From: Emcibacter sp.
GTDB lineage: Bacteria > Pseudomonadota > Alphaproteobacteria > Sphingomonadales > Emcibacteraceae
Reading direction: 5' to 3'
DNA: 64,000 bases
Assembly (NCBI GenBank): GCA_021774785.1
Contig: JAJFIQ010000028.1
Coordinates: 62,001-126,000, forward strand
In this document: one piece after another, positions 1-64,000 of the stretch
Layout: every line of letters starts with the position of its first letter
Position numbering within the stretch: the stretch's first letter is position 1
The notes under the pieces: model-generated
Database searches by the model: none
What the model was told of the DNA's origin: nothing
Seen by the model: the letters and a program-made list of their open reading frames with translations, nothing else
Translations under genes and position numbers: made by a program

Positions 1-426
1 TGCTTCTGCCAAGTTAGGGGTGAGCAGGTCAGTCAAGGGAAGAATATCTGATATCAAAACCTCTATCCCACTTTTTTCCAACAGGCTATGGCCGCTGGTG
101 GATTTGATGACAGGGTCAACAATCAGGGGTATGTCACTGTTATCAACAAATATCTGTGAAAGCTGTTTCAGCGTTTCTGCGGAAGCCATCATGCCAAGCT
201 TTATAGCGTCAGGCGTGATGTCCTTCAGCACAGCCGTTACCTGATCTGCAACAATATTCGCTGCTATTGGATGCACGTCATAGACCTGGCGCGTATTCTG
301 CACGGTAAGGGTGGTTATCGCCGCCATGGCATAACCACCAAGAGCAGATATCGTCTTTATATCGGCCTGAATACCAGCACCACCACTGGGGTCAGACCCG
401 GCGATGGCAAGTATTTTTCCATTCAT
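1..426 (-). CDS. thiD: Hydroxymethylpyrimidine/phosphomethylpyrimidine kinase, partial (3' end beyond window)
   Basis: Not in the ORF track because it runs off the edge. Minus-strand translation from ATG at 426: MNGKILAIAGSDPSGGAGIQADIKTISALGGYAMAAITTLTVQNTRQVYDVHPIAANIV..., typical ThiD N-terminus. Confidence 0.9.
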   Translation of the reverse strand, partial: MNGKILAIAGSDPSGGAGIQADIKTISALGGYAMAAITTLTVQNTRQVYDVHPIAANIVADQVTAVLKDITPDAIKLGMMASAETLKQLSQIFVDNSDIPLIVDPVIKSTSGHSLLEKSGIEVLISDILPLTDLLTPNLAEA

Positions 427-441
427 ATGTGAATATATGGC

Positions 442-1791
442 CTAGGCTGATAATTCTTCGACAGTGGCCACAATATCATCCACAACTGCGGTTATCAACT
501 TGTCATCTTGACCTTCTGCCATCACCCTGATCAAGGGTTCAGTGCCCGATTTACGAATTACCACACGGCCGTTGCCATTCAGTCGGTTCTCGCCCTCCAG
601 AATAGCTGCCTTAACACAATCCTTTTGCATAGGGTCAGTACCCTGTTCGTAGCGGACATTCTTCAGAAGTTGGGGGTATGGGGTAAACAAATTGCAAATT
701 TCGCTAACCGGTTTTCCGCTTGTCACCAACACAGATAATATCTGCAATGCCGCAATCAGTCCGTCTCCCGTTGTGGCAAAATCGCTCAACACAATATGGC
801 CGGATTGCTCGCCACCCAAATTCAGACCCTTTTCCCGCATGGCTTCAACCACATACCGGTCACCTACCTGTGTGCGGATCAGATCAAGCCCGATGGACTC
901 CAGATATTTTTCAAGCCCAATATTGGACATGATCGTGGTAACCACGGCATTGCCGCTCAACATATCCTCTGACTTCATATATTTTGCCACGGTCGCCATG
1001 AGCTGATCACCATCAATGATCTTGCCTTTTTCATCACATACAATCAGCCGGTCTGCATCGCCATCCAGAGCGATACCGATGTCCGCATTATGAAGCACCA
1101 CATTCTCACAAATCAATTCCGGATAGGTTGAGCCACAGTTGTCATTAATATTGGTGCCGTTTGGACTGACACCAATAGCAACAACTTCAGCCCCCAGTTC
1201 CCACAGTACACTTGGCGCTGAACGATAGGATGCACCATTGGCACAATCCACCACAATTTTCAATCCATCCAGACGTTGGTTTTTCGGAAAAGTATTCTTG
1301 GCAAATTCCATATATCGACCTACAGCATTCTTAAGCCGCTGCGCCCGACCCAGCTTTGCAGATGGAACCAGATGGTCGGCATAACCATTATCCATGCGCC
1401 GCTCAATTTCCATTTCAATATCATCGGACAGTTTATAACCGTCCGGGCCAAATAATTTCAGACCATTATCATGAAAAGGATTATGCGATGCCGTAATCAT
1501 AACCCCAAGGTCCGCCCGAAGCGAACGGGTCAGCATGGCCACCGCCGGTGTTGGCATAGGACCAACCATAATCACATCCATACCCATGGAAATAAAACCG
1601 CTTGCCAGTGCCGGCTCCAGCATATAACCGGAAAGTCTTGTATCCTTTCCTATTACAACGCGGTGCTGATGATCGCCGCGTGTAAAATGCTTTGCTGCCG
1701 CCATACCCACACGCATGGCGACCTCTGCTGTCATGTTTCCCTCATTCGCAGTTCCACGAATGCCGTCCGTCCCAAAATATTTCCGTGTCAT
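442..1791 (-). CDS. glmM: Phosphoglucosamine mutase
   Basis: [18 protein letters not shown]..., active-site [16 protein letters not shown] and C-terminal [12 protein letters not shown] motifs. Confidence 0.97.
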
Positions 1792-1926
1792 GAGTTTTGC
1801 TTTTATTATAATTTCAATTATTTATATTATTATCATTTAGTTCTTAATACATACTGAACAGAATTATAAAACACGTGAACTATGTTTGTAATATGACAAA
1901 AAGACTATATTTTAAAAACATATTAC

Positions 1927-3012
1927 TTAACCCAAGGAAATCCATACATCCCTTGCCTGTCGGCTTTCCACCACATCATGAACCCGTAATATCTGAATCC
2001 CCTGATCATACCCCATTTGCCCAAAGGCCAGTGATCCGGCCAGCCGCGCAGCGGCGTTTTTCTCTGCCGTAATATAGCCAATGAAGCTCTTTCTTGATAC
2101 GCCCAAAAGCACTGGCACACCCAGCCCATGAAACAGCGACAGGCTGGCCATCAATTCCACATTATGATCAACGGATTTACCAAATCCAATCCCCGGATCA
2201 ATGATTAATCGGTCACTGTCTATGCCTGCATTCTGACATATTTCCAGCCGTTTTTCCAGATAATCATATACATCAAGTGAAACATCATCATATTGCGGAT
2301 TATTTTGCATGTTATCAGGGTCATTCTGAGCATGCATGAGAATAACAGGACAATCTTCACCCGCAATAAATTCCAGTGAGCGCTCATCATGGGAAAGGGC
2401 ACTCACATCATTAATGATACTGGCCCCGGCTTTTAAGGCATGTTCCATGACTATCCGATTGCGCGTATCAACGGATATGGGAACAGAAATATCCGACAGC
2501 CCTTCGATGACTGCAATGACCCGGTCAAGCTCTTCATTCAATATGACCTTGGATGCGCCCGGTCTGGTTGATTCGCCACCAATATCAATAATATCCGCAC
2601 CAGCCTTTACCAAATCACGGGCATGGGCTATGGCCATATCCTGTTTGTTATAACGGCCCCCATCTGAAAAACTATCCGGTGTCACATTGACAATCCCCTG
2701 TATCAATGGCCGTTGCCATTCAAGCGGGCCGACCCGGGGACGGGCATCACAAATATTTTTAAGCAGGGCTGTGACTTCATCTTGCTGAAAAGACGACAGA
2801 TCGCTCACAAACTCATCAAGTCTGAATATGGGGACCAGTGTTTCTTCATGCCGGGAACCGGTTTGACGGAATATCACCTTGACCATGTTAAATGCCATGG
2901 GTCCACCGGTCAACCAGCGAGCATGGCCCGCTTTTACTGCCCCCGATGCAATACAGCCCCTGAGTATACCCAGAGGCTGTATATAAATTTTATTGTCGAC
3001 AGGTCCGTGCAT
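1927..3012 (-). CDS. folP: Dihydropteroate synthase
   Basis: GIVNVTPDSFSDGGRY, GGESTRPGA and PGIGFGKSVDHN motifs; start overlaps the ftsH stop (TAATG). Confidence 0.95.
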   Translation of the reverse strand: MHGPVDNKIYIQPLGILRGCIASGAVKAGHARWLTGGPMAFNMVKVIFRQTGSRHEETLVPIFRLDEFVSDLSSFQQDEVTALLKNICDARPRVGPLEWQRPLIQGIVNVTPDSFSDGGRYNKQDMAIAHARDLVKAGADIIDIGGESTRPGASKVILNEELDRVIAVIEGLSDISVPISVDTRNRIVMEHALKAGASIINDVSALSHDERSLEFIAGEDCPVILMHAQNDPDNMQNNPQYDDVSLDVYDYLEKRLEICQNAGIDSDRLIIDPGIGFGKSVDHNVELMASLSLFHGLGVPVLLGVSRKSFIGYITAEKNAAARLAGSLAFGQMGYDQGIQILRVHDVVESRQARDVWISLG

Positions 3013-4940
3013 TAATTTTCAGGAACGGGGTCAGAACCGAAATTCCCCCCTTTATCATCATCAGGCTTGCTGCCTGCACTGGGCACGGAACCTGTATGCG
3101 GGTTGTCGTCAGAACTATCATCACCAAATAAGTCCTTGTGAATATCCTTTCCCGCCAATATACCATCGATATCATCACCGGTCAGTGTTTCATATTCCAA
3201 TAACGCACTACCGATCTTATCCAGCATATCCCTATTATCAGTACATATTTTCTGGGCGCGAGCATAGCTTTCATCTACGATCCGACGGACTTCTTCATCA
3301 ATAAGTTTTGCCGTTTCATCAGAAATATCATGGCTCCGTGATACAGAATGTCCCAAAAAGACTTCTTCCTGATTATCACCATACTGTAACATGCCCAGCT
3401 TATCGCTCATGCCCCATTTCGTGACCATAGACCGCGCCAGACGCGTTGCCATAGCAATATCACCCGATGCCCCGGATGATACTTTATCATAACCGAAACA
3501 TATTTCTTCTGCCACACGGCCACCCATGGCAACGGCCAGATCATCATGCATTTTATCACGGGCATAGGAATAATTGTCCTTTTCCGGCAAACGCATCACC
3601 ATGCCCAGCGCACGACCACGCGGAATGATGGTTGCCTTGTGAATGGGGTCTGATGCCGGACATTTCGCTGCGACCAATGCATGGCCCGCTTCATGGAAGG
3701 CTGTCATGCGTTTTTCTTCTTCACTCATCACCATGGAACGGCGCTCTGCCCCCATCATGACTTTGTCCTTGGCTTCTTCAAAGTCTTCCATGCTGATCAC
3801 CCGTTTGGCCTTGCGGGCCGCCAGCAAAGCGGCCTCATTAACCAGATTGGCAAGATCCGCCCCGGAAAAACCCGGTGTGCCACGGGCAAGAACCCGAACA
3901 TCCACGTCGGCCGCCAGTTTTGGTGTCTTTTTGATATGTACTTTCAGGATTTTCTCCCGCCCGGTAATATCAGGAATCGGCACCACTACCTGACGGTCAA
4001 AACGACCGGGACGCAACAGCGCCGGGTCCAAAACGTCAGGACGGTTAGTAGCTGCAACAAGGATCACGCCTTCATTGGATTCAAAGCCGTCCATTTCAAC
4101 AAGAAGCTGATTGAGGGTCTGTTCCCGCTCATCATTTCCGCCACCCAAGCCCGCACCACGATGCCGACCAACAGCGTCAATTTCATCAATGAAGATAATG
4201 CAGGGTGCATTTCTTTTGGCCTGTTCAAACATATCGCGTACACGACTGGCACCGACACCGACAAACATTTCAACAAAATCGGAACCTGAAATTGTGAAGA
4301 AAGGTACATTGGCTTCCCCCGCAATGGCACGAGCCAAAAGCGTTTTACCGGTTCCGGGCGGCCCCACGAGCAAGGCACCCTTAGGAATTTTGCCGCCCAA
4401 ACGTTCGAATTTCATGGGATCTTGCAGGAACTCAACAATTTCTTCCAGTTCTTCCTTGGCTTCTTCAATGCCTGCCACATCTTCAAAAGTGACCCGGCCA
4501 TGGCTCTCACTGAGCAGCTTCGCCTTGGATTTTCCAAAACCCATGGCCTTATTGCCGCCACCCTGCATCTGACGCATGAAGAAAATCCACACGCCGATCA
4601 AGACGATCATCGGCAACCAACCTAGGAAAACATTCAGAAAGGAACCTTGTTCCTCTGGTGTTGAAGTAATGACGACACCCTTGGCGCGCAAATCAGATAC
4701 AAGATTCGGATAATCCGGGGCATAGGTATGGAAATTACCACTGGCACCTGAGCCAAATTCACCGACAATATCGCGGCCCTGAATAGTAACTTTGACGACC
4801 TGACCGGTTTCAACCCTGTCGAGGAAAGTGGAAAAATCGATTTCCGCCTGTGCATTCTGACGCGCTCCACCATTAAGGGCGGAATAAAGGGTCAACAGCA
4901 GGATTATGATAATCGCCCATAAAGCAATATTACGTCCCAT
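3012..4940 (-). CDS. ftsH: ATP-dependent zinc metalloprotease FtsH
   Basis: N-terminal TM segments, Walker [12 protein letters not shown] region, HEAGH zinc motif. Confidence 0.98.
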
Positions 4941-5102
4941 GTTTCACATATCTTTCAATTATTAGTCTGTTATCAGATGTTTTTATATTCTCTATTATCA
5001 ACCATAAATAAGACTTTTTAAACGTCAAACAAGCCGGGTCGGGTGTTTTTATCGTTTTATTTTTAGTTTTTATCCCGTTTTCAGCATATTACCGCTAAAT
5101 CG

Positions 5103-6386
5103 TTACTTAAATGTGGCTAAAAAACCTTTTTTTTCAAAACCGAAAATAAATGTCGGCAATATCACCTCGCCACCTTCTGATACAATGCACGGCAGACTAT
5201 CTCTAATTACCTTCGGTAGTTTCAATTTTTTAAGGTTGGGGTTTTCTTGACACGCCGTCTGCCACTGTGGTGTTTCCAGTTTTTTCAAAACACCGCCTGC
5301 CTTCCGGTTTTCGATAAAAAACCGGCCATCCCATAACAGCTTCATCTGCGATTCAATATCAATGGCATCAGCAATAGATGCCACTTCACGACTGATCATT
5401 ATACGCCTTTGAGGCAAAGGTGTAACCAGACACCCCCCCAATGTCTGACCAGAAAATTCTGATCCTTTCAGCCTGTCATATAAGGCTTCCAGCCGTGCAA
5501 GGCGGGGGGCATATTGACCACCACTAATCCGGCGCGTAAGCGATGCCAGACAGCGCAAGGCAATCTCATCATGGGCTGATAACAGGGGGGGCAACAATAT
5601 CTCAACAAAACCTTCCGGGGAAAAAGTTACGGATTTTTCAATTAATTCTTCGGTCAGAGAATGCAACAGGGATTGTACCCGACCCATTCTTGCGGCTGTC
5701 TGTGCCAGCCTTTCCGTATCTAGTCCCTCGATGTCATTTTCCAACAGCAGGTTACGGACTTTAATCCGCATATAGGCATCATTCTGATTACTGGGGTCTT
5801 CTATCCATGGCTGTCCTCTTTGGGTCAAGGTCGCTTCAAGACGTACCTTAGCCACCCCCAACAAAGGACGACATAGCGTAATGTCCCCGTCTATTGCAAA
5901 AGGATGCGGAAAGGCTGACTGTTGTTTCATGGCTGACAGACCATCAACACCACTGCCCCGAAATAACCGTATCAGGAATGTTTCCGCCTGATCCCCTTGA
6001 TGGTGGGCAAGAAAAAGCTTGGCAATATTATTTTCCTGCGCCCATTCCCCCATCAGGCGATAACGGGCCAGCCGGGCCTGATCTTGTATATTACTGTGCG
6101 GCTTGTCCCCCTGCCAATTGAGTATCACATGAGAAATGCCAAGTATTTTAAGCCACTCACCAACTTGTCTGGCTTCTTCCGCCGCTTCCGAGCGAAGACC
6201 GTGATCAACGGTTACAGCAGTTAAAGAAATACCATTAGTGCGGCAGTAATCCCCTAGCATCAATGTCAGGGCAAGACTATCCGCGCCCCCTGACACCGCG
6301 ACGGCTACGGCCTCCCCTCGTACCAGTTTCATGGGAAGAAGCAGGTCGGAGAATTCCGATTGTGTGAGGGGTGTTGCCGTATCCAT
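5103..6386 (-). CDS. tilS: tRNA(Ile)-lysidine synthase
   Basis: PP-loop VAVSGGADSLAL; conserved tilS-ftsH order. Confidence 0.93.
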   Translation of the reverse strand: MDTATPLTQSEFSDLLLPMKLVRGEAVAVAVSGGADSLALTLMLGDYCRTNGISLTAVTVDHGLRSEAAEEARQVGEWLKILGISHVILNWQGDKPHSNIQDQARLARYRLMGEWAQENNIAKLFLAHHQGDQAETFLIRLFRGSGVDGLSAMKQQSAFPHPFAIDGDITLCRPLLGVAKVRLEATLTQRGQPWIEDPSNQNDAYMRIKVRNLLLENDIEGLDTERLAQTAARMGRVQSLLHSLTEELIEKSVTFSPEGFVEILLPPLLSAHDEIALRCLASLTRRISGGQYAPRLARLEALYDRLKGSEFSGQTLGGCLVTPLPQRRIMISREVASIADAIDIESQMKLLWDGRFFIENRKAGGVLKKLETPQWQTACQENPNLKKLKLPKVIRDSLPCIVSEGGEVILPTFIFGFEKKGFLATFK

Positions 6387-6397
6387 TTTCCGTGGGC

Positions 6398-7240
6398 TTA
6401 ATTACATCCGGCCCGTTTTTCTTCGGGCGGGCGTTTGTTCTTACTTTCCATACTATCAGGAAAACGGGACGCGAGTTCACGGTAAGCATCACAGGCATCT
6501 GCCTTTTCCCCCATGGCATTCAATGACATACCAATTTTCAACAGAAAGGCCGGAGATTTAGTACTCTTGGGATAGTTATTATAGCCTTCCAGAAATGACC
6601 GGGTCGCTTTGGTATACATCTTGCGCACATAATAGGTCTGCCCCAGCCAATATTGGGCATTTCCGGCCAGTTTTGCCTCAGGATAACGTTTGAGAAACTC
6701 ACTTAACGCGGCTTCCGCTTTCGCATATTGTCCTTTAGTAACCAGTTTCTGAGCATAGCTATATTGTTGTTGCTCTGATCCGGCAGGAAGAATATCTTCC
6801 GGTTTATTTTGAGCGGTGGTCACAGTAGGGGTCGCTGGTTCCTCTACGCTCGAGATAGCTGACCCTGACTTTTCCAGTTCTGCAAGGCGGAATTCATAAT
6901 CACGGGCCATAGTTTCCATCTGCTGTTTCAGCTTAGACACCTGATAGTTTCCCTCTTCAATACGCCCTGTAAGCTGGCGAAGCTGGGTTTCCATCTGAGA
7001 GAGACGAGCTTCAATATCCGCAAGCCGTATATTGCCACCTGCGGCCACCGGTTCAGATGTTGGCTCGCCTTTGGCAAATCCACTTCCAGGCTTGAAAACC
7101 TTTCTTTGAACAGCCTTCAATTGCTTTTCAAGTATATCCAACCGTTTTTTAGTTGACTGGGCTTGAGATGAAATGGGCAGCATAATTCCCATTGCCACAA
7201 TCAGACATAAAACAAGGCTATAGATATTTTTTCTTCTCAT
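6398..7240 (-). CDS. cpoB: Tol-Pal system protein YbgF/CpoB (coiled coil plus TPR)
   Basis: Signal peptide, coiled coil, C-terminal TPR (YAQKLVTKGQYAKAEAALSEFLKRYP...); downstream of pal. Confidence 0.92.
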   Translation of the reverse strand: MRRKNIYSLVLCLIVAMGIMLPISSQAQSTKKRLDILEKQLKAVQRKVFKPGSGFAKGEPTSEPVAAGGNIRLADIEARLSQMETQLRQLTGRIEEGNYQVSKLKQQMETMARDYEFRLAELEKSGSAISSVEEPATPTVTTAQNKPEDILPAGSEQQQYSYAQKLVTKGQYAKAEAALSEFLKRYPEAKLAGNAQYWLGQTYYVRKMYTKATRSFLEGYNNYPKSTKSPAFLLKIGMSLNAMGEKADACDAYRELASRFPDSMESKNKRPPEEKRAGCN

Positions 7241-7261
7241 AAGATGCTCCAGATCATTAAC

Positions 7262-7303
7262 TCAAAAAAATACCCGCGCAGCCATTAAAGACGCGCGGGT
7301 ATT
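7262..7303 (-). terminator. Rho-independent terminator between pal and cpoB
   Basis: Minus strand: perfect 9-bp stem TACCCGCGC/GCGCGGGTA followed by TTTTTTT. Confidence 0.75.
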
Positions 7304-7323
7304 CTTAAAATTAGGTAAGAATA

Positions 7324-7860
7324 TTAATTTACGCGGGTGTAACCACGGCGATTCTGTGACCATGTAGATTCACCAGTACCCGTTACCGCAGGACGTTCCT
7401 TGCCATAACTTACTGTGTGAATACGTGACGGGTCAACGCCAAGTGCCACCAAATAATTTTTCACTGAATTTGCGCGTCTGTCACCAAGTGCCAGGTTGTA
7501 TTCCCGTGTTCCGCGCTCATCACAATGTCCTTCAACGGTCACTTTGACAGAAGAATGTTCCTGCAACCAGACTGCCTGAGCCTGTAATCCGGAACGAGCA
7601 TCAGAGGAGAGATCATAACGGTCATACCCAAAATAGACCAGAGCAGCACTAGACGCCGCATCAAGGGATTCCTGCGTATCAGGGTCCATCATGGGTTCAG
7701 TCGTAACATCTTCTGTTGGTTCAGCAACAACAGGTTCTTGTGTCTCAACAACAGGTTCTACAGGGGCATCTTGAACAGCACCCGTATTCGCACAGGCGCT
7801 TAAAAGCAGGGCAGCGCCGATGAGTGCCCAGTATTTTGCGCCGTTAATTTTTTCAAGCAT
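7324..7860 (-). CDS. pal: Peptidoglycan-associated lipoprotein Pal
   Basis: Lipobox LLLSAC, OmpA-like domain (VEGHCDERGTREYNLALGDRRA). Confidence 0.95.
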   Translation of the reverse strand: MLEKINGAKYWALIGAALLLSACANTGAVQDAPVEPVVETQEPVVAEPTEDVTTEPMMDPDTQESLDAASSAALVYFGYDRYDLSSDARSGLQAQAVWLQEHSSVKVTVEGHCDERGTREYNLALGDRRANSVKNYLVALGVDPSRIHTVSYGKERPAVTGTGESTWSQNRRGYTRVN

Positions 7861-7995
7861 TTAGTGGTCCTTCCAGGTAACTTGTCTTAATTTATCCAAC
7901 CGATGAAATACCATTCCCCTTAAGAATTGGCGGATGCTTATGTTCAACTTAATATTGAAATCATCTGCAAACCGATGAAACTATAACAGAATCAT

Positions 7996-9357
7996 TTATC
8001 TAATCAAGGGGGACCATGCAGGATCTGACGCATCAAGTGGCGTTATCATCTGTCTTTCATTATATCCGGTCAAATCAACCGTCCATAATTGGGTGTCCCC
8101 ACCGCGCCCTTGTTTATCATATGGCTGCTGACGGAAATACATAATCACCCGTCCATTGGGTGACCATGTTGGCCCTTCATCAAGGTAGCTCTCGGATAGA
8201 AGCCTCTCTCCACTGCCATCCGGCTTCATCACGCCGATATAAAATTTCCCCCGATACTGCCTTGTAAAGGCTATCAGATCCCCTCTGGGCGACCAGACAG
8301 GCGTGCTGTAGCGGCCTTTGCCAAAGCTGATACGCTTGATATTTTTTCCATTAGAATCCATGACATAGATCTGCTGACTGCCGCCACGGTCCGAATTAAA
8401 GGTAACGTAGCGCGAATCAGGGGAATAGCTGGGTGACGTATCAATAGCGGTATGCTTTGTCAGGCGTTGAATCTTCCGTGTGGTCAGTTCCATGACATAA
8501 ATATCGGAATTTCCCTTATAGGCTTGTGACATCACAACTTTGTTACCATCAGGCGAAAAACGCGGCGCAAAGGTCATACCGGGGAAATCGCCAAGAATTT
8601 CCTGCTTGCCGCTGTCAATATTATAAAGATACACACGCGGGTTATCATTAAAGTAGGACAGATAGGTAATTTCCTGAGCCGTTGGTGAAAAACGCGGGGT
8701 CAATACAAGGTTTTTGCCATTGGTAAGGAAAACATGATTATGACCATCCTGATCCATAATCGCCAAACGTTTTACCCGTGCCGTCGCCGGGCCGCTTTCT
8801 GAGATATAAACCACACGGGTGTCAAAATACCCGCTCTCCCCCGTTAGGCGCTTATAGATGGCATCAGAAATAAGATGAGCTATACGGCGCCAGTTTTTTG
8901 GTGATGTGAAATAACGCAGACCCGTCATCTGGTTAGTACCCAGAACGTCCCAGAGCCGGAATTCCACTTTCAACCGCCCATCTTCCTGTAATGAAATAGA
9001 GCCATTCATAAGAGCCTGCGCCCCAATGGCCTTCCAATTATTAAAATTGGGATTTCTGAGCGTTGTCAGCGCATTGCCAGACTTGATAAAGGCCCCGCTA
9101 TCCACAACTCGGAACAGGCCGGAACGGGTTAGGTCGGCCTTAACCACAAGCGCGATCCGCTGGCCGTAACTTTTTACCGACCCACCGGAAACAATATCAT
9201 TCTCATTACCAACCAGATCAGTAATCGCAATGGGCAGAGGATCCGCATGGCCCCGATTAACATCAACAACAATCCTTGCATTGGCTGCGGTCAGGGTCAA
9301 AGACAGACCGGAAACCGCCAATATTAATAATTTAATCAACCTCACTTGCAACTCCAT
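7996..9357 (-). CDS. tolB: Tol-Pal system beta-propeller protein TolB
   Basis: Repeated propeller motifs ([33 protein letters not shown]); tol gene order. Confidence 0.96.
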
Positions 9358-9368
9358 ATATTTTATTG

Positions 9369-10196
9369 TTACCCGTTTAACATATATTCGGGGTTAAAAT
9401 TAATTTCCATATCCCGCCATAAATTATATTGGTCCTTGGGTAGAAAATCATAAGGGGCGCATTTCCTCACTGCCCTGAGCACACTTTCCGCCGCCGTTCT
9501 GTAATATTCCTGCCCTGGTAAATTCATCCGGCCACCATCAGCAATTTTTGGCACCCCTATCAATTCACCATCTGGACTCAGTCGAATGTGGACTGTAACT
9601 AATAGCCCCTCTGCTCCCTTGGCCCCTGCTGGAATATTCCAGCAATTATTGTCATAAATATGTTTATTCACCGCATCGATAATACTCAGTGTCTGCTGCT
9701 GAATATCAATGGTACTGATCACTTTTTCTTTGCCATAATTCTTATCTTTGAGCTTTTCAAACGCATTGGGTTCTGTCTCTTCCCGTTTATCCAAAAGTGC
9801 TGACAGTTTGCCCGTATTAAAACGACGGGGCTTAGTTTTTGGCGTAATTCTCGGGGCACGCTTTGCCGTTATTTTTGCCGGCTTTTTATTGATGGATTTC
9901 TTTTTGGGTTTTGGTTTTGCCTTCATATCCGGCAGCGGCATGCTGGAGGCCAGCTTCGGCGGTTCCGGCGGCATTTCCACCTTACGTTCCGGTGTTTTTT
10001 TCTGTGTCTTCTTTTTAACCGGGTCGGGCTTTTTTTCCTGGGCGCGTAATTTTGTCACCTCGCCAATCTTGACCATCTCTACGGGAATGACCCGCATTTC
10101 AGTGGGCTTGTCCCGGATAAATATGGGCAATCCAATCATACCCGTTGCCATAACCACAACGTGAAAAATCAAGGATATGATGACCGCATCACGCAA
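9369..10196 (-). CDS. tolA: TolA-like cell envelope protein
   Basis: N-terminal TM, Lys/Pro-rich central region, TonB/TolA-like C-terminus; between tolB and tolR. Confidence 0.85.
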
Positions 10197-10201
10197 CTTT
10201 A

Positions 10202-10630
10202 TTAATTCTCCGTATCTGTCACAAGGGCAACACGGGAAAAGCCTGCCCCGTTCATGCGCCCCATAACCTTCATCACAACACCATAATCAACAGTACTGTC
10301 ACCGTGAATATAAATTCTCCCATCCTTGCGCCCATCAAAAATTACTTTCAGTCGTGGCACCAGTTCGACCAGTTCTATGGCTTCATCCTGAAGGTAAAGC
10401 TGACCGTCTTTGGCTATGGTAATAGATAATGGTTTGGTATTTTCCGGCAGTGCCTTGGCCGCAGAATTTGGCAAATCAATGGGAATACCCACCGTCAGTA
10501 ACGGAGCCGCAACCATAAAAACCACCAGCAATACCAGCATGACATCCACAAAAGGAGTTACATTAATCTCGCTCATGGGCTTATGCCTGCGCTTGAAGCC
10601 CGTGGAATTATGTCCGCCGTGCATTTGCAT
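10202..10630 (-). CDS. tolR: Tol-Pal system protein TolR (ExbD family)
   Basis: [36 protein letters not shown]. Confidence 0.95.
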
Positions 10631-11364
10631 TAATGATGCTCCTCATCCAGTTGACGGGACAGGATAGTTCCGAATTCATCGGCAAAACCCTCCAGACGGT
10701 TGGCATAACGGCCAAGCTCGTTGCTGATCTTGTTATAAGCCACCACGGCAGGTACCGCCGCCACCAGCCCCATGGCCGTGGCGAAAAGGGCTTCGGCAAT
10801 ACCAGGGGCCACAACCGCAAGCGATGAATTATGGGTGAGAGCTATCTGTTCAAAGGCATTCATGATACCCCAAACCGTACCAAACAGGCCGACAAAGGGG
10901 GCCGTTGACCCCACGGTTGCAAGGAAGCTCAGATAACTTTCCAATCGCTCCATTTCCCGGCTGACCGTCACCCGCATGACCCGATAGATTCTATCCTGCA
11001 ATCCCATACCGAGCTTGCCGGCCCCACGGCCAGTGACGGACCGCTGCCATTCCCGCATGGCAGCAACAAACAGGGCCGCCATGGGGTGGTCCGGGTTTTT
11101 CTTGACCCGTTCATAAAGGTCTTCCAAAGAATTGCCCGACCAGAATTCCGCATCAAATTTATCTGCCTGAGAGAGTATCCGCCGTATACGCTTGCTTTTA
11201 TCAAATATAATAGCCCAGCACCATAGGGAAGACCCCAGCAATACCAGCATCACAAGCTGAACAATCCAATCTGCCTGCGCAAACATCCCCCACAAGGAAA
11301 AATCCGGTATATCACTGCCAAGGTCAATTATATCAACCGCATTTCCCGCTGCTTCTTCCGCCAT
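10630..11364 (-). CDS. tolQ: Tol-Pal system protein TolQ (ExbB family)
   Basis: MotA/TolQ/ExbB channel region ([25 protein letters not shown]). Confidence 0.95.
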
Positions 11365-11379
11365 TGAAATCCCTATCCC

Positions 11380-11835
11380 TTAAGTTAAACCGTTTAATTT
11401 TTCTAAAAATATTTTCGGCAATCGCATCGGTCTGTTTTTTTTATTCAAAACCGCCGCCCTTACCCGTCCTTTTGCTAAAACATCACCCGCCCTGCGAATC
11501 ACCTGTTCCATAATGACACTGGCCCCGCCAAATTTTGACAATCGTGTATGAACTGTTATTTCATCATTCAATACAGCCGACTTTAAATAATCAACTTCGG
11601 TCCTGACCATGAAGAACTTAAAGTCATCCGGTTCCTGAAATAGCAGCATTTTAACCTGATCTATGCCCACAAGTCTCAACATATCGGACCGCCCACGTTC
11701 CATAAATTTCAAATAATTAGCATGATACACAACACCGCCCGCATCCGTATCCTCGTAATATATACGCAGGGGCAGAATATGCTCCCCATCCTTGATAATA
11801 CCAGAATGTGGCAAAAATTCAGCCATTTCACTCAT
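11380..11835 (-). CDS. ybgC: Tol-Pal associated acyl-CoA thioesterase
   Basis: Hotdog 4-HBT motif [24 protein letters not shown]; upstream of tolQ. Confidence 0.93.
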
Positions 11836-12874
11836 CCAGAAGATTCATTTGCGTTTTATTCTGTTCAGAAGACATATCGACCCCGATATGATCATAACCC
11901 TGGGGCGATAACATGCGTCCACGCGGGGTTCTTTGCACCAGCCCGGTCTGCAGCAGGTAAGGTTCAATAATCTCCTCAATAGCGTCCCGTGGTTCGGATA
12001 ATGCCGCCGCCAGTGTTTCAATTCCCACCGGCCCACCGTTATAATTGACGCCAATGCATTTAAGGTATTTGTGATCCATGGCATCAAGACCGCGTGCATC
12101 CACTTCCAGCCGATTAAGGGCCAAATCCGCAACCTCCCGATTGACGCCGCCATCTGATCGCACCAGCGCGTAATCCGCAACCCGCCGCAACAGCCTCCCA
12201 GCAATGCGTGGTGTACCCCTTGCGCGCCGAGCAATCTCTCTGGCCCCGTCACTTGTCATTTCCACACCCAGCACTCGCGCCGCGCGGCGGACAATGGTTT
12301 CCAGATCATCGGCAGAATAAAATTCAAGTCGGATGGGAATACCAAAGCGATCCCTAAGCGGGGTGGTCAGCAAGCCCGACCTTGTGGTTGCTCCAATGAG
12401 CGTGAAGGGCGGCAGATCAATACGTACGGACCGCGCCGCCGGGCCTTCGCCGATGATTAGGTCCAGATGATAATCCTCCATCGCCGGATAGAGAATTTCC
12501 TCCACCGCCGGATTTAGCCTGTGGATTTCATCAATGAACAGAATATCATTTTCTTCCAGATTGGTCAGAAGTGCTGCAAGGTCACCGGCTTTGGAAATGA
12601 CCGGCCCCGCCGTTGCCCGAAAATTAACCCCAAGTTCCCGCGCCATAATCTGTGCCAATGTGGTCTTGCCCAGACCCGGCGGACCATAAAATAAGACGTG
12701 ATCCAGCGCATTATTGCGCATACGCGCGGCCTCAATGAAAATTTGCAAGTTATCGCAGATTTTTCGCTGACCGATAAAATCATCCAGCCGTGTGGGCCGG
12801 ATTGAGGTTTCCACCTCATCGCCCGTTTTTTGACCACCGCCAATCTCACGTTCGTCATTCCCGGAATCTATCAT
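11828..12874 (-). CDS. ruvB: Holliday junction DNA helicase RuvB
   Basis: [28 protein letters not shown] motifs. Confidence 0.98.
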
Positions 12875-13488
12875 TGACCAAGCTCCTTGAGACCAAGGCG
12901 GATAAGATCAGACACACTGGCCTCACCATCAAAAGACCGCGCCACGCCCGCTACCGCCATATAGGCTTCTGTCTGGCGATAGCCCAGATTGACCAAGGCC
13001 GATACGGCGTCCTGTATGACTGTATTATCGGTAGCTGGTGATACGGCCCCACCCTTCGCTGTCGCCATTGACGGGGTGATGGCAAAGCCTGCTACCTTGT
13101 CTTTTAGTTCCGTAATAATACGAGTGGCCAGCTTTGGCCCAACCCCTGTGGCCCGCCCGACAACGGTTTTATCCTGTGCCGCGATGGAATTTGACAGCTC
13201 GTCCGTTCCGACAGTAGAAAGAATAGCAAGGGTCACCTTGGCGCCAACGCCCTGCACTGTCTGTAATAATGTAAACCAGCTTTTTTCCAGTTCACTGGTA
13301 AAGCCGAACAGATGGATGTGATCTTCCCGCACATGGGTTTCAATCATAAGGGTCACGGCCTCACCCACAGATGGCAAGTTACCTAAAGTACGCCCGGAAC
13401 AGAAAACCAGATAACCGACCCCATTCACATCAATCACACAACAGTCTTCACTGATACTATCCACGAGCCCCTTCAATTTTGCGATCAT
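12871..13488 (-). CDS. ruvA: Holliday junction DNA helicase RuvA
   Basis: [15 protein letters not shown]..., HhH domain; 4-bp overlap with ruvB. Confidence 0.96.
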
Positions 13489-14069
13489 CAGCGCGTTCCC
13501 CGAAATAATATCTGTGCACCACCCTTGGATGCGTTTGATCGGTCTTTCTTCACAGTTTCATACAACGTCCCGTGAACACCGTCGTTATGGGCATGACATA
13601 TGGCCACGGCCAAGGCATCTCCGGCATCTTCACCATTGATGACCGCCTGGGGCAGAAGTATTTTCAGCATGGCTGATACCTGTGTCTTACCCGCATGACC
13701 GGAACCGACAACAGTTTTTTTGATATGATTGGGGGAATATTCCGCAACGACTATCCCCGCCATGGCGGGGACCAGAAGGGCAATGCCCCTAGCCTGCCCA
13801 AGCTTCAGGGTCGAAGTGGGGTTTTTATTGACAAAAGTTTCTTCCACCGCCGCCGAATGCGGCTCCCAATCAGTTATTACCTCCTGCAAGCCGTCAAAAA
13901 GCTGGACAAGTCTTTCTGCCAGACTGGATTTATCATCAGAATGAACAACGCCATTGGCAACATGGATCAGACGGGAGCCCTCCACATCAATGATGCCCCA
14001 TCCGGTTTTCCTAAGCCCCGGGTCCAACCCAATCAATCGCTGTCGTATTTGGGGGCGTTTCACTGTCAC
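13488..14069 (-). CDS. ruvC: Holliday junction resolvase RuvC
   Basis: [34 protein letters not shown] motifs. Confidence 0.97.
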
Positions 14070-14815
14070 TCGCTAAGCTGCTCCATAATTTCGTCAGAAA
14101 TTTCATAGTTACCGTAAATATTCTGCACATCATCAAGGTCATCCAGAACATCAATCATTTTCAGCAGCTTACGGGCGGCTTCAAGATCCACCGCAATCGT
14201 ATTTTGTGGCTTCCAGATCAGTTTGGCCGACTTTGGTTCACTGCCCACAGCCTCCGTCAGAGTGGCTGTCACATCCTGCAGGTCTTCCATCGCACAATAT
14301 ATCTCATGGGTTTCATCATCGGAAATCACATCTTCGGCACCTGCCTCCAGCGCAATTTCAAACATATCATCGGCTGATTTTGCTGCCGCCTCAAAAATAA
14401 TTTCTCCCACTTTATCAAACTGAAACGCCACACTACCGGTTTCCCCCAGATTACCACCGTTCTTGGCAAAGCCCGTGCGAATATCCGATGCCGCCCGATT
14501 GCGGTTATCTGTCAGGCTTTCAACGATAAGCGCCGTACCGCCGGGACCATATCCCTCATAGCGGATTTCATCATAATTTTCCGCATCACCGCTCTGTGAT
14601 TTGTTAATAGCACGCTGGATATTATCCTTGGGCATGGATTGTCCGCGTGCGGTTTGTACCGCCAGACGCAGACGGGGGTTGCTGTCCATGTCCGGTCCGC
14701 CCATCTTGGCGGCAACGGTAATTTCCTTGGATAATTTACTGAAAAGAGAGGATCGCTTTTTATCCTGCGCGCCCTTGCGGTACATAATATTTTTAAACTT
14801 TGAATGGCCTGCCAT
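14066..14815 (-). CDS. YebC/PmpR family transcriptional regulator / translation factor
   Basis: [40 protein letters not shown], full-length YebC. Confidence 0.96.
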
Positions 14816-15082
14816 GTATCTGTTCCTGAAAAGCCCGCTAACGGGCCTTTATACTTATATTTTAAAGGTTCCCAACTTTGATAATACACTGACCGCGTTT
14901 TGTGAACAGCGAATTGCGTTTTTTCAGAAAAAATCTGAGAATAAGATACCCGTAATGAATATATGATGATTAATAGTATATTATGACGAGGAGGCTTTCT
15001 ATTAGAAAAGTATTCTTGGAAATTTAGACTATTTTTCCAATAATGGTATACTTTCTACAAGATATAATTGAGAGAACATTCT

Positions 15083-15547
15083 ATGCAGGAAATCATAACA
15101 TATATTTTGGGGTCATTTACATTATTAGGTGCATTAGCTTGGCTTCTAAAAATTTGGGTAGCGTCTAGTATAAAGAGTATTATAAGTCATGAATTTGACA
15201 AAAGGAAAATCGACTATAAGAATCAAATTGAAATAAGAACACGGGCAAAACTTATAGCCGAGTTATTAGCAGAATGGCTTAGCAGTCCCATTGATAGCAG
15301 TCCCATGCTACCCGAGCAACGAAAAAGATTAAACCAGCTTTCTTTTGAAGCTAGCTTATGGCTACCCGAAGAAATAGCATTACAATTAAGTCTGGTTTTA
15401 CAAAAAAGTCCTAATGCTCCAAATGCATTTAATCTTCTTCTCAAAGTCAGAGAATATCTGTCCGGAAAACACAACCTAACATTGGACAACATCACCCAAT
15501 GGACTAGAGAACACGAAATTCCAAATAAAGGTCTGCCAGAAGAATAA
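15083..15547 (+). CDS. Hypothetical protein with one N-terminal TM helix and a helical cytoplasmic region
   Basis: ORF track start at 15068; ATG at 15083 (MQEIITYILGSFTLLGALAWLLKIWV) has upstream GAGAG. AT-rich; no family recognised. Confidence 0.6.
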   Translation: MQEIITYILGSFTLLGALAWLLKIWVASSIKSIISHEFDKRKIDYKNQIEIRTRAKLIAELLAEWLSSPIDSSPMLPEQRKRLNQLSFEASLWLPEEIALQLSLVLQKSPNAPNAFNLLLKVREYLSGKHNLTLDNITQWTREHEIPNKGLPEE

Positions 15548-15676
15548 GTACATGGAGAAGTTTGCATAAATCAATAGATCAGAGCCACAAATTGATTTTT
15601 TAATTACAATGGCAGCCGTCAAATTAAAGGTAATTTCCCGTCGAGTTTTCTATACCAGAAAAATCCATCCCCTTAC

Positions 15677-15762
15677 AAATATTGCGAAAGTAGAAAACCC
15701 CTACACCACTGGCATAGCCCCGTGCAGTCTTGCCCCAAGACGTAAAGGCTCTATGCGTTTGG
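15677..15762 (-). pseudogene. Duplicated 3' end of ymdB (remnant)
   Basis: Minus strand encodes KRIEPLRLGARLHGAMPVV*, near-identical to the YmdB C-terminus KRIEPLRLGPRLHGAMPEV*; DNA similarity continues past the stop. Confidence 0.85.
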
Positions 15763-15861
15763 ATTACTATGACATTGCGTAATACACCGTAATCCATCCA
15801 AGAAGTTGAAATGAATAACCGTAATCCACGGATTGGGAAAATAAATGGTAAGCCCCCTGCC

Positions 15862-16164
15862 CTAATTGATGTGTTTTTTATAATCCATTGAGCTATGTAA
15901 TATCCGATAGATGGATACACCGTCTTTTGTAGGCTGATAAAAAATTACATGAGACACAACGTCCCATGCATATAAATTAGGTCTTACGTGGCTGCAGTCC
16001 CTGCCCTGCTTATAATTTTCTGCTAAATTCTGAAAGGCGGTTACTATGTCGTTGATATATTGTTCAGCACGTTTCATACCGAAATTTTCAACACTATAGA
16101 CAAAGATTTTATCTAAATCTTTGTCAGCCGTTTTACGGACATAAAATCTTTTATTGTGAGGCAT
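15862..16164 (-). CDS. Type II toxin, RelE/ParE family
   Basis: YVRKTADKDLDKIFVYSVENFG..., C-terminal HVIFYQPTKDGVSIYRILHSSMDYKKHI typical of ParE; overlaps antitoxin gene. Confidence 0.88.
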   Translation of the reverse strand: MPHNKRFYVRKTADKDLDKIFVYSVENFGMKRAEQYINDIVTAFQNLAENYKQGRDCSHVRPNLYAWDVVSHVIFYQPTKDGVSIYRILHSSMDYKKHIN

Positions 16165-16408
16165 TCACCTTGCTTTTCATCCGCGTTAAAAATTCTTCTT
16201 TAGACCAGTTTTCCATTGTGGGGCTATTTTCTGCTTCATCTATTAAATTTCTTAGTTGTTGTAGTTTGGATTCTGCGTTCTGCTCCTGGAGCAATCGCAA
16301 CCCTGCCCTTACAACTTCACTTTGATTTTGAAAATTTCCTATTTCTACTTGCCCCTCGATGAAGATGCCAAGTTCTTCATTAGGTTGGAATGTAATTGTT
16401 CTGGACAT
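16151..16408 (-). CDS. Type II antitoxin, ParD/CopG (RHH) family
   Basis: MSRTITFQPNEELGIFIEGQVEIGNFQNQSEVVRAGLRLLQEQ, ParD ribbon-helix-helix pattern. Confidence 0.88.
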   Translation of the reverse strand: MSRTITFQPNEELGIFIEGQVEIGNFQNQSEVVRAGLRLLQEQNAESKLQQLRNLIDEAENSPTMENWSKEEFLTRMKSKVNASQ

Positions 16409-16419
16409 AGCTTTACCTC

Positions 16420-16447
16420 ATTATTGTAATACATATACTTACATAAT
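16420..16447. promoter_or_regulatory. Probable ParD operator (inverted repeat)
   Basis: ATTATTGTAA-tacatatac-TTACATAAT just upstream of the antitoxin ATG; near-palindrome with TGTAA/TTACA arms. Confidence 0.5.
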
Positions 16448-16497
16448 AGTGTTTTCCACTGGTTTTTACAAGATAAATAGATTTACTTAGGTGCGTT

Positions 16498-16583
16498 AAA
16501 TATTACGAAAGTAGAAATCCCCTACACCTCTGGCATAGCCCCGTGCAGTCTTGGCCCAAGACGCAATGGCTCGATGCGTTTGG
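16498..16583 (-). repeat. Direct repeat partner: ymdB 3' end
   Basis: About 86 bp matching 15677-15762 in the same orientation with roughly eight mismatches by eye. Confidence 0.85.
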
Positions 16584-17337
16584 CAAGGCCGGTTTTATCA
16601 TCTGTTTCCACATAAACTCCACACAGGGTTGCATCACCCAAAGCCGGTGTAAAGCGGCCCGAGGAAATCTTGCGGGTGAAACGTTGCAGCGGCTCCGCCT
16701 TATCCATACCGATCACACTGTTATAATCGCCGCACATGCCCGCATCAGTCTGATATGCTGTACCACCATCCAAAATCTGGGCATCGGCGGTGGGAATATG
16801 GCTGTGGGTGCCAACAACCAGTGACGCCCGACCATCACAGAAATGCCCCATGGCCATCTTTTCCGAGGTGGCTTCGCCGTGAATATCCACCAGAATAAAC
16901 TTCGCCACACTGCCGAGCGGATATTTCTTAAGCTCCGCCTCCACCGCTGCGAAGGGATCATCCAGCGCATTCATGAAAACCTGGCCCATAACATTCAGGA
17001 CCAGCATATTGCGGCCCCGTGCGTCCTGTACCATGACACTGCCCCGGCCCGGTGTGCCCGCCGGAAAGTTAATTGGTCTAATCAAACGCGGTTCACCTGC
17101 GATATGGGTTTTGGTTTCTTTCTGGTCCCAAACATGATTGCCGGTACTGATAACATCGACACCGGCCTCAAACAGTTCAGCGCATATTTTAGAGGTGATG
17201 CCAAAACCTGCTGCGGCATTCTCTCCGTTGATAACCACAAAATCCAGTTTCAGTTCTTTACGAAGTTCAGGGATTTTCTCTACAGCAAGCTTGCGTCCGG
17301 CACGCCCGACAATGTCACCAAGGTATAATAATTTCAC
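16522..17337 (-). CDS. ymdB: TIGR00282/YmdB family metallophosphoesterase
   Basis: MKLLYLGDIVGRAGRKLAVEKIPEL, NGENAAAGFGIT, STGNHVWDQKE, GTHSHIPTAD. Confidence 0.93.
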   Translation of the reverse strand: MKLLYLGDIVGRAGRKLAVEKIPELRKELKLDFVVINGENAAAGFGITSKICAELFEAGVDVISTGNHVWDQKETKTHIAGEPRLIRPINFPAGTPGRGSVMVQDARGRNMLVLNVMGQVFMNALDDPFAAVEAELKKYPLGSVAKFILVDIHGEATSEKMAMGHFCDGRASLVVGTHSHIPTADAQILDGGTAYQTDAGMCGDYNSVIGMDKAEPLQRFTRKISSGRFTPALGDATLCGVYVETDDKTGLAKRIEPLRLGPRLHGAMPEV

Positions 17338-17939
17338 GGCCTGTAAACTTTCTTTTCTGTGACAATAATATCAAGGGGTTGATCATATTTGGCTACGGGC
17401 ACATGTTCGCTTTTTTGTCCGTCAAAAGCAACACCGATTGCACTAAAGGAATGGCCTTTTTCACGGTAAATCTCCAGAGTGCGGTCATAATAGCCACCGC
17501 CGTACCCTAACCGATAGCCATTTTCATCAAAGGCAAGGCAAGGCACCAGAATAATATCCGGCATAACATAGATTAAATCCGAGTTTGGTTCTTTGGTGCC
17601 AAAGGTCCCGTCCTTCAGCTCCTCTACCATATCCCATTCCTTAAAGGCCAGATGCTGATCTTTATTGACAATGACCGGCAACGCGCAGCGACATTGGATG
17701 GCATTCAGGGCTTTCAGAACATAAAGACAATCAATTTCCGACTGGATCGGCATGAAGCCAGCGACAATATGCGGCTCATTGCTACTGGCCCTGATACCGC
17801 GCTGAACTTCACCGGCAATTTCTGGCAGCATTAATATCTGGGATGCAATCAGCCGGGCCGTCATGCCATCATCCTGTGCGTGAAGGTTTTTGCGGATAGC
17901 CTTCATTTCCTTTCGGAGTGCGGATTTTTTCTGTTTCAT
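17334..17939 (-). CDS. 5-formyltetrahydrofolate cyclo-ligase
   Basis: LRKEMKAIRKNL, PDIILVPCLAFDENGYRLGYGGGYYDRTL motif; adjacent to 6S RNA as in many proteobacteria. Confidence 0.94.
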   Translation of the reverse strand: MKQKKSALRKEMKAIRKNLHAQDDGMTARLIASQILMLPEIAGEVQRGIRASSNEPHIVAGFMPIQSEIDCLYVLKALNAIQCRCALPVIVNKDQHLAFKEWDMVEELKDGTFGTKEPNSDLIYVMPDIILVPCLAFDENGYRLGYGGGYYDRTLEIYREKGHSFSAIGVAFDGQKSEHVPVAKYDQPLDIIVTEKKVYRP

Positions 17940-17956
17940 TAAATTCCATTACTATA

Positions 17957-18128
17957 GTCTGGTGGCGGAACCGTCTCTGCCGTACTTTATGTGTTATCCT
18001 CCGGAACCTGTTAAAACAGGTGGGCGCCATATAACCGGACCACGGCCCGGACAGGGACAGCTCCCTTCGGAAAGATTATCGCCCCGGGGAGTAAGATAAA
18101 CCACGCACAGGACAGAACCACCATCCCT
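17957..18128 (-). ncRNA. ssrS: 6S RNA
   Basis: Immediately upstream of 5-FCL gene; terminal stem GATGGTGGTTCTGTCC / GGTTCCGCCACCAGA; internal GGCGCCCACCTGTTTTAACAGGTTCCGGAGG resembles the 3' half of alphaproteobacterial 6S. No long ORF on this strand. Confidence 0.78.
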
Positions 18129-18178
18129 TATGTAGGACGACTGGCAGCTTTCAGCAATAGCAGAATTAGTTTTTCTGA

Positions 18179-18679
18179 TCAGGTTTGATGAATTTTGGTA
18201 ATATTCAGTTCATTACCTGAAGGCCTTTCGAATAGCCCTTCACAGAAATCGAACATACCCCGGTCCACATCCATGGTATAGGTATCGCCCTTATTATCGT
18301 TGCGACCCTGTACACGGCTCCAGCGCACTTCCCTGTCCGCGTCGATGAAATGCAGACATATATCAAAAGCATCTTTGTCAGCAAGACCATAGAATTTCGC
18401 CCGGTGGTCGTATTGCAACAGCCCCAAATCCAAAACCGCATCCACATCAAGCTTCATAAGCTGCCTCACATGGGACCAGATCAGGCTTTCCATACGTCCA
18501 ATCCGTTCCATGGCCCATTCATATTCAATGTCACCCTGCAAGTCCGGCGTGAAAAGGCTGGTCATCCATTCATCAATAGAAAATAAAACCGCCCCTGTCT
18601 CACGGGATAACTCAGCTGAAAAAGTGGTTTTTCCGGCCCCGACCGCCCCACAAACCAGATGTACTTTCGGCATATCCAT
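18179..18679 (-). CDS. P-loop AAA family ATPase / kinase-like protein
   Basis: VHLVCGAVGAGKTTFSAELSRETGAVLFSIDEWM (Walker A). Confidence 0.8.
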   Translation of the reverse strand: MDMPKVHLVCGAVGAGKTTFSAELSRETGAVLFSIDEWMTSLFTPDLQGDIEYEWAMERIGRMESLIWSHVRQLMKLDVDAVLDLGLLQYDHRAKFYGLADKDAFDICLHFIDADREVRWSRVQGRNDNKGDTYTMDVDRGMFDFCEGLFERPSGNELNITKIHQT

Positions 18680-18694
18680 CTCCGATCCTTAAAC

Positions 18695-18728
18695 AAAAAA
18701 ACCGACAGGAACAATCCAGCCGGTTTTC
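18695..18728 (-). terminator. Rho-independent terminator downstream of rpmF
   Basis: Minus strand AAAACCGGCTGG-ATTGTTCC-TGTCGGTTTTTTTG hairpin plus T-run. Confidence 0.65.
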
Positions 18729-18751
18729 ATGTAATTTATTTTACCGAGGTA

Positions 18752-18937
18752 TTAGTAATTATCGTTTGGCTCCAGAATCTGGCGACCACGATATTTACCT
18801 GTGCTCAGGTCAATATGATGACGACGGCGCAATTCGCCACTTTCGTTATCTTCTACATATGTGTCGACGCTCAAGCTATCGTGTGAACGACGATTACCAC
18901 GACGGTGTGGTGATATTTTCCTTTTAGGAACTGCCAT
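18752..18937 (-). CDS. rpmF: 50S ribosomal protein L32
   Basis: [55 protein letters not shown]. Confidence 0.96.
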
Positions 18938-19085
18938 ATTCTTATCCTACTATACGTTAATCTGGATGTATGCCTCTTATCCTGACATCATCTCTGCCTT
19001 GAATATATAATACCCAAAGGCCCTGAATCTCAAAAACAGTGTCTTATCGTTAAATGAAGGGTCATTGTCAAGCATTTCTTGACTC

Positions 19086-19376
19086 TTAATAATCCACTTC
19101 ACTATGGCGCGCTAGAAAGATAAAAAATACGCCCGTCAGAACCACTACAGAAAGCAGAGGCATGTTAATCAGCACCGAGATCACCTCGCCCAGAAAGCCT
19201 GAAAAATGGCTTTCACCGGCTGATCCATCCAAATTACCTGCATGCCTACGGTTCCATGCCTGCTTTACCGTAACAAGGCTGAAAATATGAGTTTCGACAT
19301 ATCTTAAAATCTCATAGATCAATATCAATATGGAAAAACAACATAATCCATAGCCAATATATCTAAAAATAATCAT
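19086..19376 (-). CDS. Small hypothetical membrane protein
   Basis: 96 aa with two predicted TM stretches (YGLCCFSILILIYEIL; PLLSVVVLTGVFFIFLA). Confidence 0.55.
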   Translation of the reverse strand: MIIFRYIGYGLCCFSILILIYEILRYVETHIFSLVTVKQAWNRRHAGNLDGSAGESHFSGFLGEVISVLINMPLLSVVVLTGVFFIFLARHSEVDY

Positions 19377-19478
19377 GATTCACCTGTATGTTTGGCCAGT
19401 AAATAATAGCGCAACCGGCAATTTTTGGCAAATCCGGCAAAAAATGCAGAATTTTAAGGCATTAAAATGGATGATGGC

Positions 19479-19506
19479 TTGCATCCTCTTTCAGGATAGT
19501 TATATT
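19479..19506 (+). promoter_or_regulatory. Putative sigma70-type promoter for tRNA-Ser
   Basis: TTGCAT - 16 bp - TATATT, ending 22 bp upstream of the tRNA 5' end. Confidence 0.4.
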
Positions 19507-19528
19507 GCGCCATCAATTCTATGAATAT

Positions 19529-19618
19529 GGAGAGGTGGCCGAGTGGTTTAAGGCGCACGCTTGGAAAGCGTGTATACTAGCAATAGTATCGAGGGTTCGA
19601 ATCCCTTCCTCTCCTCCA
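19529..19618 (+). tRNA. tRNA-Ser (anticodon GGA)
   Basis: GGAGAGG acceptor stem pairing with CCTCTCC, anticodon loop CTTGGAAAG, long variable arm, GGTTCGAATCC T-loop, encoded CCA. Confidence 0.97.
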
Positions 19619-19964
19619 TTCTCATATCTAATCCATTATCACATAACGTTTTACCTTCTTATGGGATAGTGCATGTGTTAGTTGACACACTGGGACCTCT
19701 TTCGTGAAGGGTAATTTTACCACACGAGCACCCCAATCTGTATTCTAAAAGGGAATATACTTATACAGAACGCAGGTGAAATACTGTGAGGGTCTATATC
19801 TTTAACTCTACAATTACGGGTAATGGCGATAAAAAAGTCTATATTGGCCTCTTTTACCCATTTACCCAAAATAATAAAATTTTATCAACTATAAAAAAAC
19901 AGGGATACTACAAACTATCGTAGCCTACAGCATCCCCGAAGTTGGACTAAAATTTAATCTGCCG

Positions 19965-21527
19965 CTACCACCATGTGGCATAAAGAGCCGTCAGAATTAA
20001 GATCACGCCAAGGGCAGAGATATTAAAATTCCGACTTGAGGTGAAATTAATATCATCAAGATCAACGGCATTTTTCTGAACACCGCTATTCTCAAACAGC
20101 GTCACAATGATAGCCAGTCCAAGGCAGGACAGGAATACCACACCAACCCGGTCAATGAACGGTAAAGACGGCCACATTACCTTAAGGCCGAAAGACAAAA
20201 CCGCAGAGCCAATGGCCGCTGTGAGTGCCCCGTGGGCTGTCGCCCGTTTCCAGAACATTCCCAACAGAAAAATCACCACAATTCCCGGTGTAAAAAATCC
20301 GGTAAACTCCTGAATATACTGGAAAGCCTGATCAAAATTACCCAGTAACGGTTCGGCACAGATCATGGCGATAACCAGTGAAGAGAAACTCACCACGCGG
20401 CCAACAAAGACATAATGTTTCTGGCTGCGGTCTTTTTTATAGAAACTGTAAATATCCATGGTGAAAATGGTGGCGATACTGTTGGTCATGGAACCGAGTG
20501 AGGATACAATCGCCGCAACAAGGGCAGCAAAGACCAGCCCCATCATGCCAACGGGCATCATTTTCATCAACACTGGGTATGCCTGATCCGGGGAACTGAG
20601 GTCCGGGGCCAAAACCACTGCCGCAATGCCCGGCAACACTACGATCACCGGCATCAGAATCTTCAGAAAAGCTGCAAAGGCTATCCCCTTCTGGGCCTCA
20701 TTAAGGTTTTTTGCAGCCAGTGCCCGCTGAATGATATATTGATTGAAACCCCAATAAGACAGATTCATAATCCACATGCCGCCGATCAGAACACTGATCC
20801 CCGGCAGATCCGCATAATGAGAATTATCCGAACTAAGGATCATATCAAATTTTTCCGGCGCACGGGCGGTCAGTTCAGCAAAACCCACCAATACCCCCTG
20901 CCCATCCCCTATTGTCTCCAGCGAGACATAAGACAGAAACAGACCGCCAAAGACCAGTAGAACCACCTGAATAATATCGGTAAATGCCACAGCTTTTAGA
21001 CCACCATATAATGAATAGGCTGCTGCAAAAGCCCCAAGGAACAGCAGACCATATACAAGCTCAACCCCGGCCACTGTATTAATGGCTAACGCGCCCAGCC
21101 ACAAGATCGCTGTCAGATTGACAAAAACATAAACCCCAAGCCAGAAGACGGCCAGAATGGTCCGCACCCGATGATCATATCGCTGCTCAAGAAATTGGGG
21201 CATGGTATAGATGCCGCGATTAAGATAAATGGGTAGAAAATATTTGCCAACGATGATCAAGGTAATCGCCGCCATCCATTCGTAAGAAGCAATGGCAAGA
21301 CCAATGACATAACCAGACCCGGACATACCGATGATCTGCTCGGCAGAGATATTGGCTGCTATCAACGACGCGCCAATGGCCCACCAGGGCAGAGATTTAC
21401 CCGCAAGGAAATAATCCTCCGTATTCTTATCATAGCCCGCCTTCTCCCGGCTGACCCAGTAAGCAAGTGCTATAATCCCCACCACATAGGCTAAAAATAC
21501 CCCAATATCAATCGTTGCTAGTGACAT
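19965..21527 (-). CDS. Sodium/solute symporter (SSS/SLC5 family, vSGLT-like)
   Basis: 520 aa polytopic; EDYFLAGKSLPWWAIGASLIAANISAEQIIGMSGSGY signature. Confidence 0.9.
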   Translation of the reverse strand: MSLATIDIGVFLAYVVGIIALAYWVSREKAGYDKNTEDYFLAGKSLPWWAIGASLIAANISAEQIIGMSGSGYVIGLAIASYEWMAAITLIIVGKYFLPIYLNRGIYTMPQFLEQRYDHRVRTILAVFWLGVYVFVNLTAILWLGALAINTVAGVELVYGLLFLGAFAAAYSLYGGLKAVAFTDIIQVVLLVFGGLFLSYVSLETIGDGQGVLVGFAELTARAPEKFDMILSSDNSHYADLPGISVLIGGMWIMNLSYWGFNQYIIQRALAAKNLNEAQKGIAFAAFLKILMPVIVVLPGIAAVVLAPDLSSPDQAYPVLMKMMPVGMMGLVFAALVAAIVSSLGSMTNSIATIFTMDIYSFYKKDRSQKHYVFVGRVVSFSSLVIAMICAEPLLGNFDQAFQYIQEFTGFFTPGIVVIFLLGMFWKRATAHGALTAAIGSAVLSFGLKVMWPSLPFIDRVGVVFLSCLGLAIIVTLFENSGVQKNAVDLDDINFTSSRNFNISALGVILILTALYATWW

Positions 21528-21766
21528 TACAAATCCCTGAATTTAATTTATTTTGAAATAATGCTATTTTTTTAAAGAGAAAATCATGATGAATATCCTC
21601 CAAAAAACTCTTCGTATGTAGTGATTTATGCAGAATATGACAGCGACATATATTCCAAAAAAATATTTTCTTGAAAAATATATGGAGGATTATTTAATCT
21701 CATATACTCTTAATAGTGTGTAGTAATGTATCATTTAATGGTGAATAATGAGTATGTTGAATTAAA

Positions 21767-22375
21767 TTGCCAATCGCAGACAAAAAAAATAACCTTGTCC
21801 TTAGTGCCTTTATGGAAATAAAATCAGCGCTTGCAGCTTCTGTTGCCCGTGTGATTGTGAGACCGGAAGATATTGAGGACATCCTGCAACAAACCTATAT
21901 GTTGGTTTGTGCACAGTCTTATAAGACGGAGATAAAATCTATTAAAGGTTATTTCTTCAGGGTGGCGAGGAATGTAGCACTTGGTGACGTCGCAAAACGC
22001 ACCAAGGCTAAATTTAAAAGCCTTGAGGAAATTGCACCCTTCGAGCCATCCTCAGATGAGGTTGGTGCGGATGATAAACTGCATTACTCAATGAAACTGG
22101 AAACCCTCATACAGGTCACGCAGTCCTTGCCAAAGAAATGCCGACAGGCCTTTCTGTTAAAAAAGATAATGGGGTTATCGCAAAAGGAGATTGCGCGAAA
22201 AATGAATATTGCTGAAAGCACTGTTGAAAAACACTTGATAACAGCAATGAGGCGCACCGTAAGTGAAATGAAAACAAAAGGTTATCAGGTTGGAATTGAC
22301 CGCAAGCTAGTAGAACTGAAAACCCACGTGAAAAATACAAATGAAAGACAGACCGTTGTATCGAAAAAACTTTGA
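21767..22375 (+). CDS. ECF RNA polymerase sigma factor (FecI-like)
   Basis: Sigma-70 region 2 (PEDIEDILQQTYMLV...SIKGYFFRVARNVALG) and region 4 (LPKKCRQAFLLKKIMGLSQKEIARKMNIAESTVEKHL). TTG start is uncertain. Confidence 0.9.
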   Translation: MPIADKKNNLVLSAFMEIKSALAASVARVIVRPEDIEDILQQTYMLVCAQSYKTEIKSIKGYFFRVARNVALGDVAKRTKAKFKSLEEIAPFEPSSDEVGADDKLHYSMKLETLIQVTQSLPKKCRQAFLLKKIMGLSQKEIARKMNIAESTVEKHLITAMRRTVSEMKTKGYQVGIDRKLVELKTHVKNTNERQTVVSKKL

Positions 22376-23423
22376 TTCAGAAGCTATCGCCATAGAGGCT
22401 GCTTCCTGGGTGTTGCAGCTTGATAATGGTCCTTTAAGTACTGCAGATATGGATGAACTACGTGAATGGGCCGGGCGTAGCCCCGCGCATACCCAGATAC
22501 TGCGGGAATATGCGTCAGCATGGATCTCCATTGATGACGTCTTACATGAAGCAAACGAGGCAGAGAATGCCGCCTATAAATATTCATGGTGGTCTACGTT
22601 AGTTACTATATTCAATAAGCGGTTCTTCCATGTATGGGCCCCCATTTCGGCTGTACTTATTATCGTCCTCTATATGACACCGAGCTTTTATCTGGCACCG
22701 CCTGCCTCGCATATAGAGGCCACGGCGATTACCTATTCTACACAGATTGGCGAGCAGGCTCAGTTTAAACTTTCCGATGGATCAACAGTGCATCTGAACA
22801 CCAGCAGCATTGTGGAAGTAGAATACCAACGGTCAAAGCGGGTCATTCGCCTATTAAAGGGTGAAGCACATTTCGATGTCGCCCACGATCCTGCACGTCC
22901 CTTCGACGTTATCGCAAGTGAAAAGCAGATCACAGCCGTCGGAACAGCATTTGATATCAGGTTAACCGACTTAGGGGTGAATATAACCGTCACGGAAGGC
23001 ACCGTAATTGTTGCTCCGGCGCAACCCTCTACCATTCAGCCAAATGACCTGAAGAAGGGGGACGCCAAGATTCTAGCCATACTTGAGCCCAACGATAAAA
23101 TGGTGGTTGAAAGTGGGGATGTGACAATAGCAAAAGTAACTGAAAATATTATCGGCCGTCAGTTGTCATGGCGTGAAGGCGTTCTGATCTTTGAGGACGA
23201 TTCACTTTCTTATGTCATTAAGGAGGTTTCCCGTTACACAGATATTAAAATCATCCTGACGGATAACGATCTTGAAAATTTGCGTATTGGTGGATTATTT
23301 AAGATGGGTGAAATTCAGTCTCTCTTGCATGCGCTGGAACTATCGTTTGACCTGCAGGCTCATAATATAGATGAAAAGACTATCCAATTGTCTCATCGAA
23401 ACAATCCGACGGAAGGTAGTTAG
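22341..23423 (+). CDS. FecR family anti-sigma / transmembrane sensor
   Basis: N-terminal DUF4880-like AASWVLQLDNGPLSTADMDELREWAGRSPAHTQIL; FecR domain; overlaps sigma gene by 35 bp. Confidence 0.9.
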   Translation: MKDRPLYRKNFDSEAIAIEAASWVLQLDNGPLSTADMDELREWAGRSPAHTQILREYASAWISIDDVLHEANEAENAAYKYSWWSTLVTIFNKRFFHVWAPISAVLIIVLYMTPSFYLAPPASHIEATAITYSTQIGEQAQFKLSDGSTVHLNTSSIVEVEYQRSKRVIRLLKGEAHFDVAHDPARPFDVIASEKQITAVGTAFDIRLTDLGVNITVTEGTVIVAPAQPSTIQPNDLKKGDAKILAILEPNDKMVVESGDVTIAKVTENIIGRQLSWREGVLIFEDDSLSYVIKEVSRYTDIKIILTDNDLENLRIGGLFKMGEIQSLLHALELSFDLQAHNIDEKTIQLSHRNNPTEGS

Positions 23424-23663
23424 GCTATCCTCACAATCAAGCGTTTCATTAAGATATAGCTATTTAAACAATATTTTCGTGGAGTATATCGATTTGCCTG
23501 ACCTAAGTTATACCTAGGATAAAAGTCATTAATATTAGTTGTAAGGAAATTGCTCTTCTATAAAAATAAAGGAAAATCACTTTTTTAATTAACAAACAAA
23601 GAAAAACAATAAAAACTAAAGAACTTAAATAAATTAAATTTCTTTTGGAGGAAATCCACCCCA

Positions 23664-26600
23664 GTGAGCTCTTTATATTCAAGGTTACTGCAAAATGACT
23701 CACCTTCAGTGAAGTCTAAAATGAAGAGATTCAGCAGGCCCTGTTCTGTATGCCGAGTGGCCGTGTTTGCCATGATGGTTACAGCGAATACATATGTCTA
23801 TGCTTCACCTGGGGAGGAGAGGTCAGTCAGAATTAACCGCACAACTGCGGATAAGGCTTTGATTGATTTAAGCAGCCAATTTAATACATTGGTCCTATTT
23901 CCCGCAGATGTCGCAAAATATGTAAAGGTCAACAGCCTTGCTGGAGACCTGACGCTGCAGGCAGCTCTTGATGCGCTGCTATCTGGAACTGGCTTGATTG
24001 CACTTGTAACTGAAGACGGTGTTATTGCTATTAAAGCGATGCCCGAATTAATGAAACAAGTCAGGGAAAAGAAATTGAGATATTTTGGAGATTTAAAAAA
24101 TTCTAAATTAAAGCGTAATATGCTTGCTACCGCATCTGCGACAGTGCTTGCCACATCAGCCGGCGTTCATGCAAATGCTCAAACGGCAGAACAGGGTGCA
24201 GAAGAAAATGTAGCCTTCGAAGAAATTGTAGTTACAGGTATCAGGAAAAGTCTACGTGATGCCTCTAATGTAAAATCAGGGTCGCTTGGTGTTGTAGATG
24301 CTATTTCTGCTGAAGAAATGGGTAAATTCCCGGATACCAACCTCGCTGAATCACTTCAGCGTATTTCTGGTGTATCTATTGACCGATCCGGCGGAGAAGG
24401 CCAATTAATCACCGTCAGGGGTTTTGGGCCTCAATTTAATACTGTGCTTTTTAACGGACGGCAAATTGCCAGTGAAAATCTATCACGCGCTTTCAGTTTT
24501 GATACCATCGCTTCAGAACTGGTCAGTGGTATCAGTGTCCATAAAACTTCGATGGCCGGACTTCAGTCAGGGGGGGTTGGCTCAACAGTGAACATTACGA
24601 CGGCCCGCCCATTCGATATTGATGGTTTCAAAGTGGTGTTATCAGGTGCCGGTGCATACGAACAAAATGATGACAGTGTGCAGCCTCGCGTATCAGGCCT
24701 AATCAGTAATACATTTAATGATGGCAAGCTTGGGGTTCTTTTAGCGGCCTCTTATCAGAGGCGTGACACACGCCTAGATCAGGCACAGACTGATGGCTGG
24801 CTTGAAAATGTTGGTATCCCACAGTCTGAGTTAAATGGTGGTGCCGGTTTCGATGGCAATATTTTCTCGCCCAGAAACTTTGACAACAAAGTAACCTTTG
24901 AAGAAAGAACACGCACCAACGCCAGTCTGGTATTGCAATATGCCGCAACAGATAATCTTGAAATCACCGTTGATGGCCTCTATTCCGATTTTGATATTAA
25001 AACGGATACCACATCTTTTGGACATTGGTTTACAGCACCTAATATTGAAAATGCCGTGACAGACCAGAATGGTACTGTCATTGATCTTTTTCAGGAAAGA
25101 GGGCTTTCAACCGATTTCCACTCAAAGAAATTTGATCGCTTAACGGAAACATATGCGATTGGCTTTCGCGCCGATTGGGATGCGAGTGATTCACTTAATG
25201 TGGTATTTGATGCCAATTACTCATCCGCAGAAAGAGACGCAAATAACGGCGGTGGTGATCAATTGTCTTTGATTGGTTTTGCCAACCGTGTCAGATTCCA
25301 GAGTGATGATGCTATTTTGCCATATGTAAGTGGATTTGATACGGCTGATGCGGGCATTTTTAGTGGACAACAAGAAATAGATGGCGTCGCCTATCAGCCC
25401 GGTGTTACTCCTGATGGGGTGTCTGATTTTCTTGATCCTGCCAATAGTCGTGCTCATGTGATGTTGCGCCGTGGTTGGGCCGTCAAGGATGAAATTAAAC
25501 AGTTCAAAATTGATAATACATGGGATGAAGGCAAGACATCTGGGCTAATAGGTGTACGTTTTGGGGCAATGTTCAGTGAAGAAGAAAAAGCCCTGACACG
25601 TTTTGACAATGAAGGCGTTGGTATTCATTGTACATTCTGTGGCTTTCCTGACTTTCCAACGATTGATCCTAATTCCCAATTTATATTTGATGCCGGGGAT
25701 GACTTTCTAGACGGTGTCAGCGGAAATGAACGGCTGTTCACGCAATGGCTTGCCCATAACGGTGAAGATCAATTTGCTTTTGTTGAACAGGTTAGTGGCC
25801 TGAGTTTTGATGCCGTTAGAAGGGACAATTCCTTTGAAGTGACAGAAAAAACCTATGCGGCCTATGTTGATTTTGATTTTGCTGGTGCAATTGGTGATAT
25901 GCCGATTACCGTGAATGCTGGTGTACGCTTTGAAAAAACAGATGTATCCGTTGTTGGAACTCAGGCTCCTGTTCAAAGCCTGACCATTCTTGATGCCACT
26001 GAAATGTTAGCAGTCTTTGGGTCTGCTATACCTGCAAATGCTCAATCGTCTTATGATTCACTATTGCCCAGCCTGAATGCAAAATTGAATATTACAGACA
26101 ATCTGATTGCACGTTTTGCGGCTTCTCAAACACAAACCCGTCCAACGCTTACGAGTATGGCGCCAGTAACTGTCATTGGCACCACACGCCAAGGCGGCGA
26201 CTTAACAGCCACAAGCGGAAGCCCAGACCTGGAGCCATTTACATCAGATAACCTGGATTTCTCTCTGGAATATTATTATGGATTTAATAATTATCTTTCT
26301 GTGGGTGTTTTTAGAAAAAATGTGAACAATTTTATCGTAAATGGTACAGAGGAACAATCATTTGAACTTGCTGGTGGTGGGTTATTAACCGACCCGTCTA
26401 CTGGTACGGATGTTAATGCTGCGGATGCTGCGGATGAAGTTGCCATCTTTAGTGTAACGCGGCCATTCAATGGTGAAAGTGCTGTTGTACGCGGCATTGA
26501 ATTGGCGGCTCAGCATACATTTGGTGAAACTGGTTTCGGTGTAATCGCCAATGCGACGATTGTTGATAGTGATACTGAGCTTGACCCTGGTGATATCACG

Positions 26601-26933
26601 CAGATATTTGCCGTGACTGGCCTGAGTAATTCATGGAATGTTATTGGTTTCTATGAAAAGGGACCTTATCAATTCCGTGTAGCCTATAACTGGCGCGATT
26701 CATTCCTGCAATCGTTAACGCAGCTTAACGGGGATGGTGTGACATTTGTTGATTCATTCTATCAGATTGATCTTAGTGCAAGTTATGATGTATCAGAGAA
26801 TATTACTATTTTCTTTGAAGGTATTAATGTTACTGGTGAAATTGTGACTAAGCATGGGAGGTTCGAGAACCAGTTTTTGAATGCTGAAGACAGTGGAGCC
26901 AGATACTCATTAGGAGCGCGCGTTTCTTTCTAG
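23664..26933 (+). CDS. TonB-dependent receptor with N-terminal STN (secretin/TonB short N-terminus) domain
   Basis: STN-type region SSQFNTLVLFPADVAKYVKVNSLAGDLTLQAALDALLSGTGL; plug FEEIVVTGIRKSLRDASNVK...; C-terminal YSLGARVSF. Downstream of sigma/FecR. Confidence 0.93.
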   Translation: MSSLYSRLLQNDSPSVKSKMKRFSRPCSVCRVAVFAMMVTANTYVYASPGEERSVRINRTTADKALIDLSSQFNTLVLFPADVAKYVKVNSLAGDLTLQAALDALLSGTGLIALVTEDGVIAIKAMPELMKQVREKKLRYFGDLKNSKLKRNMLATASATVLATSAGVHANAQTAEQGAEENVAFEEIVVTGIRKSLRDASNVKSGSLGVVDAISAEEMGKFPDTNLAESLQRISGVSIDRSGGEGQLITVRGFGPQFNTVLFNGRQIASENLSRAFSFDTIASELVSGISVHKTSMAGLQSGGVGSTVNITTARPFDIDGFKVVLSGAGAYEQNDDSVQPRVSGLISNTFNDGKLGVLLAASYQRRDTRLDQAQTDGWLENVGIPQSELNGGAGFDGNIFSPRNFDNKVTFEERTRTNASLVLQYAATDNLEITVDGLYSDFDIKTDTTSFGHWFTAPNIENAVTDQNGTVIDLFQERGLSTDFHSKKFDRLTETYAIGFRADWDASDSLNVVFDANYSSAERDANNGGGDQLSLIGFANRVRFQSDDAILPYVSGFDTADAGIFSGQQEIDGVAYQPGVTPDGVSDFLDPANSRAHVMLRRGWAVKDEIKQFKIDNTWDEGKTSGLIGVRFGAMFSEEEKALTRFDNEGVGIHCTFCGFPDFPTIDPNSQFIFDAGDDFLDGVSGNERLFTQWLAHNGEDQFAFVEQVSGLSFDAVRRDNSFEVTEKTYAAYVDFDFAGAIGDMPITVNAGVRFEKTDVSVVGTQAPVQSLTILDATEMLAVFGSAIPANAQSSYDSLLPSLNAKLNITDNLIARFAASQTQTRPTLTSMAPVTVIGTTRQGGDLTATSGSPDLEPFTSDNLDFSLEYYYGFNNYLSVGVFRKNVNNFIVNGTEEQSFELAGGGLLTDPSTGTDVNAADAADEVAIFSVTRPFNGESAVVRGIELAAQHTFGETGFGVIANATIVDSDTELDPGDITQIFAVTGLSNSWNVIGFYEKGPYQFRVAYNWRDSFLQSLTQLNGDGVTFVDSFYQIDLSASYDVSENITIFFEGINVTGEIVTKHGRFENQFLNAEDSGARYSLGARVSF

Positions 26934-26952
26934 CTCTCTTAATTTTCTAATC

Positions 26953-26984
26953 AGCGCCGTCAGTTATTTCTGACGGCGCTTTTT
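26953..26984 (+). terminator. Rho-independent terminator
   Basis: Perfect 11-bp stem AGCGCCGTCAG-TTATTT-CTGACGGCGCT followed by TTTT. Confidence 0.85.
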
Positions 26985-27062
26985 GGGCTCTTGATGGGTG
27001 TTTGTGCGTGCCCTCAGAGCGTGATACAAAGCTAAGAAATTAAAGTTAAATAGGTGTACGTT

Positions 27063-28631
27063 ATGTCAGATGCCAATAACAGCTCAAAAAACTCTGCAAC
27101 CCGGTCAATTGTTATCGTTGGTGGTGGTGCCGCGGGCTGGATAACGGCAGGTATTTTAGCCGCTAAACTTCGCTCTGATACCGAGGGCAGCATACAGGTG
27201 ACATTAGTCGAATCACCAGATATAAAAATTATTGGGGTTGGTGAAGGCACATGGCCAACAATGCGCAGTACATTGCAAAAAATGGGTATTTCAGAAACAG
27301 AATTTATGAAATACTGCGATGCTACTTTCAAACAGGGTGCTAAATTCGCCAAATGGGTGGATGGCTCTGAAGAAGATTATTATTATCACCCCCTGATGTT
27401 GCCACAGGGTTTTCTAAAAATGGATCTTGCTCCCTACTGGCATAAGTATGCTGACAAAATTTCTTTTTCAGAAGCGGTTTGCTTTCAGGAACATATTTGT
27501 GAGCAGGGTCTTGCGCCTAAATTAATCACAACATCCGAATATGATTCCGTAGCCAACTATGCTTACCACCTGAATGCGGGAAAATTAGCTGATTTTTTAC
27601 AGAAGCACTGTAAGGAAAAACTGGGCGTTCATCATATTCTTGACAATGTTACGGAGGTTCGCCCAGCCCCCAATGGCGATATTACTGCCGTCGCCACCAA
27701 AAATAATGGCGATATAACCGGAGATCTTTTTATAGACTGTACCGGGTTTAAATCATTGCTTCTCGGGGAACATTATAGCGTCCCCTTTCTTGATAAAAGT
27801 GATATTTTATTCATTGATAATGCGCTGGCGGTACAGGTACCATATGACGATGAAGATAGTAAGATAGCTTCACATACTATTTCAACGGCCCAACAGGCCG
27901 GTTGGATATGGGATATTGGCCTAGGCACTCGCCGTGGTGTTGGTCATGTCTATTCCAGCCAACATACCAGCGAAGATGAGGCAGAACACGACTTGCGCAG
28001 TTATATCGGGGTAAAAAACAAAGATCTGATGATACGCAAGATACCAATTCGATCAGGCCACCGGAAAATATTTTGGAAAAACAACTGTGTCGCGGTCGGC
28101 CTGTCTGCTGGATTTCTTGAACCACTGGAAGCTTCCGCACTAGTTTTGATCGAACTGTCCGCCACTATGATCAGTGAGCAGTTACCCGCTGACCGTAATG
28201 TGATGGATATTGTCGCGAAACGCTATAATGAAATTTTTCTATACCGTTGGGACCGGATTATAGACTTTCTCAAGCTGCATTATATACTCAGCAAGCGTAC
28301 CGATAATAAATTCTGGAGCGATAACCGAGATCCCGACACCATACCAGAAAGCCTTAAAGATCTTATGAAATTATGGCAATATCGCGCACCCGGCGACATG
28401 GACTTCACCAGCAACAATGAAGTATTTCCTGCGGCCAGCTATCAATATGTCTTATATGGTATGGGCTTCAGAACAGACTTCTCACTCAGTCAGACACAAT
28501 TGACAGAGCAGGCTCAGGCAGATGATCTGTTTGGACGAAATATGCAGGCAGTCAAGCGGGCACTTGCAACTTTACCCAAGAACCGCGATCTGATCAAAAA
28601 ACTACACGAACACGGATTCCAATCAATATAA
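27063..28631 (+). CDS. Tryptophan 7-halogenase-like flavoprotein
   Basis: IVIVGGGAAGWITAG, VGEGTWPTM, KQGAKFAKW, GWIWDIGL, LEPLEAS motifs; ORF track start 27054, ATG at 27063 (MSDANNSSKN). Confidence 0.9.
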   Translation: MSDANNSSKNSATRSIVIVGGGAAGWITAGILAAKLRSDTEGSIQVTLVESPDIKIIGVGEGTWPTMRSTLQKMGISETEFMKYCDATFKQGAKFAKWVDGSEEDYYYHPLMLPQGFLKMDLAPYWHKYADKISFSEAVCFQEHICEQGLAPKLITTSEYDSVANYAYHLNAGKLADFLQKHCKEKLGVHHILDNVTEVRPAPNGDITAVATKNNGDITGDLFIDCTGFKSLLLGEHYSVPFLDKSDILFIDNALAVQVPYDDEDSKIASHTISTAQQAGWIWDIGLGTRRGVGHVYSSQHTSEDEAEHDLRSYIGVKNKDLMIRKIPIRSGHRKIFWKNNCVAVGLSAGFLEPLEASALVLIELSATMISEQLPADRNVMDIVAKRYNEIFLYRWDRIIDFLKLHYILSKRTDNKFWSDNRDPDTIPESLKDLMKLWQYRAPGDMDFTSNNEVFPAASYQYVLYGMGFRTDFSLSQTQLTEQAQADDLFGRNMQAVKRALATLPKNRDLIKKLHEHGFQSI

Positions 28632-28660
28632 TAAACTTTTCATAGGGAAAATTAGACATT

Positions 28661-29416
28661 ATGGCGCAACTAGAGGCCCTCAGCAAAATTCACCATCGGA
28701 ATATCAAAATTGATATGGCTGCCACAAAGAAGCAATGCGCGTATCAGAGAATGATGCCCGTTGTTATGAGTGAATTTCTTAAATTATCCATTCAGTATCC
28801 GATCCTTTTTACCAAAGACAGCGAAACCGGCCAATTTGTATGCGTGGTGCTTTTTGGATTTGAAGATGGTGAAAATTTATTTTGGCAAGATGGGGAATGG
28901 AGCGCCGTATATACCCCCCTCAACGTGAGACGGCAGCCATTTTTTATTGGCGAAAACGATCAAAAACAAAATGAAAAGGATCATGATTATATCATCTGCA
29001 TCAATATAGATGATGAAAGCGTGGATGAGAATACAGGGGAAGCAATATTTGATGCAACAGGCAAGGAAACAGAGTTTTTGACAACCATGCAATCTATTCT
29101 GGGCAGTTTGATAGATGGTGAAGCCCAGACCCGCAAATTCATTGATACACTATTGGACCTTAAACTTGTGACACCCATATCACTGGACATCACCTTTGCA
29201 GACCAGCAGGAAATTCGGGCTGAGGGCATGTATTCCATTGATGAAGAAAAGTTAGAAACCCTTGACAAAGATACGTTATTTTCGCTTCATTCCAGCGACT
29301 ACCTTAACCCCATCTATACTATGATTGCCTCTCTGGGGCAGATTTATGCTCTTATTCAGAAAAAAAATTCCCGGCTTGAACAGCCAAGTGCATGGCTTCA
29401 AAAAACAGAAGACTGA
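28661..29416 (+). CDS. SapC family protein
   Basis: AQLEALSKIHHRNIKID...VMSEFLKLSIQYPILFTKDSETGQFVCVVLFGFEDGENLFW. Confidence 0.85.
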   Translation: MAQLEALSKIHHRNIKIDMAATKKQCAYQRMMPVVMSEFLKLSIQYPILFTKDSETGQFVCVVLFGFEDGENLFWQDGEWSAVYTPLNVRRQPFFIGENDQKQNEKDHDYIICINIDDESVDENTGEAIFDATGKETEFLTTMQSILGSLIDGEAQTRKFIDTLLDLKLVTPISLDITFADQQEIRAEGMYSIDEEKLETLDKDTLFSLHSSDYLNPIYTMIASLGQIYALIQKKNSRLEQPSAWLQKTED

Positions 29417-29419
29417 CCG

Positions 29420-30121
29420 ATGCTGAATTTTCTCATAAACCCACAAATGCAAACCAAAGTGCATTATATCGGTCACGAACGGAATATGGTTATTCAAATT
29501 GATAATTTATTTGAACAGCCTGACGATCTTGTCACCTATGCCTGTGCCTCTCCTGAATTTAAACCAGTTTCTGACTATTATCCGGGTGTGCGGAAACCCC
29601 TGCCGGAATCTTATGGTGAAACCCTCATGCTCGCCATAGCTAACCCGATCCGGACCATATTTAATCTGGAACAAGACAGTATCCTAAAGGCTATTTTTTG
29701 CGAGTTACGTCTCACTACCTGTGAACCAAAAGAGCTGTTACCTATCCAGCGTATTCCCCATTTTGATACCAGCAATTCAAATCAATTTGCCGCTGTGCTA
29801 TATCTATGCGCCCCTCATTTTGGCGGGACATCACTGTACCGGCATCGCAGCACGGGCTTTGAAACAATTTCTGAAAAACGTTCTATAACCTATGCTAAAA
29901 CCCTTGAAAGAGAGGCACATGCGGTTGGACTTCCCAATCCTGAGTATATCAATGGCCACACCGCGCTATTTGAGCGAACTGCCAGTATTGACGCTCTGTA
30001 TAATCGCATTGTAATTTACCGTAGCAATCTCCTGCATTCGGGCAACATACAACCCCAGCACGGCTTGAGTGCCACGCCTGACAGAGGCCGTTTGACGGCA
30101 AACTGCTTCATCACTTTCTAA
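29420..30121 (+). CDS. DUF6445-like protein (2OG-oxygenase-type fold suspected)
   Basis: YYPGVRKPLPESY...IPHFDTSNSNQFAAVLYLCAPHFGGTSLYRHRSTGFE...YRSNLLHSG; typical partner of SapC/halogenase genes. Confidence 0.7.
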   Translation: MLNFLINPQMQTKVHYIGHERNMVIQIDNLFEQPDDLVTYACASPEFKPVSDYYPGVRKPLPESYGETLMLAIANPIRTIFNLEQDSILKAIFCELRLTTCEPKELLPIQRIPHFDTSNSNQFAAVLYLCAPHFGGTSLYRHRSTGFETISEKRSITYAKTLEREAHAVGLPNPEYINGHTALFERTASIDALYNRIVIYRSNLLHSGNIQPQHGLSATPDRGRLTANCFITF

Positions 30122-30140
30122 CGGTAAGGGCTTAAATTTT

Positions 30141-31163
30141 ATGATAAAAATAGGTGTAATAGGTTATGGCTTCTCCGCAAATACATTCCACCTGCCCTTT
30201 ATAAAACACGAAGAAAACCTCCAATTAGTATCCATAAGCACAAGTAAAGAGGATATGGTCAGGGAGAAATACCCCGATGTTCTCATCTATGATAACGCTA
30301 TGGATTTAATCCAGAAATCAGACGCCGAACTTGTGGTTATTACGGCCCCAAATGATGTTCATTACGACCTCGCCAAGATATGTCTAAACAATGGAAAACA
30401 TGTTATTTTGGAAAAGCCTATGGTGACATCAAGTAAACAAGGAGAAGAACTCTGCGCACTCGCAAAAGCTAATGGGTTAATCCTGTCAGTTTTCCATAAC
30501 AGAAGATGGGATGGTGACTTTCTTACAGTTAAAAAATTAATTGAAGATGGTTCTTTGGGCAAAATTCACTTTTTTGAATCTCATATCGACCGCTTTCGGC
30601 CAATTGCCCGGGACCGTTGGCGGGAACGAGCCGGACCCGGGAGTGGTATTTGGGTTGATTTAGGTGCACATCTATTGGATCAGACCTTAAGTCTTTTTGG
30701 ATCACCCGATGCAATTACGGCACGATGTCTGATATCACGGGATAATTCAGAAACAACTGATTATTTCCATGTGCTACTCCATTACTCAAATTGTGAAGTT
30801 ATCCTTCATGGCAGCTCTTTTTCCGCAGGCCCAAATCTACGGTTTCATCTACAAGGCACAAAAGGAAGTTTTATTAAATACGGACTTGATCCACAGGAGG
30901 AACAGCTCATAAAGGGATCATTACCTAATATGCCTGCATTTGGCCGGGAAGATGCTAATTGTTTTGGTGTGCTTTATACTGAAAAAGATAATATCATAGT
31001 CCCAACGGAAACGGGGTGTTATCAATCTTATTATACCGGAATTGCCAATGCAATTATGGGGAATTCAATAGTACCGGTTAGGGCTGAAGAAGCTGTTCAG
31101 GTCGTAAAGCTATTGGAGATTGCTGAACTAAGTAATCGTCTGGGAAAAACCATTCAAATATAG
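30141..31163 (+). CDS. Gfo/Idh/MocA family oxidoreductase
   Basis: IGVIGYGFSANTFHLPFI, VVITAPNDVHYDLAKICLNNGKHVILEKPM. Confidence 0.94.
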   Translation: MIKIGVIGYGFSANTFHLPFIKHEENLQLVSISTSKEDMVREKYPDVLIYDNAMDLIQKSDAELVVITAPNDVHYDLAKICLNNGKHVILEKPMVTSSKQGEELCALAKANGLILSVFHNRRWDGDFLTVKKLIEDGSLGKIHFFESHIDRFRPIARDRWRERAGPGSGIWVDLGAHLLDQTLSLFGSPDAITARCLISRDNSETTDYFHVLLHYSNCEVILHGSSFSAGPNLRFHLQGTKGSFIKYGLDPQEEQLIKGSLPNMPAFGREDANCFGVLYTEKDNIIVPTETGCYQSYYTGIANAIMGNSIVPVRAEEAVQVVKLLEIAELSNRLGKTIQI

Positions 31164-31366
31164 AACTCTTAGTACAATTTTTTAAAGCCATCTCACATAT
31201 CCGAAGTTTCGCTCCATGCAAAGAAGCTCTGCGGGATAAAACACCTGTTGCATTACGTCACTTAGCCAATCAAAATTTTGACCTAAATGATGTGCTATGA
31301 AGGTTGATGGATATATTAATTTTTGTATTTTACTTCCGCGTGATGAAGGCACAGGTAATTATGATT

Positions 31367-31389
31367 TTAAGAATTCTATAAATTCTTAA
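31367..31389. repeat. Perfect 9-bp inverted repeat
   Basis: TTAAGAATT-CTATA-AATTCTTAA in the intergenic region upstream of the MalT-like gene. Confidence 0.6.
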
Positions 31390-31527
31390 ACGTACCCACG
31401 AGCTCTGTTCGGATTATTAATATATGTACATTCAATACACTGGACTATACACTGGGCGAACGTTTCCCGACTGTGGATTCAAATGATAGCTCTATATAAA
31501 ACAATAGCTTGTAATAACAATGGCGGA

Positions 31528-31555
31528 GAAGGTCATAATCCCTTTCTCACCTCCA
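31528..31555 (+). repeat. Imperfect repeat of tRNA-Ser 3' end
   Basis: GAAGGTCATAATCCCTTTCTCACCTCCA against tRNA 19591-19618 GAGGGTTCGAATCCCTTCCTCTCCTCCA; 22/28 identical by eye, same orientation. Confidence 0.5.
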
Positions 31556-31665
31556 GAACTCCAAATCAATAAATGCCTTTATCATTTAATCTCCCATATG
31601 GGGGGATAATGTCATATGATATATAATATTATTGGGCAGTGCGGCAAAATAGGAACAGCAATTGT

Positions 31666-34368
31666 ATGGATGACAGTTTGACAATCTCAGATGCCTTTCC
31701 GCCGTGGCTGACTGTTACAAAGACCCTGCCGTTAAGACACCATATTTCTCTTATTGATCGCGACGAACTGACCCGAAGGTTAAATTCCGGCTTAAACCAG
31801 AAATTATCTGTGCTTGTTGCATCGGCAGGCTTTGGCAAAACAACTTTACTGGGGTCTTGGCGCAAAGAGCTTCTGGAAAAAGATATTCCCGTTGCCTGGC
31901 TGAATATTGATGTGGATGATAATGACCCTGCCCTGTTTGCTATTTATCTTGCCTATTCTCTAGCCATAGCAGGCTTGGCTGAAGACATCTTCGAATTAAA
32001 CCCTACCGGTTTCAGTCCGGATACTTCCTATCGGACCATCATAGGCGTTCTGGTATCAGCCATTGCCAAACAGGAAACAAAAGTTGTGCTGATACTGGAT
32101 GATGTGGAAAAACTTGATCATTTAGCGGTGAAAACTATTCTTGAACCGCTTCTGCGATATTCACCAGATAACCTGCATGTGGTTCTGGCCACAAGAACGG
32201 CGGACCTCTTACAGTTATCAACCCTTAAATTACAGGGACAGGTCAATAATATCACCACAACTGATTTGAAATTCACCCCCTTTGAGATTGAAGAATTCCT
32301 TGGTGGCACGCTGGATAAAAAAACCCTGCAGACAGTCAATAAAAAAACCGAGGGCTGGCCCGTAGCTCTGCAACTAATCAGAAACTCGCTTGTCGGTCAT
32401 AACGATTACAAGAGAATAGTCGATAAATTTAAAGGAACCGAACAGGACACCCGTGAATATATTTTTGAGCAGATTTTAAATAATTTACCTGATCCACAAC
32501 AGAACCTACTGTTGGATGTCAGTATTCTGGAGCAATTTGACTCGGATACCGCAGACCTGATCCGGGAAGATGGAAACAGCCGTATTCTCTTAAAAGAACT
32601 AGAGCAATTAAACAGACTGATTACCCCGTTGGAGAATAGCGAAACCCTTTACCGTCTCCACCCCCTGTTCCGGGAAGCCCTGATGTATTATCTGGAACAG
32701 ACAAACCCCGGGCGAATGAAATATCTCCATTTAAAAGCAGCAAATATGTTTCTGGATCAAGGACATATCATACAATCCATCCGCCACGCCCTGAAAGCCG
32801 ACGAGCCGGAAACTGCCGCAACAATGCTCGAAAAATCCGGTGGTATTCTACTATGGAACAAAGAAGGCATGTCCCGTATTCGTAAGGCCCACGCCCTTCT
32901 GCCGGAGCATATCATCAAAGCACGGCCCCGATTGAGCTTATTGCGAGCTCTGGTATTATTGAAAGACGGCCTGCTGAATGATGCCCGCTATATCTATAAT
33001 AAGGTACGGCAGGATTTAGAGAATAATAAACAGCCCCATTCTGCGGAACTGGACTATGACCTTGCCGTTATTACTTCTACACTCGCTGTCTATGAAGGAA
33101 CGCCCCTCACCAAAGAGATGAGCGATAACCTTGTCCATTCCATTGAGAGGTTTGAGTATATTGACAACATCCAGATTGGTTTTGTCTATACAATCCTTTG
33201 TGTCTTTCATCTTCAAAAGGGGGACTTCCGCGAAGCGGTGAACGTTGGCGAGAAAGCTATTACCCATTTCCAGAAGCATCATTCTGTATTTGGTGAAACC
33301 TATATATATATTCACTTGGGGGTCGTGGCGACAGCCGAAGGCAAACTGGACAAGGCACAAGAGCATTACAAGAAGGTACAGGATAACCTGAGACGTTATT
33401 TCATTGACGATAAGGATTTAAAGCTGGTCCTTAATATTCTCATGGCGGAATGGCATTACGAAAAAAATGAATTGAATACCGCCGCACGTTTGTTGGGAGA
33501 TATCAATCATCGGCTGGAAACCGGCGAGGCATGGTATGAGATTTATGCTGTAGGCTATAGCACATCCACTGCATTAACTTACTTACAAAAGGGTCTGGGT
33601 GCCTGCTTGAATTTAAGTGATGATGCTATTTCCTACATCAAGCGGGAGGAATTAAAACGACTAAACCGATTGGTGATCGCCAATAAAGTTGGCCACTTGT
33701 GCCGAGCAGGACAAATAGCCAAAGCCCGTAAAATAGTACAGGAAAACAACCTGACATTTCAGGATTATAAAAGAGACAGCAGCATCATTTTTTCGGTCCG
33801 TGAATGTTATGGTGTTGTCCAGGCTTTGGTGAGGCTATTGATCGCTGAAAAGCGATATGAAGAAGCCATCAGGGAGCTTCGGGCGCAAATAGAAGGGCAT
33901 CAACCTGAACAAGAAACCCGTGCTATCCAAAAATATTGTCTGTTACTGTCGGTCGCCTTATATGAAAATAGTGATAAAGATACTGCTTTTCAGGAACTTG
34001 AAAAAGTGTTGGTTTTTGTTCGGTCCAGTGGCTTTCTGCGTTTTATTCTTGACGAAGAACCATTCATCATCGCACCCCTTGAGGCCTATATTCAAGACAA
34101 TGCATCATCAGAAAAGGATCATGCGCAATATCTATTGAATCAACTAAACGAAGCTAAATCGCCGAAAATCAATATTACCCTGAGCCGCAGAGAAAAGCAG
34201 GTTCTGGGTCAACTGGCCGAAGGGTTTTCCGATAAGGTCATCGCCCGTAATCTGGATGTTTCAGAAAATACGGTCCGATTCCACCTCAAAAACCTATTCA
34301 GCAAACTGGACGTTAATAGCCGTCTGATGGCTGTGAGCGAAGCAAATAAACATAAGCTTTTGCAATAA
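31666..34368 (+). CDS. LuxR-family ATP-dependent (MalT/LAL-type) transcriptional regulator
   Basis: Walker A VASAGFGKTTLLGSW, LILDDVEKL, TPR-like middle, C-terminal LSRREKQVLGQLAEGFSDKVIARNLDVSENTVRFHLKNLFSKL. ORF track start 31639; ATG at 31666 preferred. Confidence 0.92.
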   Translation: MDDSLTISDAFPPWLTVTKTLPLRHHISLIDRDELTRRLNSGLNQKLSVLVASAGFGKTTLLGSWRKELLEKDIPVAWLNIDVDDNDPALFAIYLAYSLAIAGLAEDIFELNPTGFSPDTSYRTIIGVLVSAIAKQETKVVLILDDVEKLDHLAVKTILEPLLRYSPDNLHVVLATRTADLLQLSTLKLQGQVNNITTTDLKFTPFEIEEFLGGTLDKKTLQTVNKKTEGWPVALQLIRNSLVGHNDYKRIVDKFKGTEQDTREYIFEQILNNLPDPQQNLLLDVSILEQFDSDTADLIREDGNSRILLKELEQLNRLITPLENSETLYRLHPLFREALMYYLEQTNPGRMKYLHLKAANMFLDQGHIIQSIRHALKADEPETAATMLEKSGGILLWNKEGMSRIRKAHALLPEHIIKARPRLSLLRALVLLKDGLLNDARYIYNKVRQDLENNKQPHSAELDYDLAVITSTLAVYEGTPLTKEMSDNLVHSIERFEYIDNIQIGFVYTILCVFHLQKGDFREAVNVGEKAITHFQKHHSVFGETYIYIHLGVVATAEGKLDKAQEHYKKVQDNLRRYFIDDKDLKLVLNILMAEWHYEKNELNTAARLLGDINHRLETGEAWYEIYAVGYSTSTALTYLQKGLGACLNLSDDAISYIKREELKRLNRLVIANKVGHLCRAGQIAKARKIVQENNLTFQDYKRDSSIIFSVRECYGVVQALVRLLIAEKRYEEAIRELRAQIEGHQPEQETRAIQKYCLLLSVALYENSDKDTAFQELEKVLVFVRSSGFLRFILDEEPFIIAPLEAYIQDNASSEKDHAQYLLNQLNEAKSPKINITLSRREKQVLGQLAEGFSDKVIARNLDVSENTVRFHLKNLFSKLDVNSRLMAVSEANKHKLLQ

Positions 34369-35581
34369 CCGCATATAAAATTATGGCCATGAGCAGTGAA
34401 TCCATTGCGGGAATGCTCGTCAGGGCAAACAAGTCTCTTGATGTTGCAAATGCCGTACCCGAGGCCAAAACCCAGGACACAATCGCTGATAATGAAACAG
34501 CATTTCTGCTCTCCGCGCAGGAGAAGAAAAAATGAGAGATATAAATACCGGCCACAGGCGGAATAAAAATACCCAACAGAACAAGAAATTCTATTAAATG
34601 CGCCATGATACCGGACAGGGCAAACACGCCGCCCACAATCCCGGATAATATCGTTATTTGCCACCGCTTCACTTTGGGGGCGACCTGTGCCATCCCTAAA
34701 CTACAAGAATAAAGATTGCTAACATTCGTGGTCCAACTGGCAAATATCATCATGATCAATGCCGGAATACCAAGACCAGATTGATACATGCTAACGACCA
34801 GATCTTTCTCCCCCGTCATAAGGCCCGGAAGACCGGCCATGATCAAAATCAGAGTAAAGAAAGTTCCGAAACTTCCCAACGATGCCACATAAATCTGTCG
34901 TTTACGGTTAATGAACCGGGAAATGTCCGGCAAGATTGTAACACCGACCATAAAGGAGCCAACAACGATAGAAACCGCCCCACCAAATCCGGTGACAACC
35001 CCTTCTGTATTTGCTGGCATATTCCAAATTTGCTGCCATGAGAAATTTGACGATACAAAATATACGCCCACGATCAGGATCACCAACATCAGAGGAACCG
35101 TGAATTTGCTTAAAATATCCATAGCCCGAAAGCCATATATAGTGGTTATAGTCATTACCAGACAGCCAATTATTATATAAAAGCCAATTGGAAGATGAAG
35201 CGCAAAAATTTCCTCAAATGATTTGGCTGCGGCTTGTCCAAAAAGCGAAACAGTAACCCCGAACCAACCCAAAAGGGTCAGAGAAATTAGAAAGCTGACC
35301 ATACGACTACCCATTTTGCCAAATGACGCATCCAGCAACTGATAGGTTGTTCGCCGTTCTGATACCGCAATATACATGCAGGCACTGGCTATGGCCGCTA
35401 AAATTCCTCCGCCAATAATGATGGCTAATGTTCCCTGTTTGGTACCCAGCGTTCCCATAATTTCCGCACCGACCAAAAAAGCAGGTAGAGTGATAGCAAT
35501 GCCAATAACGATCATCGCTACATGCCAGCCGCTGACGGTTTGATCTTCTGATACCAGTGGTTCTGTGCTTTGGGCCGTCAT
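34313..35581 (-). CDS. NCS1 / cytosine-permease (CodB-like) family transporter
   Basis: Twelve-TM-like; GWHVAMIVIGIAITLPAFLVGAEI, ILPDISRFINRKRQ. Confidence 0.85.
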   Translation of the reverse strand: MTAQSTEPLVSEDQTVSGWHVAMIVIGIAITLPAFLVGAEIMGTLGTKQGTLAIIIGGGILAAIASACMYIAVSERRTTYQLLDASFGKMGSRMVSFLISLTLLGWFGVTVSLFGQAAAKSFEEIFALHLPIGFYIIIGCLVMTITTIYGFRAMDILSKFTVPLMLVILIVGVYFVSSNFSWQQIWNMPANTEGVVTGFGGAVSIVVGSFMVGVTILPDISRFINRKRQIYVASLGSFGTFFTLILIMAGLPGLMTGEKDLVVSMYQSGLGIPALIMMIFASWTTNVSNLYSCSLGMAQVAPKVKRWQITILSGIVGGVFALSGIMAHLIEFLVLLGIFIPPVAGIYISHFFFSCAESRNAVSLSAIVSWVLASGTAFATSRDLFALTSIPAMDSLLMAIILYAVIAKAYVYLLRSQPSDGY

Positions 35582-35583
35582 TA

Positions 35584-36579
35584 TTAATTCTCTTTCCAGA
35601 CAGTTTTTGCCAACCTCATATGATTTTCACCAGCTATCAAGCGGAGGTCACTATCTGAGTAGCCTAACTTCCGCAAGCCTCTCATAATATCGATCAATTG
35701 TTCAGGCGGCACCATTTTTAGCCCTGTGGAATAGCCTTCTTCCGGCGGAAAAACATCCGGGTTTTGGTCAATAAAATCAGCAAGCTCTTCCTGATCAAAA
35801 ACATAATCAAGAGCAATACCCACATGATCTGGGCCTACTAACTGCACGATATGATCAGCATGCCGGATAAAATTCTCTGTGCTGATGTCATTATTGCCCA
35901 GAAAGGGCCCAAGGCCATTGATACCAATCACCCCGCCCGTTTCAGCGCAGACGCGGATCAAATCATCACCAATATTACGGGGGTGACTCCATACCGCTGC
36001 GGCGTTTGAGTGGGAGAATATGACAGGTTTTTGTGAATGTTCCATAATATCCATGGCGCTACGGTATCCCGTATGGCTACAACAGACCACCATGCCAATG
36101 CGGTTCATTTCATCAATAACCTGTCGGCCAAATTCAGTTAACCCCGTATCTTCATCCTGACAGCCACCAGCAAGGATATTATTTTTATTATAGGCCATCA
36201 GCATCCACCGGACGCCGAGATCATAATACAACTGTACCAGATTAATATCGCCGTTGAGGGCGCTGCCGCCTTCGATGTCGAAGCAAATGGCCAAACGTCC
36301 TGTTTTCTTGGCCAGTCTTATCTCTGAAACCGAATTAACCTGCAAATATTTATCACTATTTAGCCCTATCCAGCGGCGAAACAGCGATACCATGGGGAAT
36401 GTATTTTGCCAGCCAACCGGATCAAAACCGATATTCAGGCAAACCACGTCAAACCCGGCTTTATAATAGCGTTCCAACTGTGGCAAAAAATGGTCATCCT
36501 CTGGCCTGAGCGGCATGCAGGCATGGTTGTCCCAAACAATAGAATCGCCTAAAATCTGCTCAACAGAAATCCGGTCCAT
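35584..36579 (-). CDS. Peptidase M19 (membrane dipeptidase) family protein
   Basis: FDIEGGSAL, VVCCSHTGYRSAMD, VIFSHSNAAAVWSHPRNIGDDLIR, HVGIALDYVFD. Confidence 0.9.
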   Translation of the reverse strand: MDRISVEQILGDSIVWDNHACMPLRPEDDHFLPQLERYYKAGFDVVCLNIGFDPVGWQNTFPMVSLFRRWIGLNSDKYLQVNSVSEIRLAKKTGRLAICFDIEGGSALNGDINLVQLYYDLGVRWMLMAYNKNNILAGGCQDEDTGLTEFGRQVIDEMNRIGMVVCCSHTGYRSAMDIMEHSQKPVIFSHSNAAAVWSHPRNIGDDLIRVCAETGGVIGINGLGPFLGNNDISTENFIRHADHIVQLVGPDHVGIALDYVFDQEELADFIDQNPDVFPPEEGYSTGLKMVPPEQLIDIMRGLRKLGYSDSDLRLIAGENHMRLAKTVWKEN

Positions 36580-36664
36580 AACTTATTCCATCCTTTACAC
36601 AAAAAAACACCGGGGCCGCTTTAACATTTAAAGAATGACCCCGGAGAAAATTTATATGTCTACA

Positions 36665-38815
36665 TTAAAAATTAACGCTGGTCTCTATGCCGTATGACCG
36701 CGGCAGGCTGTTTGCCCGCACAAAACCGGTTCCCAAGAAACCAAAGCTATTGGCCTGTCTTTCATCAAACAGGTTATCAACATAGGCTCCGATAGACCAA
36801 TTGTCGTTGCGGAACTTAAGGCGCGCATTAACATAATCTTTCGGCGTAATTTCATAGCGAGAGGCATCGGCATCTATCAATATGAAAGAACCCTGATGGC
36901 GATAATCTACGCGGGCAAATACGTCCCATTCGTCTGTAATCTGGGTGTTATAGCTGACCGAAAGATTTAGCGTATAATCCGGTGTGGACGGTGACCGTCC
37001 CTGACCCACGATTTTGGCATCAATAACACCAAGGCCGCCACTCAGTTCCAAACCTTCCGCCAGCAGGGCAACAATCTCCAGTTCCCCACCATTGATATTG
37101 GATTCAGGCACATTGCTCGTCAAGCGGAAAGGGGCATCCGGAACGACGGTTGTAAATTGCTGATCTGAAAAATCAATATGGAATATGGCACCATTCAACC
37201 GCACCCGGCCATCAGCCAGCATGGATTTAAAGCCAAATTCAAAGTTTTTGGTATTTTCCGGCTTGGTCACATTCCCTGTGTTAAAGAAACCATAACGGAA
37301 ACCTTCAGCATAAGTAATATAGGTCATGACATCATCCGTCCATTGATAGGCCAGTTGAACTTTAGGTTGCCATTTACTATTGGTTGATGTCTGGGTATCA
37401 ACCAGACCAGAACCATCCGCAGTTGGTACTGGAATTGGCGTTGATAACGTCATATCTGTAAAGTTGGTCGTATCAAAATCATAGGTGTCATAACGCAGAG
37501 CCGCAGTCAGTTCCAGCTTGTCCGTGATGTCATAGTTCGCCTGACCATAAAAACCCCAGGCCTGACCATTACGGACATCAGGGCGGTTTAGAAAGCGGAG
37601 CATATTGGCTTCAATACGTTCATCACCCACAAGCATGGCGCCAACACTCAATAAATTCACAACTTCACGGTCCATATAAGAGGCCCCGACCATCCAGCGA
37701 AATGGCTGATCTGCGTTGGATGTAAAACGAACATCCTGTGTGAAGCTCTTAAAATTATCCTGCAAGTCCTGAAAAACGTCGGGAAAGGGGTCACTTGGCC
37801 CGCCAACCGTAAACCCAAATAGGGTAGCAGTCGGTGGTTTTGCCCAAGAGGCTGAACCAAATAAATCCTGATCAATATCGCTATAACCACTTACGGCTGT
37901 TAAGGTTCCCGCATCAGTTTCCCAATCGATTTTAGCAGAAAGTTCGGCAAATGCACGATTTTCAAAACCAATTATACCGCGCGCGGGTCCGGGGGCAGCG
38001 GGTGTATCAAATTCATTAAGCAGATCAACACTACTGACAAGTTCCTGATCGGCGGCGCCGCCTTCACTATCGGTATAAGAGGCCCGAAGATCAATGGTGA
38101 GATCATCCAATGTGAAGATCAGCCGTCCTTTGACGGTTATATGTTCTTCAAAATCAAGATCAACACCATCGGTGCTATCAATCAGACCATCAGTATTGCG
38201 GTAATAGGCTCCGATCCTGAACAGAACTTTGTCTTCCACCAGTGGCCCTGAGATGGCACCGGAGAGTTTTATGTCATTACCATTACCAAATGAAGCTTTC
38301 ACGCTTCCTTCCAACTCGTTTGTCGGTTTCTTGGTGACCACATTGATAGCACCGGCTATGGCACCAGCACCATATAAGGCGCCTTGCGGGCCTTTAAGAA
38401 CTTCGATCCGCTCAATATCTGTCAGGGCACCCTGATTAATGGCATCAAGGGAACTGGCCTGAACACCATCAACCGTATAGGTCACGGGCGCCCAGCCTTG
38501 TTGGCCTGTTGTTATGCCGCGAATAGTAATGAATGTCACACCGGCGCGAAAGGTTTCCCGCATGGAAATATTCGGTGTCAGGTCGATAAAGTCCTGAACA
38601 TCATCAATACCGGCATTTTCAATGGCAACCGCATCAAATGCCGTAACAGAATCCGGCACGGACTGAAGATTTTCTTCCCGTTTCCGTGATGTGACAACAA
38701 TTTCTTCCAGTGCTAATATGCCATCGCCCTCATCTGCCGCTGAAGCTATAGGGGCAGATAGAATCATGGATAATGCCGTTGAGGCTAGCACCCCTTTTAA
38801 AATCATATTTTTCAT
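36665..38815 (-). CDS. TonB-dependent receptor
   Basis: Signal peptide, EEIVVTSRKREENLQSVPDSVTAF, VLKGPQGALYGAGAIAGAINVVTK. Confidence 0.95.
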   Translation of the reverse strand: MKNMILKGVLASTALSMILSAPIASAADEGDGILALEEIVVTSRKREENLQSVPDSVTAFDAVAIENAGIDDVQDFIDLTPNISMRETFRAGVTFITIRGITTGQQGWAPVTYTVDGVQASSLDAINQGALTDIERIEVLKGPQGALYGAGAIAGAINVVTKKPTNELEGSVKASFGNGNDIKLSGAISGPLVEDKVLFRIGAYYRNTDGLIDSTDGVDLDFEEHITVKGRLIFTLDDLTIDLRASYTDSEGGAADQELVSSVDLLNEFDTPAAPGPARGIIGFENRAFAELSAKIDWETDAGTLTAVSGYSDIDQDLFGSASWAKPPTATLFGFTVGGPSDPFPDVFQDLQDNFKSFTQDVRFTSNADQPFRWMVGASYMDREVVNLLSVGAMLVGDERIEANMLRFLNRPDVRNGQAWGFYGQANYDITDKLELTAALRYDTYDFDTTNFTDMTLSTPIPVPTADGSGLVDTQTSTNSKWQPKVQLAYQWTDDVMTYITYAEGFRYGFFNTGNVTKPENTKNFEFGFKSMLADGRVRLNGAIFHIDFSDQQFTTVVPDAPFRLTSNVPESNINGGELEIVALLAEGLELSGGLGVIDAKIVGQGRSPSTPDYTLNLSVSYNTQITDEWDVFARVDYRHQGSFILIDADASRYEITPKDYVNARLKFRNDNWSIGAYVDNLFDERQANSFGFLGTGFVRANSLPRSYGIETSVNF

Positions 38816-38854
38816 TGTGTAGTCTCCCTTTATGGTTAGTTTATCAAAATTAAA

Positions 38855-39940
38855 TTACAATTGCTCAATCGGAATGAAATCTTCATCCAGCCCAAATTTT
38901 CTGGGGCCGAAAACTTCCATTGCCTCTGGTGTTCTCATGATGGGGGCCGCGGACGTACCGATAACTTTTAGTCGTTGACCATAGCGCAGATGCTCTACTG
39001 GAATGGGTTCTGCCGTTTCCCTGTCCACCATGCATATGAGGTCAGGGACAATGGTTTTGATCACTCCATTTTCCCGGGCTATGAGATGCTCGTTCTGAAA
39101 TATAATCTCCATTTTCCGCCCGGATCCGTCCAGGGCATCCATAAGGCAATGCCCTATGGCGAAGCCTTTTGTTGTCTCCCGCCGGAGGTCTGTGACCTTG
39201 CCATCAAATAAAATCTTCGCATGATTATAATAGGGTGTGGTCTTCAGGTAGCCGATAAGCTCCTCAACCGGATTTCCCGTCGTCCGGCCTTCCCGGATGG
39301 CGGTCCCAATGCCCAAAGCCAGTGAAAGGGTGCCGTGAACCGCATAATCCTTCACCTGTTTGCCCACAAGTGGATAAGCCGACAACATAACACTCAGACC
39401 CATCTGGATCGCTATGGCCCGCACGATACCTTCGGCCCTTGCGGGTGTATCTGCCTCAACCAGAACAGAATTCAAATGTTCATCGGTGACCACAAGCGGC
39501 GTTGCAGAACAGCCATAGACACTAAAGGTAACCATCTGAATTTCAGGAAAGGCCCGCCCCATGCCATCGGCATCAATGATCGGCAGGCCCAGCCGGGCTG
39601 CTGCCATAATGGGTAATGTGGAATTCATGCCGCCAATTTCAATGGGCAGAATGGCCTCCGCCTTACGGCCCAGTCTTTCCTCAAGCTTGTGAATGGCCAG
39701 GTCTATATCTTCGCCACGGCAACCTTTTTCCATCAATACCGGTGGGGAACCAAGCATTGCCGCAGTAAAAACTGCAGCATCATCGTCCAATTCGTCGGCA
39801 GTAATAACTTTGGGTGCGCCAAATTCCTTGATAGCATTTTGGGCCAATAGCCGACCAATATAGGGGTCACCGCCACCACCAGTGCCAAGGAACGCAGCCC
39901 CGCGGGCAAAGTCTTCCATATTTTCAAATGTAATTTCCAT
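38855..39940 (-). CDS. DUF917 family protein
   Basis: DFARGAAFLGTGGGGDPYIGRLLAQ...LPIIDADGMGRAFPEIQMVTF pattern; next to HyuA-like gene. Confidence 0.9.
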   Translation of the reverse strand: MEITFENMEDFARGAAFLGTGGGGDPYIGRLLAQNAIKEFGAPKVITADELDDDAAVFTAAMLGSPPVLMEKGCRGEDIDLAIHKLEERLGRKAEAILPIEIGGMNSTLPIMAAARLGLPIIDADGMGRAFPEIQMVTFSVYGCSATPLVVTDEHLNSVLVEADTPARAEGIVRAIAIQMGLSVMLSAYPLVGKQVKDYAVHGTLSLALGIGTAIREGRTTGNPVEELIGYLKTTPYYNHAKILFDGKVTDLRRETTKGFAIGHCLMDALDGSGRKMEIIFQNEHLIARENGVIKTIVPDLICMVDRETAEPIPVEHLRYGQRLKVIGTSAAPIMRTPEAMEVFGPRKFGLDEDFIPIEQL

Positions 39941-39948
39941 ATTGCCTG

Positions 39949-41532
39949 CTAACCCTTTACTGACAGCCTGTCTTGGTTCTTCTTCCGTTCAAAATTCAAT
40001 TGACCGGCCGCCTTGATCCGAAGGCGTACCGTGCCGCCCGGTACATAGGCCAGTGGCACTTCCTCAATATCTATGATTTCGATGGTCCCGCGTTCGGCGC
40101 CAGCCGCAACGGCCTTTTCAGTAACATCCTGTTTTGCCAGCGCCATGGCCTCTTCCCGGCCAATATCGTCATAGGAATAAACCTTGTCTATTTCAGCACC
40201 AATATGGGCAATGGCGGCCCCAATAGCATTGGCGACCGAGGCATAACCCGGAATGATCGTATCACTGGTGCCGGGAATATCACGGTTTATCAATACCGAA
40301 CCCCCTCCCACCAAAATCAGCGGCACCGGATCACTACTGGTTTTCATGCGATCAACAACATCTGCCATGATGTTATGAATGACATCAACAGCTTTTTCGA
40401 TCATACCAGTGGGCAGAGAAGCAACTTTCTCAGGATCGCCCATATCAACGTAACCCGCCGCCACGGCAATATCACTGCTGGTCAGTGTATATCCACCAAA
40501 GACCAGCCCCTCTTCCAGCAGTTTAAAACCAACAGATTGCGGTCCAACGGTAACTTTTAAGCCTTCTTCCTTGATAAGACTGCCGCCACCCAGTCCGATG
40601 GCCATAATATCCGGCATGCGAAAATTGGTGCGAACGCCACCAATATCCACCGTCACTGAGGACTCTCTCGGATAGCCATTGACCAACATCCCTACGTCCG
40701 TTGTCGTGCCACCGATATCCGCAACAATGGCATCCTTCATGCCGGAAAGATAAGCCGCGCCACGCATACTGTTGGTCGGACCGGAAGCAAATGTTAAAAC
40801 CGGATATTTCCCGACAAATTCCGCATTCATCAGCGTACCGTCATTCTGGCTAACATAAAAAGGGGCCGTGATATTTAGATCCTTCAAGGCTTGGTGAAAT
40901 GACTTCACAACCTCTTTTGCCATCTCCGCCAGCGAGGCATTCATGATTGTGGCATTTTCCCTCTCGAGAATACCAATACGACCAATGGTATGGGACAGGG
41001 AAATACTGATATCGCCCATATGCTTTTTCAGGATTTCAGCGGCCCGTAGTTCCATATCGCCATTAACTGATGAGAAAAGTCCGGCCACTGCCACCGTGCG
41101 CAGTCCTTTTTCTTTAAAATCAAGTGCCGCCGCGATTATCGCCGCTTCGTCCAATTCTTCATTTATCCGGCCGTCATACTGATAACCGCCTTTTATCAGA
41201 TGAATGGTACCACCAACTTTTTCAGCCACCGCCTCTGGCCAGTCCATCAAGGGTGGCAAGGCCTGTGCAGCGGGAAGAGCTATTCTGATGATACCAACAG
41301 GCAAAAGCTTTTTCCGTTCCACAAAAGCATTGGTAAAGTGAGTTGTGCCGATCATCACACACTGAATTTCATCAGCCGAAATATCGGCATCTGCCAGTAT
41401 CTTTGATATGGCATCGGTTATGCCACCGCCCACATTTGGGGTTGTCGGCATCTTGCACCATGACAATACCTTATCGCCATCGAGCAATACAGCATCGGTA
41501 TTCGTACCACCAACATCTACACCAATTCGCAT
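39949..41532 (-). CDS. Hydantoinase/oxoprolinase family protein (HyuA-like)
   Basis: MRIGVDVGGTNTDAVLLDG, FASGPTNSMRGAAYLSG, VADIGGTTTDVGMLVNGYPR. Confidence 0.92.
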   Translation of the reverse strand: MRIGVDVGGTNTDAVLLDGDKVLSWCKMPTTPNVGGGITDAISKILADADISADEIQCVMIGTTHFTNAFVERKKLLPVGIIRIALPAAQALPPLMDWPEAVAEKVGGTIHLIKGGYQYDGRINEELDEAAIIAAALDFKEKGLRTVAVAGLFSSVNGDMELRAAEILKKHMGDISISLSHTIGRIGILERENATIMNASLAEMAKEVVKSFHQALKDLNITAPFYVSQNDGTLMNAEFVGKYPVLTFASGPTNSMRGAAYLSGMKDAIVADIGGTTTDVGMLVNGYPRESSVTVDIGGVRTNFRMPDIMAIGLGGGSLIKEEGLKVTVGPQSVGFKLLEEGLVFGGYTLTSSDIAVAAGYVDMGDPEKVASLPTGMIEKAVDVIHNIMADVVDRMKTSSDPVPLILVGGGSVLINRDIPGTSDTIIPGYASVANAIGAAIAHIGAEIDKVYSYDDIGREEAMALAKQDVTEKAVAAGAERGTIEIIDIEEVPLAYVPGGTVRLRIKAAGQLNFERKKNQDRLSVKG

Positions 41533-41790
41533 TTTTGTTCTTTTCCTACCAGTATATTTTATAATTTGTCCGCTAACTCTTATCCATATTACAAATTACA
41601 ACAAGGGTTTTGCCCGGTAGGTTTCTGCATATATTCGATAGGGTGCTGGATAATATATAAATTTTATATAGCTACTGAAATTGGTAGGTAATGCTAACGA
41701 CAACCGATATTTACCTTGACTATTTGATCGGTACTATCAATGGCCTGGTCTTGAGTTTCTGGAAAATCCATACATAATGGAGGGTGAAAA

Positions 41791-43953
41791 TCAGCCTGCT
41801 TTTGCCTTTACTGCAATACGGTGGGCATGAAGCAGGGGTTCGGTATAGCCATTAGGTTGCGCACATCCCCTGAACACCAGGTCACAAGCCGCTTCAAAGG
41901 CGATACTATTTTCAAAATCCGGGGCCATACTGTCATAGTCCGGGTCGGACTCATTTTGCTGGTCAACAACGGCGGCCATACGTTTCATGGTCCTCATAAC
42001 CTGGGTTTTATCGCATATGCCATGACGCAGCCAATTAGCAATATGCTGGCTTGATATGCGTAGTGTTGCGCGATCTTCCATCAGACCTACATTATTAATA
42101 TCTGGTACCTTTGAGCAACCCACACCCTGATTAATCCAGCGTACAACATAGCCCAAAATGCCTTGGGCATTATTATCAAGTTCAGCCTGTATCTCGCCGG
42201 TCCCAAGCTTTCTGTCTCCCAACAGAGGAACGGTAAGTATGTCATCAAGACTGGCCCGCGCTCGTTTAGACAATTTCACCTGCTCAGAAGAAACCCTGAC
42301 CAAATGATAATGCATGACATGAAGCGTAGCTGCTGTCGGTGACGGCACCCACGCGCAATTGGCCCCGGCCTGTGGGTGAGCAATCTTTGCCGCCATCATC
42401 TGTGCCATTTCATCAGGCTTTGGCCACATGCCCTTGCCGATCTGGGCGCGACCTTTAAGACCACATTCAAGTCCGATATCCACATTCCAGTCTTCATAGG
42501 CACTGATCCATGCCTGTGCCTTGATTTCTTCCTTGGGCAGGAAGGGCCCTGCTTCCATGCCGGTATGGATTTCATCGCCGGTCCGGTCCAGAAAGCCAGT
42601 ATTGATAAAGACCAAACGATCAGATACCGCCCTGATGCATTCTTTCAGATTAGCCGTGGTGCGGCGTTCTTCGTCCATTACCCCGACCTTCATAGTATGG
42701 CGCGGTAAAACCAATGCGTCTTCCACACGTTCAAATAATAGGTTGGTGAAAGCCGCTTCTTCGGGGCCGTGCATCTTGGGTTTTACGATATAGATATTGC
42801 CTTTGCGGCTGTTGGCACCCTGACCTTTTTTATTAAAGTCATGAATGGCGCAGGCCGTTGTTACCATAGCATCCAATATGCCTTCTGGAATTTCATTGCC
42901 TTGCTTGTCCAGAACCGCATTATTGGTCATCAGGTGGCCGACATTTCGGATCAGCAACAGGCTACGGCCCTGCAATGTCATTGTGCCGCCCTTTTCATCA
43001 GTATAGGTACGGTCCCCATTCAGGGAACGACTTACGGTCTTGCCGCCCTTCTCAAAGCTATCCGCAAGATCGCCCTTCATAAGACCCAGCCAGTTGCTAT
43101 AAGCAATAACTTTGTCTTCAGCATCAACGGCGGCGACGGAATCTTCACAGTCCTGAATTGTGGTCAAAGCCGATTCAAGAATGATATCTTTAACCCCTGC
43201 GGATGACTGGGCACCGATGTGATGATCAGTATCTATCTGTATGTCCATATGCAGACCATTATTGCATAGCAACAGGGAGGTCGTTCCACGGTAGCCCACA
43301 AACTGGGACGGGTCGGCCAGTGTGGTAACGCTACTATCTTTTAAGGTTATTTTCAAAGTGCCATCCGTTATCACATAGGCGGTGACATCCCCATGACAGC
43401 CCTGCGCAAGCGGTGCAGCCTGATCGAGGAATTCTGCTGCCTGTTTGATAACCTCAGCCCCTCGGCGGGGATTATAACCGGCCCCCTTTTCCAAACCATT
43501 TTCCTCACCGATAACGTCTGTACCATATAGCGCGTCATAAAGACTGCCCCAGCGAGCATTGGCCGCATTAAGGGCAAAACGGGCATTCATGACCGGCACC
43601 ACCAGTTGCGGCCCTGCTACTGTCGCAATTTCCGGATCAACATTATCCGTCGTTATCATGAAGTCATCACCTTCAGGAACCAGATATCCAATTTCAAATA
43701 AGAAATTTTTATAGGTTTCCATGTCCCCGTCCTGACCATTCTGTGCCTGATACCACGCATCAAGTCTGGCTTGTATCGCATCACGTTTTTCCAGAAGGGC
43801 TTTATTCTTTGGTGCTAGGTCATTAACGATGTCTTCCATGCCGGACCAGAATTGTGCCGGGGAAATATGGGTTCCGGGCAGAACATCATGGGAGACGAAG
43901 TCTTGCAAAACAGACGATACCTTTAAATTTCCTATGGAAATATATTCAGACAT
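41791..43953 (-). CDS. glcB: Malate synthase G
   Basis: 720 aa; [71 protein letters not shown]. Confidence 0.97.
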
Positions 43954-43989
43954 AAGTTTTTAAACCTTTAAAAGAATTGAGCAGCCTTA

Positions 43990-44050
43990 TTTGCATACGG
44001 CTTAGCAAATTTTTATATACTAACGCTATGCAAATATGAAATTATGCAAA
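43990..44050. promoter_or_regulatory. Cluster of four TTTGCATA/TTAGCAAA/TATGCAAA elements upstream of glcB
   Basis: TTTGCATA 43990, TTAGCAAA 44002, TATGCAAA 44027, TATGCAAA 44043. Confidence 0.5.
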
Positions 44051-44088
44051 ATCATCCCCGATACAGGGGGCACGGGTTCCGGCATTAT

Positions 44089-46248
44089 TTAAACAATTGT
44101 CAGACCATGTTTTGAGAACGGCAGTGACCGAATACGTTTGCCCGTTGCGGCAAAAATAGCATTAGCCACAGCGGGAGCAGCAGGCGGTAGACCCGGCTCT
44201 CCAATCCCTGTCGGTGGTTCGGCGCTTTTTAATATATGAACTTCAATATCAGGTAGTTCACCAAACTTAAGGGCGGGGTAGTCATGGAAATTACTTTGCT
44301 CAACGGCACCATTTTGAATGGTTATTTCACCATCTACCGCCGCCGTCAGGCCATAGATAACCGCACTGATTACCTGAGCTTCAACAATGCCGGGGTTAAC
44401 CACCGTACCGCAATCAACCGCACAGGTGATCTTGTGAATTTTTACAGAACCATCTTCCTGTACAGATATTTCGGCAACTTCGGCCACATAACTTCTGAAA
44501 CTCATTACCACAGCTATACCGCGATAATGCCCTTTGGCCAGCGGGTCATTCCATCCGGCCTTTTCCGCAACAAGATCCAGCACACCAAGGTGACGTTTTT
44601 CAGCTACAAGAAGCCTGCGTCGAAATTGATACGGGTCTTCGCTGCGCATATGGGCCAGTTCATCAATGAAGCTTTCCCGGATAAAACCATTCTGTGAATT
44701 GCCCACCGAACGCCACCAACCAACGGGAACCCCAAGGTCTTTACGAATAAAGTCAACCCGCGCATTGGAAAACCCATAAGGCTGATCGCTTAATCCTTCC
44801 ACCATGACCCTGTCAACTTTATCCATGGGCAGCTTTTCCACACGAGCCAAAATTGATGGCGACGCGAGCCGACATTCTAACGCCAGGGCTTGCCCCGTTT
44901 TTCCGTCAAATGCGGCACGATAACGAATCCTGGAAATGGGGCGGTAAAAATCATGAGCCATATCTTCTTCCCGTGACCAGATAAGTTTAATCGGTCGGGA
45001 TGCCGCCTTTGAAGCCAGAATAGCCTGCTCAATAAAATCCATCTCGAAACGGCGACCAAACCCCCCGCCAAGGAATGTCACATCAACCTTGACCTTTTCC
45101 AGAGGCAGGCCGGTTATTTCCGCACCAACGCGCTGTACATTAGTGGGGAACTGTGTCGGGGCCAGGATATGACAGAAATCATCACGTACATCAGCGGTAC
45201 AGGTCATGGGCTCCATACAGGCATGGGCCAGATAAGGTGTATCATAGACCGCTGTCAGTATTTCATTATTTGTATCTTTTAAAGCGTCATGAACCTTGCC
45301 TTTTTCATGGGCAACCAGCCCTTTCTCATCAAGGCCCATTTGTAGAGTCTCGGAAATTTTATCACTACTCAATTCAGCATGCGGGCCCGGATCAAAGATA
45401 ATATTCAGGGCATCTATGGCCTTGTGAGCCTGCCAAAAGCTATCGGCAATGACAACAACACCAGCCGGAACCGGGACAACCATTCTAACCCCCGGCATGG
45501 CGAGAGCGGCATCTGCATTATAGTCTTTGACCGACCCGCCAAATGTGGGACTTGTCTTTACGGTGGCAATCAACATATCCGGCAATTTTACGTCAATACC
45601 AAAGATCGCCGACCCGTCAACCTTGGCCGCCGTATCTTTCCGTGGTTTGGGTTGCCCTATGATCTGAAAATCATCGACAGACTTTAATATTGGGTTCTCC
45701 GGTATCGGCCTTTTGCTGGCATCACCCACAAGTGCGCCGTAACCAAGGGAGCGTCCACTGGCAGGATGACTAACAACGGCCTTATTGGTTTTGCATTCTG
45801 CAACGGGCACACCCCATTTTTCTGCGGCGGCTTCGGTTAACATTTCACGGGCAGCGGCGCCTATTTGACGAAGGGCGGCATACCATCCGGCGATGGCATA
45901 GCTGCCGCCAGTGGCTTGATCATCCCAACCCACTCTATAATGGTAGGCCTTATCCGCTGAAGCGGTTTCGGCGGTTACTTTTTCCCAATCAGCATCCAGT
46001 TCTTCGGCCAATATCATCGGCAGGGCGGTAAACACACCCTGCCCCATTTCAGAACAGGGCACCTGTATGATGACTGTATCGTCACTGGCAATACTGATAA
46101 AAGCGTTAAAGGTTTGAGTCTCACTATTTTTCCCTGGACGGACGCTATCTTGCGAACATCCTGTTAAGCTTATGCCTAATGTCAATGCCCCTGTTGTAGC
46201 CACGGCAGATAAAAGAAAATTACGCCTGTTCAATTGTGATATCGCCAT
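44089..46248 (-). CDS. Xanthine-dehydrogenase-family molybdopterin-binding subunit (isoquinoline 1-oxidoreductase beta-like)
   Basis: Tat signal [36 protein letters not shown]; start moved from track 46377 to ATG 46248 with GGGAGAT RBS. Confidence 0.9.
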
Positions 46249-46249
46249 T

Positions 46250-46708
46250 TTATATCTCCCCTTTATTGCCGGCAGCAAGGTGGATAGCCTTGCGAATACG
46301 GGGATAGGTTCCGCAGCGGCATATATTTGTGATGCTATCATCAATTTCCGCGTCAGTTGGGTGGGGGTTCTCTGCAAGCAGGGCTGCCGTTGCCATAATC
46401 ATCCCCGACTGACAATATCCACACTGGGGAACATCTTCGGCCACCCATGCCTTTTGCACCGGATGAGAGGCATCAGGTGACAGGCCCTCGATGGTTGTGA
46501 TCGCGCCTTTTTGGGCATCACTGACCTGAAGCGAACATGACCGCACAGGTGCCCCGTCAAGATGAACAGTGCACGCCCCGCATTCACCGACCCCACAGCC
46601 AAATTTTGTGCCCGTAAAACCAATGTGATCCCTTATGACCCAAAGTAACGGCGTTTCCGGATCAACATCCACCTCATAGCTCTTGTCATTAATTGTCAAA
46701 GAAATCAT
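46250..46708 (-). CDS. (2Fe-2S)-binding small subunit (isoquinoline 1-oxidoreductase alpha-like)
   Basis: [44 protein letters not shown]; start moved from track 46894 to ATG 46708. Confidence 0.92.
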
Positions 46709-47364
46709 TTTCAGCCTCTCAATTTTATATTCTACCCATGTGGTTATAGAAACGATGAAACATGCCCCGGTCACCGTTCCGAACAATTTTGTGGTCTTTA
46801 AAGGGGGACACCATAAAGTAACATAGTTTTTCCCAATCAAACCAATAAGCCCAGATAACTTTCTTATCAAAAATACTCTTATAAATAAAGACAATGCAAT
46901 TATTTTTTAATTTCCAAAAATCAAAGAAACTCACATTCCCATAACGATAAAATAACAGGAAATACCGCCCGACGTTTATGCGCCAGATATAATACCAAAA
47001 TTTATGGGTAGGCTGTATAATCGGTGGGTCATTCTGTATCCCAGAAAGAAGCCATGAATATTGGCGTCAAGACAATCTTTTGGTGGGCATAAGACATCCT
47101 CGTTTCTGCATTTCTGACTTATTTTCTACGCCTTCATAGTTCTGCCATTATTACTGGCAATATTTTCTTTGGCGTTTACGGAATTTAGTTTTACTCGTTG
47201 ATCAAATTTAAATTTAGACATGCTAATATATTGGACATTCTAATATATATGAGTTATAAAAAAACAAAAAAAGTCTTGTCAGAATATAGTTCTAAAGCGT
47301 CTTAACCTATTATAATAAAAACAACTATAAAGCCTACCAATTTCAACTATTGAGGAAAACACCC

Positions 47365-49764
47365 ATGAAAATATCAAGAAAACTCAATGCGCTTGCCGGA
47401 ACAGCAATTGCAACCAGCATGATCATAACCGGCAACGCCAATGCCCAAGAAAATGCTGATGAAAAATTCGTCTTTGAAGAAATACTGGTGACAGCGACCA
47501 AACGCTCATCCTTAATTAAAGATGTTCCCTTTTCCATCAATGCCCAATCGCAGGCAGATATCCAGCGCACCGGGGCTACAAGCCTTGAAGACCTCGCGCG
47601 GAATGTTGCGGGTCTAATGATTCAAAATCTGGGTCCTGGGCAAAGTCAGGTGGCCATTCGCGGTGTTTCTGCGGGTCAGATTATTCGTGACCAGCCTGGT
47701 GTTAAGGAACAGGTTGGTGTGTATCTTGATGAATCTGTTATTTCCCTGTCACTCTTTACGCCGGATATTGATCTGTATGACCTGAACCGTGTGGAAGTTC
47801 TTCGTGGGCCGCAGGGTACATTGTTTGGTTCTGGTTCCATTGGCGGCACCATCCGTTACATCACCAATCAGCCAAACACAGAAGGCTTTGAAGGTAGTGT
47901 GGAAGGTAGCCTTAATGTCATTGATGGTGGCGGCACAGGCGGTCATATCAAAGGCATGGTTAATCTGCCTATTTCTGAAGATAAAGCAGCCGTCCGCGTT
48001 GTTGGCTATCATACTGAATATGCAGGATTTATTGATGCCCTCCGTGAAGGCGGCAGCATTGACGAAAATGTCAACAGCGGATCCCGTTCCGGTGGTCGTA
48101 TTACGGTTTTATTCAAACCGACTGAGAATATAACAATTACACCACGGCTGATTTATCAAGAAATCGACATGGACGGCAACAACCGTCAGGAAGTCTTTAA
48201 CCTGTTTGCCAATACAAACACGACCACACGCCCCCCTGTACAGCTAGGGGAACGACAACAGTTCCTTCTGCTCCGCGAAGGTTTCAAAGACGAAACCCTG
48301 ATTGCAGATTTGAATGTAGCGGTTAACTTCGACGGTTTTGATCTAACATCCGTTACCAGTTATACTGACCGTGATATTCTGGTGAGCCGCGATGCCAGCG
48401 CTTTGACCGGTAGTGTTTCTGTCGATTTGGCTCTTGGCGATGCCGCGACATTACTACCATCCAATTTGCTAGATACAACAAAAGTAGAATCCTTCACTCA
48501 AGAAATGCGGGTAAGCTCCAACGATGATGGCCCCCTGCAATGGGTTGCTGGCGTGTTCTATTCAGATACGGACCGTTTTTATAAACAGTTCTTGCCAACA
48601 CCGGGTTATGATGCTGCTGTTGATGCCGTATTAGGTGCGGGAACTGCGGCGGCTACAGGTGCGGGAATTGCACCTGTTGATTCACCGTTCTTCTCTCTCC
48701 TGCCTTATCAACTGGAACAAATTGCCGCATTTGCCGAAGCAACTTATGATGTTACCGATGATTTGCATTTCACCGCAGGTGGTCGTTATTACGACTATGA
48801 AGAAGTCCGTAGCGTAACGCAGGTTGGCCTATTCGGAAATGGTGTTGTTGATCAGGTTGATAAAACAACATCCAATGGTTTCACACCACGGATTCTGGCC
48901 AGTTATGATTTCAATGATGAAGTTACAATAAATGCGCAGATTTCAAAAGGTTTCCGACTTGGCGGGGTGAATGATCCCTTGAACACGGCGCTTTGTGATG
49001 CGGCTGATCTGGCTATCTTCGGTGGCTTTCAAGACTATGAAGACGAAACATTGTGGAACTATGAAGTCGGCGCAAAGGTCAACACGGGCAACGTAACGCT
49101 GAATGTTGCCGCTTTCTATACCAAAATCTCAAATCTTCAAGTAACCCTTGATGCAGGATCATGTTCTTCTCGGGTTTCCTTTAATGTTGAGGATGCCCAT
49201 TCACAGGGTGTTGAGTTTGAATTAAAAGCTCATCCGGTAGAAGGTCTTGATCTTTCAATAGCCGGTAGTGTGCTTGATTCTGAATTTGATTCAACAGTAT
49301 TGAACAGTTTCGGCGATGTTCTCGGCGGCGTACGTGATGGAAACCGTTTGCCATCCGTTCCCAAATTTAACCTTGCGGCAACAGCAACCTATAGCTTCCC
49401 ACTTGATTCCTTTGGCGATAATACGGAAGGTTATGTTTCTGCTACCTTCCAGCATCGTAGTAGCATCTTCACCCAGCCTTCAGATCAGGAGCCTGGCGCG
49501 GGGACCTTTGTATCCGGGCTGCCTTTCGGTGGCGCATCTGGTAACGATGCCACAACAGTTGATCTTGAACTGGACGCCTATCAAACGCTGAACCTCAGTG
49601 CCGGGATTGCTATGGAAACATGGGAAGTTGTGGCTTCTGTCACCAATGTAACCGATGAGAATGCCAATCTGTCTTTTGACCGCGAACGTGGTGGACGGGC
49701 CCGTCTTGGCTTCCGTACCAATCAACCACGGACATTTGGTTTGACTGTGCGTTCATACTTCTAA
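47365..49764 (+). CDS. TonB-dependent receptor
   Basis: Signal peptide MKISRKLNALAGTAIATSMIITGNANAQ, FEEILVTATKRSSLIKDVPFSINAQ, RGPQGTLFGSGSIGGTIRYITNQ; ATG at 47365 has GAGGA RBS. Confidence 0.95.
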   Translation: MKISRKLNALAGTAIATSMIITGNANAQENADEKFVFEEILVTATKRSSLIKDVPFSINAQSQADIQRTGATSLEDLARNVAGLMIQNLGPGQSQVAIRGVSAGQIIRDQPGVKEQVGVYLDESVISLSLFTPDIDLYDLNRVEVLRGPQGTLFGSGSIGGTIRYITNQPNTEGFEGSVEGSLNVIDGGGTGGHIKGMVNLPISEDKAAVRVVGYHTEYAGFIDALREGGSIDENVNSGSRSGGRITVLFKPTENITITPRLIYQEIDMDGNNRQEVFNLFANTNTTTRPPVQLGERQQFLLLREGFKDETLIADLNVAVNFDGFDLTSVTSYTDRDILVSRDASALTGSVSVDLALGDAATLLPSNLLDTTKVESFTQEMRVSSNDDGPLQWVAGVFYSDTDRFYKQFLPTPGYDAAVDAVLGAGTAAATGAGIAPVDSPFFSLLPYQLEQIAAFAEATYDVTDDLHFTAGGRYYDYEEVRSVTQVGLFGNGVVDQVDKTTSNGFTPRILASYDFNDEVTINAQISKGFRLGGVNDPLNTALCDAADLAIFGGFQDYEDETLWNYEVGAKVNTGNVTLNVAAFYTKISNLQVTLDAGSCSSRVSFNVEDAHSQGVEFELKAHPVEGLDLSIAGSVLDSEFDSTVLNSFGDVLGGVRDGNRLPSVPKFNLAATATYSFPLDSFGDNTEGYVSATFQHRSSIFTQPSDQEPGAGTFVSGLPFGGASGNDATTVDLELDAYQTLNLSAGIAMETWEVVASVTNVTDENANLSFDRERGGRARLGFRTNQPRTFGLTVRSYF

Positions 49765-49778
49765 ACAACAACTATCAT

Positions 49779-49806
49779 ACAGGAGGTGCAAAATTGCATC
49801 TCCTGT
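49779..49806. terminator. Terminator-like hairpin between TBDR and cdd
   Basis: ACAGGAGGTGCAAAATTGCATCTCCTGT near-perfect inverted repeat, no long T-run. Confidence 0.45.
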
Positions 49807-49880
49807 TACCCTACCCTCATCACATCACGGCATCGCAGAAAATTTTACACGCAACTACTAAAGCCCTGCTTGAAAAAGGA

Positions 49881-50294
49881 TCACTCAACCAGTATAAAAG
49901 AATAGGGCAAAAGTTCATCCATGGTGAATGTGCGGTTGCCATCAACATAAACCGGCGTTTCGGGATCAAGGAATTCTGACATAACCTGCCGACAGGCTCC
50001 GCAGGGTACCAGTGATTCTTTAGGAAGCGCACTCCCCTCACGACCAATAGAAATAGCAAGAGCACTGACCTTAGCGTCGGTTGCAGTACGGGCAGAAAAA
50101 AGGGCCACCCGTTCCGCACAACATGTCAAACCATAGCTTGCATTTTCAATATTGGTACCTTTGAATATCTGTCCGTCATCAAGCAATACTGCGGCACCAA
50201 CCGGAAAATCTGAATAGGGAGAATATGTATTTTCCTTTGCCGCCCTTGCGGCCTCAACCAATATTTCTTCTTGTGATTTGCTTTCTGTGGTCAT
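49881..50294 (-). CDS. cdd: Cytidine deaminase
   Basis: YSPYSDFPVGAAVLLDDGQIFKGTNIENASYGLTCCAERVAL, PCGACRQVMSEF. Confidence 0.96.
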   Translation of the reverse strand: MTTESKSQEEILVEAARAAKENTYSPYSDFPVGAAVLLDDGQIFKGTNIENASYGLTCCAERVALFSARTATDAKVSALAISIGREGSALPKESLVPCGACRQVMSEFLDPETPVYVDGNRTFTMDELLPYSFILVE

Positions 50295-50333
50295 AATATT
50301 TCTAGCCTATTTATGAGTTTACGCCCTAATATA

Positions 50334-50349
50334 TATACCGTATGGTAAA
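50334..50349. promoter_or_regulatory. RutR-like operator in the cdd/tdk divergent intergenic region
   Basis: TATACCGTATGGTAAA fits the ACC-N4-GGT core of the RutR palindrome; flanked by third half-site TTTTTTACA. Confidence 0.5.
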
Positions 50350-50406
50350 TTTTTTACACTGTTAAGTTAGGGCCTTTTTCAAGAAATTTCAGGCTCAGGG
50401 AATTTT

Positions 50407-50991
50407 ATGGCAAAGTTATATTTCTATTATTCGTCCATGAATGCCGGAAAATCAACAACCCTGTTGCAATCCAGCTTCAACTATCAGGAGCGGGGCATGG
50501 AAACCATGCTCTATACGGCGGAACTTGATGACCGCTACGGTACGGGGAAGGTCGCTTCTCGCATCGGATTGGAGGCTACGGCCCATACCTTTGATGATAA
50601 AACCGATATATACAGTCAGGTCACCCAAGAACTTAAAAAGCGCAAACTCAGTTGCGTACTGATAGATGAAGCCCAGTTCCTGACCCGGGATCAAGTATTT
50701 CAACTGGCGGCTATTTGTGACCGAATCGGAATTCCGGTGCTGACCTATGGAATTCGTACAGACTTTCAGGCCAACTTGTTTGAGGGCAGCATGCATCTTC
50801 TGGCTTTGGCTGATGAGCTGAGAGAACTAAAGACCATCTGCAAATGCGGACGCAAAGCGACCATGAACCTGCGTACCGATAAGTATGGCAAGGTGATCAG
50901 GGAAGGCGAGCAAACGGACATCGGCGGCAATGACCGTTATGAAGTTCTATGCCGGAAACACTTTATGGAACAGGCTTTTTCTGAAGTATAA
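50407..50991 (+). CDS. tdk: Thymidine kinase
   Basis: [55 protein letters not shown]-terminal zinc cysteines. Confidence 0.97.
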
Positions 50992-51096
50992 AAACAACTG
51001 ATACGATAATTAAAGACAAGAATTTAACCACGGCATTATACATATAATGAACCGCTCATTTATGTGAGCTATCAAGACTTGTCGACTTATCTGCCT

Positions 51097-51726
51097 TTAC
51101 AGGGTACCAAAAATACGATCGCCTGCATCGCCCAGACCAGGGACAATATAGCTTTTTTCATTAAGCTTTTCATCAATGGCGGCGGTAAAAATATGCACAT
51201 CCGGATGCGCCGCTCTGAGGGCCTTTATCCCTTCTGGTGCCGCCAGAAGACACAGGAAAGTTATTTCCTTGGCACCGGCACTTTTAATTCTGTTTAGAGC
51301 CGTTATGGCTGAATTTCCAGTGGCCAACATGGGATCCACGGTAAGACAAAACCGCTCCCCCAGATAGGGCGGTGCCTTAAAGTAATATTCCACAGCATGA
51401 AGATCTTTTGGGTCCCGATACAAGCCCACATGCCCAACCCGGGCAGAGGGTATCAGGTCAAGTAGCCCCTGTGCCAAACCCTCACCGGCCCGAAGGATAG
51501 AAAATATGCACATGCGTCGACCCGCCAATTTGGGCGATGACATGGCTTGTATGGGCGTTTCAATATCCATATTCACCAGTGGTAAGTGGCGCGTAACCTC
51601 ATAGCCCATCAATAGACTAATTTCCCGAAGCAGAGCGCGAAAATGCGCGGGCGGCGTTTGTTTTTTGCGCATAATTGTCAATTTATGCTTGATCAATGGG
51701 TGATCAATGAGTGTTACACCATCCAT
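51097..51726 (-). CDS. upp: Uracil phosphoribosyltransferase
   Basis: [44 protein letters not shown]. Confidence 0.95.
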
Positions 51727-51727
51727 T

Positions 51728-52342
51728 TTATTTTAATACTCCATTCAAGATTATCTGGGTGACAGTTTTTTTGGCCTGTTTGTAGAATTTTTCGTCATCC
51801 AATGTTTTTCCCGTCAGCGTTTCTATTTGTGCTGAAAAGTCAGCATAATGCTGTGTCACGGCCCAGATCATAAATATAAGATGTATTGGCTCAATAGGGC
51901 GAATGAGATCGTCCTTAATCCACCCCTTTATAACACGGGTATCTTCCCCAACAAGCCTCATCAACTCTTCCCCCAAAAGACTTTTTAAAATTGGGGCACC
52001 TTCGAGAATTTCATTGGCAAACACCCGTGAACCGGCGGCATGATCCCGGGAAAATTCAAATTTCTTGTTTATATAATTGGTAATCGTTTCTTCCGGACTT
52101 CCCGTTACCTGCCATTCCATAAGACATTGCAACCATTTATTCAGCGTTTGCTCCAGAACCGCCAAGTAAATTTCTTTTTTGCTCTTAAAATAATAGAGCA
52201 GATTGGGTTTGGACATTCCGGCCATTTCCGCTATCTGATCTATTGTTGCCCCTCGCGAACCATATTTTGCGAATACTTCCGTTCCGGCATCAAGAACCTT
52301 TTGCTGGTTGATGATTTGAATACGGGATCTCTTTTTTTGCAT
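51728..52342 (-). CDS. TetR family regulator, RutR-like
   Basis: N-terminal HTH ([48 protein letters not shown]) and RutR-like C-terminal domain; next to upp/deoA. Confidence 0.85.
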
Positions 52343-52458
52343 GAGTTCTCTTTTATTTTATTCGTTACTTTTTCTCTATTCTTTGGCGACTCTGATATAA
52401 GTTACGCTATCTTTTTTTAAATCTACCCCAGATTTGGCGAAAATCAAATTAAAATTGG

Positions 52459-52483
52459 TAAAAAATTTTACCGTGTGGTAAAA
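52459..52483. promoter_or_regulatory. RutR-like operator in the TetR/deoA divergent intergenic region
   Basis: GGTAAAAAATTTTACCGTGTGGTAAA: three GGTAAA half-sites, core TTTACCGTGTGGTAAA. Confidence 0.55.
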
Positions 52484-52524
52484 ATATTTCCAAATTAAAT
52501 ATCAACCCACCAAAGGAATATGGA

Positions 52525-53841
52525 ATGCTTGTTAAAGAGATCATCCGTAAAAAGAGGGATGGCAAGGAATTATCAGAACAGGAAATCAAAAGCCTGATTG
52601 GTGGCCTGTCTGACAATACGGTGAGCCGGGAGCAGATTTCAGCTTTTACCATGGCCGTATATTTCAAATCCATGACGACGCAGGAAATCAGCGCACTGAC
52701 CAGAGCCATGATCAATAGTGGTCATAAAATTGACTGGCAGCCACAAGATCTCGGCGGCCCTGTGGTTGATAAACATTCCACCGGCGGCGTCGGTGACAAG
52801 GTCAGCATGATGCTGGCACCAATGATTGCGGCATGTGGTGGCTTTGTGCCCATGATCTCGGGCAGAGGATTGGGTCATTCCGGTGGCACATTGGACAAGA
52901 TGGAATCAATTCCCGGATATAATGCAACCCCGGACCTTGGCACCTTTGCCAAGGTTGTTAAAAAAATCGGCTGTGCCATCATTGGACAAACCGCAGAGCT
53001 CGCGCCAGCAGACCGTGTAATCTATAGCGTACGGGACGTGACAGCAACCGTGGAGTCGGTACCACTTATAACGGCATCCATCCTGTCCAAGAAAATATCA
53101 GCCGGTCTGGATGCTCTGGTAATGGATATTAAATTTGGCAATGGCGCCTTCATGGCTACCCAGGAAAGGGCCGAGAAACTGGCGAATTCCATCATTCATA
53201 CGGCTAGGGAAAATGGCATGCCCACCCATGCGATCCTCACATCTATGGATGAGGTATTGGGGCGCACAGCAGGCAATGCATTAGAAGTTATGGAAACACT
53301 TGATTACCTGAGTGGACGGCTGCGGGACGCTAAACTTCATGAAGTAGTCATGGCACTGACATCGGAAATGTTGTTAATGACAAAAATAGCAAAAGACCGC
53401 ACAGAAGCCGAGAAGAAATTACAGGCCGTCCTGGATAATGGCAAAGCCATGGAAATCTTTGCGGAAATGATTTCAGCCCTTGGTGGACCGAAAGACTTTA
53501 CAGAAAGGCCGGAACAATATCTGGCGAAGGCCCCTGTGATCAAACCTGTTTTTGCGCAAGACTCAGGATATATTTCCACCATTGATGTACGCGGAATCGG
53601 CAATCTTATCATAACGCTGGGTGGCGGGCGTTCAATACCCGGTCAGAAGCTCGATATGGCTGTTGGATTAGAAGATGTTGCCCGAATCGGGGAGTATTTG
53701 GATGAAAAAACCCCAATAGCCATGATTCACGCCCGCACTGAAGAAGATGCAAATAAGGTCATATCCCACATGCAGGGTTGCTATACGCTATCCGATGAAC
53801 CACAAATGGCCCCTAAACTCATACGAAAGCTAATGAATTAA
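52525..53841 (+). CDS. deoA: Thymidine phosphorylase
   Basis: DKHSTGGVGDKVSMMLAPMIAACGGFVPMISGRGLGHSGGTLDKMESIPGY, MDIKFGNGAFM. Confidence 0.96.
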   Translation: MLVKEIIRKKRDGKELSEQEIKSLIGGLSDNTVSREQISAFTMAVYFKSMTTQEISALTRAMINSGHKIDWQPQDLGGPVVDKHSTGGVGDKVSMMLAPMIAACGGFVPMISGRGLGHSGGTLDKMESIPGYNATPDLGTFAKVVKKIGCAIIGQTAELAPADRVIYSVRDVTATVESVPLITASILSKKISAGLDALVMDIKFGNGAFMATQERAEKLANSIIHTARENGMPTHAILTSMDEVLGRTAGNALEVMETLDYLSGRLRDAKLHEVVMALTSEMLLMTKIAKDRTEAEKKLQAVLDNGKAMEIFAEMISALGGPKDFTERPEQYLAKAPVIKPVFAQDSGYISTIDVRGIGNLIITLGGGRSIPGQKLDMAVGLEDVARIGEYLDEKTPIAMIHARTEEDANKVISHMQGCYTLSDEPQMAPKLIRKLMN

Positions 53842-54067
53842 CCATATTTAATTCACCGTGCATCTGGTTTCCTGAACATTTTTGCAACATTGAATAAAAA
53901 ATAACTTTTTTACACAATTATTTATATATAAATTTGACTTTTTGATCAAATTATTTAAGCTTCCCAATAAGTAGCATTAAAAGACACTAAAAGTATCTTT
54001 TGCGAGATATAAATGGTCCGCACTTTAAACAATACCAAATTCCTATAAACCCTAAAGGGAGAAGAAA

Positions 54068-57000
54068 ATGAAAAGTTTGAAACCCAATATGAAAGGTCTG
54101 ATGATGAGCTCTGCGCTCAGAACTGCCTTTGTAACGACGTCAACAGCTATGGCGATTGCGCTTACCTCTGCAATCCCTGTACAGGCTCAGGAAATTACAT
54201 CATCCATCCGTGGATCCGTGCGTGATGCCGACGGCACAGCCGTAGCAGGTGCCACTGTTGTTGTTATCCATACACCATCCGGATCACGTTCAACACATAC
54301 CACAAACTCCAAAGGAGCATTCTTTTCCCGCGGCCTTCGTCCCGGTGGACCATATTCTGTTGAAGTAAGATATGCCGATGGTACTGGCGGTCAAAAAATT
54401 GAAGGTGTCAGTCTTCAAGTTAGCGAACCCTATCCTCTTAGTTTTACGCTTAAAGATGTGGATACCAGTGCTTTAGAAGAAGTCGTGGTAACTGGACAGG
54501 CAATATCATCACCTGTTCAGGGTGGTGGCTCATCCACTTATGGGGCGGATGAAATTGCAGGTGCTCCATCGGCCAGTCGTGACTTTAAAGATATTATCCG
54601 ATTTAATCCCTTTGTTGAACTAGATAGTACCAATAGCGATGCCATCACCATTGGTGGTTCAAACAACAGGTTTAATAACCTAACCGTTGATGGTCTTCGT
54701 CAATCTGATGATTTTGGTCTTAACGCCAGTGGAGTTCCTACACAAAGAACGCCAGTTTCCATTGATGCAATTGAGCAGGTAAGTGTTAGCCCCGCACCCT
54801 TTGGTGTGGAGAATGGCCGCTTTACTGGTGGTTCCATCAATGTGGTTACCAAATCTGGAACCAATGAATATCATGGGTCCATTTTCTATGAATATTCGGA
54901 TGATGGATTGATTGGTGACAAGAGCAAAGACATTGATGTTCCTTTAGGAGATTTTTCGGAAAAATTTTACGGCGCAACAATAGGTGGCCCGATCATTAAA
55001 GATAAACTTTTCTTCTTTGCATCTTATGAAAAATTTGAAGGCAGTTCACCCATAACAAGGGGCACCGCTGATTCAGGAGCGCCAAATAATACCTCCAGAG
55101 TGACTGATGCAGATATAGCAGCCGTTACAGAAATAGCACAGCGTGTATATGGTTTTGATACTTTAGGGGCAGCCTTTGGTCAGACGTTTAATGAGGAAGA
55201 TGAAAAATACCTTATTAAAATTGACTGGAATATAAATGAAGATCACCGGGCCTTCTTCTCTTATCAGAAAACGACCGGGAACCAGCTTCAGGATGCTGAT
55301 AATAGTTTCAGCAGTATTGCATTACTGTCACACTTTTATAACCGTAGCGAAGATTTAGAAGCTTATAACTTTCAGGTCTTTTCTGATTGGAGTGATAACC
55401 TTTCCACAGAAGTTAAAATTGGTCGTAAGAAAAATATTACCGGTCAGGTATCGCTGAGTGAACCGGGTGTGGCCGATATGGAAATTCGGACAGCAGGCGG
55501 TGGCTCGGTATTTATCGGAATTGATGACAGTCGCCATGCAAACCAGTTAAACAACACAACTTGGCAGGCCAAATTTAAGGCTGATTATCTGGCTGGTGAT
55601 CACACCATTACAGCGGGCTATGAATTAGACAGTCTAGATATTTTCAACCTGTTCCTGCAGGATTCACTGGGCGATGTTCGCTTCGGCAGCATTGCAGATT
55701 TTGAAGCTGGTACGCCAAACAGCTATGTTTATCAGAATGCCATTAGCAATAATGCGGAGGATGCAGCAGCTCAGTTTAACATCACTGTTCATACCTTCTA
55801 TTTGCAGGATGTTTGGGATGTTAATGAAGATTTGGTTATTACCGGCGGTGTACGCTTTGACTTATATCAACAAAATGAGAGACCTCTGGAAAATCAAAAT
55901 TTCTTTGATCGCAATGGCTTCTCGAATGCGGAGACCCTAGACGGCATTAGCATTATACAACCCCGTTTTGCCTTTACTTATGATGTTACTGAAACCACAA
56001 AAATCCGTGGTGGTATTGGCCTCTTTGGTGGTGGCAACCCTAATGTCTGGGTTTCTAATTCATTCTCGAATGATGGACAGAATATTTCACGCTTTACCGA
56101 TAGAGATGATGCATCACTGCTCGCTAATTTTGACCCGCGCAATGTGCCGCAGGTTGCTAAGGACGGATTAATTGCTGGTAATGGTAATGTAAACGCACTG
56201 GATCCAGATTTCGATCTCCCTTCTTCATGGAAGTTTAATCTTGCGGTTGAACATTATGCTAATCTTGGCCCTCTTGGTGATAATTGGCACTTTACAGCCG
56301 AAGCAATCTTGAGCCGGATTAAAAACGGTGCAAATTGGACCGAACTTCGCCGGACACAGATTGGAACCGCTGCAGATGGTAGTGCTATTTATGACAATCC
56401 TAATGGATTTGATCTGTTGCTAACCAATACGACCGAAGGTAAAGAAGATACCTATATCTTTTCCTTTGATAAGGCATGGGATAATGGCTTTTCGGTCTTT
56501 GGTTCATATGCCTATCAGGATGCAGATACAGTTAATGAAGGTACTAGTTCCACGGCAACATCAAACTTTAACTTTGCTGCTCATCTAGACCGGAATAATC
56601 GTGTCTTGGGAACGTCTGTCTTTGAAGTTGAACATTCTGTTAAGTTTGGCGCAACCTATAGAAAGGCTATCTGGGATGATAACTATACCACAATCAGCCT
56701 TTTCTATAGCGGCAAGAGTGGTCGTCCTTACAGCTTGGCATTTGATGAATTCTTGCAATTTGGTGGTAATCGCAGCATCGATTCCGGCGACGGACATCTA
56801 TTGTTCATTCCAGAAATTGGCGATCCAAGAGTTTCCTTCGAAACACCAGAAGATGAAGTAGATTTTAATGCTCTGGTTGATGAGCTAGGCCTGAAAAGAG
56901 GTGAAAGTCTTAGAGCTCAAAGTCAGCGCGCACCTTGGGTGACCAATATGGATTTGCGAATTTCTCAAGAAATTCCTTTCGTCTATGGTAAATTTGAAGT

Positions 57001-57214
57001 CTTTGCCGCCTTTGAAAACTTCCTCAATCTGATCAATAGTGATTCGGGCCGAAATATTCGGGCTAATTTTGCCCAGATCCCGGTTGTTGACCTTGAAGTT
57101 TTAGCTAATGGCGACTTTGTCTTTGGTCAGGTAGAAGATCCAATAGAACAGTTGACCCTTCAAGCTGAGCAATCCGTATGGAAAATTCAGTTGGGTGTTA
57201 AATATAAATTCTAA
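54068..57214 (+). CDS. TonB-dependent receptor with N-terminal carboxypeptidase-regulatory-like domain (Oar-like), paralogue 1
   Basis: Ig-like SIRGSVRDADGTAVAGATVVVIHTPSGSRSTHTTNSKGAFFSRGLRPGGPYSVEV; plug EEVVVTGQAISSPVQGGG. Confidence 0.94.
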   Translation: MKSLKPNMKGLMMSSALRTAFVTTSTAMAIALTSAIPVQAQEITSSIRGSVRDADGTAVAGATVVVIHTPSGSRSTHTTNSKGAFFSRGLRPGGPYSVEVRYADGTGGQKIEGVSLQVSEPYPLSFTLKDVDTSALEEVVVTGQAISSPVQGGGSSTYGADEIAGAPSASRDFKDIIRFNPFVELDSTNSDAITIGGSNNRFNNLTVDGLRQSDDFGLNASGVPTQRTPVSIDAIEQVSVSPAPFGVENGRFTGGSINVVTKSGTNEYHGSIFYEYSDDGLIGDKSKDIDVPLGDFSEKFYGATIGGPIIKDKLFFFASYEKFEGSSPITRGTADSGAPNNTSRVTDADIAAVTEIAQRVYGFDTLGAAFGQTFNEEDEKYLIKIDWNINEDHRAFFSYQKTTGNQLQDADNSFSSIALLSHFYNRSEDLEAYNFQVFSDWSDNLSTEVKIGRKKNITGQVSLSEPGVADMEIRTAGGGSVFIGIDDSRHANQLNNTTWQAKFKADYLAGDHTITAGYELDSLDIFNLFLQDSLGDVRFGSIADFEAGTPNSYVYQNAISNNAEDAAAQFNITVHTFYLQDVWDVNEDLVITGGVRFDLYQQNERPLENQNFFDRNGFSNAETLDGISIIQPRFAFTYDVTETTKIRGGIGLFGGGNPNVWVSNSFSNDGQNISRFTDRDDASLLANFDPRNVPQVAKDGLIAGNGNVNALDPDFDLPSSWKFNLAVEHYANLGPLGDNWHFTAEAILSRIKNGANWTELRRTQIGTAADGSAIYDNPNGFDLLLTNTTEGKEDTYIFSFDKAWDNGFSVFGSYAYQDADTVNEGTSSTATSNFNFAAHLDRNNRVLGTSVFEVEHSVKFGATYRKAIWDDNYTTISLFYSGKSGRPYSLAFDEFLQFGGNRSIDSGDGHLLFIPEIGDPRVSFETPEDEVDFNALVDELGLKRGESLRAQSQRAPWVTNMDLRISQEIPFVYGKFEVFAAFENFLNLINSDSGRNIRANFAQIPVVDLEVLANGDFVFGQVEDPIEQLTLQAEQSVWKIQLGVKYKF

Positions 57215-57234
57215 ACTTAGACTAAATTCAAATG

Positions 57235-57265
57235 AAAAAGGGCAGCCTCAAGGCCGCCCTTTTTT
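57235..57265. terminator. Bidirectional Rho-independent terminator
   Basis: AAAAAGGGCAGCCTCAAGGCCGCCCTTTTTT between convergent genes. Confidence 0.8.
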
Positions 57266-57285
57266 ATGCGAAACAACTTTTAATC

Positions 57286-58062
57286 TCACTCAGCGAAAAC
57301 TGCGTTCAATACACCGGCAAGCCTCATGCCGCCTTTTAGCAATTGCTGCCGGATAACCGGGCGGTATTTATAAACATAGCCCCATGAAAAATTACGGTCC
57401 CCCACCGCATAAACCATATCCCGCATGACAAGCCCCTCATGGATCCAGTCAATGGGGGTGGCTTTCTGATATTCTATGATCTGCTCCGGCGTTGCTTTAT
57501 CAAGAAAATTGGACCATTCGGTGAAGGACAGCTTTTCCTTATCAATCAGGAAAATATCCCAGACAGAATGAAGATCGGTGACCTCCTCAAACCACATAAC
57601 TTTGACCCTGTTGCCCCCATGATCGCTGGCATGGCCAAAATGCATGGGCTGATGCATATCACCCACAATATGCACCAGAAATTTCAACGCATGTTCTTTT
57701 TCCGCCCTTGTTGCCTCTGCGGATTTAAGGGTAGCCATAAATTCCTCATAAGCGCTTAAAACATCCCCTGCTGGATTTCTCGGTGTATTTTCAAACGTTT
57801 CCCCCGCAGGCACATTGAGATAATGATATACATTGGCCTGACGCCAATAGTCATCAGGATTGGATTTCATTTCATCGGCCCAGTTGGCTACCTCTGCTAA
57901 TGATACATTGCCCAAAATTTCCCGGATATTATTCCGGGCGACCTCACTCAAATACCGCTCGGCCAGCTCCGCTACTACCCGATGCCCCGTCTTCTCATAG
58001 GCCACTGCAGATTGCACCCAAACCAGATTAACGGTTACCAATAAACATAAAAAAACACGCAT
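57286..58062 (-). CDS. S1/P1-type nuclease (secreted)
   Basis: Signal peptide MRVFLCLLVTVNLVWVQSAVA; YEKTGHRVVAELAERYL; HIVGDMHQPMHFGHASDHGGNRVKV zinc-ligand region. Confidence 0.93.
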   Translation of the reverse strand: MRVFLCLLVTVNLVWVQSAVAYEKTGHRVVAELAERYLSEVARNNIREILGNVSLAEVANWADEMKSNPDDYWRQANVYHYLNVPAGETFENTPRNPAGDVLSAYEEFMATLKSAEATRAEKEHALKFLVHIVGDMHQPMHFGHASDHGGNRVKVMWFEEVTDLHSVWDIFLIDKEKLSFTEWSNFLDKATPEQIIEYQKATPIDWIHEGLVMRDMVYAVGDRNFSWGYVYKYRPVIRQQLLKGGMRLAGVLNAVFAE

Positions 58063-58259
58063 AAACTTCTCCTGAATTTTCTCTTTCTACACTATAAATT
58101 TATCAATATATCCGGTATATTCTCACATATTGATGCTTACAACCAGCCAATAACGGCTTACCAAAGTGATCCCTATTCATTGGACAGCCCAGTGGATTTG
58201 TCAAGCTAGGTTGTGTTAAAAACAGTAAAGAATGTGGGAGTTGTATGACAGAAAAAAAT

Positions 58260-58288
58260 TTGACTTTACGGTAAAAAAAAATTATTAT
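58260..58288 (+). promoter_or_regulatory. Putative sigma70-type promoter of TBDR paralogue 2
   Basis: TTGACT - 17 bp - TATTAT about 105 bp upstream of the ATG. Confidence 0.45.
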
Positions 58289-58393
58289 TCGCCTAATTTA
58301 CTATAAAAAAACACCAAAACTCAATATTTTATAGAATTTAAGTAATTTGTTTAAGGTGTAACTCTGGAAAATAACAAATCCGAAAGGGAAGAA

Positions 58394-61300
58394 ATGAAAA
58401 GTATTAAATCCAACATGAAAGGTCTGATCGTAAGCTCCGCGCTTAGAAAGTCCTTTCTGCATACATCAACGGCTGTGGCTATCGCCCTTGCCTCTGCCAC
58501 GACCTTTGCTATCCAGGCAGAAGCCCAATCAACAACATCCGTGTTGCGCGTTCGTGTCATTGATGCGACAGGTGCGAATATGGCCGACATGTCCGTCACA
58601 ATCACGCATGTGCCTACTGGTCGTACTTTTGACCGCACAACCAACAGTGCCGGCGTTCTGGTCGCAAAGGGTCTACCTATTGGCGGCCCATATATTGTCA
58701 AGCTGACCGATGAAAGCCGCGTCATGAAAGATGCGCCAGCTTCTATCGATAATATTCAACTGAAACTTGGTGAAGCCGGGTCCGTGACCCTTCTGGCCAA
58801 TCGTGGCGGCTCAGGTGAAGTAACCCTCGAAGAAATCGTTGTGACAAGTCAACGGGTGCTAACTGCTTTGCGTACTGGTGCTGGTCGTGATTTCAATCAG
58901 GATACCATCGAAGGCATCGCCTCAATCTCCCGCGATTTCACCAGTGTTTTGGAAACTGATTCAAAAATTCTGGTAGATGACAGCGTCCCTCGCGGCCCTG
59001 CTGTATCAATCGCCGGTGCAAACTTCCGCTTTAACAGTGTAACCATCGACGGCGTTGCGCAGAATGACAACTTTGGTCTTTCCCTGAATGCTTCCGCAAC
59101 ACAACGCGCCCCCATTTCAATGGATGCTATCGGAGCTATCAATGTGAATATCGCGCCATTTGATGTCACCTACGGTAATTTTCTTGGCGGTAATATCAAT
59201 ATTGTCACCAAGTCCGGTACCAACGAATTTCATGGTAGTGCTTATGGTTTTTATACTGACCAAGGTCTGACGGGGAATACAAGCCAAGGTGAAGACCTCG
59301 CCATTGGTGACTTTGATGAGAAAACTTTTGGTGCCACCCTTGGCGGCCCTATCATCGAAGACAAGCTGTTTTTCTTTGCCGCCTATGAAAACTTCACCAC
59401 GACACGGCCTGCCAATTCACAGACTATTGAAAATATCCCTGGTGTGACACAGGATGACGTTGACCGCGCCATTCAGATTTTCAATGATGTCTATGGTTTT
59501 GATCCGGGGGCATTCGCTGCCACTGATGACGATAAGGATGAGAAAATTCTCGCCAAACTGGACTGGAATATTAATGATGACCACCGGGCATCACTGACTT
59601 ACCAGCGCGCTGATGGCGATACTATTTTTGATGACTTTCCCGAACTGGCCATTCTGAACTCTGGTCGCTACAATGTTAATGAGCGTCTGAATAGCTACAG
59701 TTTCCAGCTTTTCTCCGACTGGACTGACAATTTATCAACCGAAGTAAAGGTTGGTTACAAAGACGTGAAAAACCGGCAGGTCAGTATTGACTCCAGTACG
59801 CCGGACTTTCTTATTACAGCACCAGGTGGTGGTACAATCGCAGCCGGTGGTGACCGTTTCCGTCAAAGAAACACACTGGATAACAGCTCTCGTATTTTCC
59901 GCCTGAAAGCCGACTATACTATTGCTGACCACACAATCACGGGTGGTTTTGAGCAAGAGCGCAATTCTGTAACGAACTTCTTCCTGCCTTTCTCACGCGG
60001 CCAGATCGCCTTTAGTAGTCTTGATAACCTTGAAAGCCGGACTGCCGATTTCCTGTTGTTTGGTGGCTCTAACTCCGGTGTTGCGGATGATGCAAAGGGT
60101 GAATTCGATCTGACAACCAATTCCGTATACCTTCAGGATGAATGGTTAGTAACGGACACTCTTACGCTTAAATTTGGTGTTCGCTATGATTGGATGACCA
60201 ATGACGATGAAGTACCATTCAACCAAAATTTCCTTGACCGTAATGGCTTTGACAATACAGAGAACCTAGATGGGAAAGACCTGTTCTTGCCCCGCTTCGG
60301 CTTTAACTGGCAAGCGGATGACCGTCTGACCATTCGTGGTGGTGTCGGCCTGTTCGGTGGTGGTACACCATTGATCATGCTGTCTAACAGTTATTCTGGC
60401 AACGGTATTACGCGTACATTCGCGGGCTTCTTCGCCCCATTCTTTGGTGAGCCTTTTACAACGCTCTTCAACGATTCTGTAGCGAATTTGCCTAATCCGG
60501 ATTCAATCTCCAATAACTTCCAACAGTTCCTCAGTGCTAACGCGGAAGCCGATGTCGATGCGCTGTCACCTGATATTGAATTGCTATCAAGCTGGAAATA
60601 TAATCTGGCCGTGGACTATGTCGCTGACCTTTCCAGCATTGGCCTTGGCGATGACTGGGATTTCACAGCTGAAGTGATTTATACCGACGTGAAAAATGGC
60701 TATGACATTACAGAAGGTCGCCGTGTCCAGACAGGTACGGCACCGGATGGTCGCCCAATCTATGATAACACTGACTTTACATGTGGCCCTGGCTTCAACT
60801 GTGCCGACTATATTGTAGGGAATACCAGTGAAGGCAGTAGCACCATCATCTCTATTGATGCTGCTAAATCATTCGACACTGATTTTGGTTATATCACTAC
60901 CACATTGGGCTACACCCATCAGGATGTTAAAGATGTGCGTTCCTATAACCGCTTTGTTGGTTTTGAAACATTCGCCTTTGATCCACAACGTGATCTGAAT
61001 GATGCAGATCTCTCAACATCACGGTTTGAAATTCCGAACAGAATTACAGCGACCTTGAATTGGGAAAAAGAAATCTGGGGTGAAAATAAAACCAAATTAG
61101 GCTTTGTTTACACTGGCCGCTCTGGTCGTAACTTCAGTTACATCTTTAACGGAACTGGTGCGTTTGGCGGTAACTTCCTTGCTGACTTCGCAAGCCCCGA
61201 TAACCCTGGACCAAACCTTTTCTATGTCCCATCTGGACTTAGTGATCCACTCATCACTGGTGACGCGGCCTTCCTATCCAGCCTTGATGCGACCATTAAT

Positions 61301-61660
61301 GGTGATGACTGTCTTTCCAAGCATCGCGGTGGAATCATTCCCCGGAATGCCTGTAACACAGGTTGGGTTAATCAGATCAACATGCATTTCTCCCAAGAAG
61401 TTGAAGTTGCGCCAGGACATAAAGTCGAGTTCATCCTCGACATTGAGAACCTTGGTAATCTGATCAACAGTGACTGGGGTCGTCTTGATGCCATCTTCCA
61501 GCCATCAAATGTACCACTGGCTGATGTGGCCATTAGCGGAGACGGTTCACAGTTTGTATTGAGCCCATCCGGTTCTGTTACGGCAACTGCTGCTAATCCA
61601 AATGTTGCCCGGATACCATCCGCATACCGGATTCAGTTTGGTATTCGCTATCGTTTCTAA
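58394..61660 (+). CDS. TonB-dependent receptor with N-terminal carboxypeptidase-regulatory-like domain, paralogue 2
   Basis: N-terminus MKSIKSNMKGLIVSSALRKSFLHTSTAVAIALASA parallels 54068 gene; VLRVRVIDATGANMADMSVTITHVPTGRTFDRTTNSAGVLVAKGLPIGGPYIVKL. Confidence 0.94.
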   Translation: MKSIKSNMKGLIVSSALRKSFLHTSTAVAIALASATTFAIQAEAQSTTSVLRVRVIDATGANMADMSVTITHVPTGRTFDRTTNSAGVLVAKGLPIGGPYIVKLTDESRVMKDAPASIDNIQLKLGEAGSVTLLANRGGSGEVTLEEIVVTSQRVLTALRTGAGRDFNQDTIEGIASISRDFTSVLETDSKILVDDSVPRGPAVSIAGANFRFNSVTIDGVAQNDNFGLSLNASATQRAPISMDAIGAINVNIAPFDVTYGNFLGGNINIVTKSGTNEFHGSAYGFYTDQGLTGNTSQGEDLAIGDFDEKTFGATLGGPIIEDKLFFFAAYENFTTTRPANSQTIENIPGVTQDDVDRAIQIFNDVYGFDPGAFAATDDDKDEKILAKLDWNINDDHRASLTYQRADGDTIFDDFPELAILNSGRYNVNERLNSYSFQLFSDWTDNLSTEVKVGYKDVKNRQVSIDSSTPDFLITAPGGGTIAAGGDRFRQRNTLDNSSRIFRLKADYTIADHTITGGFEQERNSVTNFFLPFSRGQIAFSSLDNLESRTADFLLFGGSNSGVADDAKGEFDLTTNSVYLQDEWLVTDTLTLKFGVRYDWMTNDDEVPFNQNFLDRNGFDNTENLDGKDLFLPRFGFNWQADDRLTIRGGVGLFGGGTPLIMLSNSYSGNGITRTFAGFFAPFFGEPFTTLFNDSVANLPNPDSISNNFQQFLSANAEADVDALSPDIELLSSWKYNLAVDYVADLSSIGLGDDWDFTAEVIYTDVKNGYDITEGRRVQTGTAPDGRPIYDNTDFTCGPGFNCADYIVGNTSEGSSTIISIDAAKSFDTDFGYITTTLGYTHQDVKDVRSYNRFVGFETFAFDPQRDLNDADLSTSRFEIPNRITATLNWEKEIWGENKTKLGFVYTGRSGRNFSYIFNGTGAFGGNFLADFASPDNPGPNLFYVPSGLSDPLITGDAAFLSSLDATINGDDCLSKHRGGIIPRNACNTGWVNQINMHFSQEVEVAPGHKVEFILDIENLGNLINSDWGRLDAIFQPSNVPLADVAISGDGSQFVLSPSGSVTATAANPNVARIPSAYRIQFGIRYRF

Positions 61661-61679
61661 TACGGGGATATAAAAAAGA

Positions 61680-61709
61680 AAAGGGCGGCTTCAAAGCCGC
61701 CCTTTTTTT
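61680..61709. terminator. Bidirectional Rho-independent terminator
   Basis: AAAGGGCGGCTTCAAAGCCGCCCTTTTTTT; close to the terminator of paralogue 1. Confidence 0.85.
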
Positions 61710-61726
61710 ATCAATATTTTTAAATG

Positions 61727-63181
<1,455 letters not shown>

Positions 63182-64000
63182 TTATTTTTTTGCCAAAGCG
63201 AGATAAAAACCGCCCGCTACAAAGACTCCGACAAACCAAGCGTAATTATACACCATATCAAAGATTTCCGGAACAGTTTCCACAAAACCCGCAGCATGGA
63301 GAAAACCCGGCAGGTTGGGCAAAATACCAATAACAAGGGCCCATAGCCCCGCCCTATTCCATCCATTGCCGCTCCCGTACTCGCCGTCGTGACGGAACAG
63401 GTCATCCACCTTCAGATTACATTTTCTAAGCAGAAAATAATCAGCAATCAGAATTCCCGCAATGGGGCCAAGCAATGCCGAATAACCCAGCAGCCAGACA
63501 AAGAGATAGCCGCCAGAACTTTCCAGAAGTTTCCACGGAAAAATAGCAATCCCAATACTGGCAGTGATATATCCGCCCATGGTAAAGCTTATTTTCTGAG
63601 GATTGAGATTTGAAAAACCGTAAGAGGGTGCCACCACATTGGCCGCCAGATTAGTGGTAAGGGTCGCGACAATAAGTGCCGCCAAAGCCACAACAACACC
63701 AAAACCACCCATACGCCCGGCAAGAGCCACAGGATCCCAGATCGCTTCCCCAAAAATTGTTACCGTTGCCGAAGTCACCGCAACCCCGATAAAGGCAAAT
63801 AGTGCCATGGGTAACGGCAGCCCTATCATTTGACCAACGATCTGGTCTTTCTGGCTTTTGGCAAAGCGGGTGAAGTCGGGAATATTAAGAGCCATAGTAG
63901 CCCAAAAGCCTACCATGGCCGTCAATCCCGCAATGAAGGCACCAAGAAACTGGCCATCCTTAGCACCGCCGGGGGAAAACTGTGACGGAGTTGATAGCAT
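63182..64000 (-). CDS. NCS1 family nucleobase/hydantoin/allantoin permease, partial (5' end beyond window)
   Basis: ALNIPDFTRFAKSQKDQIVGQMIGLPLPMALFAFIGV, VAPSYGFSNLNPQKISFTMGGYI; runs off window edge. Confidence 0.88.
   Translation of the reverse strand: MLSTPSQFSPGGAKDGQFLGAFIAGLTAMVGFWATMALNIPDFTRFAKSQKDQIVGQMIGLPLPMALFAFIGVAVTSATVTIFGEAIWDPVALAGRMGGFGVVVALAALIVATLTTNLAANVVAPSYGFSNLNPQKISFTMGGYITASIGIAIFPWKLLESSGGYLFVWLLGYSALLGPIAGILIADYFLLRKCNLKVDDLFRHDGEYGSGNGWNRAGLWALVIGILPNLPGFLHAAGFVETVPEIFDMVYNYAWFVGVFVAGGFYLALAKK

Follow-up and report, generated by a model that had tools for sequence, protein, structure and literature searches.

The spacer between ymdB and yebC in the window, the whole 64-kb stretch of Emcibacter DNA that was analysed, contains a parDE toxin-antitoxin pair, a displaced second copy of the ymdB tail and a 159-aa open reading frame (Table 1). 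The ymdB gene closes one run of genes and yebC-ruvCAB opens the next. The YmdB protein is 81–91% identical in amino acid sequence to its counterparts in 13 members of the genus.

Table 1. Features of the ymdB-yebC locus (window coordinates)
Feature	Position	Strand	Remarks
yebC	14066..14815	-	Opens the yebC-ruvCAB genes and bounds the variable spacer on the right
159-aa ORF between distal tail and yebC	15068..15547	+	No family assignment
Distal repeat copy	15677..15762	-	Displaced ymdB tail: final 62 nt with stop, plus 24 nt
50-bp segment between 675-bp unit and distal repeat	15763..15812	-	Unassigned sequence; no counterpart at the G012 locus
parDE unit common to G012, 675 bp	15813..16487	-	Promoter-like site, inverted repeat, parD, parE and terminator-like end; wholly inside the repeats
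parE toxin	15862..16164	-	100 aa; PF05016, E 2.7e-17, near full-length; overlaps parD by 14 nt
parD antitoxin	16151..16408	-	85 aa; PF03693, E 8.5e-14; TIGR02606 over cut-off
Imperfect inverted repeat upstream of parD	16420..16447	-	Overlaps promoter-like site TTGTAA-17-TATTAT; unchanged in G012
Proximal repeat copy	16498..16583	-	True 3' end of ymdB: final 62 nt with stop, plus 24 nt
ymdB (TIGR00282 metallophosphoesterase)	16522..17337	-	Intact, 271 aa; Pfam PF13277, E 1e-100; NCBIfam TIGR00282 over cut-off

The adjacent parD and parE genes encode a ParD-type antitoxin and a RelE/ParE-type toxin that score above the curated cut-offs of PF03693 and PF05016, respectively, which makes the pair a type II module. 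Relatives of both proteins are found in the PDB, with 7ycs_A as the closest solved chain to ParE (E = 1e-21). As in chromosomal type II ParDE systems (PDB: 7ycs, 8c24, 3kxe), a full-length ParE is paired with a ParD, the genes overlap and an inverted repeat is located at the promoter; compared with these systems, the proteins themselves have no unusual feature. They are ordinary ParDE proteins, and the noteworthy part of the locus is the insertion scar. Presumably, the module is kept by addiction, with ParD acting as the repressor of its own promoter and as the antidote to ParE. Relative to the closest pair found, that of Emcibacter sp. OFTM146 (G012), the dN/dS ratios are approximately 0.02 for parD and 0.1 for parE, and both genes look to be under purifying selection.

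The inverted repeat upstream of parD is the probable ParD operator. Its predicted stem is weak (z = -1.5), and promoter-like matches are no commoner in the sequence than in its shuffles. A search for special structure in the flank running from parE to the distal repeat found none (z = 0.65), and no Rfam families were identified at the locus. Integron-type ends were set aside after inspection by eye.

The 159-aa ORF had no match in Pfam, NCBIfam, PADLOC or PHROG, nor in any of the 32 further genomes of the family or the 384 further ones of the class sample. Relatives at 30–43% identity were found on three viral contigs and three plasmids (Vibrio and Pantoea plasmids). Being peculiar to the window's genome among those sampled, the ORF is perhaps a second cargo of the spacer.

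The repeated ymdB tail

The two copies of the ymdB tail, each 86 nt long and in the same orientation, align without gaps and are identical at 79 of 86 positions (92%). The blastn E value for the pair is approximately 1e-31, which excludes a chance match. At the carboxy terminus, the distal copy reads KRIEPLRLGARLHGAMPVV and the proximal copy reads KRIEPLRLGPRLHGAMPEV. Five differences are coding and two lie beyond the stop codon. Three of the coding differences are synonymous (ATC/ATA, CCA/CCT and TTG/TTA) and the remaining two are replacements (P/A and E/V). The differences are scattered, and the longest identical stretch between the copies is approximately 24 bp. An earlier note on this DNA had described the repeat, at about 86 bp, and had read the distal copy as a truncated YmdB C-terminus with similarity extending past the stop, three of five coding differences as synonymous, and the interval as holding only ParDE and its probable operator with no integrase. 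Each of these points was borne out: the alignment places the repeat at the same positions, continues for 24 bp past the stop and gives the same count of synonymous changes, while the interval consists solely of parD, parE and their flanks. No integrase ORF was found between the repeats, and the neighbouring 159-aa ORF is also without a family match.

The sequence beyond the proximal copy differs from the sequence beyond the distal copy, as expected from an insertion and not from a plain tandem duplication. The signature at the junction is a 2-bp CC match and nothing more. Within the window, the ymdB-tail pair is the sole direct repeat of this kind; the remaining long ones are weaker (71–77% over 35–106 nt). 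When approximately 2.3 Mb of the window's genome (G000) were scanned for direct repeats of at least 50 bp and at least 80% identity at a spacing of 0.2–6 kb, few passed, including ones on the small contigs C7 and C20 and on C19. The repeat observation is real, and the scar is largely explained.

Transfer of parDE and the variable ymdB-yebC spacer

The G012 pair (ParD 99% and ParE 96% identical in amino acids) was the sole close relative found for the window's parDE. A scan of genome contigs with ParE returned the G012 record only, ParE relatives on plasmids were all below 60% identity, and none were found on viral contigs; phage records gave no DNA match to positions 15600–17400. The G012 match runs from 16487 to 15813 (675 bp, 95% identity) and is free of gaps. 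Between the window and G012, dS is 0.16–0.31 for parDE and 0.87–1.63 for ruvA, ruvB, ruvC, yebC, ymdB and ygfA. Since the parDE values are far below those of the neighbouring genes, the pair most likely moved horizontally between the two lineages after their split. In G012, parDE also occupies the ymdB-yebC spacer, but it is located behind ribH and a second ymdB tail is absent. The proposal in the earlier note that the repeats bound a mobile cassette is not supported here, for G012 holds parDE at the same position without the repeat, an outcome that the note itself had named as refuting. With both repeats excluded from the shared unit and no second tail in G012, the repeats are not the ends of what was transferred; they stem from something that happened to the window's genome itself.

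In other genera of the family, the gap between ymdB and yebC is mostly about 100–150 bp. Within the genus, the spacer is empty in G011 (141 bp) and measures 314 bp in G015. Its other contents are a ribH-like gene (G001, G012), a PEP-CTERM-like protein (G002, G006, G008 and perhaps G014), a DsbA-like protein (G009, G010) and a ParDE pair unrelated to that of the window (G007); the ribH, PEP-CTERM-like and DsbA-like names were assigned by eye from sequence. Given contents that vary to this extent across the genus, the spacer is a hotspot for repeated single-gene gain.

Several neighbouring arrangements were observed at this site. In G012 (L017, 3960–4675), a confirmed FMN riboswitch followed by the ribH-like gene lies between ymdB and parDE, and G001 (L024) has a similar ribH arrangement without parDE. 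In G005 (L019), flagellar-looking genes follow ymdB and yebC is found on another contig behind a DksA-like gene; there may be a rearrangement breakpoint at the ymdB 3' end. In the nearest relative, the contig (L029, G003:C12) ends within the final bases of ymdB, and repeats can cause such ends. A search of the G003 genome for a second ymdB tail found none.

Double tails were surveyed with a 31-aa query, which found a recognisable tail in approximately 320 alphaproteobacterial genomes; more diverged second tails would escape such a survey. Two tails were present in the window's genome and in G089 only, and every other genus member with a readable tail had a single one. No genome with two ymdB tails and no insert, the other outcome listed as refuting in the earlier note, was found. 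In G089, a member of another family of the order, the second tail lies behind the inner of two DUF547-like genes (L068, G089:C147, 6199–7618; family named by eye). The G089 tails are 93–94% identical over 141 bp, while their final 36 bp are 61% alike, and the duplication starts approximately 180 bp before the gene end compared with 62 bp in the window. The genes behind the two tails are paralogues with 56% identity, which argues against a simple tandem duplication. The outer gene is 97% identical to its G107 counterpart over the 253 residues available, and genus-mates of G089 have between zero and three DUF547-like genes at the ymdB site. From these comparisons, the inner gene and its tail also seem to have arrived from elsewhere, through an event whose breakpoints differ. 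The search for other genomes with cargo between ymdB tails that the earlier note had recommended gave G089 and no other, and there the breakpoints are different. The differing lengths of the two duplications, together with their rarity, argue against a dedicated recombinase.

Origin of the second tail

The sites at which the two tails differ provide a mixed signal. The proximal tail shares the G012 state at each of the three synonymous sites, and at two of them the distal tail shares that of G003, the genome whose ymdB is closest overall (83% identity). Where residues are replaced, it is the distal tail and not the proximal one that agrees with the amino acid of G012; the distal residues are an Ala that is typical of the genus and, at the other site, a Val that is a common residue. 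For three changes falling at random in the distal copy, the probability of all being synonymous is approximately 0.02, and thus the distal copy probably diverged while it was still part of a working gene. That the two tails are different alleles, each from a working gene, is the favoured interpretation of these few sites. The earlier note had raised this as a possibility, and the synonymous sites support it, although they are few: there are only five coding differences, and the replacement sites point the opposite way with respect to G012 likeness. As the sites are few and in conflict, and both tails are closer to G012 than to G003, they do not single out a donor. From the closeness of both tails to G012 it also follows that the donor and resident alleles were close or had been converted.

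The best reading of the locus, with a probability of roughly 0.55, is a one-off insertion of parDE with a long target duplication and a replacement ymdB tail from a relative. A self-contained parDE transcription unit was acquired horizontally in the ymdB-yebC spacer and would have come on incoming DNA in which a ymdB tail was followed by parDE. On one side, homologous recombination would have taken place inside the resident ymdB tail; the other side would have been joined illegitimately to the resident gene at a point 62 bp short of its end. The body of the resident ymdB would have gained the donor tail and stayed intact with parDE next to it, and the old tail would have been shifted downstream as a non-coding remnant. 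The sequences directly show the repeat, the horizontal movement of parDE, the hotspot and the lack of a second tail in those genus members that were examined, whereas the direction of transfer, the donor tail and the joining mechanism (homologous on one side, illegitimate on the other) are inferred. Direct repeats of the target flank the insert, as a long target duplication would leave them, and relatives, all of different species with one genome each, have a single-copy target without the insert, either empty (G011) or in most cases with other cargo. A ComEC-type gene is present in the genome and is weak backing for this reading, since the ComEC family is widespread, E. coli included. Of the cassette that the earlier note saw entering at the ymdB 3' end, the insertion with its replacement tail is retained and the delimitation by repeats is given up in view of G012.

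The most plausible alternative, possible but improbable, is that the ymdB 3' end is the attachment site of a tyrosine recombinase. The repeats would be attL and attR, flanking either a small element or what is left of a larger one that has lost its integrase, and the element would have brought the replacement tail. Toxin-antitoxin pairs are common island cargo. The geometry is like that of islands at gene 3' ends (SGI1 at trmE, islands at dusA; PMC8409611), with integration at a gene end and direct repeats on both sides, and a tRNA-Arg(CCT) repeat in the same genome has the typical geometry of an integrase site. Unlike such islands, the insert has no integrase, is 0.8 kb in length where an island is large, and has breakpoints that do not recur in other genomes; in the one other double tail among approximately 320 genomes, the duplication starts at a different distance from the gene end. 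The parDE pair of G012, in the same spacer with no second tail, and the scattered differences between the copies, with their short identical runs, also speak against attachment sites.

It is more doubtful that the ymdB tail was copied downstream within the genome, by tandem duplication and later loss or by templated repair, in an event separate from the arrival of parDE. While the repeat is short and local, and G012 demonstrates that parDE can arrive without a tail copy, decay of a useless copy should yield mostly replacement changes, and three of the five differences are synonymous. At one replacement site, moreover, the residue that is unusual for the genus sits in the functional ymdB and not in the distal copy, and the distal tail is not followed by another parDE. 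It is very improbable that the stretch bounded by the repeats is itself mobile through recombination between ymdB tails, as the earlier note imagined. Only parDE lies between the repeats, and 86 bp could allow low-level excision by homologous recombination; however, the unit common to G012 is the inner 675 bp with neither repeat included, and no other genome was found with cargo between tails at these breakpoints.

Comparison with known insertions

Mobile restriction-modification systems insert with target duplications of about 100 bp (Nobusato et al. 2000, as described in PMC3874152 and PMC1643837). The parDE insertion resembles these events in that a single addiction-type module is flanked by a long direct target duplication, in the order of 100 bp, and neither a transposase nor an integrase is present. 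It differs in carrying a type II toxin-antitoxin pair, in having the tail of a protein gene as its target and in the 8% divergence of the copies. Displaced 3' ends have been explained by homology-facilitated illegitimate recombination (PMC5361080, PMC3240628). As with the displaced 3' ends and orphan immunity genes of T6SS loci (PMC5361080), homology would provide an anchor on one side, illegitimate joining would close the other, and the resident 3' part would be pushed downstream. In T6SS loci the effector and immunity gene change, whereas here the end of a housekeeping gene would be swapped for an equivalent one.

On this reading, the locus is a legible record of the way in which one toxin-antitoxin pair may get into a chromosome when no integrase is involved, the housekeeping gene remaining functional because the incoming DNA supplies an equivalent tail. 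If the pattern held true in same-species strains, toxin-antitoxin modules would join restriction-modification systems as cargo inserted with long target duplication, and there would be a concrete route by which an intergenic hotspot gains genes. Only tentatively, and with more doubt than conviction, might it be proposed that toxin-antitoxin modules install themselves by tail capture with long target duplications as restriction-modification systems do, and that such capture recurs at the 3' end of ymdB in Alphaproteobacteria (the window and G089).

A further repeat was observed on contig C11 of the window's genome (791178–793948; L144, approximately 11178–13948). This 505-bp repeat (90% identity) starts in the 3' half of tRNA-Arg(CCT), and each unit is composed of the tRNA 3' half and approximately 460 bp with a 69-aa ORF; the units bracket one 389-aa serine-hydrolase-like gene. 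It was considered as a second long target duplication and was dropped, and is not counted as support, since partial tRNA-Arg copies beside the same 69-aa ORF in G008 and G014 make an island site the simpler reading. The tRNA-Arg site on C11 is likely such an island site.
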